Part shown: positions 1 through 64,000 of the stretch, one piece after another | How the letters are laid out: every line of letters begins with the position of its first letter | Numbering within the stretch: the stretch's first letter is position 1 | Assembly: GCF_022539405.1 (NCBI RefSeq) | Contig: NZ_CP054394.1 | Location: 870,501-934,500, forward strand | Length of the DNA stretch: 64,000 nucleotides | DNA from: Natranaerofaba carboxydovora | GTDB lineage: Bacteria > Bacillota > Natranaerobiia > Natranaerobiales > Natranaerofabaceae | Direction of reading: 5' to 3' | The notes under the pieces: model-generated | The model's database searches: none | Told to the model about the DNA's origin: nothing | Seen by the model: the letters and a program-made list of their open reading frames with translations, nothing else | Translations under genes and position numbers: made by a program

Positions 1-17
1 AAAGGGGAGATTGACAA

Positions 18-1778
18 TTGAATGATAATGCAAAACTATGGTTAAATAACTATCCGGAAGGTGTTCCGCCCTCGATAGATTATCCACAAATATCTTTGTA
101 TGAGTTTTTGGAAAGAAGTGCTTCAAAATTTCCAAATAATAATGCTTTGATTTTCTTTGGAAATAAAATAAAATACAGGGACTTACTTAAATCTGTGGAT
201 GCTTTTGCAGGAGCCCTAAAAAACCTTGGTTTATCTAAAGGAGATAGGTTATCAATAATGCTTCCTAACTCTCCTCAGATGGTAATAGCCTACTATGCAG
301 CTCTGAAGATTGGTGCTATAGTTGTGCAAACAAACCCTCTTTATAAAGAAAAAGAATTATCACATCAGTTAGAAGATAGTGGTGCAGAGACTATAGTATG
401 TCTTGATTTAGTTTATAACAATGTTAAGAAAGTTTTACCTAATACAAAATTGAAAAATATTATTGTAACTGCAATTAAAGACTACTTGCCTTTTCCTTTA
501 AATTTAATATATCCACTTAAGCAGAAAAAGGAAGGTCAAAAACCTGATGTTCCGAAGAATGATGATTTTTTCTGGTTTAAAGATCTAATCAACTTGGAAA
601 AGAGTGCTGATAAAGCTAATATTGACCCTGATGAAGATGTTGCTTTACTTCAGTATACTGGTGGAACAACAGGTCTTCCAAAGGGTACGATGTTAACTCA
701 TAAAAACTTGGTTTCTAATACTATGCAGGTTAGTTCTTGGGTTCCGGATATTGAAGAAGGAAAAGAAGTTTTGATGGGTGCGCTGCCTTTCTTTCATGTA
801 TACGGTATGACTGTAGGGATGAACCTAGCGGTTTATAACAGTTCGCCCCTTGTTTTAGTACCACGTTTTGATGTTGATCAGGTTATGAAACAAATTCAAA
901 AATATAAAGTTACTTTGTTTCCTGGAGCTCCAACTATGTATGTAGCAGTAATTAATCATCCGAAAGTTAAAAATTATGACCTATCTTCTATTAAAGCGTG
1001 TATAAGTGGTGCTGCGCCTTTACCTGTTGAGGTGCAAAAGCAGTTTGAATCTTTAACTGGTGGTAAATTAGTTGAGGGTTATGGCTTGTCTGAGGCCTCC
1101 CCTGTTACACACGCCAACCCTCTTTATGGTGTTAGAAAAGAAGGCAGTATAGGTTTTCCAATGCCAGACACCGAATGTAAGTTGATAGATGCAGATAGTG
1201 GAGAAGAGGTTACTCTTGGTGAGCGTGGTGAGCTTGTTGTAAGCGGGCCTCAGGTTATGAAAGGATACTGGAATATGCCTGGAGAAACTTCTAATGTTTT
1301 ATCTAGCAGGTGGCTGTATACAGGAGATATTGCCGTCATGGATGAGGAAGGGTATTTTTATATTGTAGATAGGAAAAAAGATGTGATTTTAACTGGAGGC
1401 TTTTCTGTTTTTCCAAGGGATGTAGAGGAGGTTTTATATCAACATCCGGCAATTGAAGAAGCTGCTGTTGTTGGTGTCTCTGATGAATACAAAGGCGAGA
1501 CAGTAAAAGCTTGTATATCTGTGAAAGAAGGGGAAGAAGTAACTAAAGAAGAAATAAGAAAATTTTGCAAAGAACAGCTAGCCCCATATAAAGTGCCTAA
1601 AGTTGTTGAATTTATGGATGAGTTACCAAAAACACTGGTAGGAAAAATATCTAGAAGAATGTTGACTGGACAAGAAGTCGAAAGCTTTGATTCACAAAAG
1701 AAAGAAAATGAAAGTGATGAAAATGAAAGAGAAGAACAAGGACAAGAAGAAATAGAGAAAAAAGAAGAGGTTAATTAA
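18..1778 (+). CDS. Long-chain fatty-acid--CoA ligase (AMP-forming)
   Basis: Activates a fatty acid with ATP and CoA through an acyl-adenylate. The P-loop-like signature YTGGTTGLPKGT lies near residue 213, the adenylate motif GYGLSEASP near 353, YTGDIAVMDEEG near 434 and the C-terminal catalytic lysine region LPKTLVGKISRR near 537. It is a full-length member of the FadD/LcfB family by layout. The start is TTG, chosen because the AAAGGGGA Shine-Dalgarno lies 9 bases ahead and the sequence then reads straight into the family N-terminus. The last ~30 residues form a highly charged Glu/Lys tail that the fold does not need. Substrate chain length is inferred, not seen. Confidence 0.88.
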   Translation: MNDNAKLWLNNYPEGVPPSIDYPQISLYEFLERSASKFPNNNALIFFGNKIKYRDLLKSVDAFAGALKNLGLSKGDRLSIMLPNSPQMVIAYYAALKIGAIVVQTNPLYKEKELSHQLEDSGAETIVCLDLVYNNVKKVLPNTKLKNIIVTAIKDYLPFPLNLIYPLKQKKEGQKPDVPKNDDFFWFKDLINLEKSADKANIDPDEDVALLQYTGGTTGLPKGTMLTHKNLVSNTMQVSSWVPDIEEGKEVLMGALPFFHVYGMTVGMNLAVYNSSPLVLVPRFDVDQVMKQIQKYKVTLFPGAPTMYVAVINHPKVKNYDLSSIKACISGAAPLPVEVQKQFESLTGGKLVEGYGLSEASPVTHANPLYGVRKEGSIGFPMPDTECKLIDADSGEEVTLGERGELVVSGPQVMKGYWNMPGETSNVLSSRWLYTGDIAVMDEEGYFYIVDRKKDVILTGGFSVFPRDVEEVLYQHPAIEEAAVVGVSDEYKGETVKACISVKEGEEVTKEEIRKFCKEQLAPYKVPKVVEFMDELPKTLVGKISRRMLTGQEVESFDSQKKENESDENEREEQGQEEIEKKEEVN

Positions 1779-1783
1779 TAAGT

Positions 1784-1812
1784 TTGCTATTATAATTGGT
1801 TTGTGTTATAAT
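1784..1812 (+). promoter_or_regulatory. Sigma-A-type promoter for the ileS leader
   Basis: TTGCTA (1784-1789) and TATAAT (1807-1812) are separated by 17 bases, and a TG lies upstream of the -10. It begins directly after the ligase stop codon and would start an RNA near 1819 that runs into the terminated leader ahead of ileS. Confidence 0.6.
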
Positions 1813-1815
1813 CTT

Positions 1816-1938
1816 CGTAGCAATTTACGTGTCTGAATAAGGTTAAGTGATTTGTAGCAGAATGCTAGAGTATGGACTATAATCGACTGTTTTTATAGAA
1901 CCTTCGAGCTCTTGCCCCAGAGGTGGGGTTCTTTTTTT
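1816..1938 (+). promoter_or_regulatory. Structured, terminated leader or small RNA ahead of ileS
   Basis: Between the promoter and ileS there is a short region rich in hairpins: CGTA/TACG around 1816-1829, TAGCA-GAA-TGCTA at 1855-1867, and a terminator-like stem AGAACC (1897-1902) / GGTTCT (1927-1932) running into seven T. Inside the last stem, CTCT/AGAG and CCCC/GGGG pairings exclude each other, which would suit an attenuator. ileS in Firmicutes is often under a T-box, but this leader is only about 120 nt and lacks the ACCGCG part of the T-box motif. It may instead be a separate small RNA. The function is unknown. Confidence 0.4.
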
Positions 1939-1993
1939 ATTATATTTCAGACTTTGCTATAACAAATATAACCAATTTATTGGAGGTGTATAT

Positions 1994-4768
1994 ATGAATT
2001 ATAAAGATACTTTAAACCTACCCCAAACAGAATTTCCAATGCGAGCGAAACTTCCTAAAAGAGAACCGGAAATTTTAGACGAGTGGGAAAAAGTAAATAT
2101 TTACGAAAAAGTCAGGAAAAAAAGAGAGGATAAGCCAAAATATATTCTTCATGATGGTCCTCCATACGCAAATGGAGACATACATATGGGAACAGCTCTA
2201 AACAAAGTGTTAAAAGATATTGTAGTAAAATTTAAAACATTGCAGGGCTATGATTCTCCTTATATACCAGGATGGGATACCCATGGACTACCAATAGAAC
2301 ATCAAATTATTAAAACTCAAAAAGTTGATCGTCATAGTATGAGTGATATAGAATTTAGGAAAAAATGTCATGACTATGCAATGGATTACGTAAAAGTACA
2401 AAAAGAACAGTTTAAAAGGCTTGGAGTAAGAGGAGACTGGGAAAATCCATATTTAACATTATCTCCTGAATTTGAAGCAGAACAGATTAGAGTTTTTGGC
2501 GAGATGGCAGAAAAAGGTTATATTTATAAGGGTTTAAAACCTGTTTATTGGTGTACAACATGTGAAACAGCACTTGCTGAGGCTGAAGTTGATTATCAAG
2601 ATAAACGATCGCCTTCTATATACGTGGCTTTTAAAGTGACAGATGATAAAGGTTTAATTGGACAGGATGAATGTGAAATTGTAATATGGACTACTACACC
2701 CTGGACTATTCCTGCTAATATGGCAATTGCTCTTCACCCTGATTTGGAATATTCCCTTGTTAAAGATAACGAAAATAATAGAAGCTATATTCTGGCATCA
2801 GAATTAGTTGAAAATGTGATGAAAGAAATAGAAATTAGTGATTACGAAGAGCTTAAAAAGTATCAGGGTAAAGATTTGGAAGGTGTGATTACCAAACATC
2901 CACTATATGAACGGGATTCGGTTGTTATCTTAGGAGATCATGTGGGACTTGATCAGGGTACAGGTTGTGTTCATACAGCTCCTGGTCATGGTCAAGAAGA
3001 CTATGAGATAGGGAAAAAGTACGATCTGGAAGTTCTTTCGCCTTTAGATAGCAAAGGAGTATTTACAGAAGAAGCTGGCCAATTTGAGGGATTATTAAGT
3101 TATGTAGAAGGGAATAAGGCGGTCACAAAAGCTTTAGAAAAAGAAAATGCTCTTTTGAAGCTAGACTTTGTAACCCACCAGTATCCAGTTTGCTGGCGCT
3201 GTAAAGAACCTATATTATTTAGAGCAACAAAGCAGTGGTTTGCCTCTATAGATGGGTTTAGAAAAGATGCCCTTGATGAAATCGAAAATGTCAAATGGGT
3301 CCCATCTTGGGGAAAAATGAGAATAAAAGGTATGGTAGAAAATCGAGGCGACTGGTGCATCTCAAGACAAAGAGTTTGGGGAGTTCCTATTCCTATCTTT
3401 TATTGTAATTCATGTGGGACAGAAGTGATTAACAAAGAGACTATTGAGGCTGTGTCTACACTGTTTGAAAAAGAAGGTTCGGATGCATGGTTTGAAAGAA
3501 GTGCTGCTGAAATCTTACCCGATGGATTTACTTGTGGCCAATGTGGGGAAAGTGATTTTGATAAAGAAACCGACATAATGGATGTGTGGTTTGACTCTGG
3601 TTCCACTCATAGAGCCGTATGCGAAAAGAGAGAAGATTTAACTTCACCTGTAGATTTATACCTTGAGGGAAGTGATCAATATAGAGGATGGTTTCAGTCG
3701 TCACTTTTGACTTCTGTTGCAACAAGAGATAGAGCACCTTATAAAGCTGTACTTACAAATGGTTGGGTTGTAGATGGTGATGGAAGAAAAATGAGCAAGT
3801 CTCTTGGTAATGTTATGTATCCGACTGAAATAATTGACCAGTATGGTGCGGATATATTGAGGTTGTGGGTTGCTTCGTCTGACTTTAAAGAAGATGTTCG
3901 AGTTTCAAATAATATATTAAAACAGATAACAGAAGGGTATAGAAAAATTAGAAATACCTGTAGATTCATTCTTGGAAATCTGTATGATTTTGATCCACAA
4001 AAAGACATGGTAGCCTATGAGGACATGAATGAATTAGACCGTTTTGCCCTGGCAAAATGTGAGGAGGTAACCAGGAAAGTAATAGATGCTTATGAAAAAT
4101 TTGATTTCCATATATTCTACCATATGGTGCATAACTTCTGTGTAGTTGATATGAGTCAGTTTTATCTAGATATAATTAAAGATAGGCTTTATACCATGCC
4201 GGCTGATTCATTGACTCGCCGTTCATCGCAAACTGCCATGTATATAATAATCGAAAATTTAGTCAGGATTCTTTCTCCTGTACTTACCTTTACCGCAGAA
4301 GAGGTATGGAAGCACTTGCCTGGTGAAAGAGAAGAATCTGTACAAATTGCTGTATTTAATGATAATCTAGATAAATATCGTGACGATAAATTAAAAGAAA
4401 AATGGGAAAGCTTCTTGCAGTTTAGAGACGAAGTCACAAAAGCACTAGAGGAAGCTAGAGTAGATAAGAAGATAGGTAATTCTTTAGAAGCTTCGGTAAC
4501 AATTGTTGCAGATACAGGTTTGTATAATGAATTTAAAGAGTTTGAAAACCAACTAGATGATCTATTTTTGGTTTCTCGGGCGAAAATCACTAAAAGTGAA
4601 GAATCTACAGAGGAAGAGGATGTACTTGTAAAGCATGAAATTGATGGAGCAAAGATATTGGTAAAACCTGCTAGCGGAGATAAGTGCCCTAGATGCTGGA
4701 AGTATGATGAAATAGACAAAGATTCAGGCATTTGTCCTCGCTGTGTAGATGTGATGGCATCGGTATAA
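1994..4768 (+). CDS. ileS: Isoleucyl-tRNA synthetase
   Basis: Charges tRNA-Ile with isoleucine in the cytoplasm and edits valine. The class I signature appears as HMGT inside GPPYANGDIHMGT (residues ~56-68) and KMSKS near residue 599. The CP1 editing domain lies between them, with the motif WTTTPWTIPAN near 235. The C-terminus carries a zinc-binding pair, CPRCWKY near 898 and CPRC near 914, as in the bacterial zinc-containing type. The 924-residue length is normal. TTATTGGAGGTG gives a clear Shine-Dalgarno before ATG. A strong terminator follows, so it is probably transcribed alone. Confidence 0.97.
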   Translation: MNYKDTLNLPQTEFPMRAKLPKREPEILDEWEKVNIYEKVRKKREDKPKYILHDGPPYANGDIHMGTALNKVLKDIVVKFKTLQGYDSPYIPGWDTHGLPIEHQIIKTQKVDRHSMSDIEFRKKCHDYAMDYVKVQKEQFKRLGVRGDWENPYLTLSPEFEAEQIRVFGEMAEKGYIYKGLKPVYWCTTCETALAEAEVDYQDKRSPSIYVAFKVTDDKGLIGQDECEIVIWTTTPWTIPANMAIALHPDLEYSLVKDNENNRSYILASELVENVMKEIEISDYEELKKYQGKDLEGVITKHPLYERDSVVILGDHVGLDQGTGCVHTAPGHGQEDYEIGKKYDLEVLSPLDSKGVFTEEAGQFEGLLSYVEGNKAVTKALEKENALLKLDFVTHQYPVCWRCKEPILFRATKQWFASIDGFRKDALDEIENVKWVPSWGKMRIKGMVENRGDWCISRQRVWGVPIPIFYCNSCGTEVINKETIEAVSTLFEKEGSDAWFERSAAEILPDGFTCGQCGESDFDKETDIMDVWFDSGSTHRAVCEKREDLTSPVDLYLEGSDQYRGWFQSSLLTSVATRDRAPYKAVLTNGWVVDGDGRKMSKSLGNVMYPTEIIDQYGADILRLWVASSDFKEDVRVSNNILKQITEGYRKIRNTCRFILGNLYDFDPQKDMVAYEDMNELDRFALAKCEEVTRKVIDAYEKFDFHIFYHMVHNFCVVDMSQFYLDIIKDRLYTMPADSLTRRSSQTAMYIIIENLVRILSPVLTFTAEEVWKHLPGEREESVQIAVFNDNLDKYRDDKLKEKWESFLQFRDEVTKALEEARVDKKIGNSLEASVTIVADTGLYNEFKEFENQLDDLFLVSRAKITKSEESTEEEDVLVKHEIDGAKILVKPASGDKCPRCWKYDEIDKDSGICPRCVDVMASV

Positions 4769-4780
4769 AAAATCGCAGGA

Positions 4781-4817
4781 AAATCCCCGGTTTATAAACA
4801 ATCGGGGATTTTTTTAT
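4781..4817 (+). terminator. Rho-independent terminator after ileS
   Basis: AAATCCCCG (4781-4789) pairs with CGGGGATTT (4803-4811) and is followed by a run of T. Confidence 0.85.
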
Positions 4818-4860
4818 AAAAATATCTTTCTAAGGGAAGATTATTTTAAGGAGGATCTTT

Positions 4861-5181
4861 ATGCGTTTTAAGGAGGATAATGATAATAACGATAAAGAAT
4901 TAAAAGATCAGCAAAAGCTCTTGATTGAAAAAATAGAGGAGCTAGTCCAGAGCATGGAAAAATACAACATCGCGGAATATATACAGCTGCTAAATGACCC
5001 TAAAAAATATTTTTGGGTTAACTTTCTAGCGGGTGTTATAAGAGGGCTTGGAATTGCAGTCGGTATGACAATTCTTGGTGCAATTTTAATATATTTTTTG
5101 CAGCGGTTGGTGGTGTTGAATTTACCACTTATTGGAGACTTTATTGCAGAAATAGTTAGAATAGTACAGAATCACTTGTAA
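4861..5181 (+). CDS. Small membrane protein, DUF5665 family
   Basis: A 106-residue protein with a charged, coiled-coil-like N-terminal half (residues 1-45), then a hydrophobic segment at about 60-80 (GLGIAVGMTILGAILIYFL) and a second amphipathic stretch at the C-terminus. The layout and the NDPKKYFWVNFLAGV region match the DUF5665 proteins of Firmicutes, whose role is not known. AAGGAGG precedes the ATG by a normal distance. It sits between ileS and the TraR-like gene, with the ileS terminator upstream, so it probably begins a new transcript. Family recognition is from memory. Confidence 0.75.
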   Translation: MRFKEDNDNNDKELKDQQKLLIEKIEELVQSMEKYNIAEYIQLLNDPKKYFWVNFLAGVIRGLGIAVGMTILGAILIYFLQRLVVLNLPLIGDFIAEIVRIVQNHL

Positions 5182-5210
5182 TAATAATATTAAATGGAGG
5201 TAGTATAATA

Positions 5211-5756
5211 TTGGATGAAAGAAAACAACAGATTATGAAGCAAAGGTTGCAAGATATCAAGAAAAAGCTAATTTTACGGCTTAGTAAAGATACTAACAAA
5301 TCTACTGAACTTTCTTTTATTGATAATCATCCGGCAGATACATCTGATATTTCATGGGAACAGCTAAAAGATCAGGTTATGGAAAATGAGGATAAGAAAA
5401 AGATAGATGAAATAGATAATGCTTTGTCAAAAATTGAAGCTGGAAGTTATGGAGATTGCGAAGAATGCGACGAGAAGATTATGGAAGAAAGATTAGAAGC
5501 TGTTCCTTACGTAAGGTATTGTAAGAATTGTGCAGAAAAACTAGATAGTGATGACGGATTTGATCCTAAAATAAGGCCTATAAGAGAAGATTTTGAAAGA
5601 AGTGACTCAAGAGGCGACATATGGGACCAAATGAAAGTGTATGGCAGTTCTGGTGATATAAAAGAACAGGATAGTGAGTATAAAACAAAGATAGATGATG
5701 GAAGAGAGGATGGAATTGTTCAGGATATTGATAGGGAAGAGAGTGATGATGAATAA
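5211..5756 (+). CDS. DksA/TraR-type zinc-finger protein (YteA-like)
   Basis: A 181-residue acidic protein. The N-terminal half is helical and coiled-coil-like. A C4 zinc finger follows at about residues 83-107 (CEECDEKI and RYCKNCAEK), typical of the DksA/TraR C4 family; the C-terminus is a charged tail. The length and position of the finger resemble Bacillus YteA, whose exact target is unclear; DksA relatives act in the secondary channel of RNA polymerase. The start is TTG with GGAGGT about 10 bases upstream. A solo end of the fold-back repeat follows directly after its stop. Confidence 0.8.
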   Translation: MDERKQQIMKQRLQDIKKKLILRLSKDTNKSTELSFIDNHPADTSDISWEQLKDQVMENEDKKKIDEIDNALSKIEAGSYGDCEECDEKIMEERLEAVPYVRYCKNCAEKLDSDDGFDPKIRPIREDFERSDSRGDIWDQMKVYGSSGDIKEQDSEYKTKIDDGREDGIVQDIDREESDDE

Positions 5757-5760
5757 ATAA

Positions 5761-5798
5761 AAACAAAACTTTGTTCATTGACTTTTTGCACTAGAATC
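5761..5798 (+). repeat. Solo right end of the ~220-bp fold-back repeat
   Basis: The sequence matches the right end of the full elements at 25781-25999 and 37705-37925 (AAACAAAACTTTGTTCAT, then GACTTTTTGCAC, then AGAATC). The rest of the element is absent. It lies immediately after the zinc-finger gene and supplies the -35 box of a likely lspA promoter. Confidence 0.75.
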
Positions 5799-5806
5799 AA
5801 TTATAG
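5778..5806 (+). promoter_or_regulatory. Likely promoter for lspA inside the repeat end
   Basis: TTGACT (5778-5783), 17 bases, TTATAG (5801-5806). The -35 box and most of the spacer belong to the repeat fragment, so the repeat may have brought the promoter to lspA. Confidence 0.45.
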
Positions 5807-5827
5807 TTTTGTTTGGGGGGAATTGTT

Positions 5828-6286
5828 GTGGGGGTATGGATTTTAGCTGTAATAATAATAATAGCTGATCAAATTTCCAAAATTTTAGTAGTGGCTAATA
5901 TGAATCTAGGAGAAAGTATATCTATTTTACCTGGACTTTTCCACATAACCTATTCTGAAAATCCTGGTGCAGCTTTTGGAATAATGGCTTATAGGACAAA
6001 CTTTTTTATTATTGTTACTTTAATTTTATTGGTTGTTATTGGTGCATTAATGATAAAGCTTGGCAAAGAATATAGATTATTAAAAGTTGGACTTGCCCTT
6101 CAGTTTGGAGGAGCTGTTGGTAATTTTATAGATAGATTGAGAACAGGTTATGTAGTAGATTTTTTTGATTTTAATTTTTGGCCAATTTTTAATATAGCTG
6201 ACATAGCAATAGTTTCTGGTGTTATAATCCTTATCTTTTATATAATATTTGAGCCTTATAAAGAAGAGGAGAAAAATGTTTACTAA
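5828..6286 (+). CDS. lspA: Lipoprotein signal peptidase (signal peptidase II)
   Basis: Cleaves the signal peptide of diacylglyceryl-modified prolipoproteins in the membrane. Family landmarks are present: ADQISKILV near residue 9, NPGAAFG near 45, GNFIDRL with VVDFFDF at about 98-115, and [10 protein letters not shown] near 122. The two catalytic aspartates are expected in VVDF and IADI. Four membrane segments are visible. GTG at 5828 is preferred because GGGGGG lies 7 bases ahead; a TTG 15 bases upstream in the same frame overlaps that site. rluD follows closely, as in many Firmicutes. Confidence 0.94.
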
Positions 6287-6307
6287 CTGGGGGTGAGGGC
6301 TCTTTTA

Positions 6308-7261
6308 ATGTTTGAGCATAAAATAGACCAAAGAGAAGAAGGAAAAAGACTTGATAAGATAGTATTAGGTTTTGTTGATAAAAGCAGAAGTCAAATCAAA
6401 AGGATAATTGATGAAGGAAATATACTTGTAAATGAGGAGATAAAAAAGCCAGGTTATAAAGTGAAAAAAGGAGATATAGTCAAAGTAGATTATGAAAAGG
6501 CATTACAAAATGATACCATGTTAGAAGAGTCTTTAGCTCCTGAGCCATTAGAGCTTAATATAGTATATGAAGATGAAAACATAATTATAGTTAACAAACC
6601 TAAAGGTATGGTTGTACATCCTGCTCCAGGGAATGTTAGTGGAACACTTGTAAATGCCTTGTTAAATTATACAGATAAGCTGTCCAATTTAGGTGGCAAG
6701 TTTCGTCCTGGTATAGTTCACAGGCTAGACAAAGATACATCAGGAATTATGTTGATTGCCAAAAATGATACTACCCATGCTTATTTTAAGGAAAAATTTA
6801 AGTCCCGTGAAATAAACAAAGATTATCTTACCCTTTGTTACGGAGATTTTCCAGAGGAAAAGGCCCTTATTGATGCTCCCATAGGAAGACACCCTGTAGA
6901 TAGGAAAAGGATGTCTATTACAGGCGAGGGGCGGGAATCAATTACCAAAATAAAAATATTATCAAAGTTTTATATTAATAACAATACTATTAGCTATTTA
7001 AAAGTGACGCCAATAACAGGAAGAACTCACCAAATAAGAGTGCATTTAAGTCATTTAGGTTATCCAATTATAGGTGATGAGATATACAAAGGAAGAAAGG
7101 ATATTAATCTTAATGAAATAAAATTTATATCAGGACAAGTTTTACACGCTTTTAAGCTGCGCTTCTATCATCCATATAAAAAAAAAGAAGTGGTTTTTAG
7201 GACACCACTTCCATTTGATATGATGAATTTAGTCCGCAGGCTTAACAGGATCAACAAATAA
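6308..7261 (+). CDS. rluD: Large-subunit pseudouridine synthase, RluD family
   Basis: An N-terminal S4 RNA-binding domain (about residues 10-70, with RLDKIVLGFVDKSRSQIKR) is followed by the RluA/RsuA-type catalytic domain. The active-site loop HRLDKDTSGIM near residue 138 contains the catalytic aspartate, and GRTHQIRVHL is near 240. It probably modifies 23S rRNA; the RluD/YlyB subgroup fits the length of 317 residues. ATG at 6308 is chosen over GTG 6293 because GGGGGTGAGGG lies just upstream and it keeps the usual N-terminus. Its 3' end overlaps the convergent rqcH by 33 bases. Confidence 0.9.
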   Translation: MFEHKIDQREEGKRLDKIVLGFVDKSRSQIKRIIDEGNILVNEEIKKPGYKVKKGDIVKVDYEKALQNDTMLEESLAPEPLELNIVYEDENIIIVNKPKGMVVHPAPGNVSGTLVNALLNYTDKLSNLGGKFRPGIVHRLDKDTSGIMLIAKNDTTHAYFKEKFKSREINKDYLTLCYGDFPEEKALIDAPIGRHPVDRKRMSITGEGRESITKIKILSKFYINNNTISYLKVTPITGRTHQIRVHLSHLGYPIIGDEIYKGRKDINLNEIKFISGQVLHAFKLRFYHPYKKKEVVFRTPLPFDMMNLVRRLNRINK

Positions 7262-8227
7262 GGTTTTGTAATTATCATAAAACACCATTCCAGGTTTAGC
7301 ACCTTTTGGTTTTCTAACATGTTTAATACGAGTATAGTCTACTGGTACATTACTTGAATTTTTCCCTTTAGAGTAATAGGCGGCGATAGAGGCTGCTTCC
7401 TCTATAGTTGATAATGGCGCATCCTTACCTTTTATCACAACATGTGAACCCGCAATTTCTTTAGTATGAAGCCAAATATCTTCAGAAGATGCTTCTTTTA
7501 ATGTAAGATAATCATTTTGCTTATTATTTTTACCAACTAATATTTTAAAACCATCTTTAGAAATAAATTCTAAAGAACTTTTTTTAGTTGGATCTGTCTT
7601 TTTCTTCTTTTTAATGTCTTGCTTTTTCTCACTCAAATAGCCTTCTTTTATTAACTCTTCTTTGATAGTATCAAGTTCTTCTAAATCTTCAGCACTTTCT
7701 AATTGAAAACTTATGTTTTCCAAATACTTTATCTCTGCCTCTGTATTTTTTATCTCTTTTTTTAGTTTTTTATTTCTGGTTTTGGCTTTTTGGTATTTTT
7801 TAAAGTAACGTTGTGCATTTTCACTAGGAGACAAAGATTTGTCTAAGTTTATTTTTATTGTTTTTGGAGGGTCTTCATAGTAATTAGTAACCTCAATATT
7901 ATCACTTTCAAGTTTTTCTTTTGAAAACCTATATAAATTTGCAGTTAAAAGCTCCCCAAAAATTTTGTACTTTTCAGCATTCTCACTTTCATTGTACTCT
8001 TTTTGCTGCTTTTTTAGCTTCTTTCTAGACTTTTTTAGCAAATGGTTTGTTTTTTTATTTAACTCATTTTCAAGGGAAATTTTTTTCTCTTCTGTTGCTT
8101 TAGTGTAATAATATTTATCAATCGCTTTCATTAATGAAGTTTGAGTTTTTTTATATTCTTTGGGGAAGCTAATATGATTTAAGGGTATTAAATAGAAATC
8201 AATTAATTTTTCTTTTTTACATCCCAT
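7229..8227 (-). CDS. rqcH: RqcH/NFACT protein, C-terminal part (-1 frame)
   Basis: This frame carries the coiled-coil middle region and the NFACT-R domain near the C-terminus (FISKDGFKILVGKNNKQND, then DIWLHTKEIAGSHVVIKGK) of the RqcH/Rqc2 family. RqcH binds obstructed 50S subunits and recruits tRNA-Ala for alanine tailing. The apparent ATG at 8225-8227 has no Shine-Dalgarno and is probably not a real start. The frame is -1 relative to the upstream half. A -1 shift at the A-AAA-AAG heptamer at 8212-8218 would fuse the two halves into about 590 residues, the usual family size. Otherwise the gene is broken, or the sequence has a one-base error in a homopolymer. Confidence 0.75.
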   Translation of the reverse strand: MGCKKEKLIDFYLIPLNHISFPKEYKKTQTSLMKAIDKYYYTKATEEKKISLENELNKKTNHLLKKSRKKLKKQQKEYNESENAEKYKIFGELLTANLYRFSKEKLESDNIEVTNYYEDPPKTIKINLDKSLSPSENAQRYFKKYQKAKTRNKKLKKEIKNTEAEIKYLENISFQLESAEDLEELDTIKEELIKEGYLSEKKQDIKKKKKTDPTKKSSLEFISKDGFKILVGKNNKQNDYLTLKEASSEDIWLHTKEIAGSHVVIKGKDAPLSTIEEAASIAAYYSKGKNSSNVPVDYTRIKHVRKPKGAKPGMVFYDNYKTLFVDPVKPAD

Positions 8228-9000
8228 AAAAAAATAGGATCTATCTCATTAGATAAGATTTGAGTTTTTAGTTTATTTAGTTGAATAATTAGAATATCTA
8301 ACTGGCTTTTTGTAAGCTCGGCTGCAGCCTTATTTGCTAAATTAGCTCTATAAGCTAGTTCTCTTGACAGTAGAGGACTTACCCCTTGAAAATGATTAAA
8401 CAACAAATTTTCTGTTTTAATTTCGTCATCTATGGTGTTTAATAAAGTTTCTGGATTTAAATCATCATTCCAGGGGTTTTCTTTGTTTTGACCTGGTGGT
8501 CTTTCGAAGAGATTGCCAGGTATTATTTCCCTCATATTAGAAAATTCTCTTTTGATCCTCTTTATCCCATCTAATATTCTTTTATTTTTTTTATTAACAA
8601 GAATTAAATTACTGTGCTTTCCCATTATTTCAACAGTTAAAATCAATTCTTTTTCTAATCCAAATTCATCCTGATGAGTAATATAAATATCTAATATTCT
8701 ATCACCTTCATATTGCTTAATATCCCTAATGGTCCCGCCTTTTAAATATTTTCTTAAAAGCATACAAAATGATGGAGGATGATCCGGGTTTTCATGTCTT
8801 ATATCAGTAAGATGGACTCTACAGAAGTTAGGATGTGTACTAATAAAAAGGGTTGAATTTTTTCCGAAATTTCTTAGGTGTAAAGATATATCATGGTTAT
8901 TATGCTGATAAACATTGTTGATTTTAGCATCTTTTATATGTTTATTTAAATCTATTTCTATAGATTTGGTTACAAATCCGTCAAATGGCATTTTAATCAC
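8203..9000 (-). CDS. rqcH: RqcH/NFACT protein, N-terminal part (0 frame)
   Basis: Contains the NFACT-N domain beginning MPFDGFVTKSI, with the conserved TDIRHENP near residue 65 and the basic/aromatic region LLRKYLKGG near 85; the DR pair fits the tRNA-contact motif known in this family. A strong GGAGGTGATT Shine-Dalgarno precedes the ATG or the in-frame start at 9000. Translation in this frame stops three codons after gtA-AAA-AAG. The stop falls exactly where family members continue through a P-x-I/V...DF segment, which the other frame supplies as KLIDFYLIPLNH. It is divergent from the ATPase gene. Confidence 0.78.
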   Translation of the reverse strand: MIKMPFDGFVTKSIEIDLNKHIKDAKINNVYQHNNHDISLHLRNFGKNSTLFISTHPNFCRVHLTDIRHENPDHPPSFCMLLRKYLKGGTIRDIKQYEGDRILDIYITHQDEFGLEKELILTVEIMGKHSNLILVNKKNKRILDGIKRIKREFSNMREIIPGNLFERPPGQNKENPWNDDLNPETLLNTIDDEIKTENLLFNHFQGVSPLLSRELAYRANLANKAAAELTKSQLDILIIQLNKLKTQILSNEIDPIFLWDVKKKN

Positions 9001-9011
9001 CTCCTGCCCTA

Positions 9012-9040
9012 GTATAATTCTTTTGGCTTAATAGGTCAAA
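9012..9040 (-). promoter_or_regulatory. Sigma-A-type promoter for rqcH
   Basis: On the minus strand TTGACC (9035-9040) and TATACT (9012-9017) are separated by 17 bases. The Shine-Dalgarno and start of rqcH follow at once, so the leader would be very short. Confidence 0.6.
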
Positions 9041-9041
9041 G

Positions 9042-9066
9042 AGTTGTAAACAACTCGTATTTTTTT
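9042..9066 (+). promoter_or_regulatory. Palindrome plus T-run between rqcH and the ATPase gene
   Basis: GAGTTGT-AA-ACAACTC (9042-9057) is a perfect inverted repeat followed by GTATTTTTTT. On the plus strand it looks like an attenuator in the ATPase leader. It also lies directly upstream of the rqcH -35 box and could be an operator. Which of the two applies cannot be told from sequence. Confidence 0.4.
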
Positions 9067-9124
9067 GGCATGTCTTGAATATCAATTTTATGAGAAAACA
9101 AGACAGCCGAAAGGAGAATCAAAA

Positions 9125-11761
9125 TTGAAAGAGTTGTACTATGGCAGTGATATAGCTGAAGTATCAGAAGTTTTTAAAACGGATGTTCATAATGGTATTA
9201 GCGAAAATGAAGCTAAAAAAAGACAAGAAAACTATGGGAAAAATGAAATCGAGGCGCAAGAGGATAATAAATGGTATCTAATACTACTTGATCAATTTAG
9301 AGATTTTATGGTACTTGTGCTTTTAGGTGCGACCTTATTATCAGGTCTTCTTGGGGAGTATACTGATGCAATAACAATCATTGCTATAGTTGTATTAAAT
9401 GCTGTTCTGGGGTTTTATCAGGAATTTAAGGCTGAGAAGTCCCTTGAAGAATTAAAAAAGATAACTGCTCCAAAAACAAAAGTGATCAGATACGGCGAAA
9501 TGAAAGAGATTGCAGCGGAAGACTTAGTTCCAGGAGATTTGGTGTATTTGGAGTCAGGTGATAGAGTGCCAGCTGATCTTAGACTTGTTGAAGTAAGTGG
9601 GCTAGAATGTAATGAGGCTTCATTAACCGGTGAATCTGATGCTGTAAGCAAAATAACTGATAGAATATTTGGGAAAATAAATTCATTAGGGGATTATTTG
9701 AATCTTGCTTTGATGGGTACAGTTGTTGTAAACGGTAGAGGGAAAGGGATTGTTTTGCAGACGGGCATGAATGCTGAGATGGGTAAGATAGCAGATCTAA
9801 TGCAGCAGGAAGATATTAAAGTAGAGACTCCCCTTCAAAAGAGACTCGCTTCCCTCGGGAAAGTATTGGTTCTTGCGTGTTTAGTTGTTTGTGCTCTGGT
9901 AGTTTTGATGGGTATTTGGCGAGGTGAGTCAACTTATAACATGTTCATGGCAGGGGTAAGCCTTGCTGTGGCGGCAATTCCCGAAGGTTTGCCGGCAATT
10001 GTTACAATTGCTCTTGCCATTGGAGTACAGCGAATGATGGATAGGAATGCTCTTGTCAAAAAGCTCCCTGCTGTTGAAACCTTAGGATGTGCTACCGTTA
10101 TATGTTCTGATAAGACAGGAACATTAACTAAAAACAAAATGAAATTAGCTGAGTGTTTTACCTTTGAGCCAAATAATAAAGAATTATATCAAAAAGCTCT
10201 TGAGATAGGAGTGGTTTGTAACAATACAAGAGTAGCAAATGGCAAAAAAAATTCGAATTATTTAATTGGTGATCCAACAGAGAAAGCTTTGATGGAGGCA
10301 GGGATAAAAGAAGGACTAAACAAAGGAAAAATTTTGGAAGATGAATTTTTTGTTAAAGAAAACTCATTTGATAGTGAACATAAAATGATGAGTGTTTTAT
10401 ACCATAACGCCACAAAAAATGAATATAAGCTTTATGTTAAAGGTGCTCCAGAAACTATGATAGAAAAGTGTGATGAAATATTAACTGTAAATGGAAGAGT
10501 GAAATTAGACGGTAATAAAAAAGAAGAATTATTAAAGAATAATGAGGTATTAGCCTCTAAGGCCTATAGAAATATTGCTGTTGCTTATAAGTATATACTT
10601 GAAGATGAGATAGAAAAGCCAAGAGAAAAGCAAGAAGAAAAATTGGTTTTTGTAGCTATTTTTGGGCTCTTTGACCCTCCAAGAGAAGAGGCAGCTAGTG
10701 CTGTTTCTTCCTGCAAAAAAGCTGGCATTAGACCTATAATGATTACGGGAGATCATAAGAATACTGCTTTGACTATAGCAAGAAAAATAAATATAATGCC
10801 ATCTGGAGGAGAAGTTATAGAAGGTAAAGATATAGAGAACCTTCCTGAGAGAGACTTAAAAGAAAAATTAAAAAAAGCTTATGTTTTTGCTAGAGTATCT
10901 CCTCATCACAAATTAAGAATTGTGAGAGCATTTCAAGAGCTTGGTCATATAGTTGCAATGACAGGGGATGGAATAAATGATGCTCCGGCTGTGAAAGCAT
11001 CTGACATTGGAATTTCTATGGGGAAAACAGGGACAGATGTTACAAAAAATGCTGCAGATTTAATATTGTCAGATGATAATTTTGCTACTATTAAGGCTGC
11101 TATTGAAGAGGGTAGGGGTATTTTTGACAATATTAAAAAGTTTATTAAGTTTTTACTCGCCTGTAACATAGGGGAGATTCTAGTGATGTTTTGGAGTATG
11201 CTTTTGGCTCTGCCACTGCCATTAAAACCAATCCAGATTTTGTGGGTTAATCTTGTGACTGACGGTTTTCCTGCTATTGCATTAGGTCTAGACTCTAAAG
11301 ACAAGGATATTATGGACCGTCCTCCGAGGGACCCTTCTGAAGGTATTTTTACTAAAAACTTTAGTAGTGCGATTATAAGACGAGGATTTTTAATTAGCTT
11401 AGTTACGCTTTTTGCTTTTTATCGCTCACTACAAATAAATCCTGATATACACTTTGCAAGAACTATGGCTTTATCTACTTTAGTTGTTTGTCAGTTGTTC
11501 TTTGTATTTGAATGCCAATCTACCAAAAAGCATATTTCCCTTGATAAAATTATAAAAAATCCGGCAGTGCCTATATCAATAATAATATCTTTTTTAATGT
11601 TACTTCTTGTGATATACCAGCCGTTTTTTGCTAATATATTTGACACATATCCACTTAATAGCAAAGAGTGGATTATAGTAATATTCTTATCAATTTTACC
11701 CGGCATAGGGGAATGGATTTTATTTAAAACTAAAAATATTTTGACAGAATTGTTAAATTAA
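9125..11761 (+). CDS. Calcium-transporting P-type ATPase (type IIA)
   Basis: A cation pump in the cytoplasmic membrane with all P-type landmarks: actuator motif LTGES near residue 168, phosphorylation site [10 protein letters not shown] near 329, hinge GDGINDAPA near 614. M4 reads [12 protein letters not shown] (near 283) and M6 [13 protein letters not shown] (near 706); the Glu, Asn and Asp there match the calcium site of SERCA-like pumps. The N-terminus is the usual cation ATPase domain. TTG at 9125 is chosen because AAAGGAGA lies about 8 bases upstream; an in-frame TTG at 9065 has no such site. It resembles Bacillus YloB, which lies in the same neighbourhood. 878 residues is normal. Confidence 0.92.
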
Positions 11762-11853
11762 AATACAATCATGTGTAAATAACTTGTTTACATTTTGTTC
11801 AAAGTGTTTGGAAACGAAATCGCAAAATAGATCCTTGGAGGAGACGATATAAT

Positions 11854-12732
11854 ATGAAAAGTATGACAGGATTTGGGAGTGCTGTTGAAACAAAACCTGA
11901 CTTTGAGTGTAAAGTAGAAATAAAATCTGTAAATCATAGGTACTTAAATATTTTGGTTAAGGCACCAAAAGAATTTTTTTCTCTTGAAGAGAAAGTCAGA
12001 CAAAAAGTTAATGAATACCTAGACAGAGGAAGGATAGAAGTTCGAATTTATTGCAAATTTTTTGGTGAAGATCAGCTAAACCCAGTATTTAATCAAGCGG
12101 TGGCAGCAAATTATTACGAAGGTTTGAAAGAGCTAAAAAAAATGACAGGGGAAGAAGATAATATAAACTTTGTACAGATATTAGCGAAAATGCCTGAAGT
12201 ATTTTCTCTAGAAAAGAAAGAAATTGATGCAGGTGATTACTGGCCTACTATAGAAAAAGCAGTGGGTAAGGCTGTTTTTGAGTTAAATAAGATGAAAACT
12301 TCTGAAGGACAGGCTATGAAAAATGATATATTGGAAAAGCAAAAGACTTTAAAAGAGTTAGTTGGGGAGATAAAAGGGAAAAGTCCAATTATGTATGAAC
12401 AAATCAAAGATCGATTTGTCAGCAAATTTGATGAGTTAGTTAAAGAGGGAAAACTTGAGAAAGAGAGAATGATAGGTGAAGCAGCGTTATTTGCTGAAAA
12501 AACGGTTATTGACGAAGAAATTGTTAGGCTAGAAAGCCATTTTGATCAACTAGAAGAGATCCTAGAAGAAGATGATGCCTTAGGTAGGAAACTAGATTTT
12601 TTATTGCAGGAGATAAACAGGGAAATAAATACTATTGCGGCAAAATCTAGCGATGAAGAGATATCAAAAAAAGTTATTGAAGTAAAAAGTCAGGTTGAAA
12701 AAGTGAGAGAACAGGCCCAAAACGTAGAATAG
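11854..12732 (+). CDS. yicC: YicC/YloC family endoribonuclease
   Basis: Begins MKSMTGFGSA, the hallmark of the YicC family, and ends with the DUF1732 region EINREINTIAAKSSD...VEKVREQAQNVE. Members are endoribonucleases that take part in RNA turnover. The 292-residue length is typical. GGAGGAG precedes the ATG. In Bacillus and many Clostridia it is followed by remA, gmk and rpoZ, exactly as here. The space to remA holds a separate promoter, so it may not be in one transcript with them. Confidence 0.93.
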   Translation: MKSMTGFGSAVETKPDFECKVEIKSVNHRYLNILVKAPKEFFSLEEKVRQKVNEYLDRGRIEVRIYCKFFGEDQLNPVFNQAVAANYYEGLKELKKMTGEEDNINFVQILAKMPEVFSLEKKEIDAGDYWPTIEKAVGKAVFELNKMKTSEGQAMKNDILEKQKTLKELVGEIKGKSPIMYEQIKDRFVSKFDELVKEGKLEKERMIGEAALFAEKTVIDEEIVRLESHFDQLEEILEEDDALGRKLDFLLQEINREINTIAAKSSDEEISKKVIEVKSQVEKVREQAQNVE

Positions 12733-12751
12733 TGTAAATAATCTATTATAT

Positions 12752-12780
12752 TTGCTTATATTGACAATATAAGCTATACT
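12752..12780 (+). promoter_or_regulatory. remA promoter covered by a perfect palindrome
   Basis: TTGCTT (12752-12757) and TATACT (12775-12780) are 17 bases apart. A perfect inverted repeat, GCTTATATT-GAC-AATATAAGC (12754-12774), fills the -35 box and the whole spacer up to the -10. That is the classic position for a repressor site. No T-run follows, so it is not a terminator. The regulator is unknown; RemA itself is a DNA-binding protein and could be one candidate. Confidence 0.55.
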
Positions 12781-12834
12781 GTATGTAGTTGTAGTTAATG
12801 TAAATAAATAATAATATGTTAAGGAGGATTCATA

Positions 12835-13107
12835 GTGACTATTAAGCTTGTTAATGTAGGTTTTGGCAACATAATCTCTGCTAACAGAATCGTAGCTATA
12901 GTTAGCCCGGAATCAGCTCCAATCAAGAGGATTGTGTCTGAAGGTAGAGACAGAGGTATGTTAATTGATGCTACTTATGGCAGAAGAACCAGAGCTGTAA
13001 TAGTAACAGATAGTGATCATGTAGTATTGTCTGCGGTTCAACCAGAAACAGTAAAACAACGCCTTCATGGTAAAAATACTTCATCTGACGATGATGATAA
13101 CGAATAG
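12835..13107 (+). CDS. remA: RemA/YlzA DNA-binding regulator (DUF370)
   Basis: A 90-residue protein starting [19 protein letters not shown], with the conserved block [32 protein letters not shown] (split here only by family variation). In Bacillus subtilis RemA activates matrix and osmoprotection genes and forms ring-like DNA-binding oligomers. GTG start with AAGGAGGA upstream. The C-terminal tail is acidic (SSDDDDNE). It leads the remA-gmk-rpoZ cluster and sits behind the palindrome-covered promoter. Confidence 0.93.
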
Positions 13108-13127
13108 ACCAGCAAAGGGAGATTGAT

Positions 13128-13751
13128 ATGAGCGTAGATAATGGAAGCAACGGATTATTAATTGTATTATCAGGGCCGTCTGGAGTGGGGAAAGGTACGG
13201 TTCGGGATGAACTTTTTAGAGTTAATGATAATATAATATATTCGGTATCTATTACCACAAGACAACCTAGAAAAGGTGAAACAGATGGGAAAGACTATTT
13301 TTTTTCGTCTAAAAACAACTTTTTCAAAATGATAGAGAATAATGAACTTTTAGAATGGGCAGAAGTATATGGTAACTATTATGGCACTCCAAGGCAGTTT
13401 GTTGAGAAAAATCTTGAAAATGGCAAAGACGTAATATTAGAACTAGACATTCAGGGAGCTTTGCAGGTACAAGATAGTTTCCCTGAAGGTGTCTTTATAT
13501 TTCTTCTGCCTCCATCTATATCCGAACTTAAAGAAAGGATAAAAAGGCGGGGGACAGAGGCTAAGGAAGACCTGGATAAAAGGCTTGGTGCTGCAAAAGA
13601 GGAGATATATATTGCCAGAGAGTACCACTATGTCATTGTTAACAAAGAAGTAAATAGCTCTGCTTCAACCATTAATTCAATTATTCAAGCCGAAAAATGC
13701 AAGTTTAATAGATATGGAGAAGAATTAATTAAAGAGGTGATAAAAAAATGA
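13128..13751 (+). CDS. gmk: Guanylate kinase
   Basis: Phosphorylates GMP to GDP with ATP. The P-loop GPSGVGKGT is at residues ~15-23 and the GMP-binding region SVSITTRQPRKGETDGKDYFF at about 40-60 in two parts; YGTPRQFVEK follows. 207 residues is the normal length. It overlaps the omega-subunit gene by four bases (ATGA), which suggests translational coupling. Shine-Dalgarno AAAGGGAG precedes the ATG. Confidence 0.96.
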   Translation: MSVDNGSNGLLIVLSGPSGVGKGTVRDELFRVNDNIIYSVSITTRQPRKGETDGKDYFFSSKNNFFKMIENNELLEWAEVYGNYYGTPRQFVEKNLENGKDVILELDIQGALQVQDSFPEGVFIFLLPPSISELKERIKRRGTEAKEDLDKRLGAAKEEIYIAREYHYVIVNKEVNSSASTINSIIQAEKCKFNRYGEELIKEVIKK

Positions 13752-13957
13752 AAGAACCGTCAGTCGATGAACTTGTTGGGATGGTTGATAGTAAATATAC
13801 ATTGGTGATAGCATCGGCAAAAAGAGCAAGGCAAATAGTAGATGGATCAGAAGTTTTAGTTGATACAGATGCTAAAAAAAGTGTAAGTATAGCCTTAGAA
13901 GAGATTAAAAACAAAAAGCTTGATATTTATAGAGAGCCTGGTCAGGGAATTAAATAA
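13748..13957 (+). CDS. rpoZ: RNA polymerase omega subunit
   Basis: A 69-residue protein with the omega-family core: SKYTLVIASAKRARQIVDG near residues 12-30, then KKSVSIALEEIKNKKL. Omega assists assembly of the beta-prime subunit of RNA polymerase. It overlaps gmk by four bases and is followed by coaBC, the common Firmicute order. Confidence 0.93.
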   Translation: MKEPSVDELVGMVDSKYTLVIASAKRARQIVDGSEVLVDTDAKKSVSIALEEIKNKKLDIYREPGQGIK

Positions 13958-13968
13958 TGTGGTTACAT

Positions 13969-13983
13969 AAAAAGGGGCTTTTT
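13969..13983 (+). promoter_or_regulatory. Mini-hairpin holding the coaBC Shine-Dalgarno
   Basis: AAAAAG-GGG-CTTTTT places the ribosome-binding G run in the loop of an A/T stem, five bases before ATG. The same arrangement is seen ahead of rbgA at 57142-57157. Confidence 0.3.
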
Positions 13984-13987
13984 ACGG

Positions 13988-15226
13988 ATGGGTGAAAATA
14001 ATAAAGTTGTTTTAGGTGTGACTGGTGGAATTTCTGCATATAAGTCTGCAGATGTTTGTAGTAAGTTAAAAAAAAGAGGTTACCAGGTTAAAGTTGTAAT
14101 GACTAAATCTGCTGCGGAATTTATTCGTCCACTTACATTTGAAACTATCAGTCAAAACTCAGTAACTACTGAAATGTTTTCACAAAACAAGCCTTATCTG
14201 GATACTGAACATATTAGTCTTGCCAGGTGGGGAGATATTTATTTGATATGTCCTGCAACTGCAAATATTATAGGGAAACTAGCTAATGGAATCGCAGATG
14301 ATTTTTTAAGTACTATGCTTTTAGCTGTAGAAAGTCAAGTTATTATAGCACCAGCAATGAACTCTAGTATGTACAAGAATCCCATAGTAGAGGAAAATAT
14401 AAACAAGCTTAAGAATCATGGATATTATTTTATAAAACCTGATGAAGGAATGCTTGCATGTGGTGAAGAAGGGGCAGGAAGATTACCTGATTCGCAAATT
14501 ATATGTGATGAGGTTGATGACAGGATCAAAAAAACAGTTGACCAGAATATCGACAACTCTCTTTTAAAAGGGAAAAAAGTGATTGTGACAGCCGGAGCAA
14601 CTAGAGAAAATATTGATCCAGTTAGATATATAACAAATCCAAGCAGTGGCAAAATGGGTTATGCTGTAGCAAGGGCTTTTATTAACAGGGGCGCTATTGT
14701 AACTTTAATTGCTGCTAGTACAGATGAGAAACCTCCTGATGATTTACACAAAGTTATTAGGGCGTTTAGTGCCAAAGAGATGTATGAGAAGGTGATGGAG
14801 AACCTTGAAGATTGTGATATCGTTATTAAAGCTGCTGCGGTTAGTGACTTCACACCAAAGAACTATAAAGATAACAAGCTAAAAAAAGAAGGCAAGAACG
14901 AGATGGTTTTAGAGCTAACCTCTACTCGTGACATTTTGAAAGAAATTGGTGATAAAAAAGGAGATAGAATACTTGTTGGATTTGCAGCGGAAACTTCTGA
15001 CTTGACCCAAAATGCAAAAGACAAGTTAAACAGGAAAAATCTTGACCTTATTGTGGCTAATGACATAACTGCTGAGGATGCAGGCTTTAGCAAGGATATT
15101 AATACTGCAAAGTTAATATTTAAAGATGGCAATATGTTGGAACTAGATACCATGAAAAAGGCTGAATTGGGTGAAAAGATAGCAAAAACCGTAGAAAAAA
15201 TTATTAAAGAAAAAAACCGGCCGTAA
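13988..15226 (+). CDS. coaBC: Bifunctional phosphopantothenoylcysteine decarboxylase / synthetase
   Basis: Two steps of coenzyme A synthesis. The N-terminal CoaC flavoprotein half has GVTGGISAYKS near residue 9, the substrate-clamp motif PAMNSSMY near 117 and the cysteine region MLACGEEGAGRLPD near 155. The CoaB half begins VIVTAGATRENIDPVRYITN near 196 with SSGKMG after it. 412 residues is normal. The AAGGGG Shine-Dalgarno sits in the loop of a small hairpin (13969-13983). The 3' end has an AACCGGCC/GGTCGGTT hairpin that may slow transcription before priA. Confidence 0.95.
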   Translation: MGENNKVVLGVTGGISAYKSADVCSKLKKRGYQVKVVMTKSAAEFIRPLTFETISQNSVTTEMFSQNKPYLDTEHISLARWGDIYLICPATANIIGKLANGIADDFLSTMLLAVESQVIIAPAMNSSMYKNPIVEENINKLKNHGYYFIKPDEGMLACGEEGAGRLPDSQIICDEVDDRIKKTVDQNIDNSLLKGKKVIVTAGATRENIDPVRYITNPSSGKMGYAVARAFINRGAIVTLIAASTDEKPPDDLHKVIRAFSAKEMYEKVMENLEDCDIVIKAAAVSDFTPKNYKDNKLKKEGKNEMVLELTSTRDILKEIGDKKGDRILVGFAAETSDLTQNAKDKLNRKNLDLIVANDITAEDAGFSKDINTAKLIFKDGNMLELDTMKKAELGEKIAKTVEKIIKEKNRP

Positions 15227-15268
15227 GGTCGGTTAAACTTTATTATAAGGTAAGGGTAGGAGGAGAAA

Positions 15269-17524
15269 ATGAAATACTGTAATGTTTTGATTTTGGATAT
15301 TATTCACAGTTCTATAGACAGGCCTTTTACCTACAAGATACCTGAAGAATTATCACACAAAATAGACATTGGCTCTTTGGTCAATGTCTATTTTAAGAAT
15401 CAAAAGGTTAATGGTATAGTCATTTCTTTGACAAATAACCTGAATGGTTTAGATGATGCCAAAGTAAAAAAAGTAAGCTCTGTTGTTATAGATGAAACTG
15501 TAATTACTGCTGAACTGTTTGAACTGGGTAGCTGGATGAAAGAATATTATATTTGCCCTTTATCAAAAATTTTAAAGATAATGCTGCCACGAGGACTGCT
15601 GCTAAATTATGTTTCGAAATATGAGTATATAGTTAATTTTAACTACGAAGATCTTAGAAATGCAAAAATACCTGGTAATGCTAAAAAACAAAAGGAGATA
15701 ATAGAATATTTAGAAGGTAGATCTGAAGAAATTACTTTGGAAGATATAAAATATAATTGTAATTGCACAAAAGAACCTGTAACGAGGTTGCAAGAACGTG
15801 GAATTATAGATTTAAATAAAAAAGTAATTTATAGAAATCCTATAAATTACAACGAACTACCTGACTACCCGGTCAAATCTCCTACACAAGAGCAAAAAAG
15901 TGTGCTAGAATTTATATTTAGAGATATAAAAGAAACTTCGGGCAAAAATATAAAACCTGTTTTGATTTATGGTGTAACTGGAAGTGGAAAAACTGAAATT
16001 TATTTGCATTTGATTGAAAGGATGATCAGAGAAGGGAAAGAAGTAATAGTTTTGATCCCCGAAATTTCACTTACACCACAAACTGTTTCAAGGTTTGTCG
16101 GTCGCTTTGGTCGGAGTGTTGCGGTGATTCATAGTAGATTAAGCGTTGGAGAACGCTATGATGAATGGCTAAAAGTTTTAAGAGGAGAAGTTAATATAGT
16201 AATAGGGGCAAGATCCGCTGTTTTTGCGCCATTTTCAAATCTTGGTATGATAATAATTGATGAAGAACATGAAAATGCATACAAACAAGAGGAATCTCCC
16301 AGGTATCATGCAAGAGAAGTTGCAAAGAAAAGATGTGAATTAAATAAGGCAAGCTTGATTTTGGGGAGTGCGACTCCTTCTTTAGAAAGTTATTATCATG
16401 TGAAAAAAGAAGATTATGAAATTACCAAGTTAAAAAAGAGAATAAGCGATAATAAAGTAAATTTTAAACTTGTAGATATGAGAAAAGAGTTAGAAGGTGG
16501 CAACAAAAGTATTTTTAGTAGGCACCTTGTTAAAGGTATCAAAGAAGCAATTGACGATAATGGTAGAGTACTTCTTTTCTTAAATAGGAGGGGATATTCT
16601 ACTTTTGTTTTATGTAGAAGTTGTGGATATGTAATTAGGTGCCCTGAGTGTGAAGTTTCTCTTACTTATCACAAAAAAGCTGATTACTTACGCTGTCATT
16701 ATTGTGATTATGTTGAGCCCTTGATGGCCAAATGCCCTACGTGTAAAAGCAAAATGATAAAAAGTTTTGGTGCCGGTACTGAAAGGATAGAGGGGGAAGT
16801 AAAAAAATATTTTCCCTGGCTAAAAACAATCAGAATGGATGTAGATACCACATCTAGAAAAGGTGCTCATGAAGAAATTTTAGATAGTTTTAAGAATAAA
16901 GAGGCTGATGTGTTAATTGGTACTCAAATGATTGCAAAAGGCCTGGACTTTCCTGATATTTCACTGGTTGGGGTAGTTTCTGCTGATACGATACTGAATA
17001 TACCTGATTTTAGAGCAGGGGAAAAAACTTATCAACTGTTATCTCAAGTTGCTGGCCGTGGGGGCAGGGGTGAAAAGCCTGGAAAAGTGATAATACAAAC
17101 CTATACTCCGGAGCATTATAGTATAAGAGCTGTTTTAGAAGGAGATTATGAAAAATTTGCGGATAAAGAGCTAGATGGTAGAAAAAGTTTGGGCTATCCA
17201 CCATATAAAAGTATGATAAAATTTGAAATAAAAGGTCCATCTGAAAATTGGATAATGAAACAGGGAAAGTTAATGTTTGATATAATAGAAGGGATAGTCA
17301 GTGAAATAAATAAAACAAAAAGTGAACAAATAGAAATATTAGGCCCTTACCCATGTCCATTTTACAGGCTAAGGGGTGATTTCAGGTGGCATGTAATTAT
17401 AAAAGGCAGTAATCTTGATGATCTTAAAAAAAGATTATTTATTAATAACTTGGATGAATTTGAAAATAAACTTTCAGAGTCAGAAAGGCTTATTGTTGAT
17501 GTAGATCCTATTTCATTATTATAA
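15269..17524 (+). CDS. priA: Primosomal replication restart helicase
   Basis: A superfamily 2 DNA helicase that reloads replication forks. Walker A GVTGSGKTEIY lies near residue 234, the DEEH box as IIDEEHENAYK near 328, and the zinc-binding cysteine cluster CRSCGYVIRCPEC ... CHYCDY ... CPTCKS at about 448-495. The helicase motif QVAGRGGRG is near 590. 751 residues is normal for Firmicute PriA. AGGAGG precedes ATG. It lies in the coaBC-priA-def-fmt order found in Bacillus. Confidence 0.96.
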   Translation: MKYCNVLILDIIHSSIDRPFTYKIPEELSHKIDIGSLVNVYFKNQKVNGIVISLTNNLNGLDDAKVKKVSSVVIDETVITAELFELGSWMKEYYICPLSKILKIMLPRGLLLNYVSKYEYIVNFNYEDLRNAKIPGNAKKQKEIIEYLEGRSEEITLEDIKYNCNCTKEPVTRLQERGIIDLNKKVIYRNPINYNELPDYPVKSPTQEQKSVLEFIFRDIKETSGKNIKPVLIYGVTGSGKTEIYLHLIERMIREGKEVIVLIPEISLTPQTVSRFVGRFGRSVAVIHSRLSVGERYDEWLKVLRGEVNIVIGARSAVFAPFSNLGMIIIDEEHENAYKQEESPRYHAREVAKKRCELNKASLILGSATPSLESYYHVKKEDYEITKLKKRISDNKVNFKLVDMRKELEGGNKSIFSRHLVKGIKEAIDDNGRVLLFLNRRGYSTFVLCRSCGYVIRCPECEVSLTYHKKADYLRCHYCDYVEPLMAKCPTCKSKMIKSFGAGTERIEGEVKKYFPWLKTIRMDVDTTSRKGAHEEILDSFKNKEADVLIGTQMIAKGLDFPDISLVGVVSADTILNIPDFRAGEKTYQLLSQVAGRGGRGEKPGKVIIQTYTPEHYSIRAVLEGDYEKFADKELDGRKSLGYPPYKSMIKFEIKGPSENWIMKQGKLMFDIIEGIVSEINKTKSEQIEILGPYPCPFYRLRGDFRWHVIIKGSNLDDLKKRLFINNLDEFENKLSESERLIVDVDPISLL

Positions 17525-17542
17525 AAGAAAGGTTTGATCTAT

Positions 17543-18031
17543 ATGGCGATAAAAATTATAAGGACACAGGATGATCCGGTCTTGAAAGAGTCTTCTAAGC
17601 CAGTTGGAGAGATAACTCCAAGAATAGAAAAATTAGTTAAAAATATGTTAGATACGATGTATGATGCCCAGGGAGTTGGACTTGCGGCTCCTCAAATAGG
17701 GATATCAAAGCAGGTTATAGTAATTGATACTAGAGAAGAAAATAATAATGTGTATAAATTAATAAATCCTACTATTGTTGAGAAGAAAGGAAAAATGATT
17801 TCTACTGAAGGATGTTTAAGCTTTCCTGGTATTTTGGGTGAAGTTGAAAGAGCAGAAGAAGTAAAAGTAGAGGCAATGGATTTGAATGGAGAAAAGATAG
17901 TGATTGAAGCTAAAGATCTTTTAGCAAGGGTACTGCAGCACGAAATTGATCATCTTCGTGGTGTTACTTTGCCTGATATTGCTTTAAGAATAAAGCCTGA
18001 AGAAGAAATTGAAGAAGATATGGAGAGATAG
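17543..18031 (+). CDS. def: Peptide deformylase
   Basis: Removes the formyl group from new proteins. All three metal-site motifs are present: GVGLAAPQIG near residue 44, EGCLSFP near 91 and QHEIDHL near 133. The ATG at 17543 is preferred (GAAAGG about 10 bases upstream, N-terminus MAIKIIRTQDDPVL); an in-frame TTG three codons before lies on the Shine-Dalgarno. The stop is two bases from fmt, so the two are coupled. Confidence 0.96.
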   Translation: MAIKIIRTQDDPVLKESSKPVGEITPRIEKLVKNMLDTMYDAQGVGLAAPQIGISKQVIVIDTREENNNVYKLINPTIVEKKGKMISTEGCLSFPGILGEVERAEEVKVEAMDLNGEKIVIEAKDLLARVLQHEIDHLRGVTLPDIALRIKPEEEIEEDMER

Positions 18032-18033
18032 GT

Positions 18034-18975
18034 ATGAGTTTAAATATTATTTTTATGGGGACTCCAGAATTTGCAGTTCCAACATTAAATGCGCTTATTG
18101 ATAGCGAGCATAATTTAGAACTTGTTGTAACACAACCGGACAAACCAAAGGGAAGAGGTCAGAAAACTGCCCCAACGCCTGTTAAAGAAAATTGTCTTGA
18201 GAGAGAAATAACCGTATATCAACCTGATGACCTTAAGGACGAATTAGTATATAATAGACTAAAAGAGTTAAAGCCAGATTTGATTGTTACTATGGCGTAT
18301 GGCAAGTTAATTCCAGGTAAAATACTAGAACTTCCTGAAATAGATTGTATTAACGTACATGCATCTCTTTTGCCAAAGTATAGAGGCGCAGCGCCTATTC
18401 ACTGGGCTGTTATTAATGGAGAAAAGGAAACAGGCATAACTATAATGTCAATGGATGAAGGAATGGACACAGGCGATATACTAAGCCAGGAAAAAGTCCC
18501 CATACATTATGAAGACACTACTGGAGATGTTCATGATAAACTCAAAAAAGTATCTCCAAAAATACTTTTAGAGACTATTAAGAAAATAGAGCAAGGAGAA
18601 ATAACTCAAATTAAACAGGATGAAAAAAAAGCTACTATAGCACCTAAACTTACTAAAGAATATTTAAAAATAAATTGGGAAAATGAAGATGCGGGCACTA
18701 TTTACAACAAAATCAGAGGCTTAAATCCCTGGCCTGTTTCGTATACTTACTGGCAAAATAAAAGGTTGAGGCTGTGGGAAAGCAAAAATCTTGATGATAG
18801 TGAAATAAAAGGGGTAGCAGGAGAAATTATCCGGATTGATGATGATGGGCCAGTCGTGCAGTGCCAGAAGGGGTTAATAACTCTTACATGTCTGCAGCCA
18901 GAAGGCAAGAAAAAGTTAAAAGGAAATGATTTTTTGAGAGGGTATTCTATGGAGATGGGTGAAGTACTAGGTTGA
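18034..18975 (+). CDS. fmt: Methionyl-tRNA formyltransferase
   Basis: Formylates initiator Met-tRNA. The N-terminal domain shows IIFMGTPEFAVP at residues ~5-16, the catalytic and folate-binding region INVHASLLPKYRGAAPIHWA at about 108 (split here as INVHASLLPKYRG and AAPIHWA), and GITIMSMDEGMDTGDIL near 133. The C-terminal OB-like domain follows. 313 residues is normal. It works together with the deformylase gene directly upstream. Confidence 0.96.
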   Translation: MSLNIIFMGTPEFAVPTLNALIDSEHNLELVVTQPDKPKGRGQKTAPTPVKENCLEREITVYQPDDLKDELVYNRLKELKPDLIVTMAYGKLIPGKILELPEIDCINVHASLLPKYRGAAPIHWAVINGEKETGITIMSMDEGMDTGDILSQEKVPIHYEDTTGDVHDKLKKVSPKILLETIKKIEQGEITQIKQDEKKATIAPKLTKEYLKINWENEDAGTIYNKIRGLNPWPVSYTYWQNKRLRLWESKNLDDSEIKGVAGEIIRIDDDGPVVQCQKGLITLTCLQPEGKKKLKGNDFLRGYSMEMGEVLG

Positions 18976-18991
18976 TCTAGGAGGAGTATCA

Positions 18992-19798
18992 ATGCAGGCA
19001 AAAAAAAGATTATTTCTTGGACTTGGTTTAATGGTAATTATAATAATGCTATTTTTTGTTTCTTATCTAGGTTACTTGACTTTTACTGATAGTGATAGCC
19101 TTGTCGTTAATTCAATATTAATAATAATGGCTGCTTTAATAATTGGGATTGTGGTTTTAGTAGGCTTTGGGCTACTTGGGATAACGCTTACTATTGTTAG
19201 AAAAAGATATTATCCTTTTTTGAGTAGACTAATAGAATTAACATTGAATTTATTTTTCCCGGTGATTATGTATTTTGGTAGGTTATTTCAAATCACCCAG
19301 GCAAAGATTCAACGTTCTTTTGTTGAAGTTAATAATCATTTAGTAGAAGCAAAAAAGCAAAAGTTTAGTGGTGGTTTAAAAGGTAACCAGTTACTTTTAT
19401 TATTACCCCACTGCCTACAAGATTCAAATTGTTCAAAAAGGATAACTAACGATATAAGTAATTGTGTTGAATGTGGCAGGTGTAAGATAGCAGACTTAAT
19501 AGACTTGACTCGCAGATATGATGTAAATATAAGAGTTGCAACTGGTGGTACTTTAGCAAGAAAATGCGTTAAGGAGCTAAGACCCAAGTTGATTGTAGCT
19601 GTAGCTTGTGAGAGAGACTTAACCAGTGGCATTTTGGATGCGAGCCCCTTGCCGGTATTAGGTTTAGTTAATAATAGACCATACGGCCCTTGTATGGATA
19701 CCACAGTTGATGTTTCTAAAGTTGAAGCTTACTTTAAAGAGTTAACTTCAGGAGGTGAATCTAGAGAATGTTTTTCTTCTACACTACAGAAGGTATGA
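18992..19798 (+). CDS. DUF116 membrane protein
   Basis: Two hydrophobic segments at residues ~7-27 and ~36-60 are followed by a cytoplasmic domain with many cysteines: CLQDSNC near 147, CVECGRCKIADL near 159, CVKELRPKLIVAVACERD near 192 and PYGPCMD near 229. The spacing suggests metal or Fe-S binding, but no function is known for DUF116. It lies after def-fmt, as in many Clostridia. Its 3' end overlaps the following protease gene by 31 bases, and the protease Shine-Dalgarno lies inside it. Confidence 0.85.
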   Translation: MQAKKRLFLGLGLMVIIIMLFFVSYLGYLTFTDSDSLVVNSILIIMAALIIGIVVLVGFGLLGITLTIVRKRYYPFLSRLIELTLNLFFPVIMYFGRLFQITQAKIQRSFVEVNNHLVEAKKQKFSGGLKGNQLLLLLPHCLQDSNCSKRITNDISNCVECGRCKIADLIDLTRRYDVNIRVATGGTLARKCVKELRPKLIVAVACERDLTSGILDASPLPVLGLVNNRPYGPCMDTTVDVSKVEAYFKELTSGGESRECFSSTLQKV

Positions 19799-20463
19799 TT
19801 TTATTTTTTGTACTTGTTCTTCCAGCATTTTTATTTGTATTATATGCCCAGTCAAAGGTCAAAAGTACTTATAACAAGTTTTCAAAGGTAAAAAGCAGAA
19901 GAGGTTATAGAGGGGCAGAAGTTGCAAGAGAGCTGTTAAATAAGGCAGGATTATCTGATGTTTCGGTAGAACAAACAGGTGGTCAGCTATCTGATCATTA
20001 TGATCCAATCAAAAAAGCTGTTAGGCTTTCGTCAGATATTTATAATGGTAGTTCTATTGCTGCCCTTGGTATCGCTGCCCATGAAACAGGGCATGCACTT
20101 CAGCATGCTCACGGGTATTTTCCTCTTAATATAAGAAATATGGTTTTCCCGGCAGCGAATTTAGGCTCTAGAGCTGGGGTGCCACTTTTTATTATTGGTT
20201 TTATCTTTAATACAGGATTTTTGATGGATATTGGGATTGCTATATTTTTCTTTGCAGTACTATTTCAGATTATAACCTTGCCTGTAGAGTTCAATGCAAG
20301 TTCTAGGGCAGTAGCAGTTCTTGAAAGTGGAGGTTATCTTGAAAGAGAGGAACTAGGAGGAGCCAAAAAAGTATTAAGAGCTGCTGCTATGACTTATGTT
20401 GCTGCAACTGCAATGGCTCTTGCTCATTTGATTAGACTACTAATTTTAAGAGGTAGAGATTAA
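19768..20463 (+). CDS. Membrane zinc metallopeptidase, YugP family
   Basis: A 231-residue membrane protein with an N-terminal membrane segment (residues 4-22), the zinc motif HETGH (AAHETGHALQHAHGY near 108) and two more hydrophobic segments at about 130-175. The family (neutral zinc metallopeptidase 2) has no established substrate. AGGAGGTG lies about 8 bases ahead of the ATG, inside the DUF116 gene. The next gene, rsmB, begins right after its stop, so the three genes look coupled. Confidence 0.88.
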   Translation: MFFFYTTEGMILFFVLVLPAFLFVLYAQSKVKSTYNKFSKVKSRRGYRGAEVARELLNKAGLSDVSVEQTGGQLSDHYDPIKKAVRLSSDIYNGSSIAALGIAAHETGHALQHAHGYFPLNIRNMVFPAANLGSRAGVPLFIIGFIFNTGFLMDIGIAIFFFAVLFQIITLPVEFNASSRAVAVLESGGYLEREELGGAKKVLRAAAMTYVAATAMALAHLIRLLILRGRD

Positions 20464-21843
20464 ATGGATAATAAGAAACAAAATAGCAACGCGAGATATA
20501 TTTCAGCTATAGTTTTAAAAGAAGTGTACTCTAAAGAGGGCTATAGTGATATTTTATTGAATAAATATTTAAAACAGAATACTTTATCTGTCAAAGATAA
20601 AGCCCTTGCTACTCGCTGTATTTATGGTGTATTACAGTGGCAGGGGCTTATTGACTTTTATCTAGAAAAATTGTCAAAGAAACCTTTGAATAAAATCTCT
20701 TTAGAGGTTTTAGTTTTACTGAGGCTTGGATTGTATCAACTTTTATTTTTGGATAGAGTACCATCAAGAGCTGCTGTATACGAAACTGTTAAGGTAGCGC
20801 ACATGATGAAACAGAAAAAAGCAGCCGGTTTTATAAACGGAATACTTAGAAATTTTATTAGGAAAAAAGATACCATCCAACTTCCTGTTAAAGATAGCTC
20901 TAAAAAGCAACTAGTAAAATATATCTCTGTCAGGTACTCTCATCCTACCTGGATGGTTGAAAAATGGCTTGATGAGTTTGGTGAAAATTTGACAATTGAA
21001 ATCTGTAAAGCAAATAATGAAATATCTGATACATATATAAGAACAAACACATTAAAAACTGACAAAGAAGAATTGCTGGGTAATCTTAATGAATATAATC
21101 TCCCTGCCGAAAATGCCTTGTATCCAGTTGAAGCTATAAAAATAGACTCGCTAAGAGGAATAGAAGAACTAGCTTTGTTTAAGGAGGGGCTTTTTTATAT
21201 TCAAGATATAAATTCTATGCTGGTAAGTTATCTTGCAGCTCCTTTGCCCGGACAAAAAGTTGTGGATTTGTGTAGTGCACCTGGTGGAAAAACAACCCAT
21301 ATGGGGCAGATGATGCAGAATAAAGGTGAAATATTAGCTGTAGATCTTTATCCTCACCGATTAAACCTTGTAAAAGAGAACTGTGAAAGGTTGGGTGTTA
21401 ATATAGTAAAAATTTTGGAAGGAGATGCAAGGACAGTTTTAGATGAAAGTTATAATAATTATTTTGATATATCTTTGGTGGATGCACCCTGTTCAGCACT
21501 TGGGGTATTAAGAAAGCAGCCGGAGTTAAAATGGAGATTAAATGAAACAGAAATAGATTCTTTAAAGAGCTTGCAAAAAGAATTGCTCCAAAAAGCAATA
21601 AAACTAGTTAAACCTGGAGGAAAAATAATATATAGTACATGTACGATTTCTAGCGAAGAAAACGAAACTTTGATAAGTGAATTCTTAGATGAAAACTCAT
21701 CAGTTAGAGTGGAAGAGCCAAACAAAATTATCCCCCAAAAAGCTTTAGAAAAAGCGTATAGAGTATCTGAAGAAGGTGTATTGTTTTTACCTAATATAGA
21801 TGGTGGTGATGGATTTTTTCTGACTTGTTTGCAAGTTGATTAG
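20464..21843 (+). CDS. rsmB: 16S rRNA (cytosine-C5) methyltransferase RsmB
   Basis: Methylates C967 (E. coli numbering) of 16S rRNA. The N-terminal NusB-like RNA-binding domain spans residues 1-140. The SAM-binding site VVDLCSAPGGKTTHM is near 262, the first cysteine motif DAPCSALGVLRKQPELKW near 341 and the catalytic YSTCTIS near 390. 459 residues is normal. The start codon lies directly behind the protease stop codon. Confidence 0.95.
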   Translation: MDNKKQNSNARYISAIVLKEVYSKEGYSDILLNKYLKQNTLSVKDKALATRCIYGVLQWQGLIDFYLEKLSKKPLNKISLEVLVLLRLGLYQLLFLDRVPSRAAVYETVKVAHMMKQKKAAGFINGILRNFIRKKDTIQLPVKDSSKKQLVKYISVRYSHPTWMVEKWLDEFGENLTIEICKANNEISDTYIRTNTLKTDKEELLGNLNEYNLPAENALYPVEAIKIDSLRGIEELALFKEGLFYIQDINSMLVSYLAAPLPGQKVVDLCSAPGGKTTHMGQMMQNKGEILAVDLYPHRLNLVKENCERLGVNIVKILEGDARTVLDESYNNYFDISLVDAPCSALGVLRKQPELKWRLNETEIDSLKSLQKELLQKAIKLVKPGGKIIYSTCTISSEENETLISEFLDENSSVRVEEPNKIIPQKALEKAYRVSEEGVLFLPNIDGGDGFFLTCLQVD

Positions 21844-21903
21844 TAAAAATCCCTCTGATATACTCACTCTAGATATTATAAGATTAAAAGGGTTGTGAGA
21901 ATA

Positions 21904-22956
21904 ATGTCAAAGACTAAAAAAGCTATAAAAAACCTATCGACAGATGAAGTAAAATATTTGATAAAAGAGATGGGTGAACCATCTTATAGGGCAGATCAGA
22001 TACTTGATTGGCTATATAAGAAAAAGGCAACCAGGTTTGATGAAATGACAAACCTGCCTAATAATTTAAGGGAAAATTTAAAAAATGAATTAGAAACTAA
22101 TTTATTGACCCTGGTTAAAAAAATGATTTCTAATGAAGATGGAACAGAAAAATTTTTATATAAGACTCAAGATGGGGAATTATTAGAGTGCGCTTTAATG
22201 AAACAAGATTATGGAAATACAATTTGTGTCTCTTCTCAGATTGGATGTGGACTTGCTTGTGCTTTTTGTGCATCTTCAAAAGGTGGTTTTGTTAGGAATT
22301 TAACCTCTGGAGAGATGCTTGATCAATTTATACTCTCTGAAAAATATTCAGATGATGATGAAAGTATTAAAAATATTGTAGTGATGGGTATGGGAGAACC
22401 TCTATACAACTACTCTAATTTGATAAATTTTTTAAAAACAGTTAACAGCGAAAAAGGGCTTGGTATTAGTTATAGAAATGTAACTGTTTCAACTTGCGGC
22501 ATAGTACCTAAAATAATAAAATTATCTGAGGAAAGGCTTCCTATAACCCTTGCGATTTCATTACATGCTCCTGATGATAAGACAAGGTCTAAAATAATGC
22601 CAATTAATGAAAAATATTCAATAAAGGATATTTTAGATTCATGTAAAATATATATGGATAAAGTGGGTAGACGTGTGACTTTTGAATATATATTGATAAA
22701 AGGGGTTAATGACAGTATTAAAAAAGCTAAGGATTTATCACGATTATTAAAAGGGTTATTATGTCATGTTAATTTAATACCTGTAAATCCAATTGATGAA
22801 TTTAATATGAATAGACCAGAGCAAAAACAAATTAATGATTTTTATGAAACCTTAAGGCAGAATAAAATTTCGGTATCAATTAGAAAAGAGCGCGGGACAG
22901 ATATTGAAGGTGCATGTGGCCAGCTTCGAAGTAAATATTCACACGGGTGTAAATAG
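21904..22956 (+). CDS. rlmN: Dual-specificity RNA methyltransferase RlmN
   Basis: A radical SAM enzyme that methylates A2503 of 23S rRNA and A37 of some tRNAs. The cluster motif is C-x3-C-x2-C in GCGLACAFCASS near residue 115, followed by VVMGMGEPLYNY near 157 and the catalytic cysteine region near the C-terminus (GTDIEGACGQL). ATG at 21904 is used because AAAAGGG lies at a good distance; GTG at 21895 sits almost on it. It joins rsmB to the phosphatase-kinase pair. Confidence 0.95.
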   Translation: MSKTKKAIKNLSTDEVKYLIKEMGEPSYRADQILDWLYKKKATRFDEMTNLPNNLRENLKNELETNLLTLVKKMISNEDGTEKFLYKTQDGELLECALMKQDYGNTICVSSQIGCGLACAFCASSKGGFVRNLTSGEMLDQFILSEKYSDDDESIKNIVVMGMGEPLYNYSNLINFLKTVNSEKGLGISYRNVTVSTCGIVPKIIKLSEERLPITLAISLHAPDDKTRSKIMPINEKYSIKDILDSCKIYMDKVGRRVTFEYILIKGVNDSIKKAKDLSRLLKGLLCHVNLIPVNPIDEFNMNRPEQKQINDFYETLRQNKISVSIRKERGTDIEGACGQLRSKYSHGCK

Positions 22957-22977
22957 AGAATTTCATGGGGTGAAGAT

Positions 22978-23754
22978 ATGATATCTTATTGTCTTTCTGA
23001 TAGGGGATATGTGAGAAAACAGAATGAGGATAATTATTTGGATGGGTTGAGAGCGGGACAGTTAGTAGTTTATGCTGTAGCTGATGGTATGGGTGGTCAT
23101 GAAGGGGGAGACGTGGCTAGCTATCTTGCCATTAAAGGATTAGAAGAGGCCGTTACAAACAAAGAGAGATACTTAGAAAAAGAATATATTGAAACTAATT
23201 CCCCACGTTTATACAAAGAATTTTTTAAAGAATCCAATGAAAAAATATTATCCGCTAAAGAAGATACGGCTAGACTTAAAGAGATGGGAACTACTTTAAC
23301 AGCAGCTTTTATATATGATGAGCGAGTAGTCATAGGACATGTAGGAGACTCAAGAGCTTATTTGATTAAAGATAATAAAATGGAACAGATTACAAGAGAC
23401 CATTCTCTGGTTAATGAGTTACTTAGAAGTGGAGAACTAAACAATTACGAAGCTGAAAACCATCCTCAAAAAAATGTTTTGACTAATGCACTAGGGATTT
23501 CTGGAGATATACAAGTGGACATCTATAATTATGATTTTAGTGACGAGACAGTGTTATTGTTATGTAGTGATGGGTTGACGTCTCATCTGTATGATGAAGA
23601 AATTTTAACTATAATAAAACGTCATAATAGTATTGAGAATGCTGCAAAAAGACTTGTTAAATCATCTTATGAAGCCGGTGGGTTTGATAATATTACTGTA
23701 TGTCTAATTGCTCCAAAAGAGCTTTCAGAAATTTTCAGAGGTGAAATTAAATGA
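22978..23754 (+). CDS. prpC: PP2C-type Ser/Thr phosphatase, PrpC/Stp
   Basis: Reverses phosphorylation by the neighbouring PrkC kinase. PP2C metal-binding motifs are in order: RKQNEDNYL near residue 13, VADGMGGHEGGD near 35, GHVGDSRAYL near 118, LLCSDGLTSHL near 192 and FDNITV near 238. 258 residues is normal. Its stop overlaps the kinase start (ATGA), a conserved pairing in Firmicutes. Confidence 0.95.
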   Translation: MISYCLSDRGYVRKQNEDNYLDGLRAGQLVVYAVADGMGGHEGGDVASYLAIKGLEEAVTNKERYLEKEYIETNSPRLYKEFFKESNEKILSAKEDTARLKEMGTTLTAAFIYDERVVIGHVGDSRAYLIKDNKMEQITRDHSLVNELLRSGELNNYEAENHPQKNVLTNALGISGDIQVDIYNYDFSDETVLLLCSDGLTSHLYDEEILTIIKRHNSIENAAKRLVKSSYEAGGFDNITVCLIAPKELSEIFRGEIK

Positions 23755-25760
23755 CCGGCAGATTATTAAAGAACCGATATAGGGTTATTAAAAAAATCGG
23801 AAGCGGTGGGATGGCAACAGTTTATAAGGCAGAAGATACTTTGCTTGACAGAAATGTAGCCCTAAAAATACTGAGAAGCCAGTTTATTGATGATGAAGAT
23901 TTTATAAAACGATTTAGAAGGGAAGCTAAAGCCGCTGCTAGCCTTACTCATCCTAATGTTGTTAACATATATGATGTAGGGATGGAAGATGACCATCATT
24001 ATATTGTTATGGAATATGTTTATGGAAAAACATTAAAACAGCTAATAAGTGAGAGGGCTCCACTTAAAATCGAAGAAGCTGTTAATATAGTCATAGAGAT
24101 TTCTGAAGCTTTGATTCATGCCCATAATAATAATATAATTCACAGAGATATAAAACCACATAATATATTAATAACTTCTGAAGGAAGGGTGAAAGTAACC
24201 GATTTTGGGATTGCAAGAGCAGCTTCAGAGTCTACTATAACGCATCAAGCGGGGACTATAATTGGTTCTGCTCATTATTTTTCTCCTGAACAGGCAAGAG
24301 GTGGTTTTACCGGGGAAAAATCCGACATATATTCTCTTGGTATTGTAATGTACGAGATGTTAACAGGTAAGCTTCCTTTTACTGGTGAATCACCTGTTGC
24401 TGTTGCTTTAAAGCATCTACAAGAGGACATTGTGTTTCCTAAAGAGCTGAATCCTGAAATACCACAATGTATAGAAAAAATAATTTTAAAAGCTCTAGAA
24501 AAAGAACAAGCAAGTCGCTACCAGGGCATTGAGGCCTTTTTAGAAGATTTAAAAATGTGGCAGAGGAATAATCAATTAGAAAATTATAATAACAATTTTT
24601 ATCATGTTGATGAGTCATACTCCCTTGATGATAGTCCTACAATGGAAATACCTATTGGAGCTGACAAATTTCCAAAAAAGAGAGACAGTAACAGCAGCAG
24701 TAATAGTGTTAATAGTACAAATAGTACCATTAGTGAAATAGATGATGCGACGACAAATGACAAGGAGAATAATTCTATGTCAAAAAGAAGAAGTAAGAAA
24801 AAAAAGCCTAAAAATACTGTATTAATCAGAAATACAGTTATAGTTATTTTTGTACTAGCGATAATAGGTTATGGAGTTAACTTAGGAATAAATAGATTTA
24901 TGGAATTTTTTGTAGTAGAAGAGGTAAGTGTTCCTGAAGTTGAAGGTATATCTCTTTCAGAAGCACAAGAATTACTTGAAGAACAAGGACTTTCTAGTAC
25001 TGTTTCTGATGAAGTTTCGCACCCTGAGGTAGAGACAGGGTATGTAATTAACCAAAACCCTGCTCCTGATGAGGTGATACGACAAACAAGAGAAGTTAAC
25101 TTAACTATCAGCCTTGGACCTGAGCAGGTAGAAGTGCCTGATGTTGTTGGTATGCAAAGAAGGCAAGCGGTTATAGAACTTGAAGAAGCAGGTTTTGAGG
25201 TTGAAGTAGAACGAGAATATAATTCTGATAAAGATAGGGATGAGGTTTTTGGACAAAGCCCTTCAGCAGAGTCTCAGGTTGAGCAGGGGGCTACTGTTAA
25301 AGTAGAAGTCAGCAGAGGCGGCGAGCCAGTAGAGATGCCAGACTTTGTGAACAGAGAATTTGAATCTATTGAACAAGAAGTAAAAGATGACTTAGAACTG
25401 GAAATTAGAAACATATATGAACGTGATGAATCTCCTGGAGGGTTGGTCCTTGATCAGTGGCCTGATCCTGGAGAAGAAGTAAGGCCCGGTGATAGTGCTG
25501 ACTTTTGGGTTTCTAAAGGTGAAGATATTGATGAACTTGAAGATGATTATGATATCGAAGAGATAGAAATTGAAGATCTTCCAGAGGATAATGAGGTAGA
25601 AATTATTATTAGTGATGAAATAGGAGAAAGAGTAGTATTTGAAGGAGAACCTGATGGTAGTACCATGACATTTGAAGGTGTAGAGTCAGGTACAATTGAA
25701 ATAAAAGAGTTTGACGAGGATGGGCAATTACTAAGAGAATCTTTATCAAACTTTCCATAG
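23751..25760 (+). CDS. prkC: Ser/Thr kinase with PASTA domains, PrkC/PknB
   Basis: A membrane receptor kinase for muropeptides. The kinase domain occupies residues ~10-275: GSGGMATVY, VALKIL lysine, HRDIKPHN near 136, DFGIARA near 154. A Ser/Asn-rich linker and one membrane segment (about 357-378) lead to three PASTA repeats (about 390-455, 456-525, 526-590). After the last PASTA domain there is an extra ~75-residue, strongly acidic extension with a beta-like end; I do not recognise it. The gene is coupled to prpC and followed by a full fold-back repeat, so rsgA probably uses another promoter. Confidence 0.95.
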   Translation: MTGRLLKNRYRVIKKIGSGGMATVYKAEDTLLDRNVALKILRSQFIDDEDFIKRFRREAKAAASLTHPNVVNIYDVGMEDDHHYIVMEYVYGKTLKQLISERAPLKIEEAVNIVIEISEALIHAHNNNIIHRDIKPHNILITSEGRVKVTDFGIARAASESTITHQAGTIIGSAHYFSPEQARGGFTGEKSDIYSLGIVMYEMLTGKLPFTGESPVAVALKHLQEDIVFPKELNPEIPQCIEKIILKALEKEQASRYQGIEAFLEDLKMWQRNNQLENYNNNFYHVDESYSLDDSPTMEIPIGADKFPKKRDSNSSSNSVNSTNSTISEIDDATTNDKENNSMSKRRSKKKKPKNTVLIRNTVIVIFVLAIIGYGVNLGINRFMEFFVVEEVSVPEVEGISLSEAQELLEEQGLSSTVSDEVSHPEVETGYVINQNPAPDEVIRQTREVNLTISLGPEQVEVPDVVGMQRRQAVIELEEAGFEVEVEREYNSDKDRDEVFGQSPSAESQVEQGATVKVEVSRGGEPVEMPDFVNREFESIEQEVKDDLELEIRNIYERDESPGGLVLDQWPDPGEEVRPGDSADFWVSKGEDIDELEDDYDIEEIEIEDLPEDNEVEIIISDEIGERVVFEGEPDGSTMTFEGVESGTIEIKEFDEDGQLLRESLSNFP

Positions 25761-25780
25761 AAGAATTTCAATAAATACCG

Positions 25781-25999
25781 GATTTACTGCAAAAGTCTAT
25801 TCACATAAGTAAAGTGTTTTTAATTGATACATCTAAGATTCGTCAGCAGTCGAAATATGGCTCCCTAATCCAAGAACTCATCCTGAGTTCAATTAGCTAA
25901 TGACATCCTGTCATTAGGCCTTATTTCTCCTGCTTCCTTATCAAGATGTATTGCAATTTAAAACAAAACTTTGTTCATATGACTTTTGCAGCCTAAATC
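25781..25999 (+). repeat. Full copy of a ~220-bp fold-back intergenic element (copy 1)
   Basis: Long imperfect terminal inverted repeats (CTGCAAAAGTC ... GACTTTTGCAG) continue inward to ATACATCT/AGATGTAT and GAAATA.GGC/GCCTTATTTC arms. The centre holds two hairpins with the same TCC loop, GAACTCA-TCC-TGAGTTC and AATGACA-TCC-TGTCATT (the first is one base imperfect in flanks). It has no ORF. It aligns end to end with the element at 37705-37925, in the same orientation. No target duplication is evident. Confidence 0.85.
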
Positions 26000-26058
26000 A
26001 ATCCAATTAAATTATGATGTGAGTTATCAATGCTTCTTAACTACATTTAAAAGGGTAG

Positions 26059-26943
26059 GTGTATTGGTTTTTGGAGAATAAAATAGTCAAGATTGCTAGC
26101 GAATTTTGTTATGTAAAAACTATAGAAGGAGATATTTTGCCTTGTAAAGCTAGAGGGTTATTCAAAAAAAAGGGGTATAGGCCATTAGTCGGAGATAGAG
26201 TCAATTTTAAAAAAATTTCAGCTGATCAGGGTGTTATTGAAGAAATTATGCCGAGAAAAAATGAACTGCAAAGGCCATATGTGGCAAATATTGACCAGGT
26301 AGTAGTTGTTATTGCAGCTAAAGCACCTGATCCAAACTACAAACTATTAGATAGGATTCTTGTATTAAGTTATTTTAATAAGGCGAAAAGTTTAATTTGT
26401 GTTAACAAACTGGATTTAGATAATAATAAAGGGTTAGAAATACAAGATAAATATAAAAGTATAGGATATGATTGTGTAGCTTTAAGTGTTAAAGACAAAA
26501 CAGGTTTATCCAATTTAAGAGAGAAACTGTCAGATAAAACCTCTGTGTTAGCAGGAACATCTGGCGTTGGGAAATCTAGCATAATAAATGCCATTGAACC
26601 AGGGTTTTCTTTAAAAACTGATGAAGTAAGTAAAAAAACCGGTCGAGGTAAGCATACAACCAGGCAAGTAACTCTTTTTGAGCTGGGTGAAAACACCTAT
26701 GTGGCTGACACACCGGGGTTTAGCAAATTGAATTTTAAAGGTATTGATTATCAAGAACTAGATAGATCTTTCCCGGAAATTAAAGAGTATTCAGCAATGT
26801 GTAAGTTTAATGATTGTTTGCATGATAAGGAGCCTGGGTGTGAGGTTAAAGAAAAAATTGGAAGTGAGATATATGAAGACAGATATAATAATTACCTTGA
26901 GTTTTTGAATGAATTAAAGAAAGGAGCAGCATATCATGGTTGA
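26059..26943 (+). CDS. rsgA: Ribosome small-subunit GTPase RsgA
   Basis: A late 30S assembly GTPase. An N-terminal OB fold is followed by a circularly permuted GTPase: NKLDL (G4) near residue 117 comes before GTSGVGKSSIIN (G1) near 172 and DTPGFSKL (G3) near 218. The zinc-binding C-terminus contains MCKFNDCLHDKEPGC near 247. The GTG at 26059 is the longest start; TTG at 26071 would sit at a better distance from AAGGGTAGG and may be the real one. It overlaps rpe by eight bases. Confidence 0.93.
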   Translation: MYWFLENKIVKIASEFCYVKTIEGDILPCKARGLFKKKGYRPLVGDRVNFKKISADQGVIEEIMPRKNELQRPYVANIDQVVVVIAAKAPDPNYKLLDRILVLSYFNKAKSLICVNKLDLDNNKGLEIQDKYKSIGYDCVALSVKDKTGLSNLREKLSDKTSVLAGTSGVGKSSIINAIEPGFSLKTDEVSKKTGRGKHTTRQVTLFELGENTYVADTPGFSKLNFKGIDYQELDRSFPEIKEYSAMCKFNDCLHDKEPGCEVKEKIGSEIYEDRYNNYLEFLNELKKGAAYHG

Positions 26944-27595
26944 AATAGCACCATCTTTACTATCTGCAGATTTCATCTGTCTTGAAAAGGAAATTAAAAG
27001 AATTAAAGATGCAGGGATATCTATGTTACATATTGATGTAATGGACGGGCATTTTGTACCTAATATAACTGTTGGTCCAATGGTAGTTAAAAGTATAAAA
27101 AGTAAATTCTCTATTTTTTTAGATGTTCACTTGATGATTTCAAAACCAGATGAATATATTGAGGCCTTTAAGGATGCAGGTGCGGATTTGATAACAGTAC
27201 ATAGTGAAACCTGCTTACACCTTGATAGAACCCTTGAAAAGATAAAAAATTACGGGATAAAAGCGGGGGTATCCTTAAACCCTGCTACTCCTCCAGAAAT
27301 TATCAATTGGGTATCTGAAAAGCTTGATTTAGTTCTTGTCATGAGTGTTAACCCGGGATTTGGAGGCCAAAGTTTCTTGCCTAATTCTATTGACAAGATT
27401 TCGCAAATAAAAACAATGAGGGAACAGCTTAGAGGAAAATGGAAGATACAGGTTGATGGTGGAATCAATACCAAGACTGCTCCAAGTGTGATAAAGGCTG
27501 GTGCAGATATTTTAGTGTCTGGCTCTGCTATCTTTAAAGGAGATGAAGACCCAGCAGATATAATAAAACAACTAAAGTCTACTAATACAATTTAA
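26936..27595 (+). CDS. rpe: Ribulose-phosphate 3-epimerase
   Basis: Interconverts ribulose 5-phosphate and xylulose 5-phosphate. TIM-barrel signatures APSLLSADF (residue 5), HIDVMDGHFVPNITVGP (about 31), LDVHLMI (about 62), VNPGFGGQSF (about 138) and IQVDGGIN (about 172) hold the metal and phosphate ligands. 219 residues is normal. The gene order prpC-prkC-rsgA-rpe is the same as in Bacillus. AAAGGAG upstream of the ATG lies inside rsgA. Confidence 0.96.
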   Translation: MVEIAPSLLSADFICLEKEIKRIKDAGISMLHIDVMDGHFVPNITVGPMVVKSIKSKFSIFLDVHLMISKPDEYIEAFKDAGADLITVHSETCLHLDRTLEKIKNYGIKAGVSLNPATPPEIINWVSEKLDLVLVMSVNPGFGGQSFLPNSIDKISQIKTMREQLRGKWKIQVDGGINTKTAPSVIKAGADILVSGSAIFKGDEDPADIIKQLKSTNTI

Positions 27596-27728
27596 GAAAT
27601 AGCAGCATTTTTTTTTGTTTTTTTGCATAAATTTAAAAAAATATCGTTTTCACCTCTCACGTTTTAGATGATTAAATAATAGAATATATCAAAATTAGTA
27701 GTTAATTTACCTCAATGGTGAGGGGTGG

Positions 27729-27902
27729 ATGCTAGTGCGCTTATTACTTAGCTGGCATATGATTATATGGAAGTTAGTAGGTATTTTACTTGCTGTTGGT
27801 GGTATTGTTTTAATTAATGAGGTAATACCAAAAGAATTTTGGTATGTTTTGGCCGGTTGTATGATGATTTTTGGCGGGTGGATTTTATTTAGAAGTTGCT
27901 GA
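27729..27902 (+). CDS. Small hydrophobic protein of unknown function next to spoVM
   Basis: A 57-codon frame: MLVRLLLSWHMIIWKLVG, then two hydrophobic segments around residues 12-28 and 37-52 separated by NEVIPKEF, ending FRSC. GAGGGG lies at a better distance from the in-frame GTG at 27735 than from the ATG, so the protein may be two residues shorter. Composition and SD support a real membrane protein, but I do not recognise a family. It sits between rpe and spoVM, in the place where Bacillus has thiN (yloS). Confidence 0.5.
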   Translation: MLVRLLLSWHMIIWKLVGILLAVGGIVLINEVIPKEFWYVLAGCMMIFGGWILFRSC

Positions 27903-27949
27903 CTGAAAATTGCATATAAAGGATTAAGGAGGCATCAGGGAGGGGTTAA

Positions 27950-28030
27950 ATGAAATTTTATACTTTAAAGTTACCAAAAGTTCTTGGTAAGGTTATTAGA
28001 GGTGTATTAAAGATTTTTGACAAAAAATAA
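27950..28030 (+). CDS. spoVM: Stage V sporulation protein M
   Basis: A 26-residue peptide, MKFYTLKLPKVLG followed by GKVIRGVLKIFDKK, which matches Bacillus SpoVM in length, in the start MKFYT-KLPK and in its amphipathic helix. SpoVM recognises the convex membrane of the forespore and anchors SpoIVA for coat assembly. GGGAGGGG lies a few bases before the ATG. Its location just before rpmB in the opposite orientation is the conserved Firmicute position. It is short enough to be missed by standard gene calling. Confidence 0.92.
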   Translation: MKFYTLKLPKVLGKVIRGVLKIFDKK

Positions 28031-28055
28031 AAAGCGCTTGCTTAAGCGCTTTTTA
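28029..28055. terminator. Bidirectional terminator between spoVM and rpmB
   Basis: AAAAAGCGCTT pairs with AAGCGCTTTTT across a four-base loop. The A run on one side and the T run on the other allow it to serve both converging genes. Confidence 0.85.
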
Positions 28056-28056
28056 T

Positions 28057-28248
28057 TTAGAGTGCTCTTGTTACTTTATCTGACTTTAAGCATCTAGTAC
28101 AAATGTTTACTCTTTTTTTGGACCCGTCAACTATAGCTCTAACTTTTTGTATGTTTGGGTTCCATTTTCTTTTTGTCTTTTTATTTGAGTGAGAAACATT
28201 AAACCCTGTTTTGGAGCTTTTTCCACAAATTTCGCAGACACTAGCCAT
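28057..28248 (-). CDS. rpmB: Ribosomal protein L28
   Basis: A 63-residue 50S protein. It begins MASVCEICGKSSKTGFNVSHSNKKTKR, seen here in two halves, and ends with CTRCLKSDKVTRAL. The CxxC pairs mark the zinc-binding type of L28. AAGGAGG precedes the ATG. It is alone on the minus strand and divergent from yloU, as in Bacillus. Confidence 0.97.
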   Translation of the reverse strand: MASVCEICGKSSKTGFNVSHSNKKTKRKWNPNIQKVRAIVDGSKKRVNICTRCLKSDKVTRAL

Positions 28249-28290
28249 TTTTAGTACCTCCTTTTTAACAAATAAATTAAGACTGTTCCA

Positions 28291-28319
28291 ATGTTATCAT
28301 AGGGAAGTTTAACTTTCAA
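28291..28319 (-). promoter_or_regulatory. Promoter for rpmB
   Basis: On the minus strand TTGAAA (28314-28319) and TAACAT (28291-28296) are 17 bases apart, about 45 bases upstream of the rpmB start. Confidence 0.5.
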
Positions 28320-28453
28320 GGTATTTTAAATATTTATCTATAAAGAAGGAATTATTTTACCTTTCATTGAAAAATATATTTAGAAATTAAGATATAAAAA
28401 TAAATTAATGTAGCATATTTAGTAAAAAATAACATTTTGAAAAGAATTTGCTA

Positions 28454-28492
28454 AAGGAGGTGGAGCCCGGTTATTTACCAGGGCTAATAATG
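28454..28492 (+). promoter_or_regulatory. Shine-Dalgarno and ATG of yloU bridged by a hairpin
   Basis: AAAGGAGG (28453-28460) is 29 bases from the ATG at 28490, too far for normal initiation. Between them AGCCC-GGT (28464-28471) pairs with ACC-A-GGGCT (28477-28485), with a five-base loop and one bulged A. Folding leaves TGG plus AATA, about seven bases, between the site and the start codon. This could allow or tune initiation. Confidence 0.6.
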
Positions 28493-28846
28493 GGAAATAC
28501 TTCGAACACCGAGTATGGTCAAATTATTATTTCAGAAGATGTGATAGCGGATATAGTTGGTATTGCTGCTATAGAGTGTTATGGAATTGTTGGAATGGCA
28601 TCAAAGAGATTTAAAGATGGGATTTGGGAACTGTTAAAGCGAGAAAATTTAAGTAAAGGCGTAGTAATCAAATCGTCAGGTGAAAAACTTATTGTGGATG
28701 TTTTTATTATAGTCAGTTATGGGGTTAATATATCCCAGGTCTGCCAAAATATTATGGACAAGGTGAAATATACCTTAGAAACTAATACAGGTTTGGAAGT
28801 GGATGAAGTAAATATAAATGTACAAGGCATCAGGGTTGAGGAATAA
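28490..28846 (+). CDS. yloU: Asp23/Gls24 family envelope stress protein, YloU
   Basis: A 118-residue protein with the family core YGQIIISEDVIADIVGIAA, CYGIVGMASKRFKDG near residue 30, and the C-terminal VNINVQGIRVEE. Asp23 proteins are abundant, often membrane-associated via a partner, and connected to envelope stress. The ATG at 28490 matches the family N-terminus. The alternative in-frame TTG at 28448 lies upstream of the Shine-Dalgarno, so it is rejected. It overlaps the unextended fakA frame but the true fakA start lies beyond. Confidence 0.92.
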   Translation: MGNTSNTEYGQIIISEDVIADIVGIAAIECYGIVGMASKRFKDGIWELLKRENLSKGVVIKSSGEKLIVDVFIIVSYGVNISQVCQNIMDKVKYTLETNTGLEVDEVNINVQGIRVEE

Positions 28847-28862
28847 AGGAGGCTATAATAAA

Positions 28863-30569
28863 TTGGCTGAAGAAAAGTTCGATGGATATGATTTGAAAGT
28901 TATGTTTATAGAAGGAGCAAATCTACTTTCTCACTCAAAATCCAGTATCGACGCTTTGAATGTATTTCCTGTACCAGATGGTGATACAGGAACCAACATG
29001 AATTTGACATTGCAGGCTGCATGCAAGGAGCTTGAGGACGAAGAGCTAGAAAGCCTGGATGATATTGCTAGTGTTATTGCTACGGGTTCTCTGATGGGTG
29101 CTAGAGGGAACTCAGGAGTAATTTTGAGCCAGTTGATAAGGGGGTTTACAAAGACTTTTAGTAATCGCAAAGAATTTGATCCTTATGTTTTTAGTGAGGC
29201 ATTAATAAATGGTGTTAATACTGCATATAAAGCAGTATTAAAGCCTGTTGAAGGTACTATATTAACTGTTGCCAAAGATGCAGCAGTGGGCTCACAAAAA
29301 TATCTAAAAAATAATAAAAACCCATTTCTTAGAGATATGTTAGAGTATGTAATAGAATGTGCCAGGGAAAGTCTTGAGAAAACACCTGACAAATTAAAAG
29401 CACTTAAAGAAGCTGGAGTAGTTGATGCCGGCGGAATGGGTCTTTTAGTAATTTATAAGGGGTTTTTGGAAGGGCTAAATAAAAGATTGTCAAATGATTA
29501 CAGTAGTGTGAAAAGGGATAATGTAATTGGAGTTATTGATCAAGACAAAGTTGAACCTTATGAGCTGCAAAGTAAAGAAGCCGGCCATGTATTTTCTGGC
29601 TTTAAATATTGTACAGAAGTTCTGGTAAGCGGGGAAAATTTAGATGAAAACCCTTTGAAAGATAAACTCTCATCACTAGGAGACTCTGTGCTGGTTGTAG
29701 GTGACAAAAATTTAATAAAAGTACATATTCACACTGACCGCCCGGGCATAGTTTTAGAAAAATGCTGTGATGTTGGGGAGTTATCAAATGTAAAGATAGA
29801 CAATATGAAGAATCAGCATAAAGAATTTATAAATAAAGATAATACTGAGCAAACTGTAAAGGAAGAGACAGAAGATATAACAGAAGATATAGAAGATATA
29901 AATGAAGATCTAATAAAATTAATTGTTGTTGCCAATGGAGATGGCTTGAAGGAAATTTTTGAGAGTATGGGAGCTTCAGAAGTTATTGCTGGTGGACAAA
30001 GCATGAATCCTAGTACAAAGGATATATTAGATGCAGTTGAAAAAGCAAAAGGCAATAAAATTATATTACTTCCTAACAATAAAAATATTATTATGACCTG
30101 TGAGCAAGTTGTTGATCTGACCGATAAAGAGGTGGAAGTAGTTAAGACCAAAACAATACCTCAAGGAATATCTGCACTAATAGATTTTGATCCTTATGCT
30201 GAGAATATACATGATGAGAAGAATAAAATGCAGGATAATGCAAAAGATGTAATTAGCGGTGAAGTAACATATGCTGTAAGAGAGACAAAGGTTGATGAAA
30301 TATTTGTTAAAGAAGGAGATATTATTGGTATTTTGGAAGGCCAAATTGTTTCTTCTGGAAGTGATGTGGAAGAAGTAGCTTTTAATACTTTGAATATAGC
30401 TGTAGAAGACGATGATATAGAAATTATTAGCATCTTTACTGGCGAAGATACTTTGAGGGAATCCTCCATGGCTTTAAAAGATAAGCTTGAAGAAAATTTT
30501 GCTGACCAGGAAATAGAAATGTATCACGGCGGGCAGCCATTGTATTATTATATATTTTCGGTTGAATAG
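28863..30569 (+). CDS. fakA: Fatty-acid kinase catalytic subunit FakA (DAK domain)
   Basis: Phosphorylates fatty acids bound to FakB proteins. The DhaL-type N-terminal domain shows NVFPVPDGDTGTNM near residue 33 and GARGNSGVILSQL near 79, which carry the metal and nucleotide ligands. A Glu/Asp-rich linker around residues 330-355 joins it to the C-terminal DegV-like region. TTG at 28863 is chosen because AAAGGAGG lies about 10 bases ahead. The partner-type gene follows directly. 568 residues is normal for YloV/FakA. Confidence 0.92.
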   Translation: MAEEKFDGYDLKVMFIEGANLLSHSKSSIDALNVFPVPDGDTGTNMNLTLQAACKELEDEELESLDDIASVIATGSLMGARGNSGVILSQLIRGFTKTFSNRKEFDPYVFSEALINGVNTAYKAVLKPVEGTILTVAKDAAVGSQKYLKNNKNPFLRDMLEYVIECARESLEKTPDKLKALKEAGVVDAGGMGLLVIYKGFLEGLNKRLSNDYSSVKRDNVIGVIDQDKVEPYELQSKEAGHVFSGFKYCTEVLVSGENLDENPLKDKLSSLGDSVLVVGDKNLIKVHIHTDRPGIVLEKCCDVGELSNVKIDNMKNQHKEFINKDNTEQTVKEETEDITEDIEDINEDLIKLIVVANGDGLKEIFESMGASEVIAGGQSMNPSTKDILDAVEKAKGNKIILLPNNKNIIMTCEQVVDLTDKEVEVVKTKTIPQGISALIDFDPYAENIHDEKNKMQDNAKDVISGEVTYAVRETKVDEIFVKEGDIIGILEGQIVSSGSDVEEVAFNTLNIAVEDDDIEIISIFTGEDTLRESSMALKDKLEENFADQEIEMYHGGQPLYYYIFSVE

Positions 30570-30596
30570 ATACTTGTAAGAGAGGAGAAACTAAGG

Positions 30597-31451
30597 GTGA
30601 GCATTCAAATTATTACAGATAGTACCTGTGATTTGCCAAAAAAGTTAATTGAGGAATACAATATACACGTTATACCATTAAATATACACTTTGGTGAGAA
30701 AGTTTACAAAGATGGTATTGACTTAACGGCTGAAAATTTTTATCAACTATTGGAAAGCTCTGACCAACATCATCCAACTACCTCCCAACCATCGCCGGGA
30801 GACTTTATGAACTTGTATAAAAAAGTAGCTTCAAGTGGAGACGATATTATCTCGATTCATATATCTTCTGAACTTAGCGGTACCTACCAGTCTGCAGTTT
30901 TAGCAAATAATATGATCAGTGAGTCTGAAGAAGATATAAATATTTATACTGTTGATTCTAGGATAACTAGTACTTCTTTAGGAATGATGGTGCTAGAAGC
31001 TGCCAAAATGGCTGATAAGGATGAAGATATAAATAGCATTTTGAAAAGAATAGATGAATTAAAGAACAAAATAAAAACATATTTTATGGTTGATACCCTT
31101 GAATACTTAGAAAAAGGTGGTAGGATAGGTAAAGCTCAGGCTCTAGTTGGAAATTTGTTAAATGTAAAGCCTATCCTGGCTCTAGAAGAAGGAATTGTTG
31201 TTCCTCAAAAAAAAGTAAGAGGTAGAAAAAAAGGTCTAAACTATATCATTGAACTAATAGAAAAAGAATTTACTGACGAAAAGGTTAATGTTGCCATTAT
31301 GCATGCTAATACCCCCGATGAAATCGAAAAATTAGAAAATAATGTAAAAGAAAGAATTGATTATAATGAAAAGATAGTAAGTGAGTTAGGACCTATCGTA
31401 GGCACTCATGCTGGACCTGGAACCGTTGGGATAGCTATATATGCAGTATAA
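30597..31451 (+). CDS. DegV family fatty-acid-binding protein (FakB-like)
   Basis: Begins IQIITDSTCDLPKKL, the DegV signature, with HPTTSQPSPGDF near residue 58 and HISSELSGTYQSA near 84 forming the fatty-acid and phosphate site; the C-terminal half has GGRIGKAQAL near 177 and THAGPGTVG near 271. As FakB it would hold the acyl chain for FakA, encoded just upstream. GTG start after GAGAGGAG. 284 residues is normal. The chain preference is unknown. Confidence 0.9.
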   Translation: MSIQIITDSTCDLPKKLIEEYNIHVIPLNIHFGEKVYKDGIDLTAENFYQLLESSDQHHPTTSQPSPGDFMNLYKKVASSGDDIISIHISSELSGTYQSAVLANNMISESEEDINIYTVDSRITSTSLGMMVLEAAKMADKDEDINSILKRIDELKNKIKTYFMVDTLEYLEKGGRIGKAQALVGNLLNVKPILALEEGIVVPQKKVRGRKKGLNYIIELIEKEFTDEKVNVAIMHANTPDEIEKLENNVKERIDYNEKIVSELGPIVGTHAGPGTVGIAIYAV

Positions 31452-31510
31452 CTAAATATCTATTAATAACTGTCTGGTACCATTCAATTTACGAGATTTT
31501 TCATCTTTTT

Positions 31511-31535
31511 AGACCACCTATATGGTCTTTTTTTT
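31511..31535 (+). terminator. Terminator after the fakA-degV pair
   Basis: AGACCA (31511-31516) pairs with TGGTCT (31523-31528) and seven or more T follow. Confidence 0.8.
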
Positions 31536-31555
31536 ATATAAGGAAAACACTTCTA

Positions 31556-31584
31556 GTATTAAAGGACTATGTCGTGACATACTA
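31556..31584 (+). promoter_or_regulatory. Sigma-G-like promoter for the SASP gene
   Basis: GTATT (31556-31560), 17 bases, CATACTA (31578-31584). The -10 fits the CATnnTA forespore sigma-G pattern and the downstream gene encodes a SASP, a known sigma-G class. Confidence 0.6.
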
Positions 31585-31615
31585 GGAATAAGAAAGATAT
31601 AAGGAGGTGAAATTA

Positions 31616-31843
31616 ATGGGTACTGGACAAAAAAGAAACAAAGCTCTAGTTGAAGGAGCAGAGAGAGGATTATATCAATTCAAGTACGAAGTTGCTGATG
31701 AACTTGGTATCCAGCCGCCTCAAAGCGATTATTGGGGCAACCTTACCTCTAGAGATTGTGGTGCAGTAGGCGGGAACATGGTAAGAAAGATGATTCAAGC
31801 CTATGAAACTCAACTTGCTAATCAGCAAAACCAACAGCAATAA
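31616..31843 (+). CDS. Alpha/beta-type small acid-soluble spore protein
   Basis: A 75-residue DNA-binding protein that coats spore DNA. The Gpr protease cleavage motif is visible as KYEVADELGI near residue 25, and the conserved DYWGNLTSRDCGAVGGNMVRKMI (in two parts) near 40-62. It ends in a Gln-rich tail (ANQQNQQQ). AAGGAGG lies 7 bases before the ATG; a GTG three codons earlier overlaps the site. It stands alone behind its own sporulation promoter. Confidence 0.94.
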   Translation: MGTGQKRNKALVEGAERGLYQFKYEVADELGIQPPQSDYWGNLTSRDCGAVGGNMVRKMIQAYETQLANQQNQQQ

Positions 31844-31877
31844 GACAGCAACAGGGTTAAACATATTCCTTTTAAAG

Positions 31878-31903
31878 GTGGCTCTCCATATATGGAGAGC
31901 CAC
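31878..31903 (+). terminator. Perfect hairpin after the SASP gene
   Basis: GTGGCTCTCC pairs with GGAGAGCCAC across ATATAT. The following bases are T/A-rich but lack a clean T-run, so it is a likely terminator or RNA-stability hairpin. Confidence 0.6.
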
Positions 31904-31926
31904 TTCTATATTATATATTTTATAAA

Positions 31927-31951
31927 CCAGGGACAATATATTTGTCCCTGG
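31927..31951 (+). other. Second perfect hairpin, no T-run
   Basis: CCAGGGACAA pairs with TTGTCCCTGG over TATAT. A purine-rich stretch with two Shine-Dalgarno-like sites follows rather than T residues, so it is not a standard terminator. Confidence 0.5.
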
Positions 31952-31983
31952 AATTGGGAGAGGAGAAACCGGAGGAAGAGCTT

Positions 31984-32055
31984 ATGGGGATTAACTCTTC
32001 ACTAGTTATTATGTACAATTCTCGTAAAATCAATACATTAATTTACAAGATTTAA
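31984..32055 (+). CDS. Possible 23-residue peptide
   Basis: ATG with GGAGG eight bases upstream opens a frame for MGINSSLVIMYNSRKINTL and four more residues. Nothing else supports it: no family is recognised, and a GAAGAG/CTCTTC pairing covers its start. It may instead be part of a structured untranslated region ahead of rsmD. Confidence 0.2.
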   Translation: MGINSSLVIMYNSRKINTLIYKI

Positions 32056-32062
32056 GGTAAAA

Positions 32063-32091
32063 TTGAAATTTATTTATAGTCTTGGTAAAAT
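32063..32091 (+). promoter_or_regulatory. Promoter for rsmD-coaD
   Basis: TTGAAA (32063-32068), 17 bases, TAAAAT (32086-32091), about 27 bases before the rsmD start. Confidence 0.5.
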
Positions 32092-32118
32092 AAAGTTGTT
32101 ATAGAAGGTGATGCTAAA

Positions 32119-32694
32119 ATGAGGATAATTGCAGGTAGTGCAAAAAATAAAAGGATTAAAACATTACCAGGCGAGAAGGTAAGGCCAACTTCTGACAGGA
32201 TAAAAGAATCACTATTTAGTATGTTAAACTTGAATAGTAGCATGAAAGTATTAGATTTATTTTCTGGAACAGGAAACCTTGGTATTGAAGCATTAAGCCG
32301 TGGAGTAAATTATTGTACCTTCGTAGAAATTTCCAGGACAGCATTTAATACTTTAAAAGAAAATGTCAGAGTATGCAGATTTGAAAATAAAAGTGAACTT
32401 ATCAGGGGGGATGTGTATAATTGCATCAAGAAACTTAAAAATCAAGAAAAAAAGTATGATTTGATATTTGCTGATCCTCCTTATGAACAAAATCATATTA
32501 ATGAACTTTTATCTAATGATTACTTACCTGATATAATAACATCCAATGGACTGTTAATGATAGAACACAGTTCAAAGGAATTACCAAATTTAGAAGAAGT
32601 TTGTGAAGTCAAAAAAACTATTAAATGGAGTATAATAAAACAAAAAGTATATGGCGGAACTTATTTAACATTTTTAATAAAAGAGGTGAAATAA
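32119..32694 (+). CDS. rsmD: 16S rRNA (guanine-N2) methyltransferase RsmD
   Basis: Methylates G966 (E. coli numbering) of 16S rRNA. MRIIAGSAKNKRIKTL at the N-terminus, RPTSDRIKESLFSML near 26, SAM site LDLFSGTGNLGIEAL near 47 and the catalytic ADPPY near 117 are all present. 191 residues is normal. It is followed after one base by coaD, the conserved ylbH-coaD pair of Firmicutes. Confidence 0.95.
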   Translation: MRIIAGSAKNKRIKTLPGEKVRPTSDRIKESLFSMLNLNSSMKVLDLFSGTGNLGIEALSRGVNYCTFVEISRTAFNTLKENVRVCRFENKSELIRGDVYNCIKKLKNQEKKYDLIFADPPYEQNHINELLSNDYLPDIITSNGLLMIEHSSKELPNLEEVCEVKKTIKWSIIKQKVYGGTYLTFLIKEVK

Positions 32695-32695
32695 A

Positions 32696-33196
32696 TTGAA
32701 GACTGCCATCTATCCTGGAAGCTTTGATCCTCCTACAATGGGACATTTGGATATTATAAGAAGAGCAAGTAAGGTTTCTGACAAAGTAATTGTTGCTATC
32801 TTAAATAACCCTCACAAAAAGAATCCGATGTTCTCAATTGAGGATAGAAAAAAAATGTTAGATCTAATAACAAAAGGACTTGAAAATGTTGAGATTGATC
32901 ACTTTGAAGGTCTTTTGGTTGAGTATGCAGTCAAAAAGCAAGCTCAGATAATTATTAAAGGTCTAAGGGCTATTTCTGATTTTGAAAATGAATTTCAAAT
33001 GGCTTTAACTAATAGAAAACTAACTCCAGAAGTAGAAACTGTTTTTATGATGACAAATGATAAATATTCTTATTTAAGTTCTAGTGTTGTTAAAGAGATT
33101 TTATATTTTGGAGGCTGTATAGATCAACTTGTACCTGAAGAAGTAAATGAATTTATTTCTGAGAAAATCAAACAAGGTGAAATTATTTTAGCTTAG
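32696..33196 (+). CDS. coaD: Phosphopantetheine adenylyltransferase
   Basis: Transfers AMP to 4'-phosphopantetheine in CoA synthesis. The nucleotidyltransferase motif YPGSFDPPTMGHLDI (residues 5-19) contains TxGH, and YSYLSSSVVKEI near 122 supplies the phosphate-binding residues. 166 residues is normal. The start is TTG; AGAGGTG lies 6 bases ahead and overlaps the rsmD stop. Its stop codon overlaps the stop of the convergent ylbJ by three to four bases. Confidence 0.96.
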   Translation: MKTAIYPGSFDPPTMGHLDIIRRASKVSDKVIVAILNNPHKKNPMFSIEDRKKMLDLITKGLENVEIDHFEGLLVEYAVKKQAQIIIKGLRAISDFENEFQMALTNRKLTPEVETVFMMTNDKYSYLSSSVVKEILYFGGCIDQLVPEEVNEFISEKIKQGEIILA

Positions 33197-34443
33197 ATTT
33201 TAAAAGATTTTAACCTGGCTCCATTAATTAAAAGATATATAATAACTAAAGCTGCAATGCTAACTCCTATTATGACTGAAATAAGCCCGAACCAACTTAA
33301 ACTAAAAGTCCAAGTATCAAGAAAAGTCATTTCCGTAGGAGTAGTAACAATACTTTCGCTAGCGATTACCGGTTGACCAGATTTGTCTAATAGAGCTCTA
33401 GATACAGGTATTGTATATATAGCTGCTAGGAAGCCGTGTATTATTCTAGCACATATAAAAGGTATAATATTTATATCGGTATCGCTAGTGATACTAGCAA
33501 CCTGCGCATGCACAGATATACCACTCCAGGCAATTATAGCACTGATAGCCATTAACTTACTTGTAAGGGGTATGTGATCTGGAAGCGTACCTGCTTTTTC
33601 GCAGCCAAGAGAGACTTCAAAGAAACCATTTATGAAAGAGTCGATAATCTCGGGAGTTGCACCAAATGGATAGAAGATGCTATATAATATAGAGTTTATT
33701 ACTCCAGTAATACCAATTATGTCCAATATATTGATTATTACGGAAAATAATATTATAAAGCCGCCAATTAAGAGCAGTGTATTGATTGAATTTTTTATAG
33801 CATCGCCCATAAGCTGCCCAAAAGGACGGCCATCTGATTTTTTGGCTTCAGTCATTGATCTAAAAGCTCTAACTATTATATTCTCATGTTTTTTTTCTTC
33901 GGGGGTAACGTCAGAGCTGTTTTTTTTGTAAAACCTCATTAACAAACCGACACTAAAGCTTGATAGATAATGCGCAATGGCTATGATGGTGCCAAGGTAC
34001 GGGCTTTTTAACATACCTACAGCAACGGCTCCAAACATAAATAATGGGTCGGCAGTATTGGTAAAACATATCAGACGCTCTGCTTCTGTTTTTGTGCATA
34101 GCTTTTCTCTTCTGATTTTTGCAGTCAAAATAGATCCTAGAGGAAATCCAGATGCTAATCCAACGGCCATGACAAATGATCCTACACCTGGAACATTAAA
34201 AACTGGTCTCATTATAGGTTGCAAAAGAGTACCCATAAATCTGACAACGCCTAACCCCATTAAGATTTCAGCACTTATAAAAAAAGGAAGAAGTGCAGGG
34301 AAAACAACATTCCACCAAATAGTTAAGCCATCATAAGCACCGTCAAAAGCTGTTTCAGGATACAATACCATTGAAATTGTTATAAAAACTGCAATAGAGG
34401 CAATTATGAAATGAAAAATTTTATTTATTATAGTATTATGCAA
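33193..34443 (-). CDS. ylbJ: Sporulation integral membrane protein YlbJ
   Basis: A 416-residue polytopic membrane protein with Gate-domain-like repeats: GLASGFPLGSILTAKIRRE near residue 114, FTNTADPLFMFGAVAVGML near 142, and a second half with FFEVSLGCEKAGTL near 270. YlbJ is required for spore cortex formation in Bacillus under sigma-E. TTG start with GGGGG seven bases upstream. It is convergent with coaD and divergent from the patatin-like gene, preserving the Bacillus ylbH-coaD-ylbJ-ylbK-ylbL-ylbM cluster. Confidence 0.92.
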   Translation of the reverse strand: MHNTIINKIFHFIIASIAVFITISMVLYPETAFDGAYDGLTIWWNVVFPALLPFFISAEILMGLGVVRFMGTLLQPIMRPVFNVPGVGSFVMAVGLASGFPLGSILTAKIRREKLCTKTEAERLICFTNTADPLFMFGAVAVGMLKSPYLGTIIAIAHYLSSFSVGLLMRFYKKNSSDVTPEEKKHENIIVRAFRSMTEAKKSDGRPFGQLMGDAIKNSINTLLLIGGFIILFSVIINILDIIGITGVINSILYSIFYPFGATPEIIDSFINGFFEVSLGCEKAGTLPDHIPLTSKLMAISAIIAWSGISVHAQVASITSDTDINIIPFICARIIHGFLAAIYTIPVSRALLDKSGQPVIASESIVTTPTEMTFLDTWTFSLSWFGLISVIIGVSIAALVIIYLLINGARLKSFKI

Positions 34444-34547
34444 TATAATTCCCCCTTAGCAATTATTTGGTTTTTACTTGATACTACATATATATAAGAT
34501 GTATATAAGCTTAATTCATGTGTTATACACTTTAAGGAGTGGTAAAT

Positions 34548-35309
34548 TTGGACGAGAAGATAGGTTTGGCCCTTGGCTCAGGAGCTGCAAGAGGTTTTGC
34601 CCACATAGGTGTAATTAAATTTTTGGAAAGGGAACAAATTCCAATACATTGTATTACCGGGTGCAGTATGGGCAGTCTAATCGGGGGGCTATATGCAAGA
34701 GGAATGGATATTGATATGATTGAAGCCCTTGCATGTGGACTAAATCATAGAAAATGGATGGATGTTGGAGTTCCCAGGAAAGGATTATTAAGAGGAAAAA
34801 AAATACTAGATGTGCTAAAATTAATAACAAAGAATTATAAAATAGAAGAACTAGAAATTCCCTTTGCATGTATTGCAACCGATGTACAAAATGGAATAGA
34901 GATACCCTTTACAAGAGGGTCTTTGGCTGAGGCAATTAGAGCAAGCACATCGATACCGGGTATTTTCGTGCCTTATGAAGATGAAAATGAAAGAGTTTTG
35001 GTTGATGGTGCAGTTGTTAATAGAGTACCAATCAACCTTTGTCGTGAATTAGGTGCAAGCAAAGTGATTGCAGTTGATGTGGACTTTAAGGTAGAAGATG
35101 CTAAAGTTAATAATATATTTGATGTTATTATACAAAGTATGAGTATAATGCAAAAGGAAATAATGAGTTACAAAATAAATGACTGTGATTTACTTATACA
35201 GCCTGATTTAAGTGTTATTAAACCTGGACAGTTTGATAGAGTACAAGAAGCAATTGATATAGGCGAGAAAGCTTGTATGGAGATGATTGAAGAGATAAGA
35301 GCTCTATAA
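34548..35309 (+). CDS. Patatin-like phospholipase family protein (YlbK/RssA)
   Basis: Acyl-hydrolase of the patatin family. The oxyanion motif LALGSGAARGFAHIG is at residues ~6-20, the nucleophile elbow GCSMG near 38 and the catalytic aspartate in VDGAVVNRVP near 150. Real substrates of YlbK/RssA proteins are not established. TTG at 34548 has AAGGAG eight bases upstream; the GTG at 34539 sits directly behind that site. 253 residues is normal. It neighbours ylbL, as in Bacillus. Confidence 0.9.
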   Translation: MDEKIGLALGSGAARGFAHIGVIKFLEREQIPIHCITGCSMGSLIGGLYARGMDIDMIEALACGLNHRKWMDVGVPRKGLLRGKKILDVLKLITKNYKIEELEIPFACIATDVQNGIEIPFTRGSLAEAIRASTSIPGIFVPYEDENERVLVDGAVVNRVPINLCRELGASKVIAVDVDFKVEDAKVNNIFDVIIQSMSIMQKEIMSYKINDCDLLIQPDLSVIKPGQFDRVQEAIDIGEKACMEMIEEIRAL

Positions 35310-35346
35310 AGATAGAGTGCGGGCTTATAAAAAGGATGGGTGAAAA

Positions 35347-36360
35347 TTGAAAAAAATCATTAAAGGCTTTGTGGTTTTTATAGTGATTTTGGCGTTTGCG
35401 CTTGTAACAATGTTTATGATATCGACTGATTATTACTTAGTTAGGCCTGGCTCAATAGAACCTTTAAGCGAATTGATTGTTGTTGAAGGAAGTGAAAATA
35501 TATCTGATGGAGAGTTCTATCTAACCACTGTTAATCAGACCAGGGCAAATGCTTTGGTTTGGCTTTATGGCTATTTTAACCCGTATGTAGAACTGGTTGA
35601 ACGAGAAGATGTCCTTCCTGAAGATATGGAAGTTGATGATTACCGGGAAATGATGAATCAATACATGGAAGATAGTAAAAATATGTCGAAAGTTATCGCA
35701 TTAAAAAGAATAGGTTATGATATAGAAGTAAAAAGTGATGGTATTAAAGTGATGGAAGTTCCTGAAACAAGTCCTGCCAATGGTATTTTGCAGGAAGGTG
35801 ACCTGATTACGAAAGTAGACGGCGAAGAGATCCCAATTGCTGAAGAAATGGTTGAAAAAGTCAAAGACAGACAAATAGGAGATACTGTAAATCTATTGTT
35901 TGAAAGAGAAGGTGAAATCTACGAAAAAGACATAAAGACCGTTGAAAGTCCGAATAGCCCTGGAAGTGCTGCACTTGAAATATTTGTTAAAACATCTGGG
36001 TGGACACCTGTTTTCCCAATTGACATAGAGATAGATTCAGGTGATATTGGTGGACCTTCTGCAGGTCTGATGTTTGCCCTCGAAATAAAAAACCAGCTAA
36101 CCGATTATGATTTAACTGCAGGTAAAAAAATAGCAGGTACCGGAACTATTAATATGGATGAAGAAGTTGGTTCAGTAGGTGGTGTAAGGCATAAGATGGT
36201 AGCTGCCGAGAGTGAAGGAGTAAGGTATTTTTTTGCACCTAAAGCAAATGAATGGATTGCACACTATGTGGAGGAGTTTTACGACGATTTTGATGCTGTA
36301 ATTGTCGAAGATTTAGACGATGCTCTAGATTTTTTAGAAGAACTCAGGGAGAAGAAGTGA
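35347..36360 (+). CDS. PDZ/Lon-type membrane protease YlbL (SepM-like)
   Basis: One N-terminal membrane segment (residues 8-25) anchors an extracytoplasmic PDZ domain (ANGILQEGDLITKVDGEEI near 148) and a C-terminal Lon-like serine protease domain. The catalytic serine lies in DIGGPSAGLMFALE near 240 and the lysine in GGVRHKMVAA near 282, giving the Ser-Lys dyad. In Bacillus YlbL acts with CtpA on the checkpoint protein YneA. TTG start after GGGTGAAAA. The last bases overlap the convergent tmcAL gene by 17. Confidence 0.92.
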   Translation: MKKIIKGFVVFIVILAFALVTMFMISTDYYLVRPGSIEPLSELIVVEGSENISDGEFYLTTVNQTRANALVWLYGYFNPYVELVEREDVLPEDMEVDDYREMMNQYMEDSKNMSKVIALKRIGYDIEVKSDGIKVMEVPETSPANGILQEGDLITKVDGEEIPIAEEMVEKVKDRQIGDTVNLLFEREGEIYEKDIKTVESPNSPGSAALEIFVKTSGWTPVFPIDIEIDSGDIGGPSAGLMFALEIKNQLTDYDLTAGKKIAGTGTINMDEEVGSVGGVRHKMVAAESEGVRYFFAPKANEWIAHYVEEFYDDFDAVIVEDLDDALDFLEELREKK

Positions 36361-37543
36361 TGACTGCATTTTTAGTGAAATCATCATTTCCTTCTTTATT
36401 GATAAGCAGATTGTATACGGAAGTGGCCTTAACTTCTTCTCTGAAACATGCTTCTGCGTAGGGACTTAGCTTTCTTAAATCTTTAGCAGGTCGTGTTAAG
36501 ACAGGTAAAGTGGCAGTGTCTTTCATATTCTTTAAAGCTTCTTGTCCCCTTTTGTTCATTCCAAGGACTCTTAGATAAGCAGGACCTTTTTTGTTAAAAT
36601 AATTAACTTTATCTTTTTTTAAATCTACTAAAAGGTGAATAAGATATCTATTTAGCCTCCCCCTGGTATAACGTTTAGTGATAGTTTGATTTAATATGGA
36701 TTCAATGTCAGAATTATATATTGCAGATTTTTTAAATCTGTCTTCTAGTCCCTTTTCCCAACCGATATATTCTGACAGCTCTTTTTGTGAAGATGTTCTC
36801 AAACGATAGATAAGATATTTTTCTAGATCTTTGAAAAAAACAAAATTTTTATCATGCTTTGTAAGTATTTCAATGGTTGATTCAGGGGCGTAGCTATTAA
36901 TGATTTTATTTTCTTTAAGGGCATTCCTTATAGCTGTGGCACTTGCAAGGTTACTTGTTAGTTCTTTGTCATGATAGTTACTTCCAGTTCGCCTTATGAC
37001 CATAGGAGTAATGCCGGTGTTTAAATTTAAATGAGATTTTATATATTCGATTCCTAATATGTCGTTTGGAGTTAATTCTTTATCTATATTAGTCAAATTG
37101 TTAAGGGCGTTAGCTGAAGCTCTTGGATAGCTATATCCTTCTTTAAGGTATTTTTTTAACTCTATTTTAAAATTATCAGGTTCTTTTTCTAATATTTCAG
37201 CGGCTTGTGTTAAAAAGTCTGAATCAGCACTTTCGCTACCAAAGGTTTGATACTTAACTAATCCTGTTGCATTTAATATAGCAATTGAGCCTTGAGCAAA
37301 TTCTTTGGCGCTTTGGGTAGCCCAGATAAATGGCAGCTCTAATACAAGATCTACTCCTTGCTTTAATGCCATTTCTGCCCTTGCCCATTTATTAATAATT
37401 GCCGGTTCACCCCTTTGGACCCAGTTGGGACTCATTACTGCTATTATTGCATCGGGATTTGTAAGCTTTTTTGATTCTTCTATGTGATAGAGATGTCCAT
37501 TATGAAAGGGGTTATATTCAACTACTATTCCAGTACATTTCAT
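36344..37543 (-). CDS. tmcAL: tRNA(Met) cytidine acetate ligase TmcAL (YlbM)
   Basis: Uses ATP and acetate to acetylate the wobble cytidine of elongator tRNA-Met. The N-terminus MKCTGIVVEYNPFHNGHLYH carries the nucleotidyltransferase HxGH motif (residues 15-18). ATG at 37543 is chosen: AGGAGG lies seven bases upstream, and the extra 13 residues of a longer frame cover that site. 399 residues is normal. The acetate link to ackA, the next gene downstream on the other strand, may be coincidental. Confidence 0.93.
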   Translation of the reverse strand: MKCTGIVVEYNPFHNGHLYHIEESKKLTNPDAIIAVMSPNWVQRGEPAIINKWARAEMALKQGVDLVLELPFIWATQSAKEFAQGSIAILNATGLVKYQTFGSESADSDFLTQAAEILEKEPDNFKIELKKYLKEGYSYPRASANALNNLTNIDKELTPNDILGIEYIKSHLNLNTGITPMVIRRTGSNYHDKELTSNLASATAIRNALKENKIINSYAPESTIEILTKHDKNFVFFKDLEKYLIYRLRTSSQKELSEYIGWEKGLEDRFKKSAIYNSDIESILNQTITKRYTRGRLNRYLIHLLVDLKKDKVNYFNKKGPAYLRVLGMNKRGQEALKNMKDTATLPVLTRPAKDLRKLSPYAEACFREEVKATSVYNLLINKEGNDDFTKNAVITSSP

Positions 37544-37704
37544 AATGATTCCTCCTATGGTTGAAGTTATTTGCCGAATCATACTTAATCTGTTAACATG
37601 TTACATTTGTAAAGTATATATTAATCTTTTCTTTTTTAGTTGCTTTTATCCTTCAAGAAAAGTATATTAAATAAAAATTGATGTAACTGTAAAAAGCAAA
37701 CCTT

Positions 37705-37925
37705 GATTCTGGTGCAAAAAGTCTATTCACATAAGTAAAGTGTTTTTAATTGATACATCTAAAACTCGTCAGCGGTCGAAATAAGGCTTCCAAATCAATG
37801 AACTCATCCTGAGTTCGATTAGCTAATGACATCCTGTCATTAGACCTTATTTCTCCCATTTCCTTGTCAAGATGTATTATAGTTAAAAACAAAACTTTGT
37901 TCATATGACTTTTTGCACCAGAATC
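37705..37925 (+). repeat. Full copy of the ~220-bp fold-back element (copy 2)
   Basis: Outer ends are perfect over 19 bases: GATTCTGGTGCAAAAAGTC and GACTTTTTGCACCAGAATC. The arms then run through imperfect pairing to ATACATCT/AGATGTAT and GAAATAAGG/CCTTATTTC. The centre has GAACTCA-TCC-TGAGTTC and AATGACA-TCC-TGTCATT. It has no ORF and fills most of the 480-base gap between tmcAL and ackA. Confidence 0.88.
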
Positions 37926-37934
37926 ACCCTTTAA

Positions 37935-37956
37935 TCATTGACTTTTTCACCAGAAT
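37935..37956 (+). repeat. Extra degenerate right-end fragment beside copy 2
   Basis: CATTGACTTTTTCACCAGAA repeats the right end of the element (as at 5776-5797) in direct orientation ten bases downstream of copy 2. It suggests nested or repeated insertion. Confidence 0.5.
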
Positions 37957-38026
37957 TAATCTTTTTAAATTAATGAGAAAGTAGGAGAAGTAAAATAATA
38001 AATATAAATACAAGGAGGTATAATAA

Positions 38027-39241
38027 ATGAAAGTCTTAGTAATTAATTGTGGTAGTTCATCACTAAAGTATCAAGTTTTTAATATGGCTGAGGAGGAAGT
38101 TTTAGCAAAAGGTGAGGTAGAAAGAATTGGAGGGAAAAATTCTAAACTAAAACATAAAAAAATAAATTTGGAAAAAGGTGAAGAAGGATTAGGAGAAGTA
38201 TTAGTAGAAGAAGAGATTAATAATCACAAAGAAGCAATTAAGGTTGTAGTTGATAACTTAGTGGATATTAATTATGGGGTTATAAATGATCTAAGTGAAA
38301 TTTATGCCGTCGGCCACAGGGTTGTGCATGGAGGAGAAGAGTTTTCAGATGCTGTGATAATTGATGATGAAGTACTAAAAGCTTTGGATAAATGTAAAGA
38401 GCTAGCACCTCTTCATAATCCGCCAAATATTGCAGGGATAGAGGCGGCTGGTGAAATATTCAAAAATAGTGTTCAGGTAGGAGTTTTTGATACAGCTTTT
38501 CATCAGGCCATGGATGAAAAAAGTTATCTTTATGGTTTGCCTTATGAGCTTTATCAGAAATATGGTATTAGAAAATATGGTTTTCATGGAACTTCTCATA
38601 AATATGTCTCTGAGAAAGCGTCTAAAATAATGAAAAAGCCTGTAGAAGAATTAAAACTGATCTCTTGTCATTTGGGAAACGGAGCGAGCATAGCAGCAAT
38701 TGATAAAGGAAAGTCTGTAGATACTAGTATGGGTTTTACCCCCCTAGAAGGTCTTGTGATGGGAACTAGAACAGGAGACTTAGACCCTGCTATTGTACCC
38801 TTTTTGATAGAAAAAGAAAAAATGGACACAAATGATATAAACGATTTATTAAATAAAAAATCTGGAGTACTTGGTTTATCTGGAATCAGTAATGATTTTA
38901 GAGATTTAGAAAAAGCAGCAATAGAAGGAAATTATAGGGCAAAGGTTGCCCTTGATGTTTTTGTTTACAGAGTGGTTAAATTTATAGGATCATATATAAT
39001 GGTATTAGGAGGTGTTGATGGTTTAATCTTTACTGCCGGGGTTGGTGAAAACTCACCGAATGTTAGACAAAAAATTGCTGATTATTTAACATTTGCCGAA
39101 GTAAAGATTGATGGGGAGAAAAATAAAATTAAAGGAGAAACAAAAGATATTTCTGCCCCAGACTCATCTTGTAGAGTGCTTGTTATACCTACCAATGAGG
39201 AGCTGATGATTGCTAGAGAAACAAAAAGGTTATGCGATTAA
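38027..39241 (+). CDS. ackA: Acetate kinase
   Basis: Makes ATP and acetate from acetyl phosphate, a key fermentation step. Signatures [12 protein letters not shown] at residues 7-18, GHRVVHGGE near 95, [10 protein letters not shown] near 185 and [11 protein letters not shown] near 213 are all present. 404 residues is normal. AAGGAGGT precedes the ATG. No phosphotransacetylase gene lies next to it here. The gap upstream is occupied by the fold-back element. Confidence 0.97.
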
Positions 39242-39253
39242 AACTAGAAATCC

Positions 39254-39282
39254 TTGACAAGTACCAAGGCTTTATTTATAAT
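39254..39282 (+). promoter_or_regulatory. Consensus sigma-A promoter for yceD-rpmF
   Basis: TTGACA (39254-39259), 17 bases, TATAAT (39277-39282): a perfect match to consensus, 25 bases before the yceD start. Confidence 0.8.
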
Positions 39283-39306
39283 TATCCATGTTTGAGGTGA
39301 AGTTTA

Positions 39307-39834
39307 ATGCGTATCAATGTTAATGAATTGAGAAACGAATTAGACGGTACTATGAGTTTTCAGTGGGGGCTTTTGGCACCTGAGGATTTTAAAGATAGGA
39401 TTGAAGATATTGTGGTGACCTTTACGGCCAAATATACTGATGAAAGCATTTTGATTAAAGGGTATCTGAGTATGGTTTATAAAACACAATGCGGCAGATG
39501 TATTAAACCTACAAGTATAAAAGTGGGTGAAAAATTTGAAGAAGAATTTAGGCGCGGTAGTCCACCACAACCAGAAGAAACAGAAATAGTATTAGAAAAA
39601 GAAGATCTTTCTGTAGATTATTTTACGGGCAATTACCTTGAGCTTGATGACTACTTTAGACAGGTTATAATACTTTCTATACCTGATAAAGTACTGTGTC
39701 GAAAAGACTGTCCCGGTCTATGTCCAGAATGTGGGCAGGACTTGTCTATAGCAGATTGTGGATGTCAAAAAGAAAGTGTAGATCCCCGTCTAAAAAAGTT
39801 GGAGAAGTTTAAAGAAATTATCCAAGAAAACTAA
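39307..39834 (+). CDS. yceD: YceD/DUF177 protein
   Basis: A 175-residue protein of the DUF177 family, which is linked to 23S rRNA accumulation and is nearly always beside rpmF. It has one CxxC pair near residue 62 (CGRCIKP) and a C-terminal cluster CRKDCPGLCPECGQDL near 137, with CGC after it. The cysteines may bind zinc. It starts at ATG after GAGGTGAAG and shares the promoter with rpmF. Confidence 0.9.
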   Translation: MRINVNELRNELDGTMSFQWGLLAPEDFKDRIEDIVVTFTAKYTDESILIKGYLSMVYKTQCGRCIKPTSIKVGEKFEEEFRRGSPPQPEETEIVLEKEDLSVDYFTGNYLELDDYFRQVIILSIPDKVLCRKDCPGLCPECGQDLSIADCGCQKESVDPRLKKLEKFKEIIQEN

Positions 39835-39856
39835 ATGAGGTAGGAGGTGTGAAAAT

Positions 39857-40030
39857 ATGGCGGTACCTAAGCGAAAGACATCAAAAACTAGAAGAAACAG
39901 AAGAAGAGCACACAAAAAAACTAAAGCCCCAACAATGGCTGAATGTCCTCAGTGTAGAGAGGTGAAGGTTCCTCACAGAGTGTGTCAAAATTGTGGGTAC
40001 TATAAAGGAAAAGAAATAGTTGAAGTTTAA
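39857..40030 (+). CDS. rpmF: Ribosomal protein L32
   Basis: A 57-residue 50S protein, beginning [19 protein letters not shown]. The zinc ribbon is CPQC near residue 30 and [11 protein letters not shown] near 43. AGGAGGTG lies six bases ahead of the ATG. It follows yceD, the conserved pair, and is closed by a strong terminator before the fatty-acid operon. Confidence 0.97.
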
Positions 40031-40036
40031 ATCAAA

Positions 40037-40090
40037 CACCTGCCGGTATGAAACCTGAAAATATAGTGAACCGGCAGGTGTTGTTTTATT
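40037..40090 (+). terminator. Terminator after rpmF
   Basis: CACCTGCCGG (from 40037) pairs with CCGGCAGGTG (to 40080), followed by TTGTTTTATT. Confidence 0.8.
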
Positions 40091-40093
40091 ATC

Positions 40094-40122
40094 TTGCGAA
40101 AATTTTTAGTATAAGATATACT
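40094..40122 (+). promoter_or_regulatory. Promoter for the plsX-fab operon
   Basis: TTGCGA (40094-40099), 17 bases, TATACT (40117-40122). The transcript would carry a leader of about 105 bases before plsX. Confidence 0.5.
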
Positions 40123-40201
40123 TTTTTTTATGTAGCTAATATTTATGCACTGGCTTTCATAAAATTATAGAATAATAGCCGCTAAAAAGGTGAAAAATTA
40201 A

Positions 40202-40219
40202 GTTTAACTTTAGTTAAAC
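40202..40219 (+). promoter_or_regulatory. Perfect palindrome ahead of plsX
   Basis: GTTTAACT-TT-AGTTAAAC is an 18-base perfect inverted repeat that ends a few bases before the plsX Shine-Dalgarno. Fatty-acid operons of Firmicutes are repressed by FapR or FabT at operators near this place. The sequence is of the AT-rich FabT style rather than the FapR consensus. No regulator gene is in the operon. The role is inferred from position. Confidence 0.45.
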
Positions 40220-40234
40220 CTGGAGGGAAAGAGC

Positions 40235-41260
40235 ATGGTAGTTAAGATTGCATTAGACGTTATGGGCGGAGATAATTCCCCTCATGCTTTGATTGAGGGC
40301 GCTATAGCGGCAATTGAAGAAAAGTCCGACATGAGAATTTATTTAGTTGGAGATGAAAAAGAAATAAAGAAAGTACTTGAAAATAGAAATTATCCGTTGG
40401 ATAATCTTGAGATAATACATACTGAAGAAGTAATACATGATGATGACCAACCAACAAAAGCAATTAGAAAAAAATCAGAAGCATCCTTACCCTTATCAAT
40501 GAAATATGTTAAAGAAAACAAGGTAGATGCCGTTGTAAGTGCAGGAAATACTGGAGCCTTCATGGCTGGAGGTTTGATGATTCTTGGTAGGCTTCAGGGT
40601 ATATCGAGGCCTGCCCTTGCACCGATAATCCCTAGTTTTAATGGTAATAGTACTGTTATATTAGATGTAGGTGCGAATATGGATGCAAAGTCCAGGAATT
40701 TAGCTGATTTTGCCATGATGGGAAGTTTGTATGCAGAGAAAGTATTGGGACGAGAAGAACCTTCTGTAGGACTTATAAATGTTGGCGAAGAAGCAGGTAA
40801 AGGTAATAAGCTGTTAAAAGAGACTTACGAGATTTTAGAGAAAAGCCATCTAAACTTTAAAGGCAACCTGGAATCAAGGGATTTACTCGATTGTCCTTAT
40901 GATATAGTTGTCTGCGATGGTTTTCTAGGAAATATCTTGTTAAAATTTGCAGAAGGTATGGGCTCGAGTATTTTGATGAAAATGAAAGAGGAATTTACAA
41001 GTGGGCTTAGAAATAAAATGGGAGCATATTTACTTCAGCCGGCTTTTAAAAATTTGAAGAAAGAGCTTGATTATACAGAATATGGAGGGGCGCCGTTTCT
41101 AGGGGTTAATGGATTATGCATTAAATGCCATGGGTCCTCTAATTCTAAAGCTGTGAAAAATGCACTGGTGATGCAGGCTTATCCTTTTATAAAAGAAAAT
41201 GTTATTTCCCTATTTTTAGAAGAGATCGAGAAAGGATGGTCTTTTCAAAATGCTGAATAA
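40235..41260 (+). CDS. plsX: Phosphate acyltransferase PlsX
   Basis: Converts acyl-ACP to acyl phosphate for phospholipid synthesis. The N-terminus reads IALDVMGGDNSPHALIEGA, with VSAGNTGAFMAGGLMILGR near residue 101 and GNILLKFAEGMG near 228. 341 residues is slightly longer than average but within range. It opens the FASII operon and overlaps fabH by 11 bases. Acyl phosphate is also the product of FakA/FakB, so both routes feed the same pool. Confidence 0.96.
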   Translation: MVVKIALDVMGGDNSPHALIEGAIAAIEEKSDMRIYLVGDEKEIKKVLENRNYPLDNLEIIHTEEVIHDDDQPTKAIRKKSEASLPLSMKYVKENKVDAVVSAGNTGAFMAGGLMILGRLQGISRPALAPIIPSFNGNSTVILDVGANMDAKSRNLADFAMMGSLYAEKVLGREEPSVGLINVGEEAGKGNKLLKETYEILEKSHLNFKGNLESRDLLDCPYDIVVCDGFLGNILLKFAEGMGSSILMKMKEEFTSGLRNKMGAYLLQPAFKNLKKELDYTEYGGAPFLGVNGLCIKCHGSSNSKAVKNALVMQAYPFIKENVISLFLEEIEKGWSFQNAE

Positions 41261-42236
41261 TATAAAAGTACTATCAACAGGAAAACATCTACCTGAAAGG
41301 GTAGTTACAAATAAAGAGTTAGAGAACTATGTAGAAACGAGTGAGAATTGGATAAGCAGTAGAACAGGAATAGAGGAAAGAAGATTTGTATCAGATAATG
41401 AATCCACTTCTGATCTTGCTGCAGTTGCTGCTAAAGAAGCTCTAAAGAGAGCTGAGGTAAAGCCTGAAGAGGTTTCGATGATAGTGGTGACTACTATGAC
41501 ACCGGATATGCCCTTTCCTTCTACAGCATGTTTGGTTCAGGACAAAATAGGAGCTGAAAACGCTTTTGCTTTTGATTTAGAAGCAGCTTGTTCTGGATTT
41601 TTGTATGGGTTAATAGTAGGCAGCCAATTTGTTTCCGCTGGAAGTTGTCGATATGTACTTGTTATTGGAGCTGAAACAATGAGCAAAATTTTGGATTTTG
41701 AAGATAGGTCTACATGTGTTTTGTTCGGGGATGGTGCAGGGGCATGTCTCTTAGGAAAAGCAGACAATCACAATCAAGGTATTTTATCTTTTGACCTAGG
41801 AGCTGATGGAGGAAAAAGCGAAATACTTAAAATGCCAGGTGGAGGCTCTTTGTTTCCTGCAAGCCATGAAACCGTAAAAAACAGGTATCATTATTTAAAG
41901 ATGAATGGGAATGAAGTATATAAATTTGCAGTGAAATTTTTAGGGCAGTCCGCCCTAAAAACCCTGGAAGACGCAGGGAAAAATCCCGACGAAATAGATC
42001 TATTAATACCTCATCAAGCAAATCTAAGAATTATCGATTCAGCAGTCAAAAAACTCGGCATAGACTATGATAAAGTATTTCTTAATGTGGCAAAATACGG
42101 AAATATGTCTGCGGCCTCTATACCTGTAGCCTTGGATGAAGCATTAGACGATGGGAAAATTACCAGAGGAGATTTGCTAGTCCTTGTAGGGTTTGGAGCC
42201 GGACTAACATGGGGCAGTTGTGTACTCGTCTGGTAA
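41250..42236 (+). CDS. fabH: 3-oxoacyl-ACP synthase III
   Basis: Starts fatty-acid synthesis by condensing acetyl-CoA with malonyl-ACP. The active-site cysteine is in EAACSGFLYGL near residue 112, the histidine in IPHQANLRI near 256 and the asparagine in NVAKYGNMSAASIP near 281, completing the Cys-His-Asn triad. 328 residues is normal. It overlaps plsX at its start. Confidence 0.96.
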   Translation: MLNNIKVLSTGKHLPERVVTNKELENYVETSENWISSRTGIEERRFVSDNESTSDLAAVAAKEALKRAEVKPEEVSMIVVTTMTPDMPFPSTACLVQDKIGAENAFAFDLEAACSGFLYGLIVGSQFVSAGSCRYVLVIGAETMSKILDFEDRSTCVLFGDGAGACLLGKADNHNQGILSFDLGADGGKSEILKMPGGGSLFPASHETVKNRYHYLKMNGNEVYKFAVKFLGQSALKTLEDAGKNPDEIDLLIPHQANLRIIDSAVKKLGIDYDKVFLNVAKYGNMSAASIPVALDEALDDGKITRGDLLVLVGFGAGLTWGSCVLVW

Positions 42237-42285
42237 CTTAAAAAATTTTAAAAAAATATTCAAAGGTTTAAAGGAGGAGTGGAGG

Positions 42286-43227
42286 TTGAGTAGAAATAGA
42301 ATTACTGATATTTTAAATATTGATTATCCAATTTTGCAGGGTGGTATGGCCTGGGTTTCTACTGGAGAGCTAGCTTTAGCTGTCTCTCTAGCAGGAGGGC
42401 TTGGTATTATAGCTGCTGGAAATGCACCTGCGGATGTCATTGAAGAAGAGATAAAAAAAGTTAAGAAAGAAACGGATAAGCCTTTTGGTGTTAATATTAT
42501 GCTATTATCCCCTCATGTAGATGAAATCATGGACCTTGTAGTTAAGGAAAAAGTGCCTGTGGTTACAACAGGAGCCGGAAACCCAGGGAAATATATGGAA
42601 AAACTAAAAGAAGCAGATATAAAGGTTATCCCTGTAGTCCCATCTATTGCTTTAGCAAAACGCCTGGAAAAACAGAAAGTAGATGCTTTAATTGCAGAAG
42701 GGACAGAAGCTGGTGGCCATATTGGTGAGCTAACAACTATGGCTCTTGTGCCTCAAATTGTTGATGCAGTAAATATTCCAGTCATTGCAGCAGGTGGAAT
42801 TGCTGATGGAAGAGGAATGATTGCAGCGTTTGCCCTTGGAGCAGAAGGGGTACAGATTGGCACAAGGTTTGTCTGTGCTAAAGAATGTACGGTACATAAT
42901 AATTATAAAGAAGCTGTTATAAAGGCTAAAGATAGAGACACAGTCGTATCTGGTAGATCTACTGGACATCCAGTAAGATCAATAAAAAATAAATTGACAG
43001 GTAAGTTTAACCAACTTGAAAAAGAAGGTGCAAAAGCAGAAGAAATTGAAGAGCTTGGAGCAGGTAAAATGGCTCTTGCAGCAAAAGATGGTGATACATC
43101 TCTGGGTTCAGTAATGGCAGGGCAGGTTGCTGCAATGATAAAAGAAGAAAAAACAGCAAAAGAGATAATTGATGAGGTCGTAACAGAGGCAAAGGAGCTA
43201 GAACAGAATCTAAAGTTGGATTTTTAG
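42286..43227 (+). CDS. fabK: Enoyl-ACP reductase II (flavoprotein)
   Basis: Reduces the enoyl-ACP double bond with FMN and NAD(P)H. It replaces FabI in many Clostridia and streptococci and is insensitive to triclosan. MSRNRITDILNIDYPILQGG is the family start, with AEGTEAGGHIG near residue 138 and IAAGGIADGRGMIAAFALGA (about 166) forming the flavin site. TTG at 42286 is chosen because AAGGAGG lies eight bases ahead; a longer GTG-started frame overlaps fabH and has no site. 313 residues is normal. Confidence 0.94.
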   Translation: MSRNRITDILNIDYPILQGGMAWVSTGELALAVSLAGGLGIIAAGNAPADVIEEEIKKVKKETDKPFGVNIMLLSPHVDEIMDLVVKEKVPVVTTGAGNPGKYMEKLKEADIKVIPVVPSIALAKRLEKQKVDALIAEGTEAGGHIGELTTMALVPQIVDAVNIPVIAAGGIADGRGMIAAFALGAEGVQIGTRFVCAKECTVHNNYKEAVIKAKDRDTVVSGRSTGHPVRSIKNKLTGKFNQLEKEGAKAEEIEELGAGKMALAAKDGDTSLGSVMAGQVAAMIKEEKTAKEIIDEVVTEAKELEQNLKLDF

Positions 43228-43252
43228 ATGAGGTATTAAAAGGAGGTATTTA

Positions 43253-44209
43253 ATGAGCGGGTTAATTTTCCTTTTTCCCGGTCAGGGTGCTCAATTTCCT
43301 GGTATGGGATCAGAACTAGTAGAAGAGTTCGAAACAGCAAAAAGAACTTTTAAAGAAGCTGACGAAATATTAGGATTTAAGCTTTCAGAAATTATTCTTA
43401 ATGGGGAAAAAGAAGATTTAATGAAGACAGAAATAACTCAGCCTGCCATACTTACGGTTAGTATAGCATGTATGAGGGTTTTGGCTGAACTTGGGTTAAA
43501 GCCAGAAGCATCGGCAGGGCTTAGCCTTGGAGAATACAGTGCCCTTGTAACTGCAGGCTCTATAGAATTTGAGGATGCTTTGCCACTTGTAAAAAATAGA
43601 GGCAAATTTATGCAAGAAGCTGTTCCTCAAGGCCAAGGGAAGATGCTAGCTGTTATTGGTGGGGAAACTGAAAAAATAGAAAAAGTTTGTGAAGATGTAA
43701 GAAATGAATTGGGTAAGACTGTAAGACCAGTAAATTATAATTGTCCTGGACAAATAGTTATAGCAGGGGAAGCTCCTGCTGTTGATGAAGCAGGGATAAG
43801 ATGTAAAGAGCAAAATGCAAAAAAGGTAATAGAACTATCTGTGAGTGCGCCTTTTCACTCTGAAATGCTAGAGCCAGCTAGTGACAAACTGGCAATAGAG
43901 CTTGAAAAGATTGAAATAAAAGAACCTAAAATAAAAGTATTATCTAATGTGACAGGAGATGTAATGGAAAAACCTGAGGTAATAAGAAAACTACTTACAA
44001 AACAAGTAAAATCTCCGGTTTTATGGGAGCAGTCGATGAGAAGTTTCCTTGATATGGGGTATAAATTTTATTTAGAACTACCTCCTGGATCAACCCTTAC
44101 TTCATTCATGAGAAAAATCGATAGGAAAAATGCAAAAATAAAGACTATAGAAGATCCAAAGAAAATAGAGCAGGTTAAAAGCGAGCTGAGTAAGGAGGGG
44201 ATTGTGTGA
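43253..44209 (+). CDS. fabD: Malonyl-CoA--ACP transacylase
   Basis: Loads malonate onto acyl carrier protein. FLFPGQGAQFPGMGSE at residues 5-20, the catalytic serine in GLSLGEYSAL near 88, and the histidine in SAPFHSEML near 198 are present. 318 residues is normal. It overlaps fabG by four bases (GTGTGA). AAGGAGGT precedes the ATG. Confidence 0.96.
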   Translation: MSGLIFLFPGQGAQFPGMGSELVEEFETAKRTFKEADEILGFKLSEIILNGEKEDLMKTEITQPAILTVSIACMRVLAELGLKPEASAGLSLGEYSALVTAGSIEFEDALPLVKNRGKFMQEAVPQGQGKMLAVIGGETEKIEKVCEDVRNELGKTVRPVNYNCPGQIVIAGEAPAVDEAGIRCKEQNAKKVIELSVSAPFHSEMLEPASDKLAIELEKIEIKEPKIKVLSNVTGDVMEKPEVIRKLLTKQVKSPVLWEQSMRSFLDMGYKFYLELPPGSTLTSFMRKIDRKNAKIKTIEDPKKIEQVKSELSKEGIV

Positions 44210-44946
44210 ATGAACTAGAAAAAGTTGCACTAGTGACAGGTGGCGGTAGAGGTATTGGTAGGGCTATTTCACTGGAGCTTGCAAAATCTGGGTATTATGT
44301 TATCGTTAATTATTCTAGAAGCAAAGAGGAAGCAGAAAAAGTTGTAGACGAAATCAAACAAGCAGGAGGAAATGCAACCCCCTTTAAAGCTCCTGTACAG
44401 GATTTTGAAGCCTGCAAAGAAATGGCTGATTATGTGTTAGAAAATTTTAAGAGAATTGATGTACTGGTTAATAATGCAGGTATTACAAGAGATCAACTTT
44501 TTGTTAGAATGAAAGAAGATGATTTTGATGATGTGATTAATATTAACCTAAAAGGTGTTTACAATTGTACCAAGGCTTTTTCAAAGGCTATGCTTAAACA
44601 AAAGTCAGGGTGTATTATTAACATGGCATCAGTATCTGGGGTAGTGGGTAACCCGGGTCAGTCTAATTACTCTGCTAGTAAAGCTGGAGTGATAGGATTT
44701 ACCAAAAGTTTAGCTAGAGAACTAGGTAGTAGAGGTATAAGGGTAAATGCAGTAGCACCAGGATTTATTGATACTGAAATGACTGAAGGATTTAGCGAAG
44801 AATTAAAGAATGAAATAGTTAATGAAACCTGCCTTGGACGTTTTGGAGCACCTGAAGAGGTTGCTGAAGCAGTTGGTTTCTTGGCAAATTCCGCTAACTA
44901 TATAACCGGTCAGGTGATAAATGTAGATGGCGGTATGGCAATGTAA
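44206..44946 (+). CDS. fabG: 3-oxoacyl-ACP reductase
   Basis: Short-chain dehydrogenase that reduces ketoacyl-ACP with NADPH. The cofactor site VTGGGRGIGRAIS lies at residues 9-21, NNAGITRD near 87 and the catalytic YSASKAG near 151, with the serine in ASVSGVVG before it. 246 residues is normal. The GTG start overlaps the fabD stop, indicating translational coupling. Confidence 0.96.
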   Translation: MNELEKVALVTGGGRGIGRAISLELAKSGYYVIVNYSRSKEEAEKVVDEIKQAGGNATPFKAPVQDFEACKEMADYVLENFKRIDVLVNNAGITRDQLFVRMKEDDFDDVININLKGVYNCTKAFSKAMLKQKSGCIINMASVSGVVGNPGQSNYSASKAGVIGFTKSLARELGSRGIRVNAVAPGFIDTEMTEGFSEELKNEIVNETCLGRFGAPEEVAEAVGFLANSANYITGQVINVDGGMAM

Positions 44947-45018
44947 TGCAGTTAATGTAGTATGGTTATATATTCAAATGTATACAATTGAGTAATGAGA
45001 ATGAGAGGAGGTGAAAAC

Positions 45019-45249
45019 GTGGCAGCTTTTGATAAAGTTAAAGAAATTATAGTTGATCAATTAGGGGTAGAAGAAGACCAGGTAAAACTAGAAACCAGCT
45101 TTACTGAAGATTTAGAAGCTGATTCTTTGGATATAGTTGAATTGATTATGGCTTTAGAAGAGGAATTTGATATGGAGATTTCTGATGAAGAAGCTGAAAA
45201 AATGACTACAGTACAAGAAGTTGTAGATTACATTGATAACAATCAATAA
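45019..45249 (+). CDS. acpP: Acyl carrier protein
   Basis: A 76-residue acidic carrier of growing acyl chains. The phosphopantetheine serine is in [12 protein letters not shown] near residue 36. GTG at 45019 is chosen because AGGAGG lies about seven bases ahead and the product has the normal length; an in-frame ATG at 44995 lies upstream of that site. A terminator-like hairpin separates it from fabF. Confidence 0.95.
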
Positions 45250-45253
45250 CAAG

Positions 45254-45285
45254 TAAAGTCCCGCAAAACGGGGCTTTCTTAAAAT
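45254..45285 (+). terminator. Weak terminator or attenuator between acpP and fabF
   Basis: AAGTCCCG pairs with CGGGGCTT across CAAAA, followed by TCTTAAAATT. The short T stretch suggests partial termination, which would make acpP mRNA more abundant than fabF mRNA. Confidence 0.45.
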
Positions 45286-45309
45286 TATAGAAGGTGGGTG
45301 ACTTCAAAT

Positions 45310-46545
45310 ATGAATAGAGTAGTTGTCACCGGAATGGGAGCAGTTACTCCACTTGGAATCGGAAAAGAAAAGTTTTTTGAAGGGTTAAAAAAAGGACAAA
45401 GTGGAATAAATCATATAACTTCTTTTGATACAGAGGGTTTTCCGTCGAAAATTGCTGGAGAGGTTAAAGATTTTACCCCCACTGATTATATCGATAAACG
45501 AGATGTCAAAAGAATGGACCGCTTTACACAATTTGCAGTCGGGGCATCAAGGATGGCTGTTGAAGATGCTAACTTGGAGATTAATGAGCATAATTCTAAT
45601 CGAGTAGGGGTATCGGTAGGTTCAGGGATTGGTGGGCTTGATACCCTAGAGAAAAATCATAAAAATTTACTTGAACGTGGTCCAAAAAGGGTAAGTCCAT
45701 TTTTTATTCCCATGATGATAGCAAATATGGCTTCGGGCAATGTATCTATAGAGCTAGGCGCTAAAGGGCCTAACCTTACTGTGGTTACAGCTTGTGCTAC
45801 GGGAACACACGCAATAGGGGATAGTTTTAGGGTACTGCAGCAGGGTAAATGTGACGTTATGATAGCAGGTGGAACTGAAGCTACAGTAACACCACTTGCA
45901 GTTTCAGGATTTTGTGCTGCAAAAGCCCTTTCTACCCAAAATGAGAATCCACAAAAAGCAAGCAGGCCTTTTGATAAAAACCGTGACGGTTTTGTGATGG
46001 GCGAAGGTGCAGGTGTTTTAGTGTTAGAAAGGCTAGAGCATGCCCTAGAGCGTGGGGCAGATATTTACGGAGAGGTTATCGGGTTTGGTATGACAGGTGA
46101 TGCTTATCACATCACTGCGCCAGATCCTGAGGCTGTAGGTGCTATAGAATGCATGAATGAAGCACTAAAAGACGCAGGGCTAGAACCTGAGAATGTGGAT
46201 TACATAAATGCCCATGGTACGTCTACTAAATACAATGATGTGCTAGAGACCAAGGCAATTAAAAAAATCTTTGGTGAACATGCATACAAAATGAAAATCA
46301 GCTCTACAAAATCTATGACGGGTCACTTATTAGGGGCTGCCGGTGGAGTTGAAGCAGTGGCTTCACTTTTAACTTTAAGAGATGACTTTGTTCCCCCGAC
46401 AATAAATCTAGATGAACCTGACGGAGAATGCGATTTGGATTATGTGCCTAATACTGGTGAAAGCTGTTCTGTAAGCATTGTCCTTTCAAATAGTTTTGGT
46501 TTTGGAGGGACTAATGCTACTCTTGCTTTTAGTGAATATAGATAA
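45310..46545 (+). CDS. fabF: 3-oxoacyl-ACP synthase II
   Basis: Elongating condensing enzyme of FASII. The cysteine is in [14 protein letters not shown] near residue 158, the two histidines in [11 protein letters not shown] near 301 and GHLLGAAGG near 338. The family start [16 protein letters not shown] gives 411 residues, so ATG at 45310 is used over the GTG four codons earlier. rnc follows closely, as in many Firmicutes. Confidence 0.95.
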
Positions 46546-46575
46546 AACATGGTGGTCAATCCTTGGGGTGAAAGT

Positions 46576-47265
46576 ATGGAAAAAACAATTAAAGAATTAA
46601 TCGAAAAGTTAGGGGTAAAAACTGAGAATTTAGATTTATTTTTGCAGGCCGTAACACATACTTCTTATGCCCATGAAAAAAAGCATAATAATATATCCCA
46701 CAATGAAAGACTAGAATTTTTGGGAGATGCTGTTTTGGAGCTGATAACCAGCGAAATATTGTATTTTAGATATCCAAACTTGCCTGAAGGAGAGCTGACA
46801 AAATTAAGGGCTTCTATTGTATGTGAAGAATCTTTGCTTAAAGTTGCTCATAAACTAGAATTAGGTAAATACCTAAGACTAGGAAGGGGGGAGGAGGCAA
46901 GCGGAGGAAGAGAAAGAGCCTCTATTCTTGCTGATTCAGTGGAAGCGGTTTTTGGGGCGCTTTATTTGGATGTGGGTTATGAACGGACAAAGAACATTGT
47001 CCATAATCTTATGAATGAGTTGTATGAAGATATAGATAGAGACAGGTCTATTTCAGATTACAAAACAACTCTTCAGGAGTTAACTCAGAAAAACTTTGAT
47101 TCTTGCCCTATATATAGGATCGTGGAAGAATATGGACCAGACCACGATAAGAAGTTCGTTGCACAAGTAGAAGTAGATGGTAATGTCTTTGCTAAGGGAA
47201 AGGGTAAGAGTAAAAAAGAAGCAGAACAAAGAGCAGCGAAGATTGCATGGGAAAAACTTAAATAA
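46576..47265 (+). CDS. rnc: Ribonuclease III
   Basis: Cuts double-stranded RNA in rRNA processing. The signature NERLEFLGDAVLEL lies near residue 43, catalytic EAVFGALYLD near 115, and a C-terminal double-stranded RNA-binding domain ends at AEQRAAKIAWEKLK. ATG at 46576 has GGGGTGA just upstream and gives 229 residues, the normal length. The usual Firmicute order rnc-smc-ftsY is kept, with spoVS inserted. Confidence 0.95.
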   Translation: MEKTIKELIEKLGVKTENLDLFLQAVTHTSYAHEKKHNNISHNERLEFLGDAVLELITSEILYFRYPNLPEGELTKLRASIVCEESLLKVAHKLELGKYLRLGRGEEASGGRERASILADSVEAVFGALYLDVGYERTKNIVHNLMNELYEDIDRDRSISDYKTTLQELTQKNFDSCPIYRIVEEYGPDHDKKFVAQVEVDGNVFAKGKGKSKKEAEQRAAKIAWEKLK

Positions 47266-47310
47266 AAGCAAGACAAATAAAGTAAACTTTGCAATTTAAA
47301 ATTAAATGTG

Positions 47311-47338
47311 GCAGGATTTTGGTTTGGTTAAAGCGAAG
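47311..47338 (+). promoter_or_regulatory. Possible sigma-H promoter for spoVS
   Basis: GCAGGATTT (47311-47319), 12 bases, AGCGAAG (47332-47338), close to the sigma-H pattern RnAGGAwww and RnnGAAT (last base differs). spoVS is a sigma-H gene in Bacillus. Confidence 0.4.
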
Positions 47339-47405
47339 GAGAAAATTAGGGATAGCTATGTTAACGCAATAAATCATTTAATTAAAAGGAGGAATATTTA
47401 AGACA

Positions 47406-47666
47406 ATGGAGGTACTAAAAGTTTCTGCTAATTCGAAACCTAAAGCTGTTGCAGGTGCGCTAGCTGCCGTAGTAAGAGAACATGGGTCTGCCGAGATTCA
47501 ATCAGTAGGTGCGGGTGCTGTTAATCAAGCAATAAAATCTATTGCTATTGCAAGAGGGTTTGTTTCTCCTAACGGGATAGACTTAGTTTGCATTCCGGCT
47601 TTTACTGAGATAGAGATAGATGGTGAAGAAAGGACTGCCATAAAGTTTTATATTGAGTCTAGATAA
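47406..47666 (+). CDS. spoVS: Stage V sporulation protein S
   Basis: An 86-residue Alba-like protein beginning MEVLKVSANSKPKAVAGALA, with GAGAVNQAIKSIAIARGFV near residue 37 and IEIDGEERTAIKF at the end. The sequence is very close to Bacillus SpoVS, which affects late sporulation. AGGAGG lies upstream at a rather long spacing of about 14 bases. It lies between rnc and smc; in Bacillus it is near rny-ymdB, so the location is unusual. Confidence 0.95.
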   Translation: MEVLKVSANSKPKAVAGALAAVVREHGSAEIQSVGAGAVNQAIKSIAIARGFVSPNGIDLVCIPAFTEIEIDGEERTAIKFYIESR

Positions 47667-47722
47667 ATAGTTTTAAGTGAGTAATCTGAGTACGTGTGAA
47701 TTTCTTTGAATTGAGTTTTGGA

Positions 47723-47763
47723 CTACCTGCTTCTATTTGATAACTGGTAATATTGGCAGGTAG
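47723..47763 (+). terminator. Hairpin between spoVS and smc
   Basis: CTACCTGC (47723-47730) pairs with GCAGGTAG (47756-47763) over a 25-base loop. The following TTCATTATTT is a weak tail, so termination is uncertain. Confidence 0.4.
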
Positions 47764-47787
47764 TTCATTATTTCAGGGGGAAAAAAT

Positions 47788-50700
47788 ATGTTTTTAAAAA
47801 GATTAGAGCTTTTTGGGTTTAAGTCTTTTGCTAAAAAAACGGTATTTGAATTTTCTTCAGGTATTACTGCAATAGTTGGACCTAACGGTAGCGGCAAAAG
47901 CAATATTGCGGATGCTATACTATGGGTGTTTGGCGAAAAAAAAGCCAAATCTTTACGTGGTGAAAAAATGGAAGATATAATTTTTACAGGTACAAAGGAA
48001 AAATCTCCTCTTAATATGGCAGAAGTTTCCCTGACCTTTGATAATAGCTCTAATTTTTTTGACAGCGAATATAACGAAATAAATATTACCAGGCGTTTGT
48101 ACAGGACTGGCGATAGCAGCTATATGATTAATAAGACTCCCTGTAGGCGAAAAGATATTTTAGAAAAATTTATGGATACTGGTATTGGTAAAGATGCTTA
48201 TTCAATCATTAGCCAGGGTCAGATAGAGCAAATTTTATCTGCTAAACCTGTTGATAGAAGATACTTATTTGAAGAAACAGCTGGAATTTCCAAGTACAAA
48301 AGTAGAAAAGAAGAAGCCTTAAGAAAACTTGAAAACTGCAAAAACGACCTGGTGAGAGTATCTGATGTATTAGAGGAATTGAAAAGCCAAATAGAGCCGC
48401 TAAAGAAGCAGGCAAAGAAGGCAAAAAAGTATAAAAAAATCAGTGAAATGTTAAAAAAGCTTGAATTAAGGTTGTTTGCTGTTAAGATAGAAGAAAAACG
48501 AACTAAATGGTATGATTTGCACGAAAAAACCGAAGGATTAGACAAAGAATTAAGTGAAATTTCTGCTGAAAATAAAAAAATGGATGCTAATATAGAAAAC
48601 TTAAAAAATAAGAGCTTACATATTGAGAAAGAAATTGAAGCTAAAAATGAAGATAATAACCGTGTTATAGAAGAAATAGAAAGAAATCAGGCTCAGAAAA
48701 CAATCTATGAAGATAAGAAAAATAACCTGAGAAGTAAAATAGAAAATCTTAAAAGTGAGCTGGCAAACTTAGATGGTGAAATAGACAAGAAGAAAGAAGG
48801 AATTAATGAAACTGATAAAGAGCTAGACCAGTTGGAAAAGAATTATGAAGAGCAGAAAAATAAATATGATATAAAAGTTAAAGAACTTGCATCACATAAA
48901 GAAGGAGAAGAAGATCTAAATCTAAAAAAGCTTAGAGAAAATTTAGACGATGTGATTAGTCAGAAAAGCAGTCTGAAAGCAAATAAAACAAATCAGGAAA
49001 AAGAGCTTGAAAATATAAGAGAAGAAATTAAAAAAATAAATGATGAAAAAAGTGTAAAGGATAATGAAGTTTTAGAGCAAGATAGATTTGTCGCTAGGCT
49101 AAAGGATAAAAAAAATGATGCTGAAAAAGAGTTGGAAGATTTAACTCATAATCTAGATAAGAAAGAACAATACCTAAAAGATTTGTCTGATAAAGAAAAA
49201 GAATTAACTAACAAGATACAAGAATTAAAAAATCATCTCCAGGAGAAAAAGTCTAAGATACAAATGATAAATGAATTTAAAAAAGACTATCGAGGGTTCT
49301 CTAAAGGGGTCAAAGAAATCTTAGTAAAAAAAGATAAGGACCCAAACTTTTCTGGTGTACTAGGTACAGTTTCAACACTTATTACTGTTTCGGATAAATA
49401 CAAAAAAGCCATAGAAACCTCTTTGGGTGGGGCCCTTCAAAACCTTGTAGTAGATAGAGATAAAGATGCTATTAATGTGATAAATTATCTTAAGAAACAT
49501 AAACTTGGACGAGCTACATGCCTTCCCCTTGATAATTTAGCTCCAAGGAAACTATCAATAGATTTAGAAAAAAAGGCTACCAAATCAAAAGGATATTTGG
49601 GAGTGGCTGCAAATTTATTGAATACAGAAAAAAGATTTAAGGTGGTAGCAGATTATCTGCTTGCAAGGGTAATTGTTATGGATGATATAAAAAATGCCCT
49701 TGATTTGGCGAAAGAAATTAATTTTGCTACGAGAATTGTTACTTTGGATGGGGAAATGGTTCTGCCTGGAGGGGCAATGGTAGGTGGGAGCTTTAGTGGC
49801 TCGAATAAAAACTCTGGGTTTTTGGATAGAGATAAGGAAATTAATGATTTAAAACAAAGTATTAATAGCTTGAACAAAGAATTAGAAAGTAACAACAAAA
49901 ATTTGAGTAAAATTGTGGATGAAAAGAATAAATTGGTAAGTGAGCTAGACAAAATAAAAGATAATAAGTATAACCTAATGGTAACTATTAAAGAAAATAA
50001 TAAGGAATTAGAAGGAGCTACAAAAGAATTAAAAAGGTTACAAAAAGAGCTTGATGATATATCTTTAAAGGAAAAAGCAAAGATTGAAAAAAGAGATGAG
50101 ATATCAAATAACTTAAAGAAAACAAATGAAGGTCTTAGGAGTGTAGAAGAACAAGAGAACGTGCTTTATAGAAAGCAAAATGAAATTGAGACACTTAGCA
50201 TAAATAGGAAAGATGATAAAGAGAGAATCGAGGGGGAATTAAGTAATATTCAGGTGGAGATGGCCAGATTAACAGAAAAGATTGAAAGCTTTAAGGATAA
50301 AAGTAAAAAAGATAAAGAAGACTTAAATATATTAAAAGATAAAAAGGAAAGATTAAAAAATGATTTAAAAGAAAGTGGGAATACTTTAGATGAATATCAG
50401 ACTCACTTAAAAGAGTTAGATAAAACCATAAATGACTTAAAAGAAAAACAAAAAGATTTGACCAAGTCTTTACAAGAGCTTAAACAAGAAAGAGATAATA
50501 CAAAAGAAAAACTATTAGAAAGTGAGCAAATAAAGAATGAAACTGCCCAAAAAGAAAGAAAAACAGAAAAAAAATTAAACAAATTAAACGTTGAAAAAAA
50601 GGAAATAGAAACAGAACTTAAGAAACTATTAGATGATCTTTATGAAAAATATCAACTGTCCTTTGATTCTGTGTTGGCTGATAACACTATACAAAAAGAC

Positions 50701-51387
50701 GAGCTGGACATAAACAAAACAGAAAAACAACTAGCAAAATTGAAGCAGGGATTAGACAGATTACAGCCAGTAAATCTTGGGGCAATTGAGGAGTATAATA
50801 ACTTAAAAAGCAGGCTGGAATTTTTACAAAAGCAAAAAGACGATCTTATTGAAGCAGAAAATTCTCTGAAAAATATTATTGAAGATATTGATGGAGTAAT
50901 GAAGAAAAAGTTTAAAGATACAATTAATCAGGTTAATAATACATTTAAGGATACATTTAAAAATCTATTTGGGGGAGGCGAAGCTAGCCTTAGGCTTACC
51001 ACCCCACAGGATCCTTTGAGTTCTGGTGTAGAAATTGAAGCAAGGCCGCCGGGCAAAAGACTGCAGAGCATATCATTGCTATCTGGCGGAGAAAAAGCCT
51101 TAACCGTAATATCTCTATTATTTTCAATTTTAAAGATTAAACCAACACCTTTTTGTATCTTAGATGAAATTGATGCATCTTTAGACGAAAAAAATATTTA
51201 TACTTATACTAAATTTTTAAGGGATTTTTCTAAAAAAACACAATTTATTGTAATTACTCACCGTAAAGAAACAATGCAACACTGTGATGCTCTATACGGT
51301 ATGTCTATGGCTGAGGCTGGTATAAGTAAGCTTTTGTCAGTTAGTCTAAATGACGATACTTTAAATGAATCTGCTGTTACAAAATAA
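47788..51387 (+). CDS. smc: Chromosome segregation ATPase SMC
   Basis: Chromosome condensation and segregation ATPase. Walker A GPNGSGKSN lies near residue 32, long coiled coils span about 170-500 and 680-1030, the hinge about 510-670 (with GVLGTVSTLI and LPGGAMVGG), the signature LSGGEKALT near 1095 and Walker B FCILDEIDASLDE near 1120. 1199 residues is normal. The coiled-coil arms are very Lys/Glu-rich. Its stop codon lies inside the left target duplication of a MITE-like element, so the insertion is immediately at the gene end. ftsY is next. Confidence 0.97.
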   Translation: MFLKRLELFGFKSFAKKTVFEFSSGITAIVGPNGSGKSNIADAILWVFGEKKAKSLRGEKMEDIIFTGTKEKSPLNMAEVSLTFDNSSNFFDSEYNEINITRRLYRTGDSSYMINKTPCRRKDILEKFMDTGIGKDAYSIISQGQIEQILSAKPVDRRYLFEETAGISKYKSRKEEALRKLENCKNDLVRVSDVLEELKSQIEPLKKQAKKAKKYKKISEMLKKLELRLFAVKIEEKRTKWYDLHEKTEGLDKELSEISAENKKMDANIENLKNKSLHIEKEIEAKNEDNNRVIEEIERNQAQKTIYEDKKNNLRSKIENLKSELANLDGEIDKKKEGINETDKELDQLEKNYEEQKNKYDIKVKELASHKEGEEDLNLKKLRENLDDVISQKSSLKANKTNQEKELENIREEIKKINDEKSVKDNEVLEQDRFVARLKDKKNDAEKELEDLTHNLDKKEQYLKDLSDKEKELTNKIQELKNHLQEKKSKIQMINEFKKDYRGFSKGVKEILVKKDKDPNFSGVLGTVSTLITVSDKYKKAIETSLGGALQNLVVDRDKDAINVINYLKKHKLGRATCLPLDNLAPRKLSIDLEKKATKSKGYLGVAANLLNTEKRFKVVADYLLARVIVMDDIKNALDLAKEINFATRIVTLDGEMVLPGGAMVGGSFSGSNKNSGFLDRDKEINDLKQSINSLNKELESNNKNLSKIVDEKNKLVSELDKIKDNKYNLMVTIKENNKELEGATKELKRLQKELDDISLKEKAKIEKRDEISNNLKKTNEGLRSVEEQENVLYRKQNEIETLSINRKDDKERIEGELSNIQVEMARLTEKIESFKDKSKKDKEDLNILKDKKERLKNDLKESGNTLDEYQTHLKELDKTINDLKEKQKDLTKSLQELKQERDNTKEKLLESEQIKNETAQKERKTEKKLNKLNVEKKEIETELKKLLDDLYEKYQLSFDSVLADNTIQKDELDINKTEKQLAKLKQGLDRLQPVNLGAIEEYNNLKSRLEFLQKQKDDLIEAENSLKNIIEDIDGVMKKKFKDTINQVNNTFKDTFKNLFGGGEASLRLTTPQDPLSSGVEIEARPPGKRLQSISLLSGGEKALTVISLLFSILKIKPTPFCILDEIDASLDEKNIYTYTKFLRDFSKKTQFIVITHRKETMQHCDALYGMSMAEAGISKLLSVSLNDDTLNESAVTK

Positions 51388-51389
51388 AA

Positions 51390-51545
51390 GGCTCTGTTAT
51401 AGTTCATTGTCGGTGATCTCAGAGCACCTACCTAGCTACCAACATGTCGGGGGAACTTGCTAAAAATCGCGCAAATTAAAAGCTCATTTATGGTAGCTAG
51501 GTAGGTGCCTTTGGATAAATATCAACAATAAACTATAACAGAGCC
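51390..51545 (+). mobile_element. 156-bp MITE-like element with 8-bp target duplications
   Basis: The ends begin GGCTCTGTTATAGTT and, inverted, AACTATAACAGAGCC. A second inverted repeat, GCACCTACCTAGCTACCA, lies further in (from about 51424 and 51473). The element is flanked on both sides by AAATAAAA (51382-51389 and 51546-51553), a perfect 8-bp duplication. There is no ORF, so it would be mobilised by a transposase elsewhere. GGCTCTGTT ends and 8-bp duplications occur in DDE families such as ISL3 and IS1595; the family is not assigned. Confidence 0.85.
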
Positions 51546-51606
51546 AAATAAAAAAATGATCTTGGTGCAGTCGTAAAAACACTAAAATTAAATTGGAGTG
51601 ATAAGT

Positions 51607-52524
51607 ATGGGAATATTTTCTAAAATCAAAGATGGTTTAACCAAAACTAGACAAGGCTTTTCTGGTAAAATGGAAAACCTTTTTAGTGGCCTTAAAAAGA
51701 TTGATGAAGAAACCTATGAAGAGCTAGAAGAGATACTTATTAGTGCAGATATCGGTGTGGATGTCTCTATAAAAGTAGTGGATGAGCTAAGACAAGAGGT
51801 GAAAGAGAATAAAGTTAAAGATCCAGAGGAGGTTTATGGACTTCTTAAAAATAAACTTGTTGAAGTTATGGGGTCTACACCTGAACCTTTGAACAAAGAT
51901 ACCTCTGATTTAACGGTGATTATGGTAGTAGGTGTTAATGGAGGAGGTAAAACCACTACAGTAGGTAAACTGGCAAAAAATTTAAAAGATAATGGTGATA
52001 GGGTGCTTCTTGCGGCAGCGGATACTTTTAGGGCAGCTGCTATTGAACAGCTCTCTGCCTGGGGAGACAGAATAGGTGTTGATGTGATAAAGCACCAGGA
52101 AAGTGCTGATCCAGCCGCTGTTGTATATGACGCTATCGCTGCTGCTAAAGCCAGAAATGCAGATTATCTTATCTGCGATACTGCAGGTAGATTACATACA
52201 AAGAAAAATTTAATGCAGGAGTTATCCAAAATACGTAGGGTGATCAGCAGGGAAATACCGGATGCACCTCAAGAAGTCTTACTTGTTTTAGATGCAACAA
52301 CAGGGCAGAATGCAATAAAACAGGCTGAGGTGTTTTTGGAAGCTACTTCTGTTACGGGAATTGTACTGACAAAGTTAGATGGGACAGCTAAAGGTGGAGT
52401 GGTTATTGCAACTAGAGAAGAGCTTGGGATTCCTGTTAAATATATTGGTGTAGGAGAAAGAGAAGATGATCTTCAAAACTTTGATCCGGAAGAATTTGTA
52501 GAAGCTTTATTTGAAACTTCTTGA
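51607..52524 (+). CDS. ftsY: Signal recognition particle receptor FtsY
   Basis: SRP receptor GTPase at the membrane. The N-domain is followed by the NG GTPase: VVGVNGGGKTTTVGKL near residue 104, AAADTFRAAAIEQL near 135, DTAGRLHTKKNL near 190, and TKLDGTAKGG near 257. The acidic A-domain is missing or very short, as in other Firmicutes. ATG at 51607 is preferred over a GTG three codons earlier since TTGGAGTG is then at normal spacing. 305 residues is normal. Its stop codon overlaps the -35 box of the ylxM promoter. Confidence 0.95.
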   Translation: MGIFSKIKDGLTKTRQGFSGKMENLFSGLKKIDEETYEELEEILISADIGVDVSIKVVDELRQEVKENKVKDPEEVYGLLKNKLVEVMGSTPEPLNKDTSDLTVIMVVGVNGGGKTTTVGKLAKNLKDNGDRVLLAAADTFRAAAIEQLSAWGDRIGVDVIKHQESADPAAVVYDAIAAAKARNADYLICDTAGRLHTKKNLMQELSKIRRVISREIPDAPQEVLLVLDATTGQNAIKQAEVFLEATSVTGIVLTKLDGTAKGGVVIATREELGIPVKYIGVGEREDDLQNFDPEEFVEALFETS

Positions 52525-52548
52525 CATTAGTATTTTTTTTTGTATTAT
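52521..52548 (+). promoter_or_regulatory. Promoter for ylxM-ffh overlapping the ftsY stop
   Basis: TTGACA (52521-52526), 16 bases, TATTAT (52543-52548). The -35 consensus box includes the TGA stop of ftsY. It would allow ylxM-ffh to be expressed apart from smc and ftsY. Confidence 0.6.
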
Positions 52549-52607
52549 CCTATTGTAAAGCTTTGAACCTTAACACTATTTTGGTAGAATATCGGATGGG
52601 ATTAATT

Positions 52608-52937
52608 ATGCTTGAAAAAACCAATAAAATTAATTTGCTTTTTGATTTTTATGGACCTTTATTGACTGACAAACAAGAAAAAGCTATTAGACTTTATTAT
52701 ATAGAAGACTACTCTCTTGGTGAAATCGCTGATAACTTAAATATAAGCAGGCAGGGCGTTTTTGACTCTTTAAAGAGAGGCGAAGAGGCTCTTGACAGAT
52801 ATGAAGAGAAGCTTGGTCTATATAAAAAATTTGCAGAGCAAAGAGAAGTTTTGTTAGACTTACGGAGGATATTGGAAAAACCAATTAATCAAATCTCCCG
52901 GGAAAAATGCTTAAAGCTTTTGGACCGGTTGACCTGA
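52608..52937 (+). CDS. ylxM: YlxM helix-turn-helix protein
   Basis: A 109-residue protein with a sigma-factor-like helix-turn-helix: LTDKQEKAIRLYYIEDYSL near 18-36, then EIADNLNISRQGVFDSLKRG near 39. YlxM associates with SRP components and always precedes ffh. ATG at 52608 has GGATGGGA upstream and gives the family length. A longer frame begins inside ftsY, and its first 29 codons have a non-coding composition that includes the promoter. Confidence 0.9.
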   Translation: MLEKTNKINLLFDFYGPLLTDKQEKAIRLYYIEDYSLGEIADNLNISRQGVFDSLKRGEEALDRYEEKLGLYKKFAEQREVLLDLRRILEKPINQISREKCLKLLDRLT

Positions 52938-52952
52938 TAAGGAGGTGAGCAG

Positions 52953-54299
52953 ATGGCATTTGAAGGATTGTCAGAAAAGCTCCAGTCAGCTCTTGGCAAA
53001 CTTAAAGGTAAAGGTAAAGTTACTGAGAAAGACCTAAAGGTTGCTTTGAGAGAAGTGCGGCTTGCACTGTTAGAAGCCGATACAAACTATAAAGTTGTAA
53101 AAGATTTTGTTGGGAGAGTAAGAGAAAGAGCATTAGGTCAGGAAGTTATGGAGAGCCTTACACCAGGTCAACAGGTTATAAAAATTGTTAGAGATGAAAT
53201 GACAGAACTTATGGGCTCTAGTGCAAATGAAGTAAATCTTCCATCAAGCCCACCTGGAGTTATAATGCTTGCGGGGCTTCAGGGGTCAGGAAAGACTACA
53301 ATGGCTGGGAAACTGGCCCAGAAGTACAAAAAAGAGAATAAGACCCCGTTGCTTGTGGCCTGTGACGTGCAAAGACCAGCAGCCATAAAACAGCTTCAGG
53401 TTTTAGGAGAAAGATTAGATGTGCCTGTATTTAGCATGGGGGACAAAAATTCCCCAGTAGATATCGCTAAGGGGGCCCTATCTCAAGCTAAGAAAAATAA
53501 CAATGAAGTGGTTATTATAGATACTGCAGGAAGGCTTCATATTGATGAAGAACTTATGGAAGAACTTCAGGCCTTAAATAGTGAAGTAAGTGCAGATGAA
53601 GTCCTTTTAGTGGTTGATGCTATGACAGGTCAGGATGCAGTTAATGTTGCAGAGACCTTTAATGAACGTCTTGATATTTCAGGCGTTATAATGACCAAAC
53701 TAGATGGAGATACAAGAGGTGGAGCAGCCCTCTCTGTCAAGGCTGTAACAGGCAAGCCGATCAAATTTGCAGGAACAGGGGAAAAACTAGATGACTTAGA
53801 AGTCTTTCATCCAGACAGGATGGCTTCAAGGATCCTTGGGATGGGAGATGCCCTTTCATTAATCGAAAAAGCTGAAGAGTCCATAGATAAAGAAAAAGCT
53901 AAAGAAATGGAGAAGAAGTTAAGGTCGCAAACATTTACATTAGAAGACTTTTTGGAGCAGCTTCAACAAATTAAAAGTATGGGTCCAATAGATCAGATGA
54001 TGGATATGATCCCTGGGATGGCAGGGAATAAAAAGCTTAAAAACATGTCTGTTGACGAAAGTGAGCTTGTCAAAATCGAAGCTATTATTCAGTCAATGAC
54101 CAGGGAAGAAAGATTTGACCCCAGCATTATAAATAGCAGCAGGAAAAAAAGGATTGCTAAAGGTAGTGGTACCAGGGTTCAAGATGTTAATAAACTTCTA
54201 AAGCAGTTTGAAAACATGAAAAAAATGATGAAACAACTTGGCAAGATGGATAAAAAAGGAATGCAAAAGAAAATGGGTAATCTACCCTTTATGTCATAA
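52953..54299 (+). CDS. ffh: Signal recognition particle protein Ffh
   Basis: Binds SRP RNA and signal peptides. GTPase motifs [15 protein letters not shown] near residue 108, [15 protein letters not shown] near 138, [13 protein letters not shown] near 190 and [10 protein letters not shown] near 248 precede a methionine-rich M domain ([11 protein letters not shown] near 346, [11 protein letters not shown] near 425). 448 residues is normal. AAGGAGGTGA precedes the ATG. The scRNA gene (ffs) is not in the window. Confidence 0.97.
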
Positions 54300-54345
54300 T
54301 TCCAAATAGGGTTTGCTGAAAATAATGTAAGGAGGTGACAAAATA

Positions 54346-54588
54346 ATGGCTGTAAAAATGAGACTTAAAAGAATGGGTGCCAAAAAACAACCATCTTACC
54401 GTATTGTTGTGGCTGATATAAGATCGCCAAGAGACGGTAAATTTATTGAAGAGTTAGGGCATTATAACCCACTAACAGAACCTGCAACCATAAAGATTGA
54501 TGAAGAAAAGGCTAAAAAGTGGCTTTCTAATGGTGCAAAGCCATCAGAAAAAGTACGCTACCTGTTGGAAAAAGCCGGGGTTATTTAA
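54346..54588 (+). CDS. rpsP: Ribosomal protein S16
   Basis: An 80-residue 30S protein with the motif [20 protein letters not shown] at residues 5-24 and GHYNPL near 37. AAGGAGGTG precedes the ATG. It opens the rpsP-khpA-rimM-trmD-rplS operon. An AT-only hairpin ATTTAATTT/AAATTAAAT (54583-54613) lies between it and khpA. Confidence 0.97.
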
Positions 54589-54638
54589 TTTTGGGCAGAA
54601 AAACAAATTAAATAGCTAAGCCGTAGGAGGTTAAAATA

Positions 54639-54869
54639 GTGAAAGATCTGGTTGAATTTATTGCCAAATCACTTGTGGATAGGCCCGATGAGGTAGAAGT
54701 TAATGAAGTGGAAGGGAAACGCTCCCTGGTTTTAGAAGTTAAGGTTCATCCAGATGATATGGGCAAAATTATTGGAAAACAGGGTAGAATAGCTAAGGCT
54801 ATAAGAACAGTTGTTAGTGCTGCTGCAGTAAAAGAGGATAAAAGAGTTACAGTTGAGATTATCCAGTAA
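54639..54869 (+). CDS. khpA: KH-domain RNA-binding protein KhpA
   Basis: A 76-residue single KH-domain protein; the GxxG loop is in GKIIGKQGRIAKAIRT near residue 43. KhpA works with KhpB (Jag) in small-RNA and division control in several Firmicutes. GTG start with GTAGGAGG about seven bases upstream. Conserved place between rpsP and rimM. Confidence 0.94.
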   Translation: MKDLVEFIAKSLVDRPDEVEVNEVEGKRSLVLEVKVHPDDMGKIIGKQGRIAKAIRTVVSAAAVKEDKRVTVEIIQ

Positions 54870-54893
54870 TAATAGCTTGGCTGGTGAATAATA

Positions 54894-55406
54894 ATGGAAA
54901 ACAATGAGATGGTTTCTGTTGGGAAGATAATTGGATTTCACGGAGTGAAAGGTGAAGTAAAAGTACTTCCCCTGACAGATAATCCCGATAGATTTAGCGA
55001 GCTAGACAGGGTCTTTCTAAATGGTGATGATGTTAGTTATGTAGCTCATATCCAAAATGCCTTCTGGCATAAAAACAATATTGTTGTAAAATTCAAGGAA
55101 TATAACAGTAGAGATGAAGTTACTTCACTAAAAGATTATTTAATAAACATACTAAAAGAGGAGAGACCCAAGTTAGGTGAGGGAGAATATTATTACGATG
55201 AGATTATAGGATTAAAAGTTTATGACATAGACGAGAATTATCTAGGAGAAATAGCTGAAATCAAAGAAACAGGGAGCAACGATGTATATATAGTAAGAGA
55301 TGAAGATAGAGAATTTTTATTGCCAGCACTTAAACAGATCGTTAATAATATTGACTTAGATAATGGTAGGATGGAGGTTTCGTTAATGGAAGGGCTTATA
55401 GATTAA
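54894..55406 (+). CDS. rimM: Ribosome maturation factor RimM
   Basis: Helps assemble the 30S head by binding S19. The N-terminal barrel begins VSVGKIIGFHGVKGEVKV (residues 6-23) and the PRC-like C-terminal barrel contains EYYYDEIIGLKVYD near 98 and FLLPALKQIVNNIDL near 141. 170 residues is normal. Close spacing to khpA and trmD indicates one transcript. Confidence 0.95.
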   Translation: MENNEMVSVGKIIGFHGVKGEVKVLPLTDNPDRFSELDRVFLNGDDVSYVAHIQNAFWHKNNIVVKFKEYNSRDEVTSLKDYLINILKEERPKLGEGEYYYDEIIGLKVYDIDENYLGEIAEIKETGSNDVYIVRDEDREFLLPALKQIVNNIDLDNGRMEVSLMEGLID

Positions 55407-55424
55407 AGGTAGGGAGGGTGGCAC

Positions 55425-56165
55425 ATGAGGTTTGATGTTTTGACTATTTTTCCTCAGATGTTTGATAATGTGATAAATACCAGCATTTTGGGGCGTGCCA
55501 GGGAAAATAGTCTAGTAGAGATAAACCTAATTGATTTCAGGGAATTCTCTAACAACAAACATAATAAAGTCGACGACTACCCTTATGGTGGAGGCGAGGG
55601 AATGGTAATTAAGCCCGAACCCCTGTACGAGGCAATTGAATCTATAGGTCCTCTTAAGAAACCAGAAGAAAAAGTGGTTTATATGACAGCCCAGGGAGAG
55701 CCTTATAATCAAAAAAAAGCTTTTAACCTTAGTAAGCTTGATAGAATTGTTTTGATCTGTGGGCATTATGAAGAGATAGATGAAAGGGTTAGGACTGGTT
55801 TAGTTGATGAAGAGATCTCAATTGGTGATTATGTTCTAACAGGAGGAGAACTCCCCGCCATGGTTTTGATGGATTCAATTATAAGGCTTTTGCCCGGTGT
55901 TTTGGGGGATGAGAATTCAGCAGTTAATGAATCATTTGTTGATGGCCTTTTGGAGCATCCTCATTATACAAGACCGGAAGTCTTTAGAGATAAGAAAGTA
56001 CCTGATGTCTTGCTGTCAGGTAATCACGCGGCAATCAGAAAATGGCGGCGAAAAGAAAGTATAAGGCGGACTTTACGGGTTCGCCCAGAATTATTAAAAA
56101 AGATTGAATTAAGTGAAGAAGATAAAGCTCTCCTAGAAGAGCTTAAAAAAGAAGAAGGATTATAA
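55425..56165 (+). CDS. trmD: tRNA (guanine-37-N1) methyltransferase
   Basis: Methylates G37 beside the anticodon and prevents frameshifting. MRFDVLTIFPQMF at the start, PYGGGEGMVIKP near 52, CGHYEEIDERV near 113 and the trefoil-knot SAM site SIGDYVLTGGELPAMVLMD (about 132-150) are present. 246 residues is normal. AGGGAGGGTG precedes the ATG. Confidence 0.97.
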   Translation: MRFDVLTIFPQMFDNVINTSILGRARENSLVEINLIDFREFSNNKHNKVDDYPYGGGEGMVIKPEPLYEAIESIGPLKKPEEKVVYMTAQGEPYNQKKAFNLSKLDRIVLICGHYEEIDERVRTGLVDEEISIGDYVLTGGELPAMVLMDSIIRLLPGVLGDENSAVNESFVDGLLEHPHYTRPEVFRDKKVPDVLLSGNHAAIRKWRRKESIRRTLRVRPELLKKIELSEEDKALLEELKKEEGL

Positions 56166-56185
56166 TCTACTAGGAGGTATGAGAG

Positions 56186-56536
56186 ATGACAACCATAATT
56201 GATGAAATAGAAAAAAAACAGCTTCGAGATGACCTTCCTCAATTTAGTCCGGGTGATACTGTCAGAGTAAATATCCGGGTTGTGGAAGGAAACAGAGAAA
56301 GGATTCAGGCTTTTGACGGCATTGTTATAAAACGTCAAGGCTCTGGAGTCAAAGAAACCTTTACTGTACGTAAGGTTAGCTTTGGTGTAGGAGTTGAAAG
56401 AACTTTCCCTGTTCATTCTCCCAAAATTGACAGTATAAAAATTCTTAGAAGAGGTCGAGTAAGAAGAGCAAGGTTATATTATTTGCGTAAACTAAAAGGT
56501 AAAAAAGCAACAAGAATAAAAGAATTACGTAAATAA
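56186..56536 (+). CDS. rplS: Ribosomal protein L19
   Basis: A 116-residue 50S protein at the subunit interface. [20 protein letters not shown] at about residues 21-40 and [11 protein letters not shown] near 91 are characteristic. AGGAGGT precedes the ATG. A terminator follows, ending the rpsP operon. Confidence 0.97.
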
Positions 56537-56541
56537 TCAGG

Positions 56542-56573
56542 AAGGGGCTGTTACATTGTTTCAGTCCCTTTTT
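56542..56573 (+). terminator. Terminator after rplS
   Basis: AAGGGGCTG (56542-56550) pairs with CAGTCCCTT (56562-56570) and T residues follow. Confidence 0.75.
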
Positions 56574-56596
56574 ATGAACTCTTTTGGGGGATTATT

Positions 56597-57118
56597 ATGA
56601 CAAAGAATATCAAAAAAGAGACTTTGGATTGGATAAAATCATTAGCTGTTGCTGTGCTAATTGCATTGTTGATAAGACATTTTGTTGTGGAGATTTTTTT
56701 GGTTGAAGGGCAATCAATGTATCCAACACTGTCACACTCCGAGAGACTTGTTGTAAATAAGTTTTGGTATAGGTTAGATGAGCCTGAACGAGATGATATA
56801 GTGGTTTTTAGCTATAATGAGAACAAAGACTTTATTAAGAGAGTAATTGGCCTACCTGGTGAGGAAATAAAAATAGATGAAGGGGAAGTTCATCTAGACG
56901 GGGAACCATTAGAGGAAGATTATTATACATCCGGGTCTAGAAATGATAATTTTGGGCCAGAAGTGGTACCTGAAAATCACTATTTTGTATTGGGCGATAA
57001 CAGGGATAATAGTATGGATAGCCGTTCTGAGTCTGTAGGTTATGTTTCACAAGAACAGATAAAAGGCAAAGCTTTTTTTGTATTTTGGCCTTTTGATAGT
57101 GCAGGAACAATAGATTAA
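56597..57118 (+). CDS. lepB: Signal peptidase I
   Basis: Cleaves signal peptides of exported proteins. One N-terminal membrane segment (residues 10-31), the catalytic serine in VEGQSMYPTL near 38, the lysine in FIKRVIGLPGE near 80, and GDNRDNSMDSR near 133. 173 residues is the normal Firmicute size. GGGGGATT lies ahead of the ATG. It sits between rplS and rbgA, the order seen in many Clostridia and Bacilli. Confidence 0.96.
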   Translation: MTKNIKKETLDWIKSLAVAVLIALLIRHFVVEIFLVEGQSMYPTLSHSERLVVNKFWYRLDEPERDDIVVFSYNENKDFIKRVIGLPGEEIKIDEGEVHLDGEPLEEDYYTSGSRNDNFGPEVVPENHYFVLGDNRDNSMDSRSESVGYVSQEQIKGKAFFVFWPFDSAGTID

Positions 57119-57141
57119 ATTAAGTAATTAACTTTTGGAAT

Positions 57142-57157
57142 AAAAAGGGGTCTTTTT
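57142..57157 (+). promoter_or_regulatory. Mini-hairpin holding the rbgA Shine-Dalgarno
   Basis: AAAAAG-GGGT-CTTTTT places the ribosome-binding G run in a loop just before ATG (57162), the same layout as ahead of coaBC. Confidence 0.3.
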
Positions 57158-57161
57158 TATT

Positions 57162-57968
57162 ATGAAACTTAACTGGTATCCGGGACATATAGCAAAAGCA
57201 AAAAAAACAATTAAAGAAAATATTAAGCTTGTAGACATCGTGTTAGAAGTCAGAGATGCTAGAATACCAGAGAGTTCAATGCCAGAAGCTATAGACGATG
57301 TCACCTTTAATAAACCTAAAATTATAGTTTTAAATAAAAAGGACCTTGCTTCAGAAAATATTACTCTTAAATGGGAGAATTATTATAAAGATTTGGGTTA
57401 TCATGTAATGGGGTTTTCTAAAGATGATAAGAAAGATGTAGAAAAGTTGTTTGGTTTGATAAACAAATTTAGTAGTAAAAGTAAAATACTAAAACTGATG
57501 ATAGTTGGCATACCAAACGTGGGTAAATCTACTGTACTAAATCAAATCAGTCGAAAGAAAACTGCAAGAACGGGAGCAGCTCCAGGAATAACCCGGGGGA
57601 AGCAGTGGTACAAATTCAAAAATAGGATACATCTTTTGGATACTCCTGGGATTTTGCTTCCCGAATATGATGATTTAGAAGTAGGCTATAAGCTTGCAGT
57701 TTGTGAAGCTATTGATATAAATTATTTTCAACTTGAAGAGGTTGCTAAATGGCTATTTGACAATTTGAAAAAATTATCACCTGAAGGGCTAAAAGAAAGA
57801 TACAAACTAGAAGAACTACCCGAATTTCATTTGTTTTTGGAAGAAATAGGACGAAAAAGGGGTGCCCTTGTTAAAGGCGGGGAGGTTGACTTAGAAAAAG
57901 CTTCCCATGTTTTTATAAAGGACTTTAATAATGGGAAGTTTGGCAAAGTTTCATTAGAGAAGGTATAA
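57162..57968 (+). CDS. rbgA: Ribosome biogenesis GTPase RbgA (YlqF)
   Basis: Late 50S assembly GTPase with circularly permuted motifs: WYPGHIAKAKK at residues 5-15, NKKDLA (G4) near 63, GIPNVGKSTVLNQ (G1) near 118 and DTPGILLP (G3) near 165. 268 residues is slightly short of Bacillus YlqF but complete. It precedes rnhB, as in Bacillus. Confidence 0.95.
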   Translation: MKLNWYPGHIAKAKKTIKENIKLVDIVLEVRDARIPESSMPEAIDDVTFNKPKIIVLNKKDLASENITLKWENYYKDLGYHVMGFSKDDKKDVEKLFGLINKFSSKSKILKLMIVGIPNVGKSTVLNQISRKKTARTGAAPGITRGKQWYKFKNRIHLLDTPGILLPEYDDLEVGYKLAVCEAIDINYFQLEEVAKWLFDNLKKLSPEGLKERYKLEELPEFHLFLEEIGRKRGALVKGGEVDLEKASHVFIKDFNNGKFGKVSLEKV

Positions 57969-58019
57969 GAGAGACAAAGTATAAATTAGAAAATATATCT
58001 TGAGAAAGAAGTGTAAAAA

Positions 58020-58778
58020 ATGGCTGAAAAATCACTAAAAGAACTTGAAGAAATGGTTAAAACAGTTCCTGATAAGATGTTGCTTGGTTTACTTAAGTCT
58101 GATGAAAGAAAAGGTGCCAAGAAGTTAGCAGAAAAATTAGAAAAAAAATTAAATAAAATTGAAGCAGAAAGAAAAAGAATTGAAGATATGTATCTATTCC
58201 AAAAAGTAATCGCGCCTGATAAAAAAGTCATAGCAGGAGTTGATGAGGCGGGTAGAGGGCCGTTAGCGGGACCCTTAGTTGGAGCTGCTGTAATACTAAA
58301 TGACGAAGAGTATATTAGCCTTGCTGATTCTAAAACTCTTAACAAAAAAGAAAGAGAAGACCTTTGTAGAGAGATAATAGAAAAATCATTAAGCTACGGG
58401 GTTGGGGTAGTAAATGTAAAGGTGATAGACAATGTAAATATCTTGAATGCTAACAAGATAGCCTTTGTTAAAGCATTAAAAAACCTAGATATGGACCCCG
58501 AACATATTTTGTTAGATGGCAATCAAATACCTGAAAACTATCAGGATAAAGCGGATGCAGTAGTAAAAGGGGATAAAAAGGCTGCATCTATAGCTGCAGC
58601 AGGAATTATAGCAAAGGTTACAAGGGATAATATTATGTACAAGCTTGACAAGCTTTACCCCGGGTATGGATTTTGCGATAACAAAGGTTATCCTACAAAA
58701 AATCATTACATAGCAATCAAAAATTACGGTATAACTCCAGTACATAGGGAAAGCTTTTTAAAAGGCAGGAATTATTGA
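58020..58778 (+). CDS. rnhB: Ribonuclease HII
   Basis: Removes ribonucleotides from RNA-DNA hybrids. The catalytic domain begins at AGVDEAGRGPLAGPLVGAAV near residue 75, with ADSKTLNKKERE near 101 and LLDGNQIP near 161; a DKLYPGYGFCDNKGYPT segment follows near 209. About 65 lysine/glutamate-rich residues precede the catalytic domain, as in Bacillus-type RNase HII. 252 residues. The yraN start lies one base beyond its stop. Confidence 0.95.
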   Translation: MAEKSLKELEEMVKTVPDKMLLGLLKSDERKGAKKLAEKLEKKLNKIEAERKRIEDMYLFQKVIAPDKKVIAGVDEAGRGPLAGPLVGAAVILNDEEYISLADSKTLNKKEREDLCREIIEKSLSYGVGVVNVKVIDNVNILNANKIAFVKALKNLDMDPEHILLDGNQIPENYQDKADAVVKGDKKAASIAAAGIIAKVTRDNIMYKLDKLYPGYGFCDNKGYPTKNHYIAIKNYGITPVHRESFLKGRNY

Positions 58779-58779
58779 T

Positions 58780-59154
58780 TTGGGTGGGGGGAACATAAGG
58801 AAGGGTAAAATTGGTGAGGAACTAGCTGAAAAGTTACTAAAAAAACAAGGCTATCTTGTTTTAGAGAAAAATTTTAGGACTAGAACTGGAGAAATTGATA
58901 TAATATGTAAGGAAAATGATACAATAGTTTTTGTGGAAGTTAAAACAAGACAGGATCTAAATTTTGGGTTACCAGAAGAAGCTGTAGATTTTAGAAAAAT
59001 GGCTAAAATAAAAAAAGTTGCCAATATTTATATTAGTCGTCTATCAACTATTCATCCTAATAAAAACTATGACTTTAGGTTCGATGTGGTAAGTGTAATA
59101 CTTGATTCAAAAGAAAACTTAAAATCAATTAAGTTATTAAATAATGCATTTTAG
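58780..59154 (+). CDS. yraN: UPF0102 / YraN endonuclease-like protein
   Basis: A 124-residue protein with the PD-(D/E)xK-like core: GKIGEELAEKLLKKQGY near residue 9, NFRTRTGEIDIICKE near 32 and FVEVKTRQ near 52. The family's real role is unknown. The TTG at 58780 follows the rnhB stop by one base, with GGCAGGA upstream. It lies between rnhB and comM, its usual place. Confidence 0.88.
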   Translation: MGGGNIRKGKIGEELAEKLLKKQGYLVLEKNFRTRTGEIDIICKENDTIVFVEVKTRQDLNFGLPEEAVDFRKMAKIKKVANIYISRLSTIHPNKNYDFRFDVVSVILDSKENLKSIKLLNNAF

Positions 59155-59174
59155 GAAGGGGAAGACGACTAATA

Positions 59175-60734
59175 ATGTATTCTACTTTAAGAAGTTGTTC
59201 ACTAGTTGGACTAGAAGGGATGTTAATCCAGGTAGAAGTAGATATCTCAAATGGTATACCAGCATTTGAGATTGTTGGCCTGCCTGGTGCTGCTGTTAAG
59301 GAGGCCAAAGAAAGAGTTAGGTCAGCAATTAAAAACTCCGGCTTTAATTTGCCCCCAAAAAGGATTACCGTTAACCTTGCTCCTGGAAATACCAGGAAGG
59401 TAGGGACTCATTTTGACCTACCAATTGCCCTTGGTATTTTGAAGGCTACGGCTCAAATAAACGATTTGTCTAAATTAAAAGAACTAATAGTTATTGGAGA
59501 ATTAGCTCTTGATGGTAGCGTAAGGCCTGTAGAAGGTGTCTTGCCAATGGCTATGACAGTGTTTAATGAAGGCTTTAAAGGGTTGATTGTACCTTATAAT
59601 AACTTGAATGAGGCAAAACTGGTTAATGAAATTGAAACAATTCCTGCTGATTCATTAAGCTCACTAGTTAAGTTTTTAGATGGTGAAGAAGATATTAATT
59701 TAGAAGAAATAACTAAACATGACATTAATGTTGATAATAACAAAAGCTATGATACTGATGAAGTTTTGGTATCTGATTTTAGTGAGGTTTCAGGGCAATA
59801 TAGGGTCAAAAAAGCTCTAGAGATTGCTGGTGCGGGAAGTCATAACGTTTTGATTGTTGGGCCTCCTGGAACAGGTAAATCAATGCTTGCAAAGAGAACA
59901 GCAGGAATTTTACCCGAACTGACGTTTGCCGAAAGCATGGAAGTGACTAAAATTTTCAGTGTTGCAGGACTTCTAAAAAAAGACCCTCAGTTAATTACAA
60001 AGTCACCCGTTAGAAGCCCGCACCATGGTGTGACGGGTCCAGCCCTTATAGGGGGCGGAAAAGATCCAATGCCTGGAGAGGTGAGTCTTGCTCATAAAGG
60101 TGTTTTATTTTTAGATGAAATTGCAGAGTTTTCGTATAAGGTTTTGGATCAGTTAAGACAGCCTTTAGAAGATAAGATAATAACCATATCACGGCATAGT
60201 TCAACTATTACTTACCCTGCGGATTTTATGCTTATAGCAACTATGAACCCTTGTTATTGTGGCAATTATTATACTCCTGATGTTACATGTACTTGTACGG
60301 AGGCCGAAATTAAAAAATATCATAAAAAGATCAGCGCTCCCTTAAAAGATCGAATCGACATAGAAGTAGAAGCCCCACCATTGAAGTTTGATGAAATAAA
60401 AGGTGAAAAAAAAGAGGAGCTTTCTATTGATATTAGAAGAAGAGTTGAAAGGGCAAGAAAGATTCAAAGGGAAAGGTATAAAGATATTGGCATAGCAAGT
60501 AATTCTGCTCTAAACCATACACAGATAAAAACCTATTGTTCTCTAGATAAAAATTGTGAGGAGCTGCTTTTAAGAACATATAATAAGTTCAACTTAAGCG
60601 TACGATCATATGATAGAATACTAAAAATCGCCAGAACTATTGCTGACCTCTCTGGCGAAAAAGAAATATTATTAAAACATTTAGCAGAAGCTATAGGATA
60701 TAGAGGCTTGGAAATGGAATTAGCAAACCTTTAA
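59175..60734 (+). CDS. comM: Mg-chelatase-like AAA ATPase, ComM/YifB family
   Basis: A hexameric AAA+ helicase; ComM drives branch migration in natural transformation. The N-terminal Lon-like domain has IVGLPGAAVKEAKERVRSAI near residue 33 (split by one family variation). Walker A GPPGTGKSMLAKRTA is near 232, SPHHGVTGPALIGGG near 279, and Walker B VLFLDEIAEF near 311. 519 residues is normal. Its stop overlaps that of the convergent DUF939 gene by four bases. dprA, its partner in transformation, begins at the end of the window. Confidence 0.94.
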   Translation: MYSTLRSCSLVGLEGMLIQVEVDISNGIPAFEIVGLPGAAVKEAKERVRSAIKNSGFNLPPKRITVNLAPGNTRKVGTHFDLPIALGILKATAQINDLSKLKELIVIGELALDGSVRPVEGVLPMAMTVFNEGFKGLIVPYNNLNEAKLVNEIETIPADSLSSLVKFLDGEEDINLEEITKHDINVDNNKSYDTDEVLVSDFSEVSGQYRVKKALEIAGAGSHNVLIVGPPGTGKSMLAKRTAGILPELTFAESMEVTKIFSVAGLLKKDPQLITKSPVRSPHHGVTGPALIGGGKDPMPGEVSLAHKGVLFLDEIAEFSYKVLDQLRQPLEDKIITISRHSSTITYPADFMLIATMNPCYCGNYYTPDVTCTCTEAEIKKYHKKISAPLKDRIDIEVEAPPLKFDEIKGEKKEELSIDIRRRVERARKIQRERYKDIGIASNSALNHTQIKTYCSLDKNCEELLLRTYNKFNLSVRSYDRILKIARTIADLSGEKEILLKHLAEAIGYRGLEMELANL

Positions 60735-61873
60735 TTAGACTCTTCATGATTATCTTTATCTAGCTCCATAAATTGAAATAGATAGTTGCAAATTTGATCT
60801 AAGTCATATATAAGGGTTGCAATTTCCATAAGTGACTTAATGTAATTTGATCCCAAATGGCTTTCCTGCCATTTATTTATATTGTTTCTTAGCTCGGCCC
60901 TTAATTCTTTAATTTCACTATATTGCCTTGAGATAATATCTTCGTAATTTTCTTCTTCATTCAAAAAGCTTTGGAGTAAATTTCTCTGAAAGCTATTTGT
61001 TAAATATAAAAATTCTTGAACGGATAAAAGCAATTCACTATACTCACTGCTAAAACTGTTATTATCTAGTTCTCCCATTCTTTTTGTTCTTTCACTTGTT
61101 AAAGAATGGATGTCTATAACTCTTTGAGCAATTAGCCATAGTAAGTCTATAGCCTTTTCGTATTTTTTTATGCTCTCAGGGTCTTGGCCTTTAAAGTATT
61201 TTTGGTAGCCTAGTTCACTTTTGTGCCTGGTAAGTATTTCTCTACATATGGAATGCTGTTCTTCTACTTTTAGGACTAGTTTTTCGACTTCTTTTTCGTT
61301 ATAATTTTTGGAGGTAACAAAACCATTTATTACTCTCATAAATAAAGACTCAATAGATTCATTAAGAGATTTCAAACTTTCCTTTAAAGTTGATATATGT
61401 TTAGGGGGTGAGAATAATAAATTTATAAAAATGGCAACACCTATTCCTAAAAAAGGTAGACCGGTTCTATACAATGCATAGTCAAATAAATTATCTTCAT
61501 GATAGCCTGACATTAATATTACGATTGTAATACTTGCTAAAACAATTGATTCGTACCAGTTGAAATATTTGCAAACCAAAATACCAATTATTACTCCGAC
61601 CCCCATTGATAAAGGGCCGCTGCCAAAAATTAAGATCATAGTAAAAGCAACGATTACTCCAACAGCTGTTGCTAGTACCCTTTCCCATCCTTTTTTGAAA
61701 GAATCAGATATTGTTGGTTGCACAGAAATTATGGCAGCTATCACTGCCAAAAAAGAATAATCTAAGGCTAATAATTCTGTTATCCAAAAAGTAATTGCAA
61801 CAGCTAGGCCTGTCTTCCAGACCCTTGGACCAATAATCATAGGATTATTATTAATATTTAAATTAAAATGCAT
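60731..61873 (-). CDS. Aromatic-acid exporter family protein (DUF939-type)
   Basis: A 380-residue membrane protein. The N-terminal half holds about five to six membrane segments (residues ~15-160, including WKTGLAVAITFWITELLAL near 19 and IISVQPTISDSFKKGWERVL near 48). The C-terminal half is a cytoplasmic, charged coiled-coil-like region. The layout matches the ArAE/FUSC-like YqjA family, whose substrate is unknown. AGGAAAGGTG precedes the ATG. Divergent from the aminomutase gene, with a repeat fragment between them. Confidence 0.82.
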   Translation of the reverse strand: MHFNLNINNNPMIIGPRVWKTGLAVAITFWITELLALDYSFLAVIAAIISVQPTISDSFKKGWERVLATAVGVIVAFTMILIFGSGPLSMGVGVIIGILVCKYFNWYESIVLASITIVILMSGYHEDNLFDYALYRTGLPFLGIGVAIFINLLFSPPKHISTLKESLKSLNESIESLFMRVINGFVTSKNYNEKEVEKLVLKVEEQHSICREILTRHKSELGYQKYFKGQDPESIKKYEKAIDLLWLIAQRVIDIHSLTSERTKRMGELDNNSFSSEYSELLLSVQEFLYLTNSFQRNLLQSFLNEEENYEDIISRQYSEIKELRAELRNNINKWQESHLGSNYIKSLMEIATLIYDLDQICNYLFQFMELDKDNHEESN

Positions 61874-61963
61874 TCGACTTTCACCTTTCCTAGTTTATAA
61901 TTAATTTTTAGTTTAACACGTATCAAACACCATAACAAGATAAAGTTCTAGTAGGGAAAAGTT

Positions 61964-61997
61964 GATTCAACTGCAAAAAGTCAAATGAACAAAGTTA
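61964..61997 (-). repeat. Solo end of the fold-back element, inverted
   Basis: GATTCAACTGCAAAAAGTC, then AAATGAACAAAGTT, is the reverse complement of the right end seen at 5761-5798 and in the full copies. It lies just upstream of the aminomutase promoter. Confidence 0.7.
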
Positions 61998-62000
61998 TTT

Positions 62001-62028
62001 TTGCAAAACTCTAAAAATGTGATATACT
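62001..62028 (+). promoter_or_regulatory. Promoter for the aminomutase gene
   Basis: TTGCAA (62001-62006), 16 bases, TATACT (62023-62028), with TG at the extended -10 position. The leader to ATG is about 105 bases. Confidence 0.55.
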
Positions 62029-62137
62029 CCTAAACAGAGTGGATATTATAATAGATATTTTATAAAGTAGCGTTTAAATACTACTTACTTAAAAAAATTA
62101 AAAATTTTAAAAATCGGCTAAAGGGAGGGCTTTTTTG

Positions 62138-63376
62138 ATGAGCAAAGATGCTAGAGAAATTTCCTTAGAAAGGGCCAAGGAACTTAAAGGAAGAATATCG
62201 GACTTTTTAGAAAAAAAAGAAGAAGTAGATACGGGTCTTAAGTTGAAAGATGAGATCCAAAAAAGAAAACAAAAAGTTATGGAATTATTTAATGCGACAG
62301 AAGAAGACTGGCAAGACTGGAAGTGGCATACAAAAAATCGGATTTCTGATTCAGAGACTTTAGGTAAGATATTAAATTTAAGTGATAAAGAAAAAGAGGA
62401 AATAGATAAAATAGGTGAACAATATAGATGGGCTGTGTCCCCTTATTATGTTAGTTTAATGGATCCAAATGACCCAATGGATCCTGTGAGAAGACAATCA
62501 GTTCCAACTGCACAGGAAATGGTTGACAAAAGTGGAAAAGCAGATCCTATGGGTGAGGAATACACTAACCCAAGTGGAAGTATAACGAGAAGGTATCCAG
62601 ACAGGTTAATTATCAATGTTACTAACCAGTGTGCAATGTACTGCAGGCATTGTCAGAGAAGAAGGAACATTGGTGAAGTGGATAAACCTACCCCACAAGA
62701 AGAGTTAGAAGAATCTATAGATTATATTAAAAATTCTCCAGAAATAAGAGACGTTCTACTTACTGGTGGAGATGCCTTTATGCTGTCTGATGAAAAAATT
62801 GATTGGATATTAACTGAGCTTAGAAAAATTCCGCATGTTGAAATTATTAGACTTGGCAGTAGAACGCCTGTAACAATGCCAATGAGGGTAACCGAAAATT
62901 TATGTAATGTACTATCTAAACATATGCCAATATATGTAAACACTCATTATAACCATCCCAAAGAAATTACTGAAGAGGCAAGGGATGCGTGTTTTAGACT
63001 TGCAAAAGCAGGTGTTTCTATAGGTAACCAGGCGGTATTACTTAATAAAGTAAATAACAACCCACATGTAATGAAAATATTAAATCATGAACTTCTAAAA
63101 ATAATGGTAAGGCCTTATTATATATTCCATGCTAAGGAAGTCGTAGGAACAAAACACTTTATTACAAGGGTAGAAGAAGGCCTTGAGATATTGGAGCATT
63201 TGAGAGGGTATACTTCAGGTATGGCGATACCTACTTATCTTATCAATGCACCGGAAGGACATGGTAAAACGCCGATGCTTCCACAGTACTTAATTTCGAT
63301 GGGTAAAGATAAGATCAAAATACGTACCTGGGAAAATAAAGTTTTTGAATATCCTAATTCTTCTCCATCAGAATAA
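62138..63376 (+). CDS. eam: Glutamate 2,3-aminomutase-like radical SAM enzyme (KamA family)
   Basis: A KamA-type radical SAM/PLP enzyme of 412 residues. The cluster motif C-x3-C-x2-C is CAMYCRHC at C165, C169 and C172; NTHYNHPKEIT near 269 and QAVLLNKVNN near 300 (with the PLP region) follow. In lysine 2,3-aminomutase two aspartates (Asp293 and Asp330 of the clostridial enzyme) hold the lysine side chain. Here those places read HAKEVV (K333) and INAPEGHG (N370). Lys and Asn at these sites are the reported mark of glutamate 2,3-aminomutase, which makes the osmolyte beta-glutamate. ATG after AGGGAGGG. It has its own promoter and terminator, so it is a single-gene unit. Confidence 0.85.
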   Translation: MSKDAREISLERAKELKGRISDFLEKKEEVDTGLKLKDEIQKRKQKVMELFNATEEDWQDWKWHTKNRISDSETLGKILNLSDKEKEEIDKIGEQYRWAVSPYYVSLMDPNDPMDPVRRQSVPTAQEMVDKSGKADPMGEEYTNPSGSITRRYPDRLIINVTNQCAMYCRHCQRRRNIGEVDKPTPQEELEESIDYIKNSPEIRDVLLTGGDAFMLSDEKIDWILTELRKIPHVEIIRLGSRTPVTMPMRVTENLCNVLSKHMPIYVNTHYNHPKEITEEARDACFRLAKAGVSIGNQAVLLNKVNNNPHVMKILNHELLKIMVRPYYIFHAKEVVGTKHFITRVEEGLEILEHLRGYTSGMAIPTYLINAPEGHGKTPMLPQYLISMGKDKIKIRTWENKVFEYPNSSPSE

Positions 63377-63388
63377 TAATGTTTATAT

Positions 63389-63415
63389 AAAGCCATGAGC
63401 TGGGCTCATGGCTTT
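63389..63415 (+). terminator. Perfect terminator hairpin after eam
   Basis: AAAGCCATGAGC (63389-63400) pairs with GCTCATGGCTTT (63404-63415) over TGG. The tail TTAATTACT is only weakly T-rich. Confidence 0.7.
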
Positions 63416-63444
63416 AATTACTCTCGAGAGGTGGCGATATATGG

Positions 63445-64000
63445 GTGGAAAGTTCCCGTTTGGAGTTTTTGTTAGGCCTTGTTAGAATTGAAGGTCTTGG
63501 TTCCAAAAGAATTAATTTATTGCTTGACAAATTTTCATCGCCTGAGATAGTCTGGAACGCGCCCTTTGAAAAATTAAAAGAGGTAGAAGGTATTGGCGAT
63601 AAACTTGCAATGAATATTATATCTTCTAGAAAAGAGATTGATCTTCGAAAAGAGATGAATCTAGTTAAACAGGCAAAGGTAGATATTTTATCAGTTGAGG
63701 ATGAAGTATACCCAAAGGGTTTAAAAGAAATATATACTCCTCCAACTCTGTTGTTTTGTAAAGGTGATTTGGAACTTTTAAAATACCCTATGTTAGGGGT
63801 TGTTGGCACTCGCAGTCCCACAAGATATGGTTATGAAGTATTGAAAAATATTATTCCTGAGTTAACTAAGGCTGGGATTGTTATTGTTAGTGGCCTCGCC
63901 AAAGGTATTGATGGGATGGCACATGAGTTATGCCTAAAAAATAATGGAAAAACTGTGGCTGTTTTAGGTAATGGTATTGACAGAGTTTATCCTCCTGAAC
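63445..64000 (+). CDS. dprA: DNA-processing protein DprA, 5' part cut by the window end
   Basis: A frame that starts at GTG 63445 (MESSRLEFLLGLVRIEGLG) and stays open to the last base. It shows the N-terminal helix-hairpin-helix-like region (VEGIGDKLAMNII near residue 49) and the Rossmann core YPKGLKEIYTPPTLLFCKGD near 90, GVVGTRSPTRYG near 118, VSGLAKGIDGMAHE near 147 and AVLGNGIDRVYPPE near 172. DprA loads RecA on incoming single strands in transformation and usually lies near comM or topA. AGAGGTGG is upstream. The 3' end is outside the window. Confidence 0.93.
   Translation, partial: MESSRLEFLLGLVRIEGLGSKRINLLLDKFSSPEIVWNAPFEKLKEVEGIGDKLAMNIISSRKEIDLRKEMNLVKQAKVDILSVEDEVYPKGLKEIYTPPTLLFCKGDLELLKYPMLGVVGTRSPTRYGYEVLKNIIPELTKAGIVIVSGLAKGIDGMAHELCLKNNGKTVAVLGNGIDRVYPPE

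Follow-up and report, generated by a model that had tools for sequence, protein, structure and literature searches.

The rqcH gene of Natranaerofaba carboxydovora was found to be divided between two reading frames, and is very probably an ordinary rqcH interrupted by a single-base insertion or deletion, arising either as a sequencing error or as a recent mutation. The gene lies on the minus strand of a 64,000-nucleotide stretch of the genome, referred to here as the window, and the split was seen by direct reading of the assembled sequence, with the −1 frame carrying the protein on as described in the initial annotation. The frame change is a true feature of the assembly, although the assembly alone cannot show that the organism has it too. 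The first open reading frame extends from ATG 8991 to a TAA codon at 8205–8203 and comprises 262 codons; a GGAGG Shine-Dalgarno sequence is present just 5' of this ATG, which is likely to be the start rather than GTG 9000. From 8245 the −1 frame runs open to its stop at 7229. The initial annotation had given the same stop for the first frame, with a length of 265 codons that was not borne out, and a joined product of about 590 residues, close to the ~588 counted here from ATG 8991, both halves of which are normal RqcH.

Membership of the RqcH family was indicated by the NFACT-N, middle and NFACT-R domains, which were found in order across the two frames (PF05833, PF05670 and PF18297), the second frame matching PF05833 over profile positions 251–455 (E=7.3e-51) and PF05670 with E=1.7e-14. 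The single continuous ORF usual for RqcH, which is not strictly defining, is absent, with two frames in its place. Because the NFACT_N profile runs across both frames (1–258, then 251–455), the domain matches indicate one gene in two frames; a pair of separate genes was ruled out, a single Pfam domain being divided between the frames. The break lies within NFACT_N, in a variable loop flanked by conserved strands and not at a domain border. At the junction the zero frame reads ATT TTT TTA TGG GAT GTA AAA AAG AAA AAT TAA. Both frames are open together over 13 codons, where the frame change must fall, and this overlap contains a heptamer of the X XXY YYZ form, A AAA AAG, in zero-frame phase as previously annotated, together with a run of seven T (Table 1). 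A length error in either homopolymer (A6 or T7) had been raised as a possible cause; the A run was retained as a candidate, and a shift at the T7 run is disfavoured because the aspartate of an LWD motif, present in many relatives, would be lost.

Table 1. Features of the split rqcH gene and of other frame-broken genes in the assembly; positions are those of the window except where a contig or locus prefix is given.
Feature	Position	Strand	Evidence or remark
rqcH (NFACT family), one frame change inside	7229..8991	-	Pfam NFACT_N and NFACT-R on two halves
First rqcH ORF, NFACT-N and HhH region	8203..8991	-	PF05833 E=1.7e-74, profile 1-258
Second open frame (-1) of rqcH, remainder of NFACT_N with the coiled coil, followed by NFACT-R	7229..8245	-	
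Stretch shared by both frames, 13 codons	8206..8245	-	Stop-to-stop frames
A AAA AAG heptamer, zero-frame phase	8212..8218	-	Sequence
T7 run within the frame overlap	8228..8234	-	Less likely shift site, by alignment
FAD-binding/fumarate-reductase-like flavoprotein gene, frame-broken	C1:2685870-2687532 (L183:5870-7532)	-	PF00890 split across frames
Probable broken lipoprotein gene	C1:689391-690355 (L034:18891-19855)	+	5-base tandem repeat at break

RqcH genes were extracted from 30 relatives, among them the two members of the same order that were available, and aligned. The N. carboxydovora genome is a single contig of 3,264,732 bases, the search set contains just two further species of its class, and the nearest relatives in the comparison belong to another family of the same order; a scan of GTDB for a closer RqcH gave nothing nearer than ~50% identity. 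The comparison, proposed in the initial annotation, returned intact single ORFs, with RqcH occupying one frame in all 30 relatives (567–701 residues, stop to stop), in keeping with the earlier remark that the protein is usually encoded by one continuous ORF. None of the 30 carried an in-phase heptamer at the junction; together with the intact ORFs, this is the comparative part of the outcome that the initial annotation had named as refuting recoding. The string AAAAAAG was present within 30 bases of the junction in two distant relatives; at the junction itself one same-order relative has AAA GAT GAA AAA and the other TAT GAC AAA ACC. Conservation of the motif and of the split among relatives, a mark of programmed frameshifting, was not found; the break is unique to one genome and spanned by homology, the pattern of a gene broken by an indel or an error.

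Identity to the same-order relatives was ~44% in the N-terminal half and 49–52% in the C-terminal half (44% and 49%, respectively, to relative G002), so that neither half is decaying and both are equally well conserved. Among columns at least 90% conserved in the other 30 proteins, the conserved residue is retained in the joined protein at 35 of 38 in the N-terminal and 45 of 46 in the C-terminal part, a retention as good as in the intact relatives; with nearly all conserved residues kept in both halves, the break, if a real mutation, would be recent. Across 150 Bacillota genomes, a frame-split RqcH was seen only here and in genome G058, and where other genomes gave multi-piece RqcH matches, the pieces shared a frame or were interrupted by the end of a contig. 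The split in G058 (C1:409463-410693, minus strand) falls near profile position 400, a different place from the break described here.

Other broken genes are present in the assembly. Frame changes were sought in 422 conserved genes with a homologue in a relative, drawn from ~740 kb of the genome; rqcH had the only one, the other candidate pairs listed in this check being mostly antisense shadows or ordinary neighbours. Scanning the ~740 kb for coding potential yielded 181 frame-to-frame neighbours, mostly ordinary gene pairs, of which the strongest overlaps were checked. At least one other clear frame-broken gene, encoding a flavoprotein, and probably a second, encoding a putative lipoprotein, were identified (Table 1), with no slippery heptamer at either break. 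In the flavoprotein gene PF02910 lies in the second frame and no homopolymer of six or more bases occurs at the break; in the probable lipoprotein gene the signal-peptide part and the main part are in different frames. These finds put the frequency of sporadic frame breaks in the assembly at a few per megabase. A survey covering 1106 genomes ascribed singleton frame breaks to sequencing errors or indels when BLAST homologues spanned them (PMC3711429). The rqcH break resembles the singletons of that GeneTack survey in being bridged by homology, confined to a single genome and without a conserved frame transition; nothing essential sets it apart, and its slippery-looking heptamer would be incidental. 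The position of rqcH as the sole break among 422 genes, in an assembly where breaks are rare, is a point against an indel.

The heptamer itself is common in this genome. In-frame A AAA AAG was counted at 111 sites in 93 of the 422 genes, rqcH included (0.73 per 1000 codons), and the chance of an in-phase copy in a random 13-codon stretch is ~1%. Indels, however, arise preferentially in homopolymer runs. The same genes contain 521 A or T runs of at least seven bases, 90 of them (17%) in-phase A7G, and if one base were lost from an A or T run of this length, A AAA AAG would be expected in ~17% of cases, roughly one in six. Because deleting a single base from an in-phase A7G produces precisely A AAA AAG, the presence of the heptamer is weak evidence. 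In comparison with synonymous codon shuffles of the 422 genes, A AAA AAG was over-represented 1.41-fold (z = 4.0) and A AAA AAA was under-represented (0.78-fold). The E. coli motifs with negative z-scores include A AAA AAG (PMC4066793). Given its over-representation, the motif is not avoided here as a costly slip site would be, and apparently the organism does not treat it as one. T TTT TTG was also over-represented in frame, 2.0-fold relative to the shuffles.

Under the favoured explanation, the reading frame would have been lost by one base in or beside the short A run, with A AAA AAG a by-product, in the same phase, of one base lost from an in-phase A7G. Were this a sequencing or consensus error, the gene would be truly continuous; were it a recent single-base change in the sequenced strain, an N-terminal fragment of ~262 residues would be made. 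We infer that error and mutation have roughly even shares in the probability.

It is improbable that −1 slippage of the ribosome at A AAA AAG, whether programmed or leaky, gives full-length RqcH with an NFACT-N fragment as the unshifted product. The in-phase heptamer within the overlap, expected there by chance at the ~1% given above, speaks for such slippage, as does the lack of decay in either half. Two tRNA-Lys genes were found, only tRNA-Lys(UUU) being represented in a tRNA list that is perhaps incomplete, and this sole isoacceptor would permit slippage. When stimulated, A AAA AAG ranks near the top of the −1 motifs in E. coli for efficiency; heptamers lacking a stimulator reach at most ~10 times the 0.055% background there (PMC4066793), and unstimulated slippage alone is little to supply an enzyme. 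Neither a stimulatory structure, in folding without pseudoknots, nor a Shine-Dalgarno sequence 6–17 nt upstream was found at rqcH. The 63 and 101 bases 3' of the heptamer folded no better than shuffles (z = +0.29 and −0.43, respectively), no sliding window of 40, 60 or 80 nt within ~110 nt downstream had a z below −1, and the upstream GGGA is only 3 nt from the heptamer, in agreement with the absence of an obvious hairpin and of a well-placed internal Shine-Dalgarno noted previously. The only hairpin predicted (−11.1 kcal/mol, matched by 22 of 200 shuffles, z = −1.27) sits upstream and abuts the heptamer, a position reported to attenuate −1 shifting in the system of one study (PMC6321510). The heptamer is, moreover, conserved in none of the 30 relatives and over-represented in the ordinary genes of this genome, and a biological reason for producing a fragment is not apparent. 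IS3-type elements, which might have revealed slippage by this host, were sought with an rve profile; no match exceeded the cut-off and the weak matches were single ORFs.

The E. coli dnaX −1 programmed frameshift uses A AAA AAG in a phase identical to that in rqcH, but is accompanied by an internal Shine-Dalgarno and by a stem-loop downstream, neither of which was found at rqcH, and the dnaX shift gives a shorter product whereas rqcH would need the shift for its full-length product. IS3-family transposases likewise use A AAA AAG to link two overlapping ORFs into a longer protein; in that family there are downstream hairpins or pseudoknots and the overlap is conserved across members, whereas rqcH is elsewhere a continuous housekeeping gene. 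We infer that recoding is absent at rqcH. The initial annotation had left a choice between a programmed −1 frameshift and a broken gene; its recoding option is unsupported and the broken gene or sequencing error is upheld, so that its interpretation as a whole is partly supported. It is more doubtful still that RqcH is made only by −1 slippage on the A-rich lysine stretch, its level tied to ribosome behaviour at poly-lysine codons; if true, this would constitute an autoregulatory loop with a logic comparable to that of the prfB frameshift.

A lower probability again attaches to a split RqcH, in which the C-terminal half would be translated separately from ATG 8227 and the two halves would assemble. 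This ATG is in frame and upstream of the stop of the first ORF (overlap ~24 nt), and the two ORFs together hold all domains; yet the second frame has no start preceded by a Shine-Dalgarno sequence, the break is in a loop inside NFACT_N instead of at a domain border, and the two-gene arrangement occurs in no aligned relative. Transcriptional slippage at the A6/A5 runs or the T7 run, yielding a minority of in-frame mRNAs, is the least credible of all, as the AT-rich genome and the short homopolymers at the junction favour it but these runs are of 5–7 bases, selection against slippage is evident at ~9 in many genomes (PMC1088944), and the 422 genes of this genome still contain 339 runs of A7 and 83 of A8.

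The functional setting was also considered. Genes for tmRNA and SmpB are present in this genome, and B. subtilis survives the joint loss of rqcH and tmRNA when growth conditions are normal (PMC8012679), so a broken rqcH would be viable in principle. Of 11 genomes searched for a small RqcP-like S4 protein, 7 had one; it was undetected in the other four, namely N. carboxydovora, the two same-order relatives and G038. Loss of the whole RQC pathway, examined as support for pseudogenisation, proved uninformative, as the two same-order relatives and G038 have an intact rqcH though no RqcP-like protein was detected in them. In the three genomes of the class (G000, G001 and G002), either RqcP is too diverged to be detected or the partner differs.

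If recoding were real, rqcH would be a rare case of −1 frameshifting by a conserved housekeeping gene of the cell, tying ribosome rescue to its own synthesis. In an AT-rich genome, little weight can be given to a textbook slippery heptamer found at a frame break, because loss of a base from an in-phase A7G creates the heptamer automatically. The results suggest that annotation may mark rqcH of N. carboxydovora as a pseudogene though the gene could be intact.
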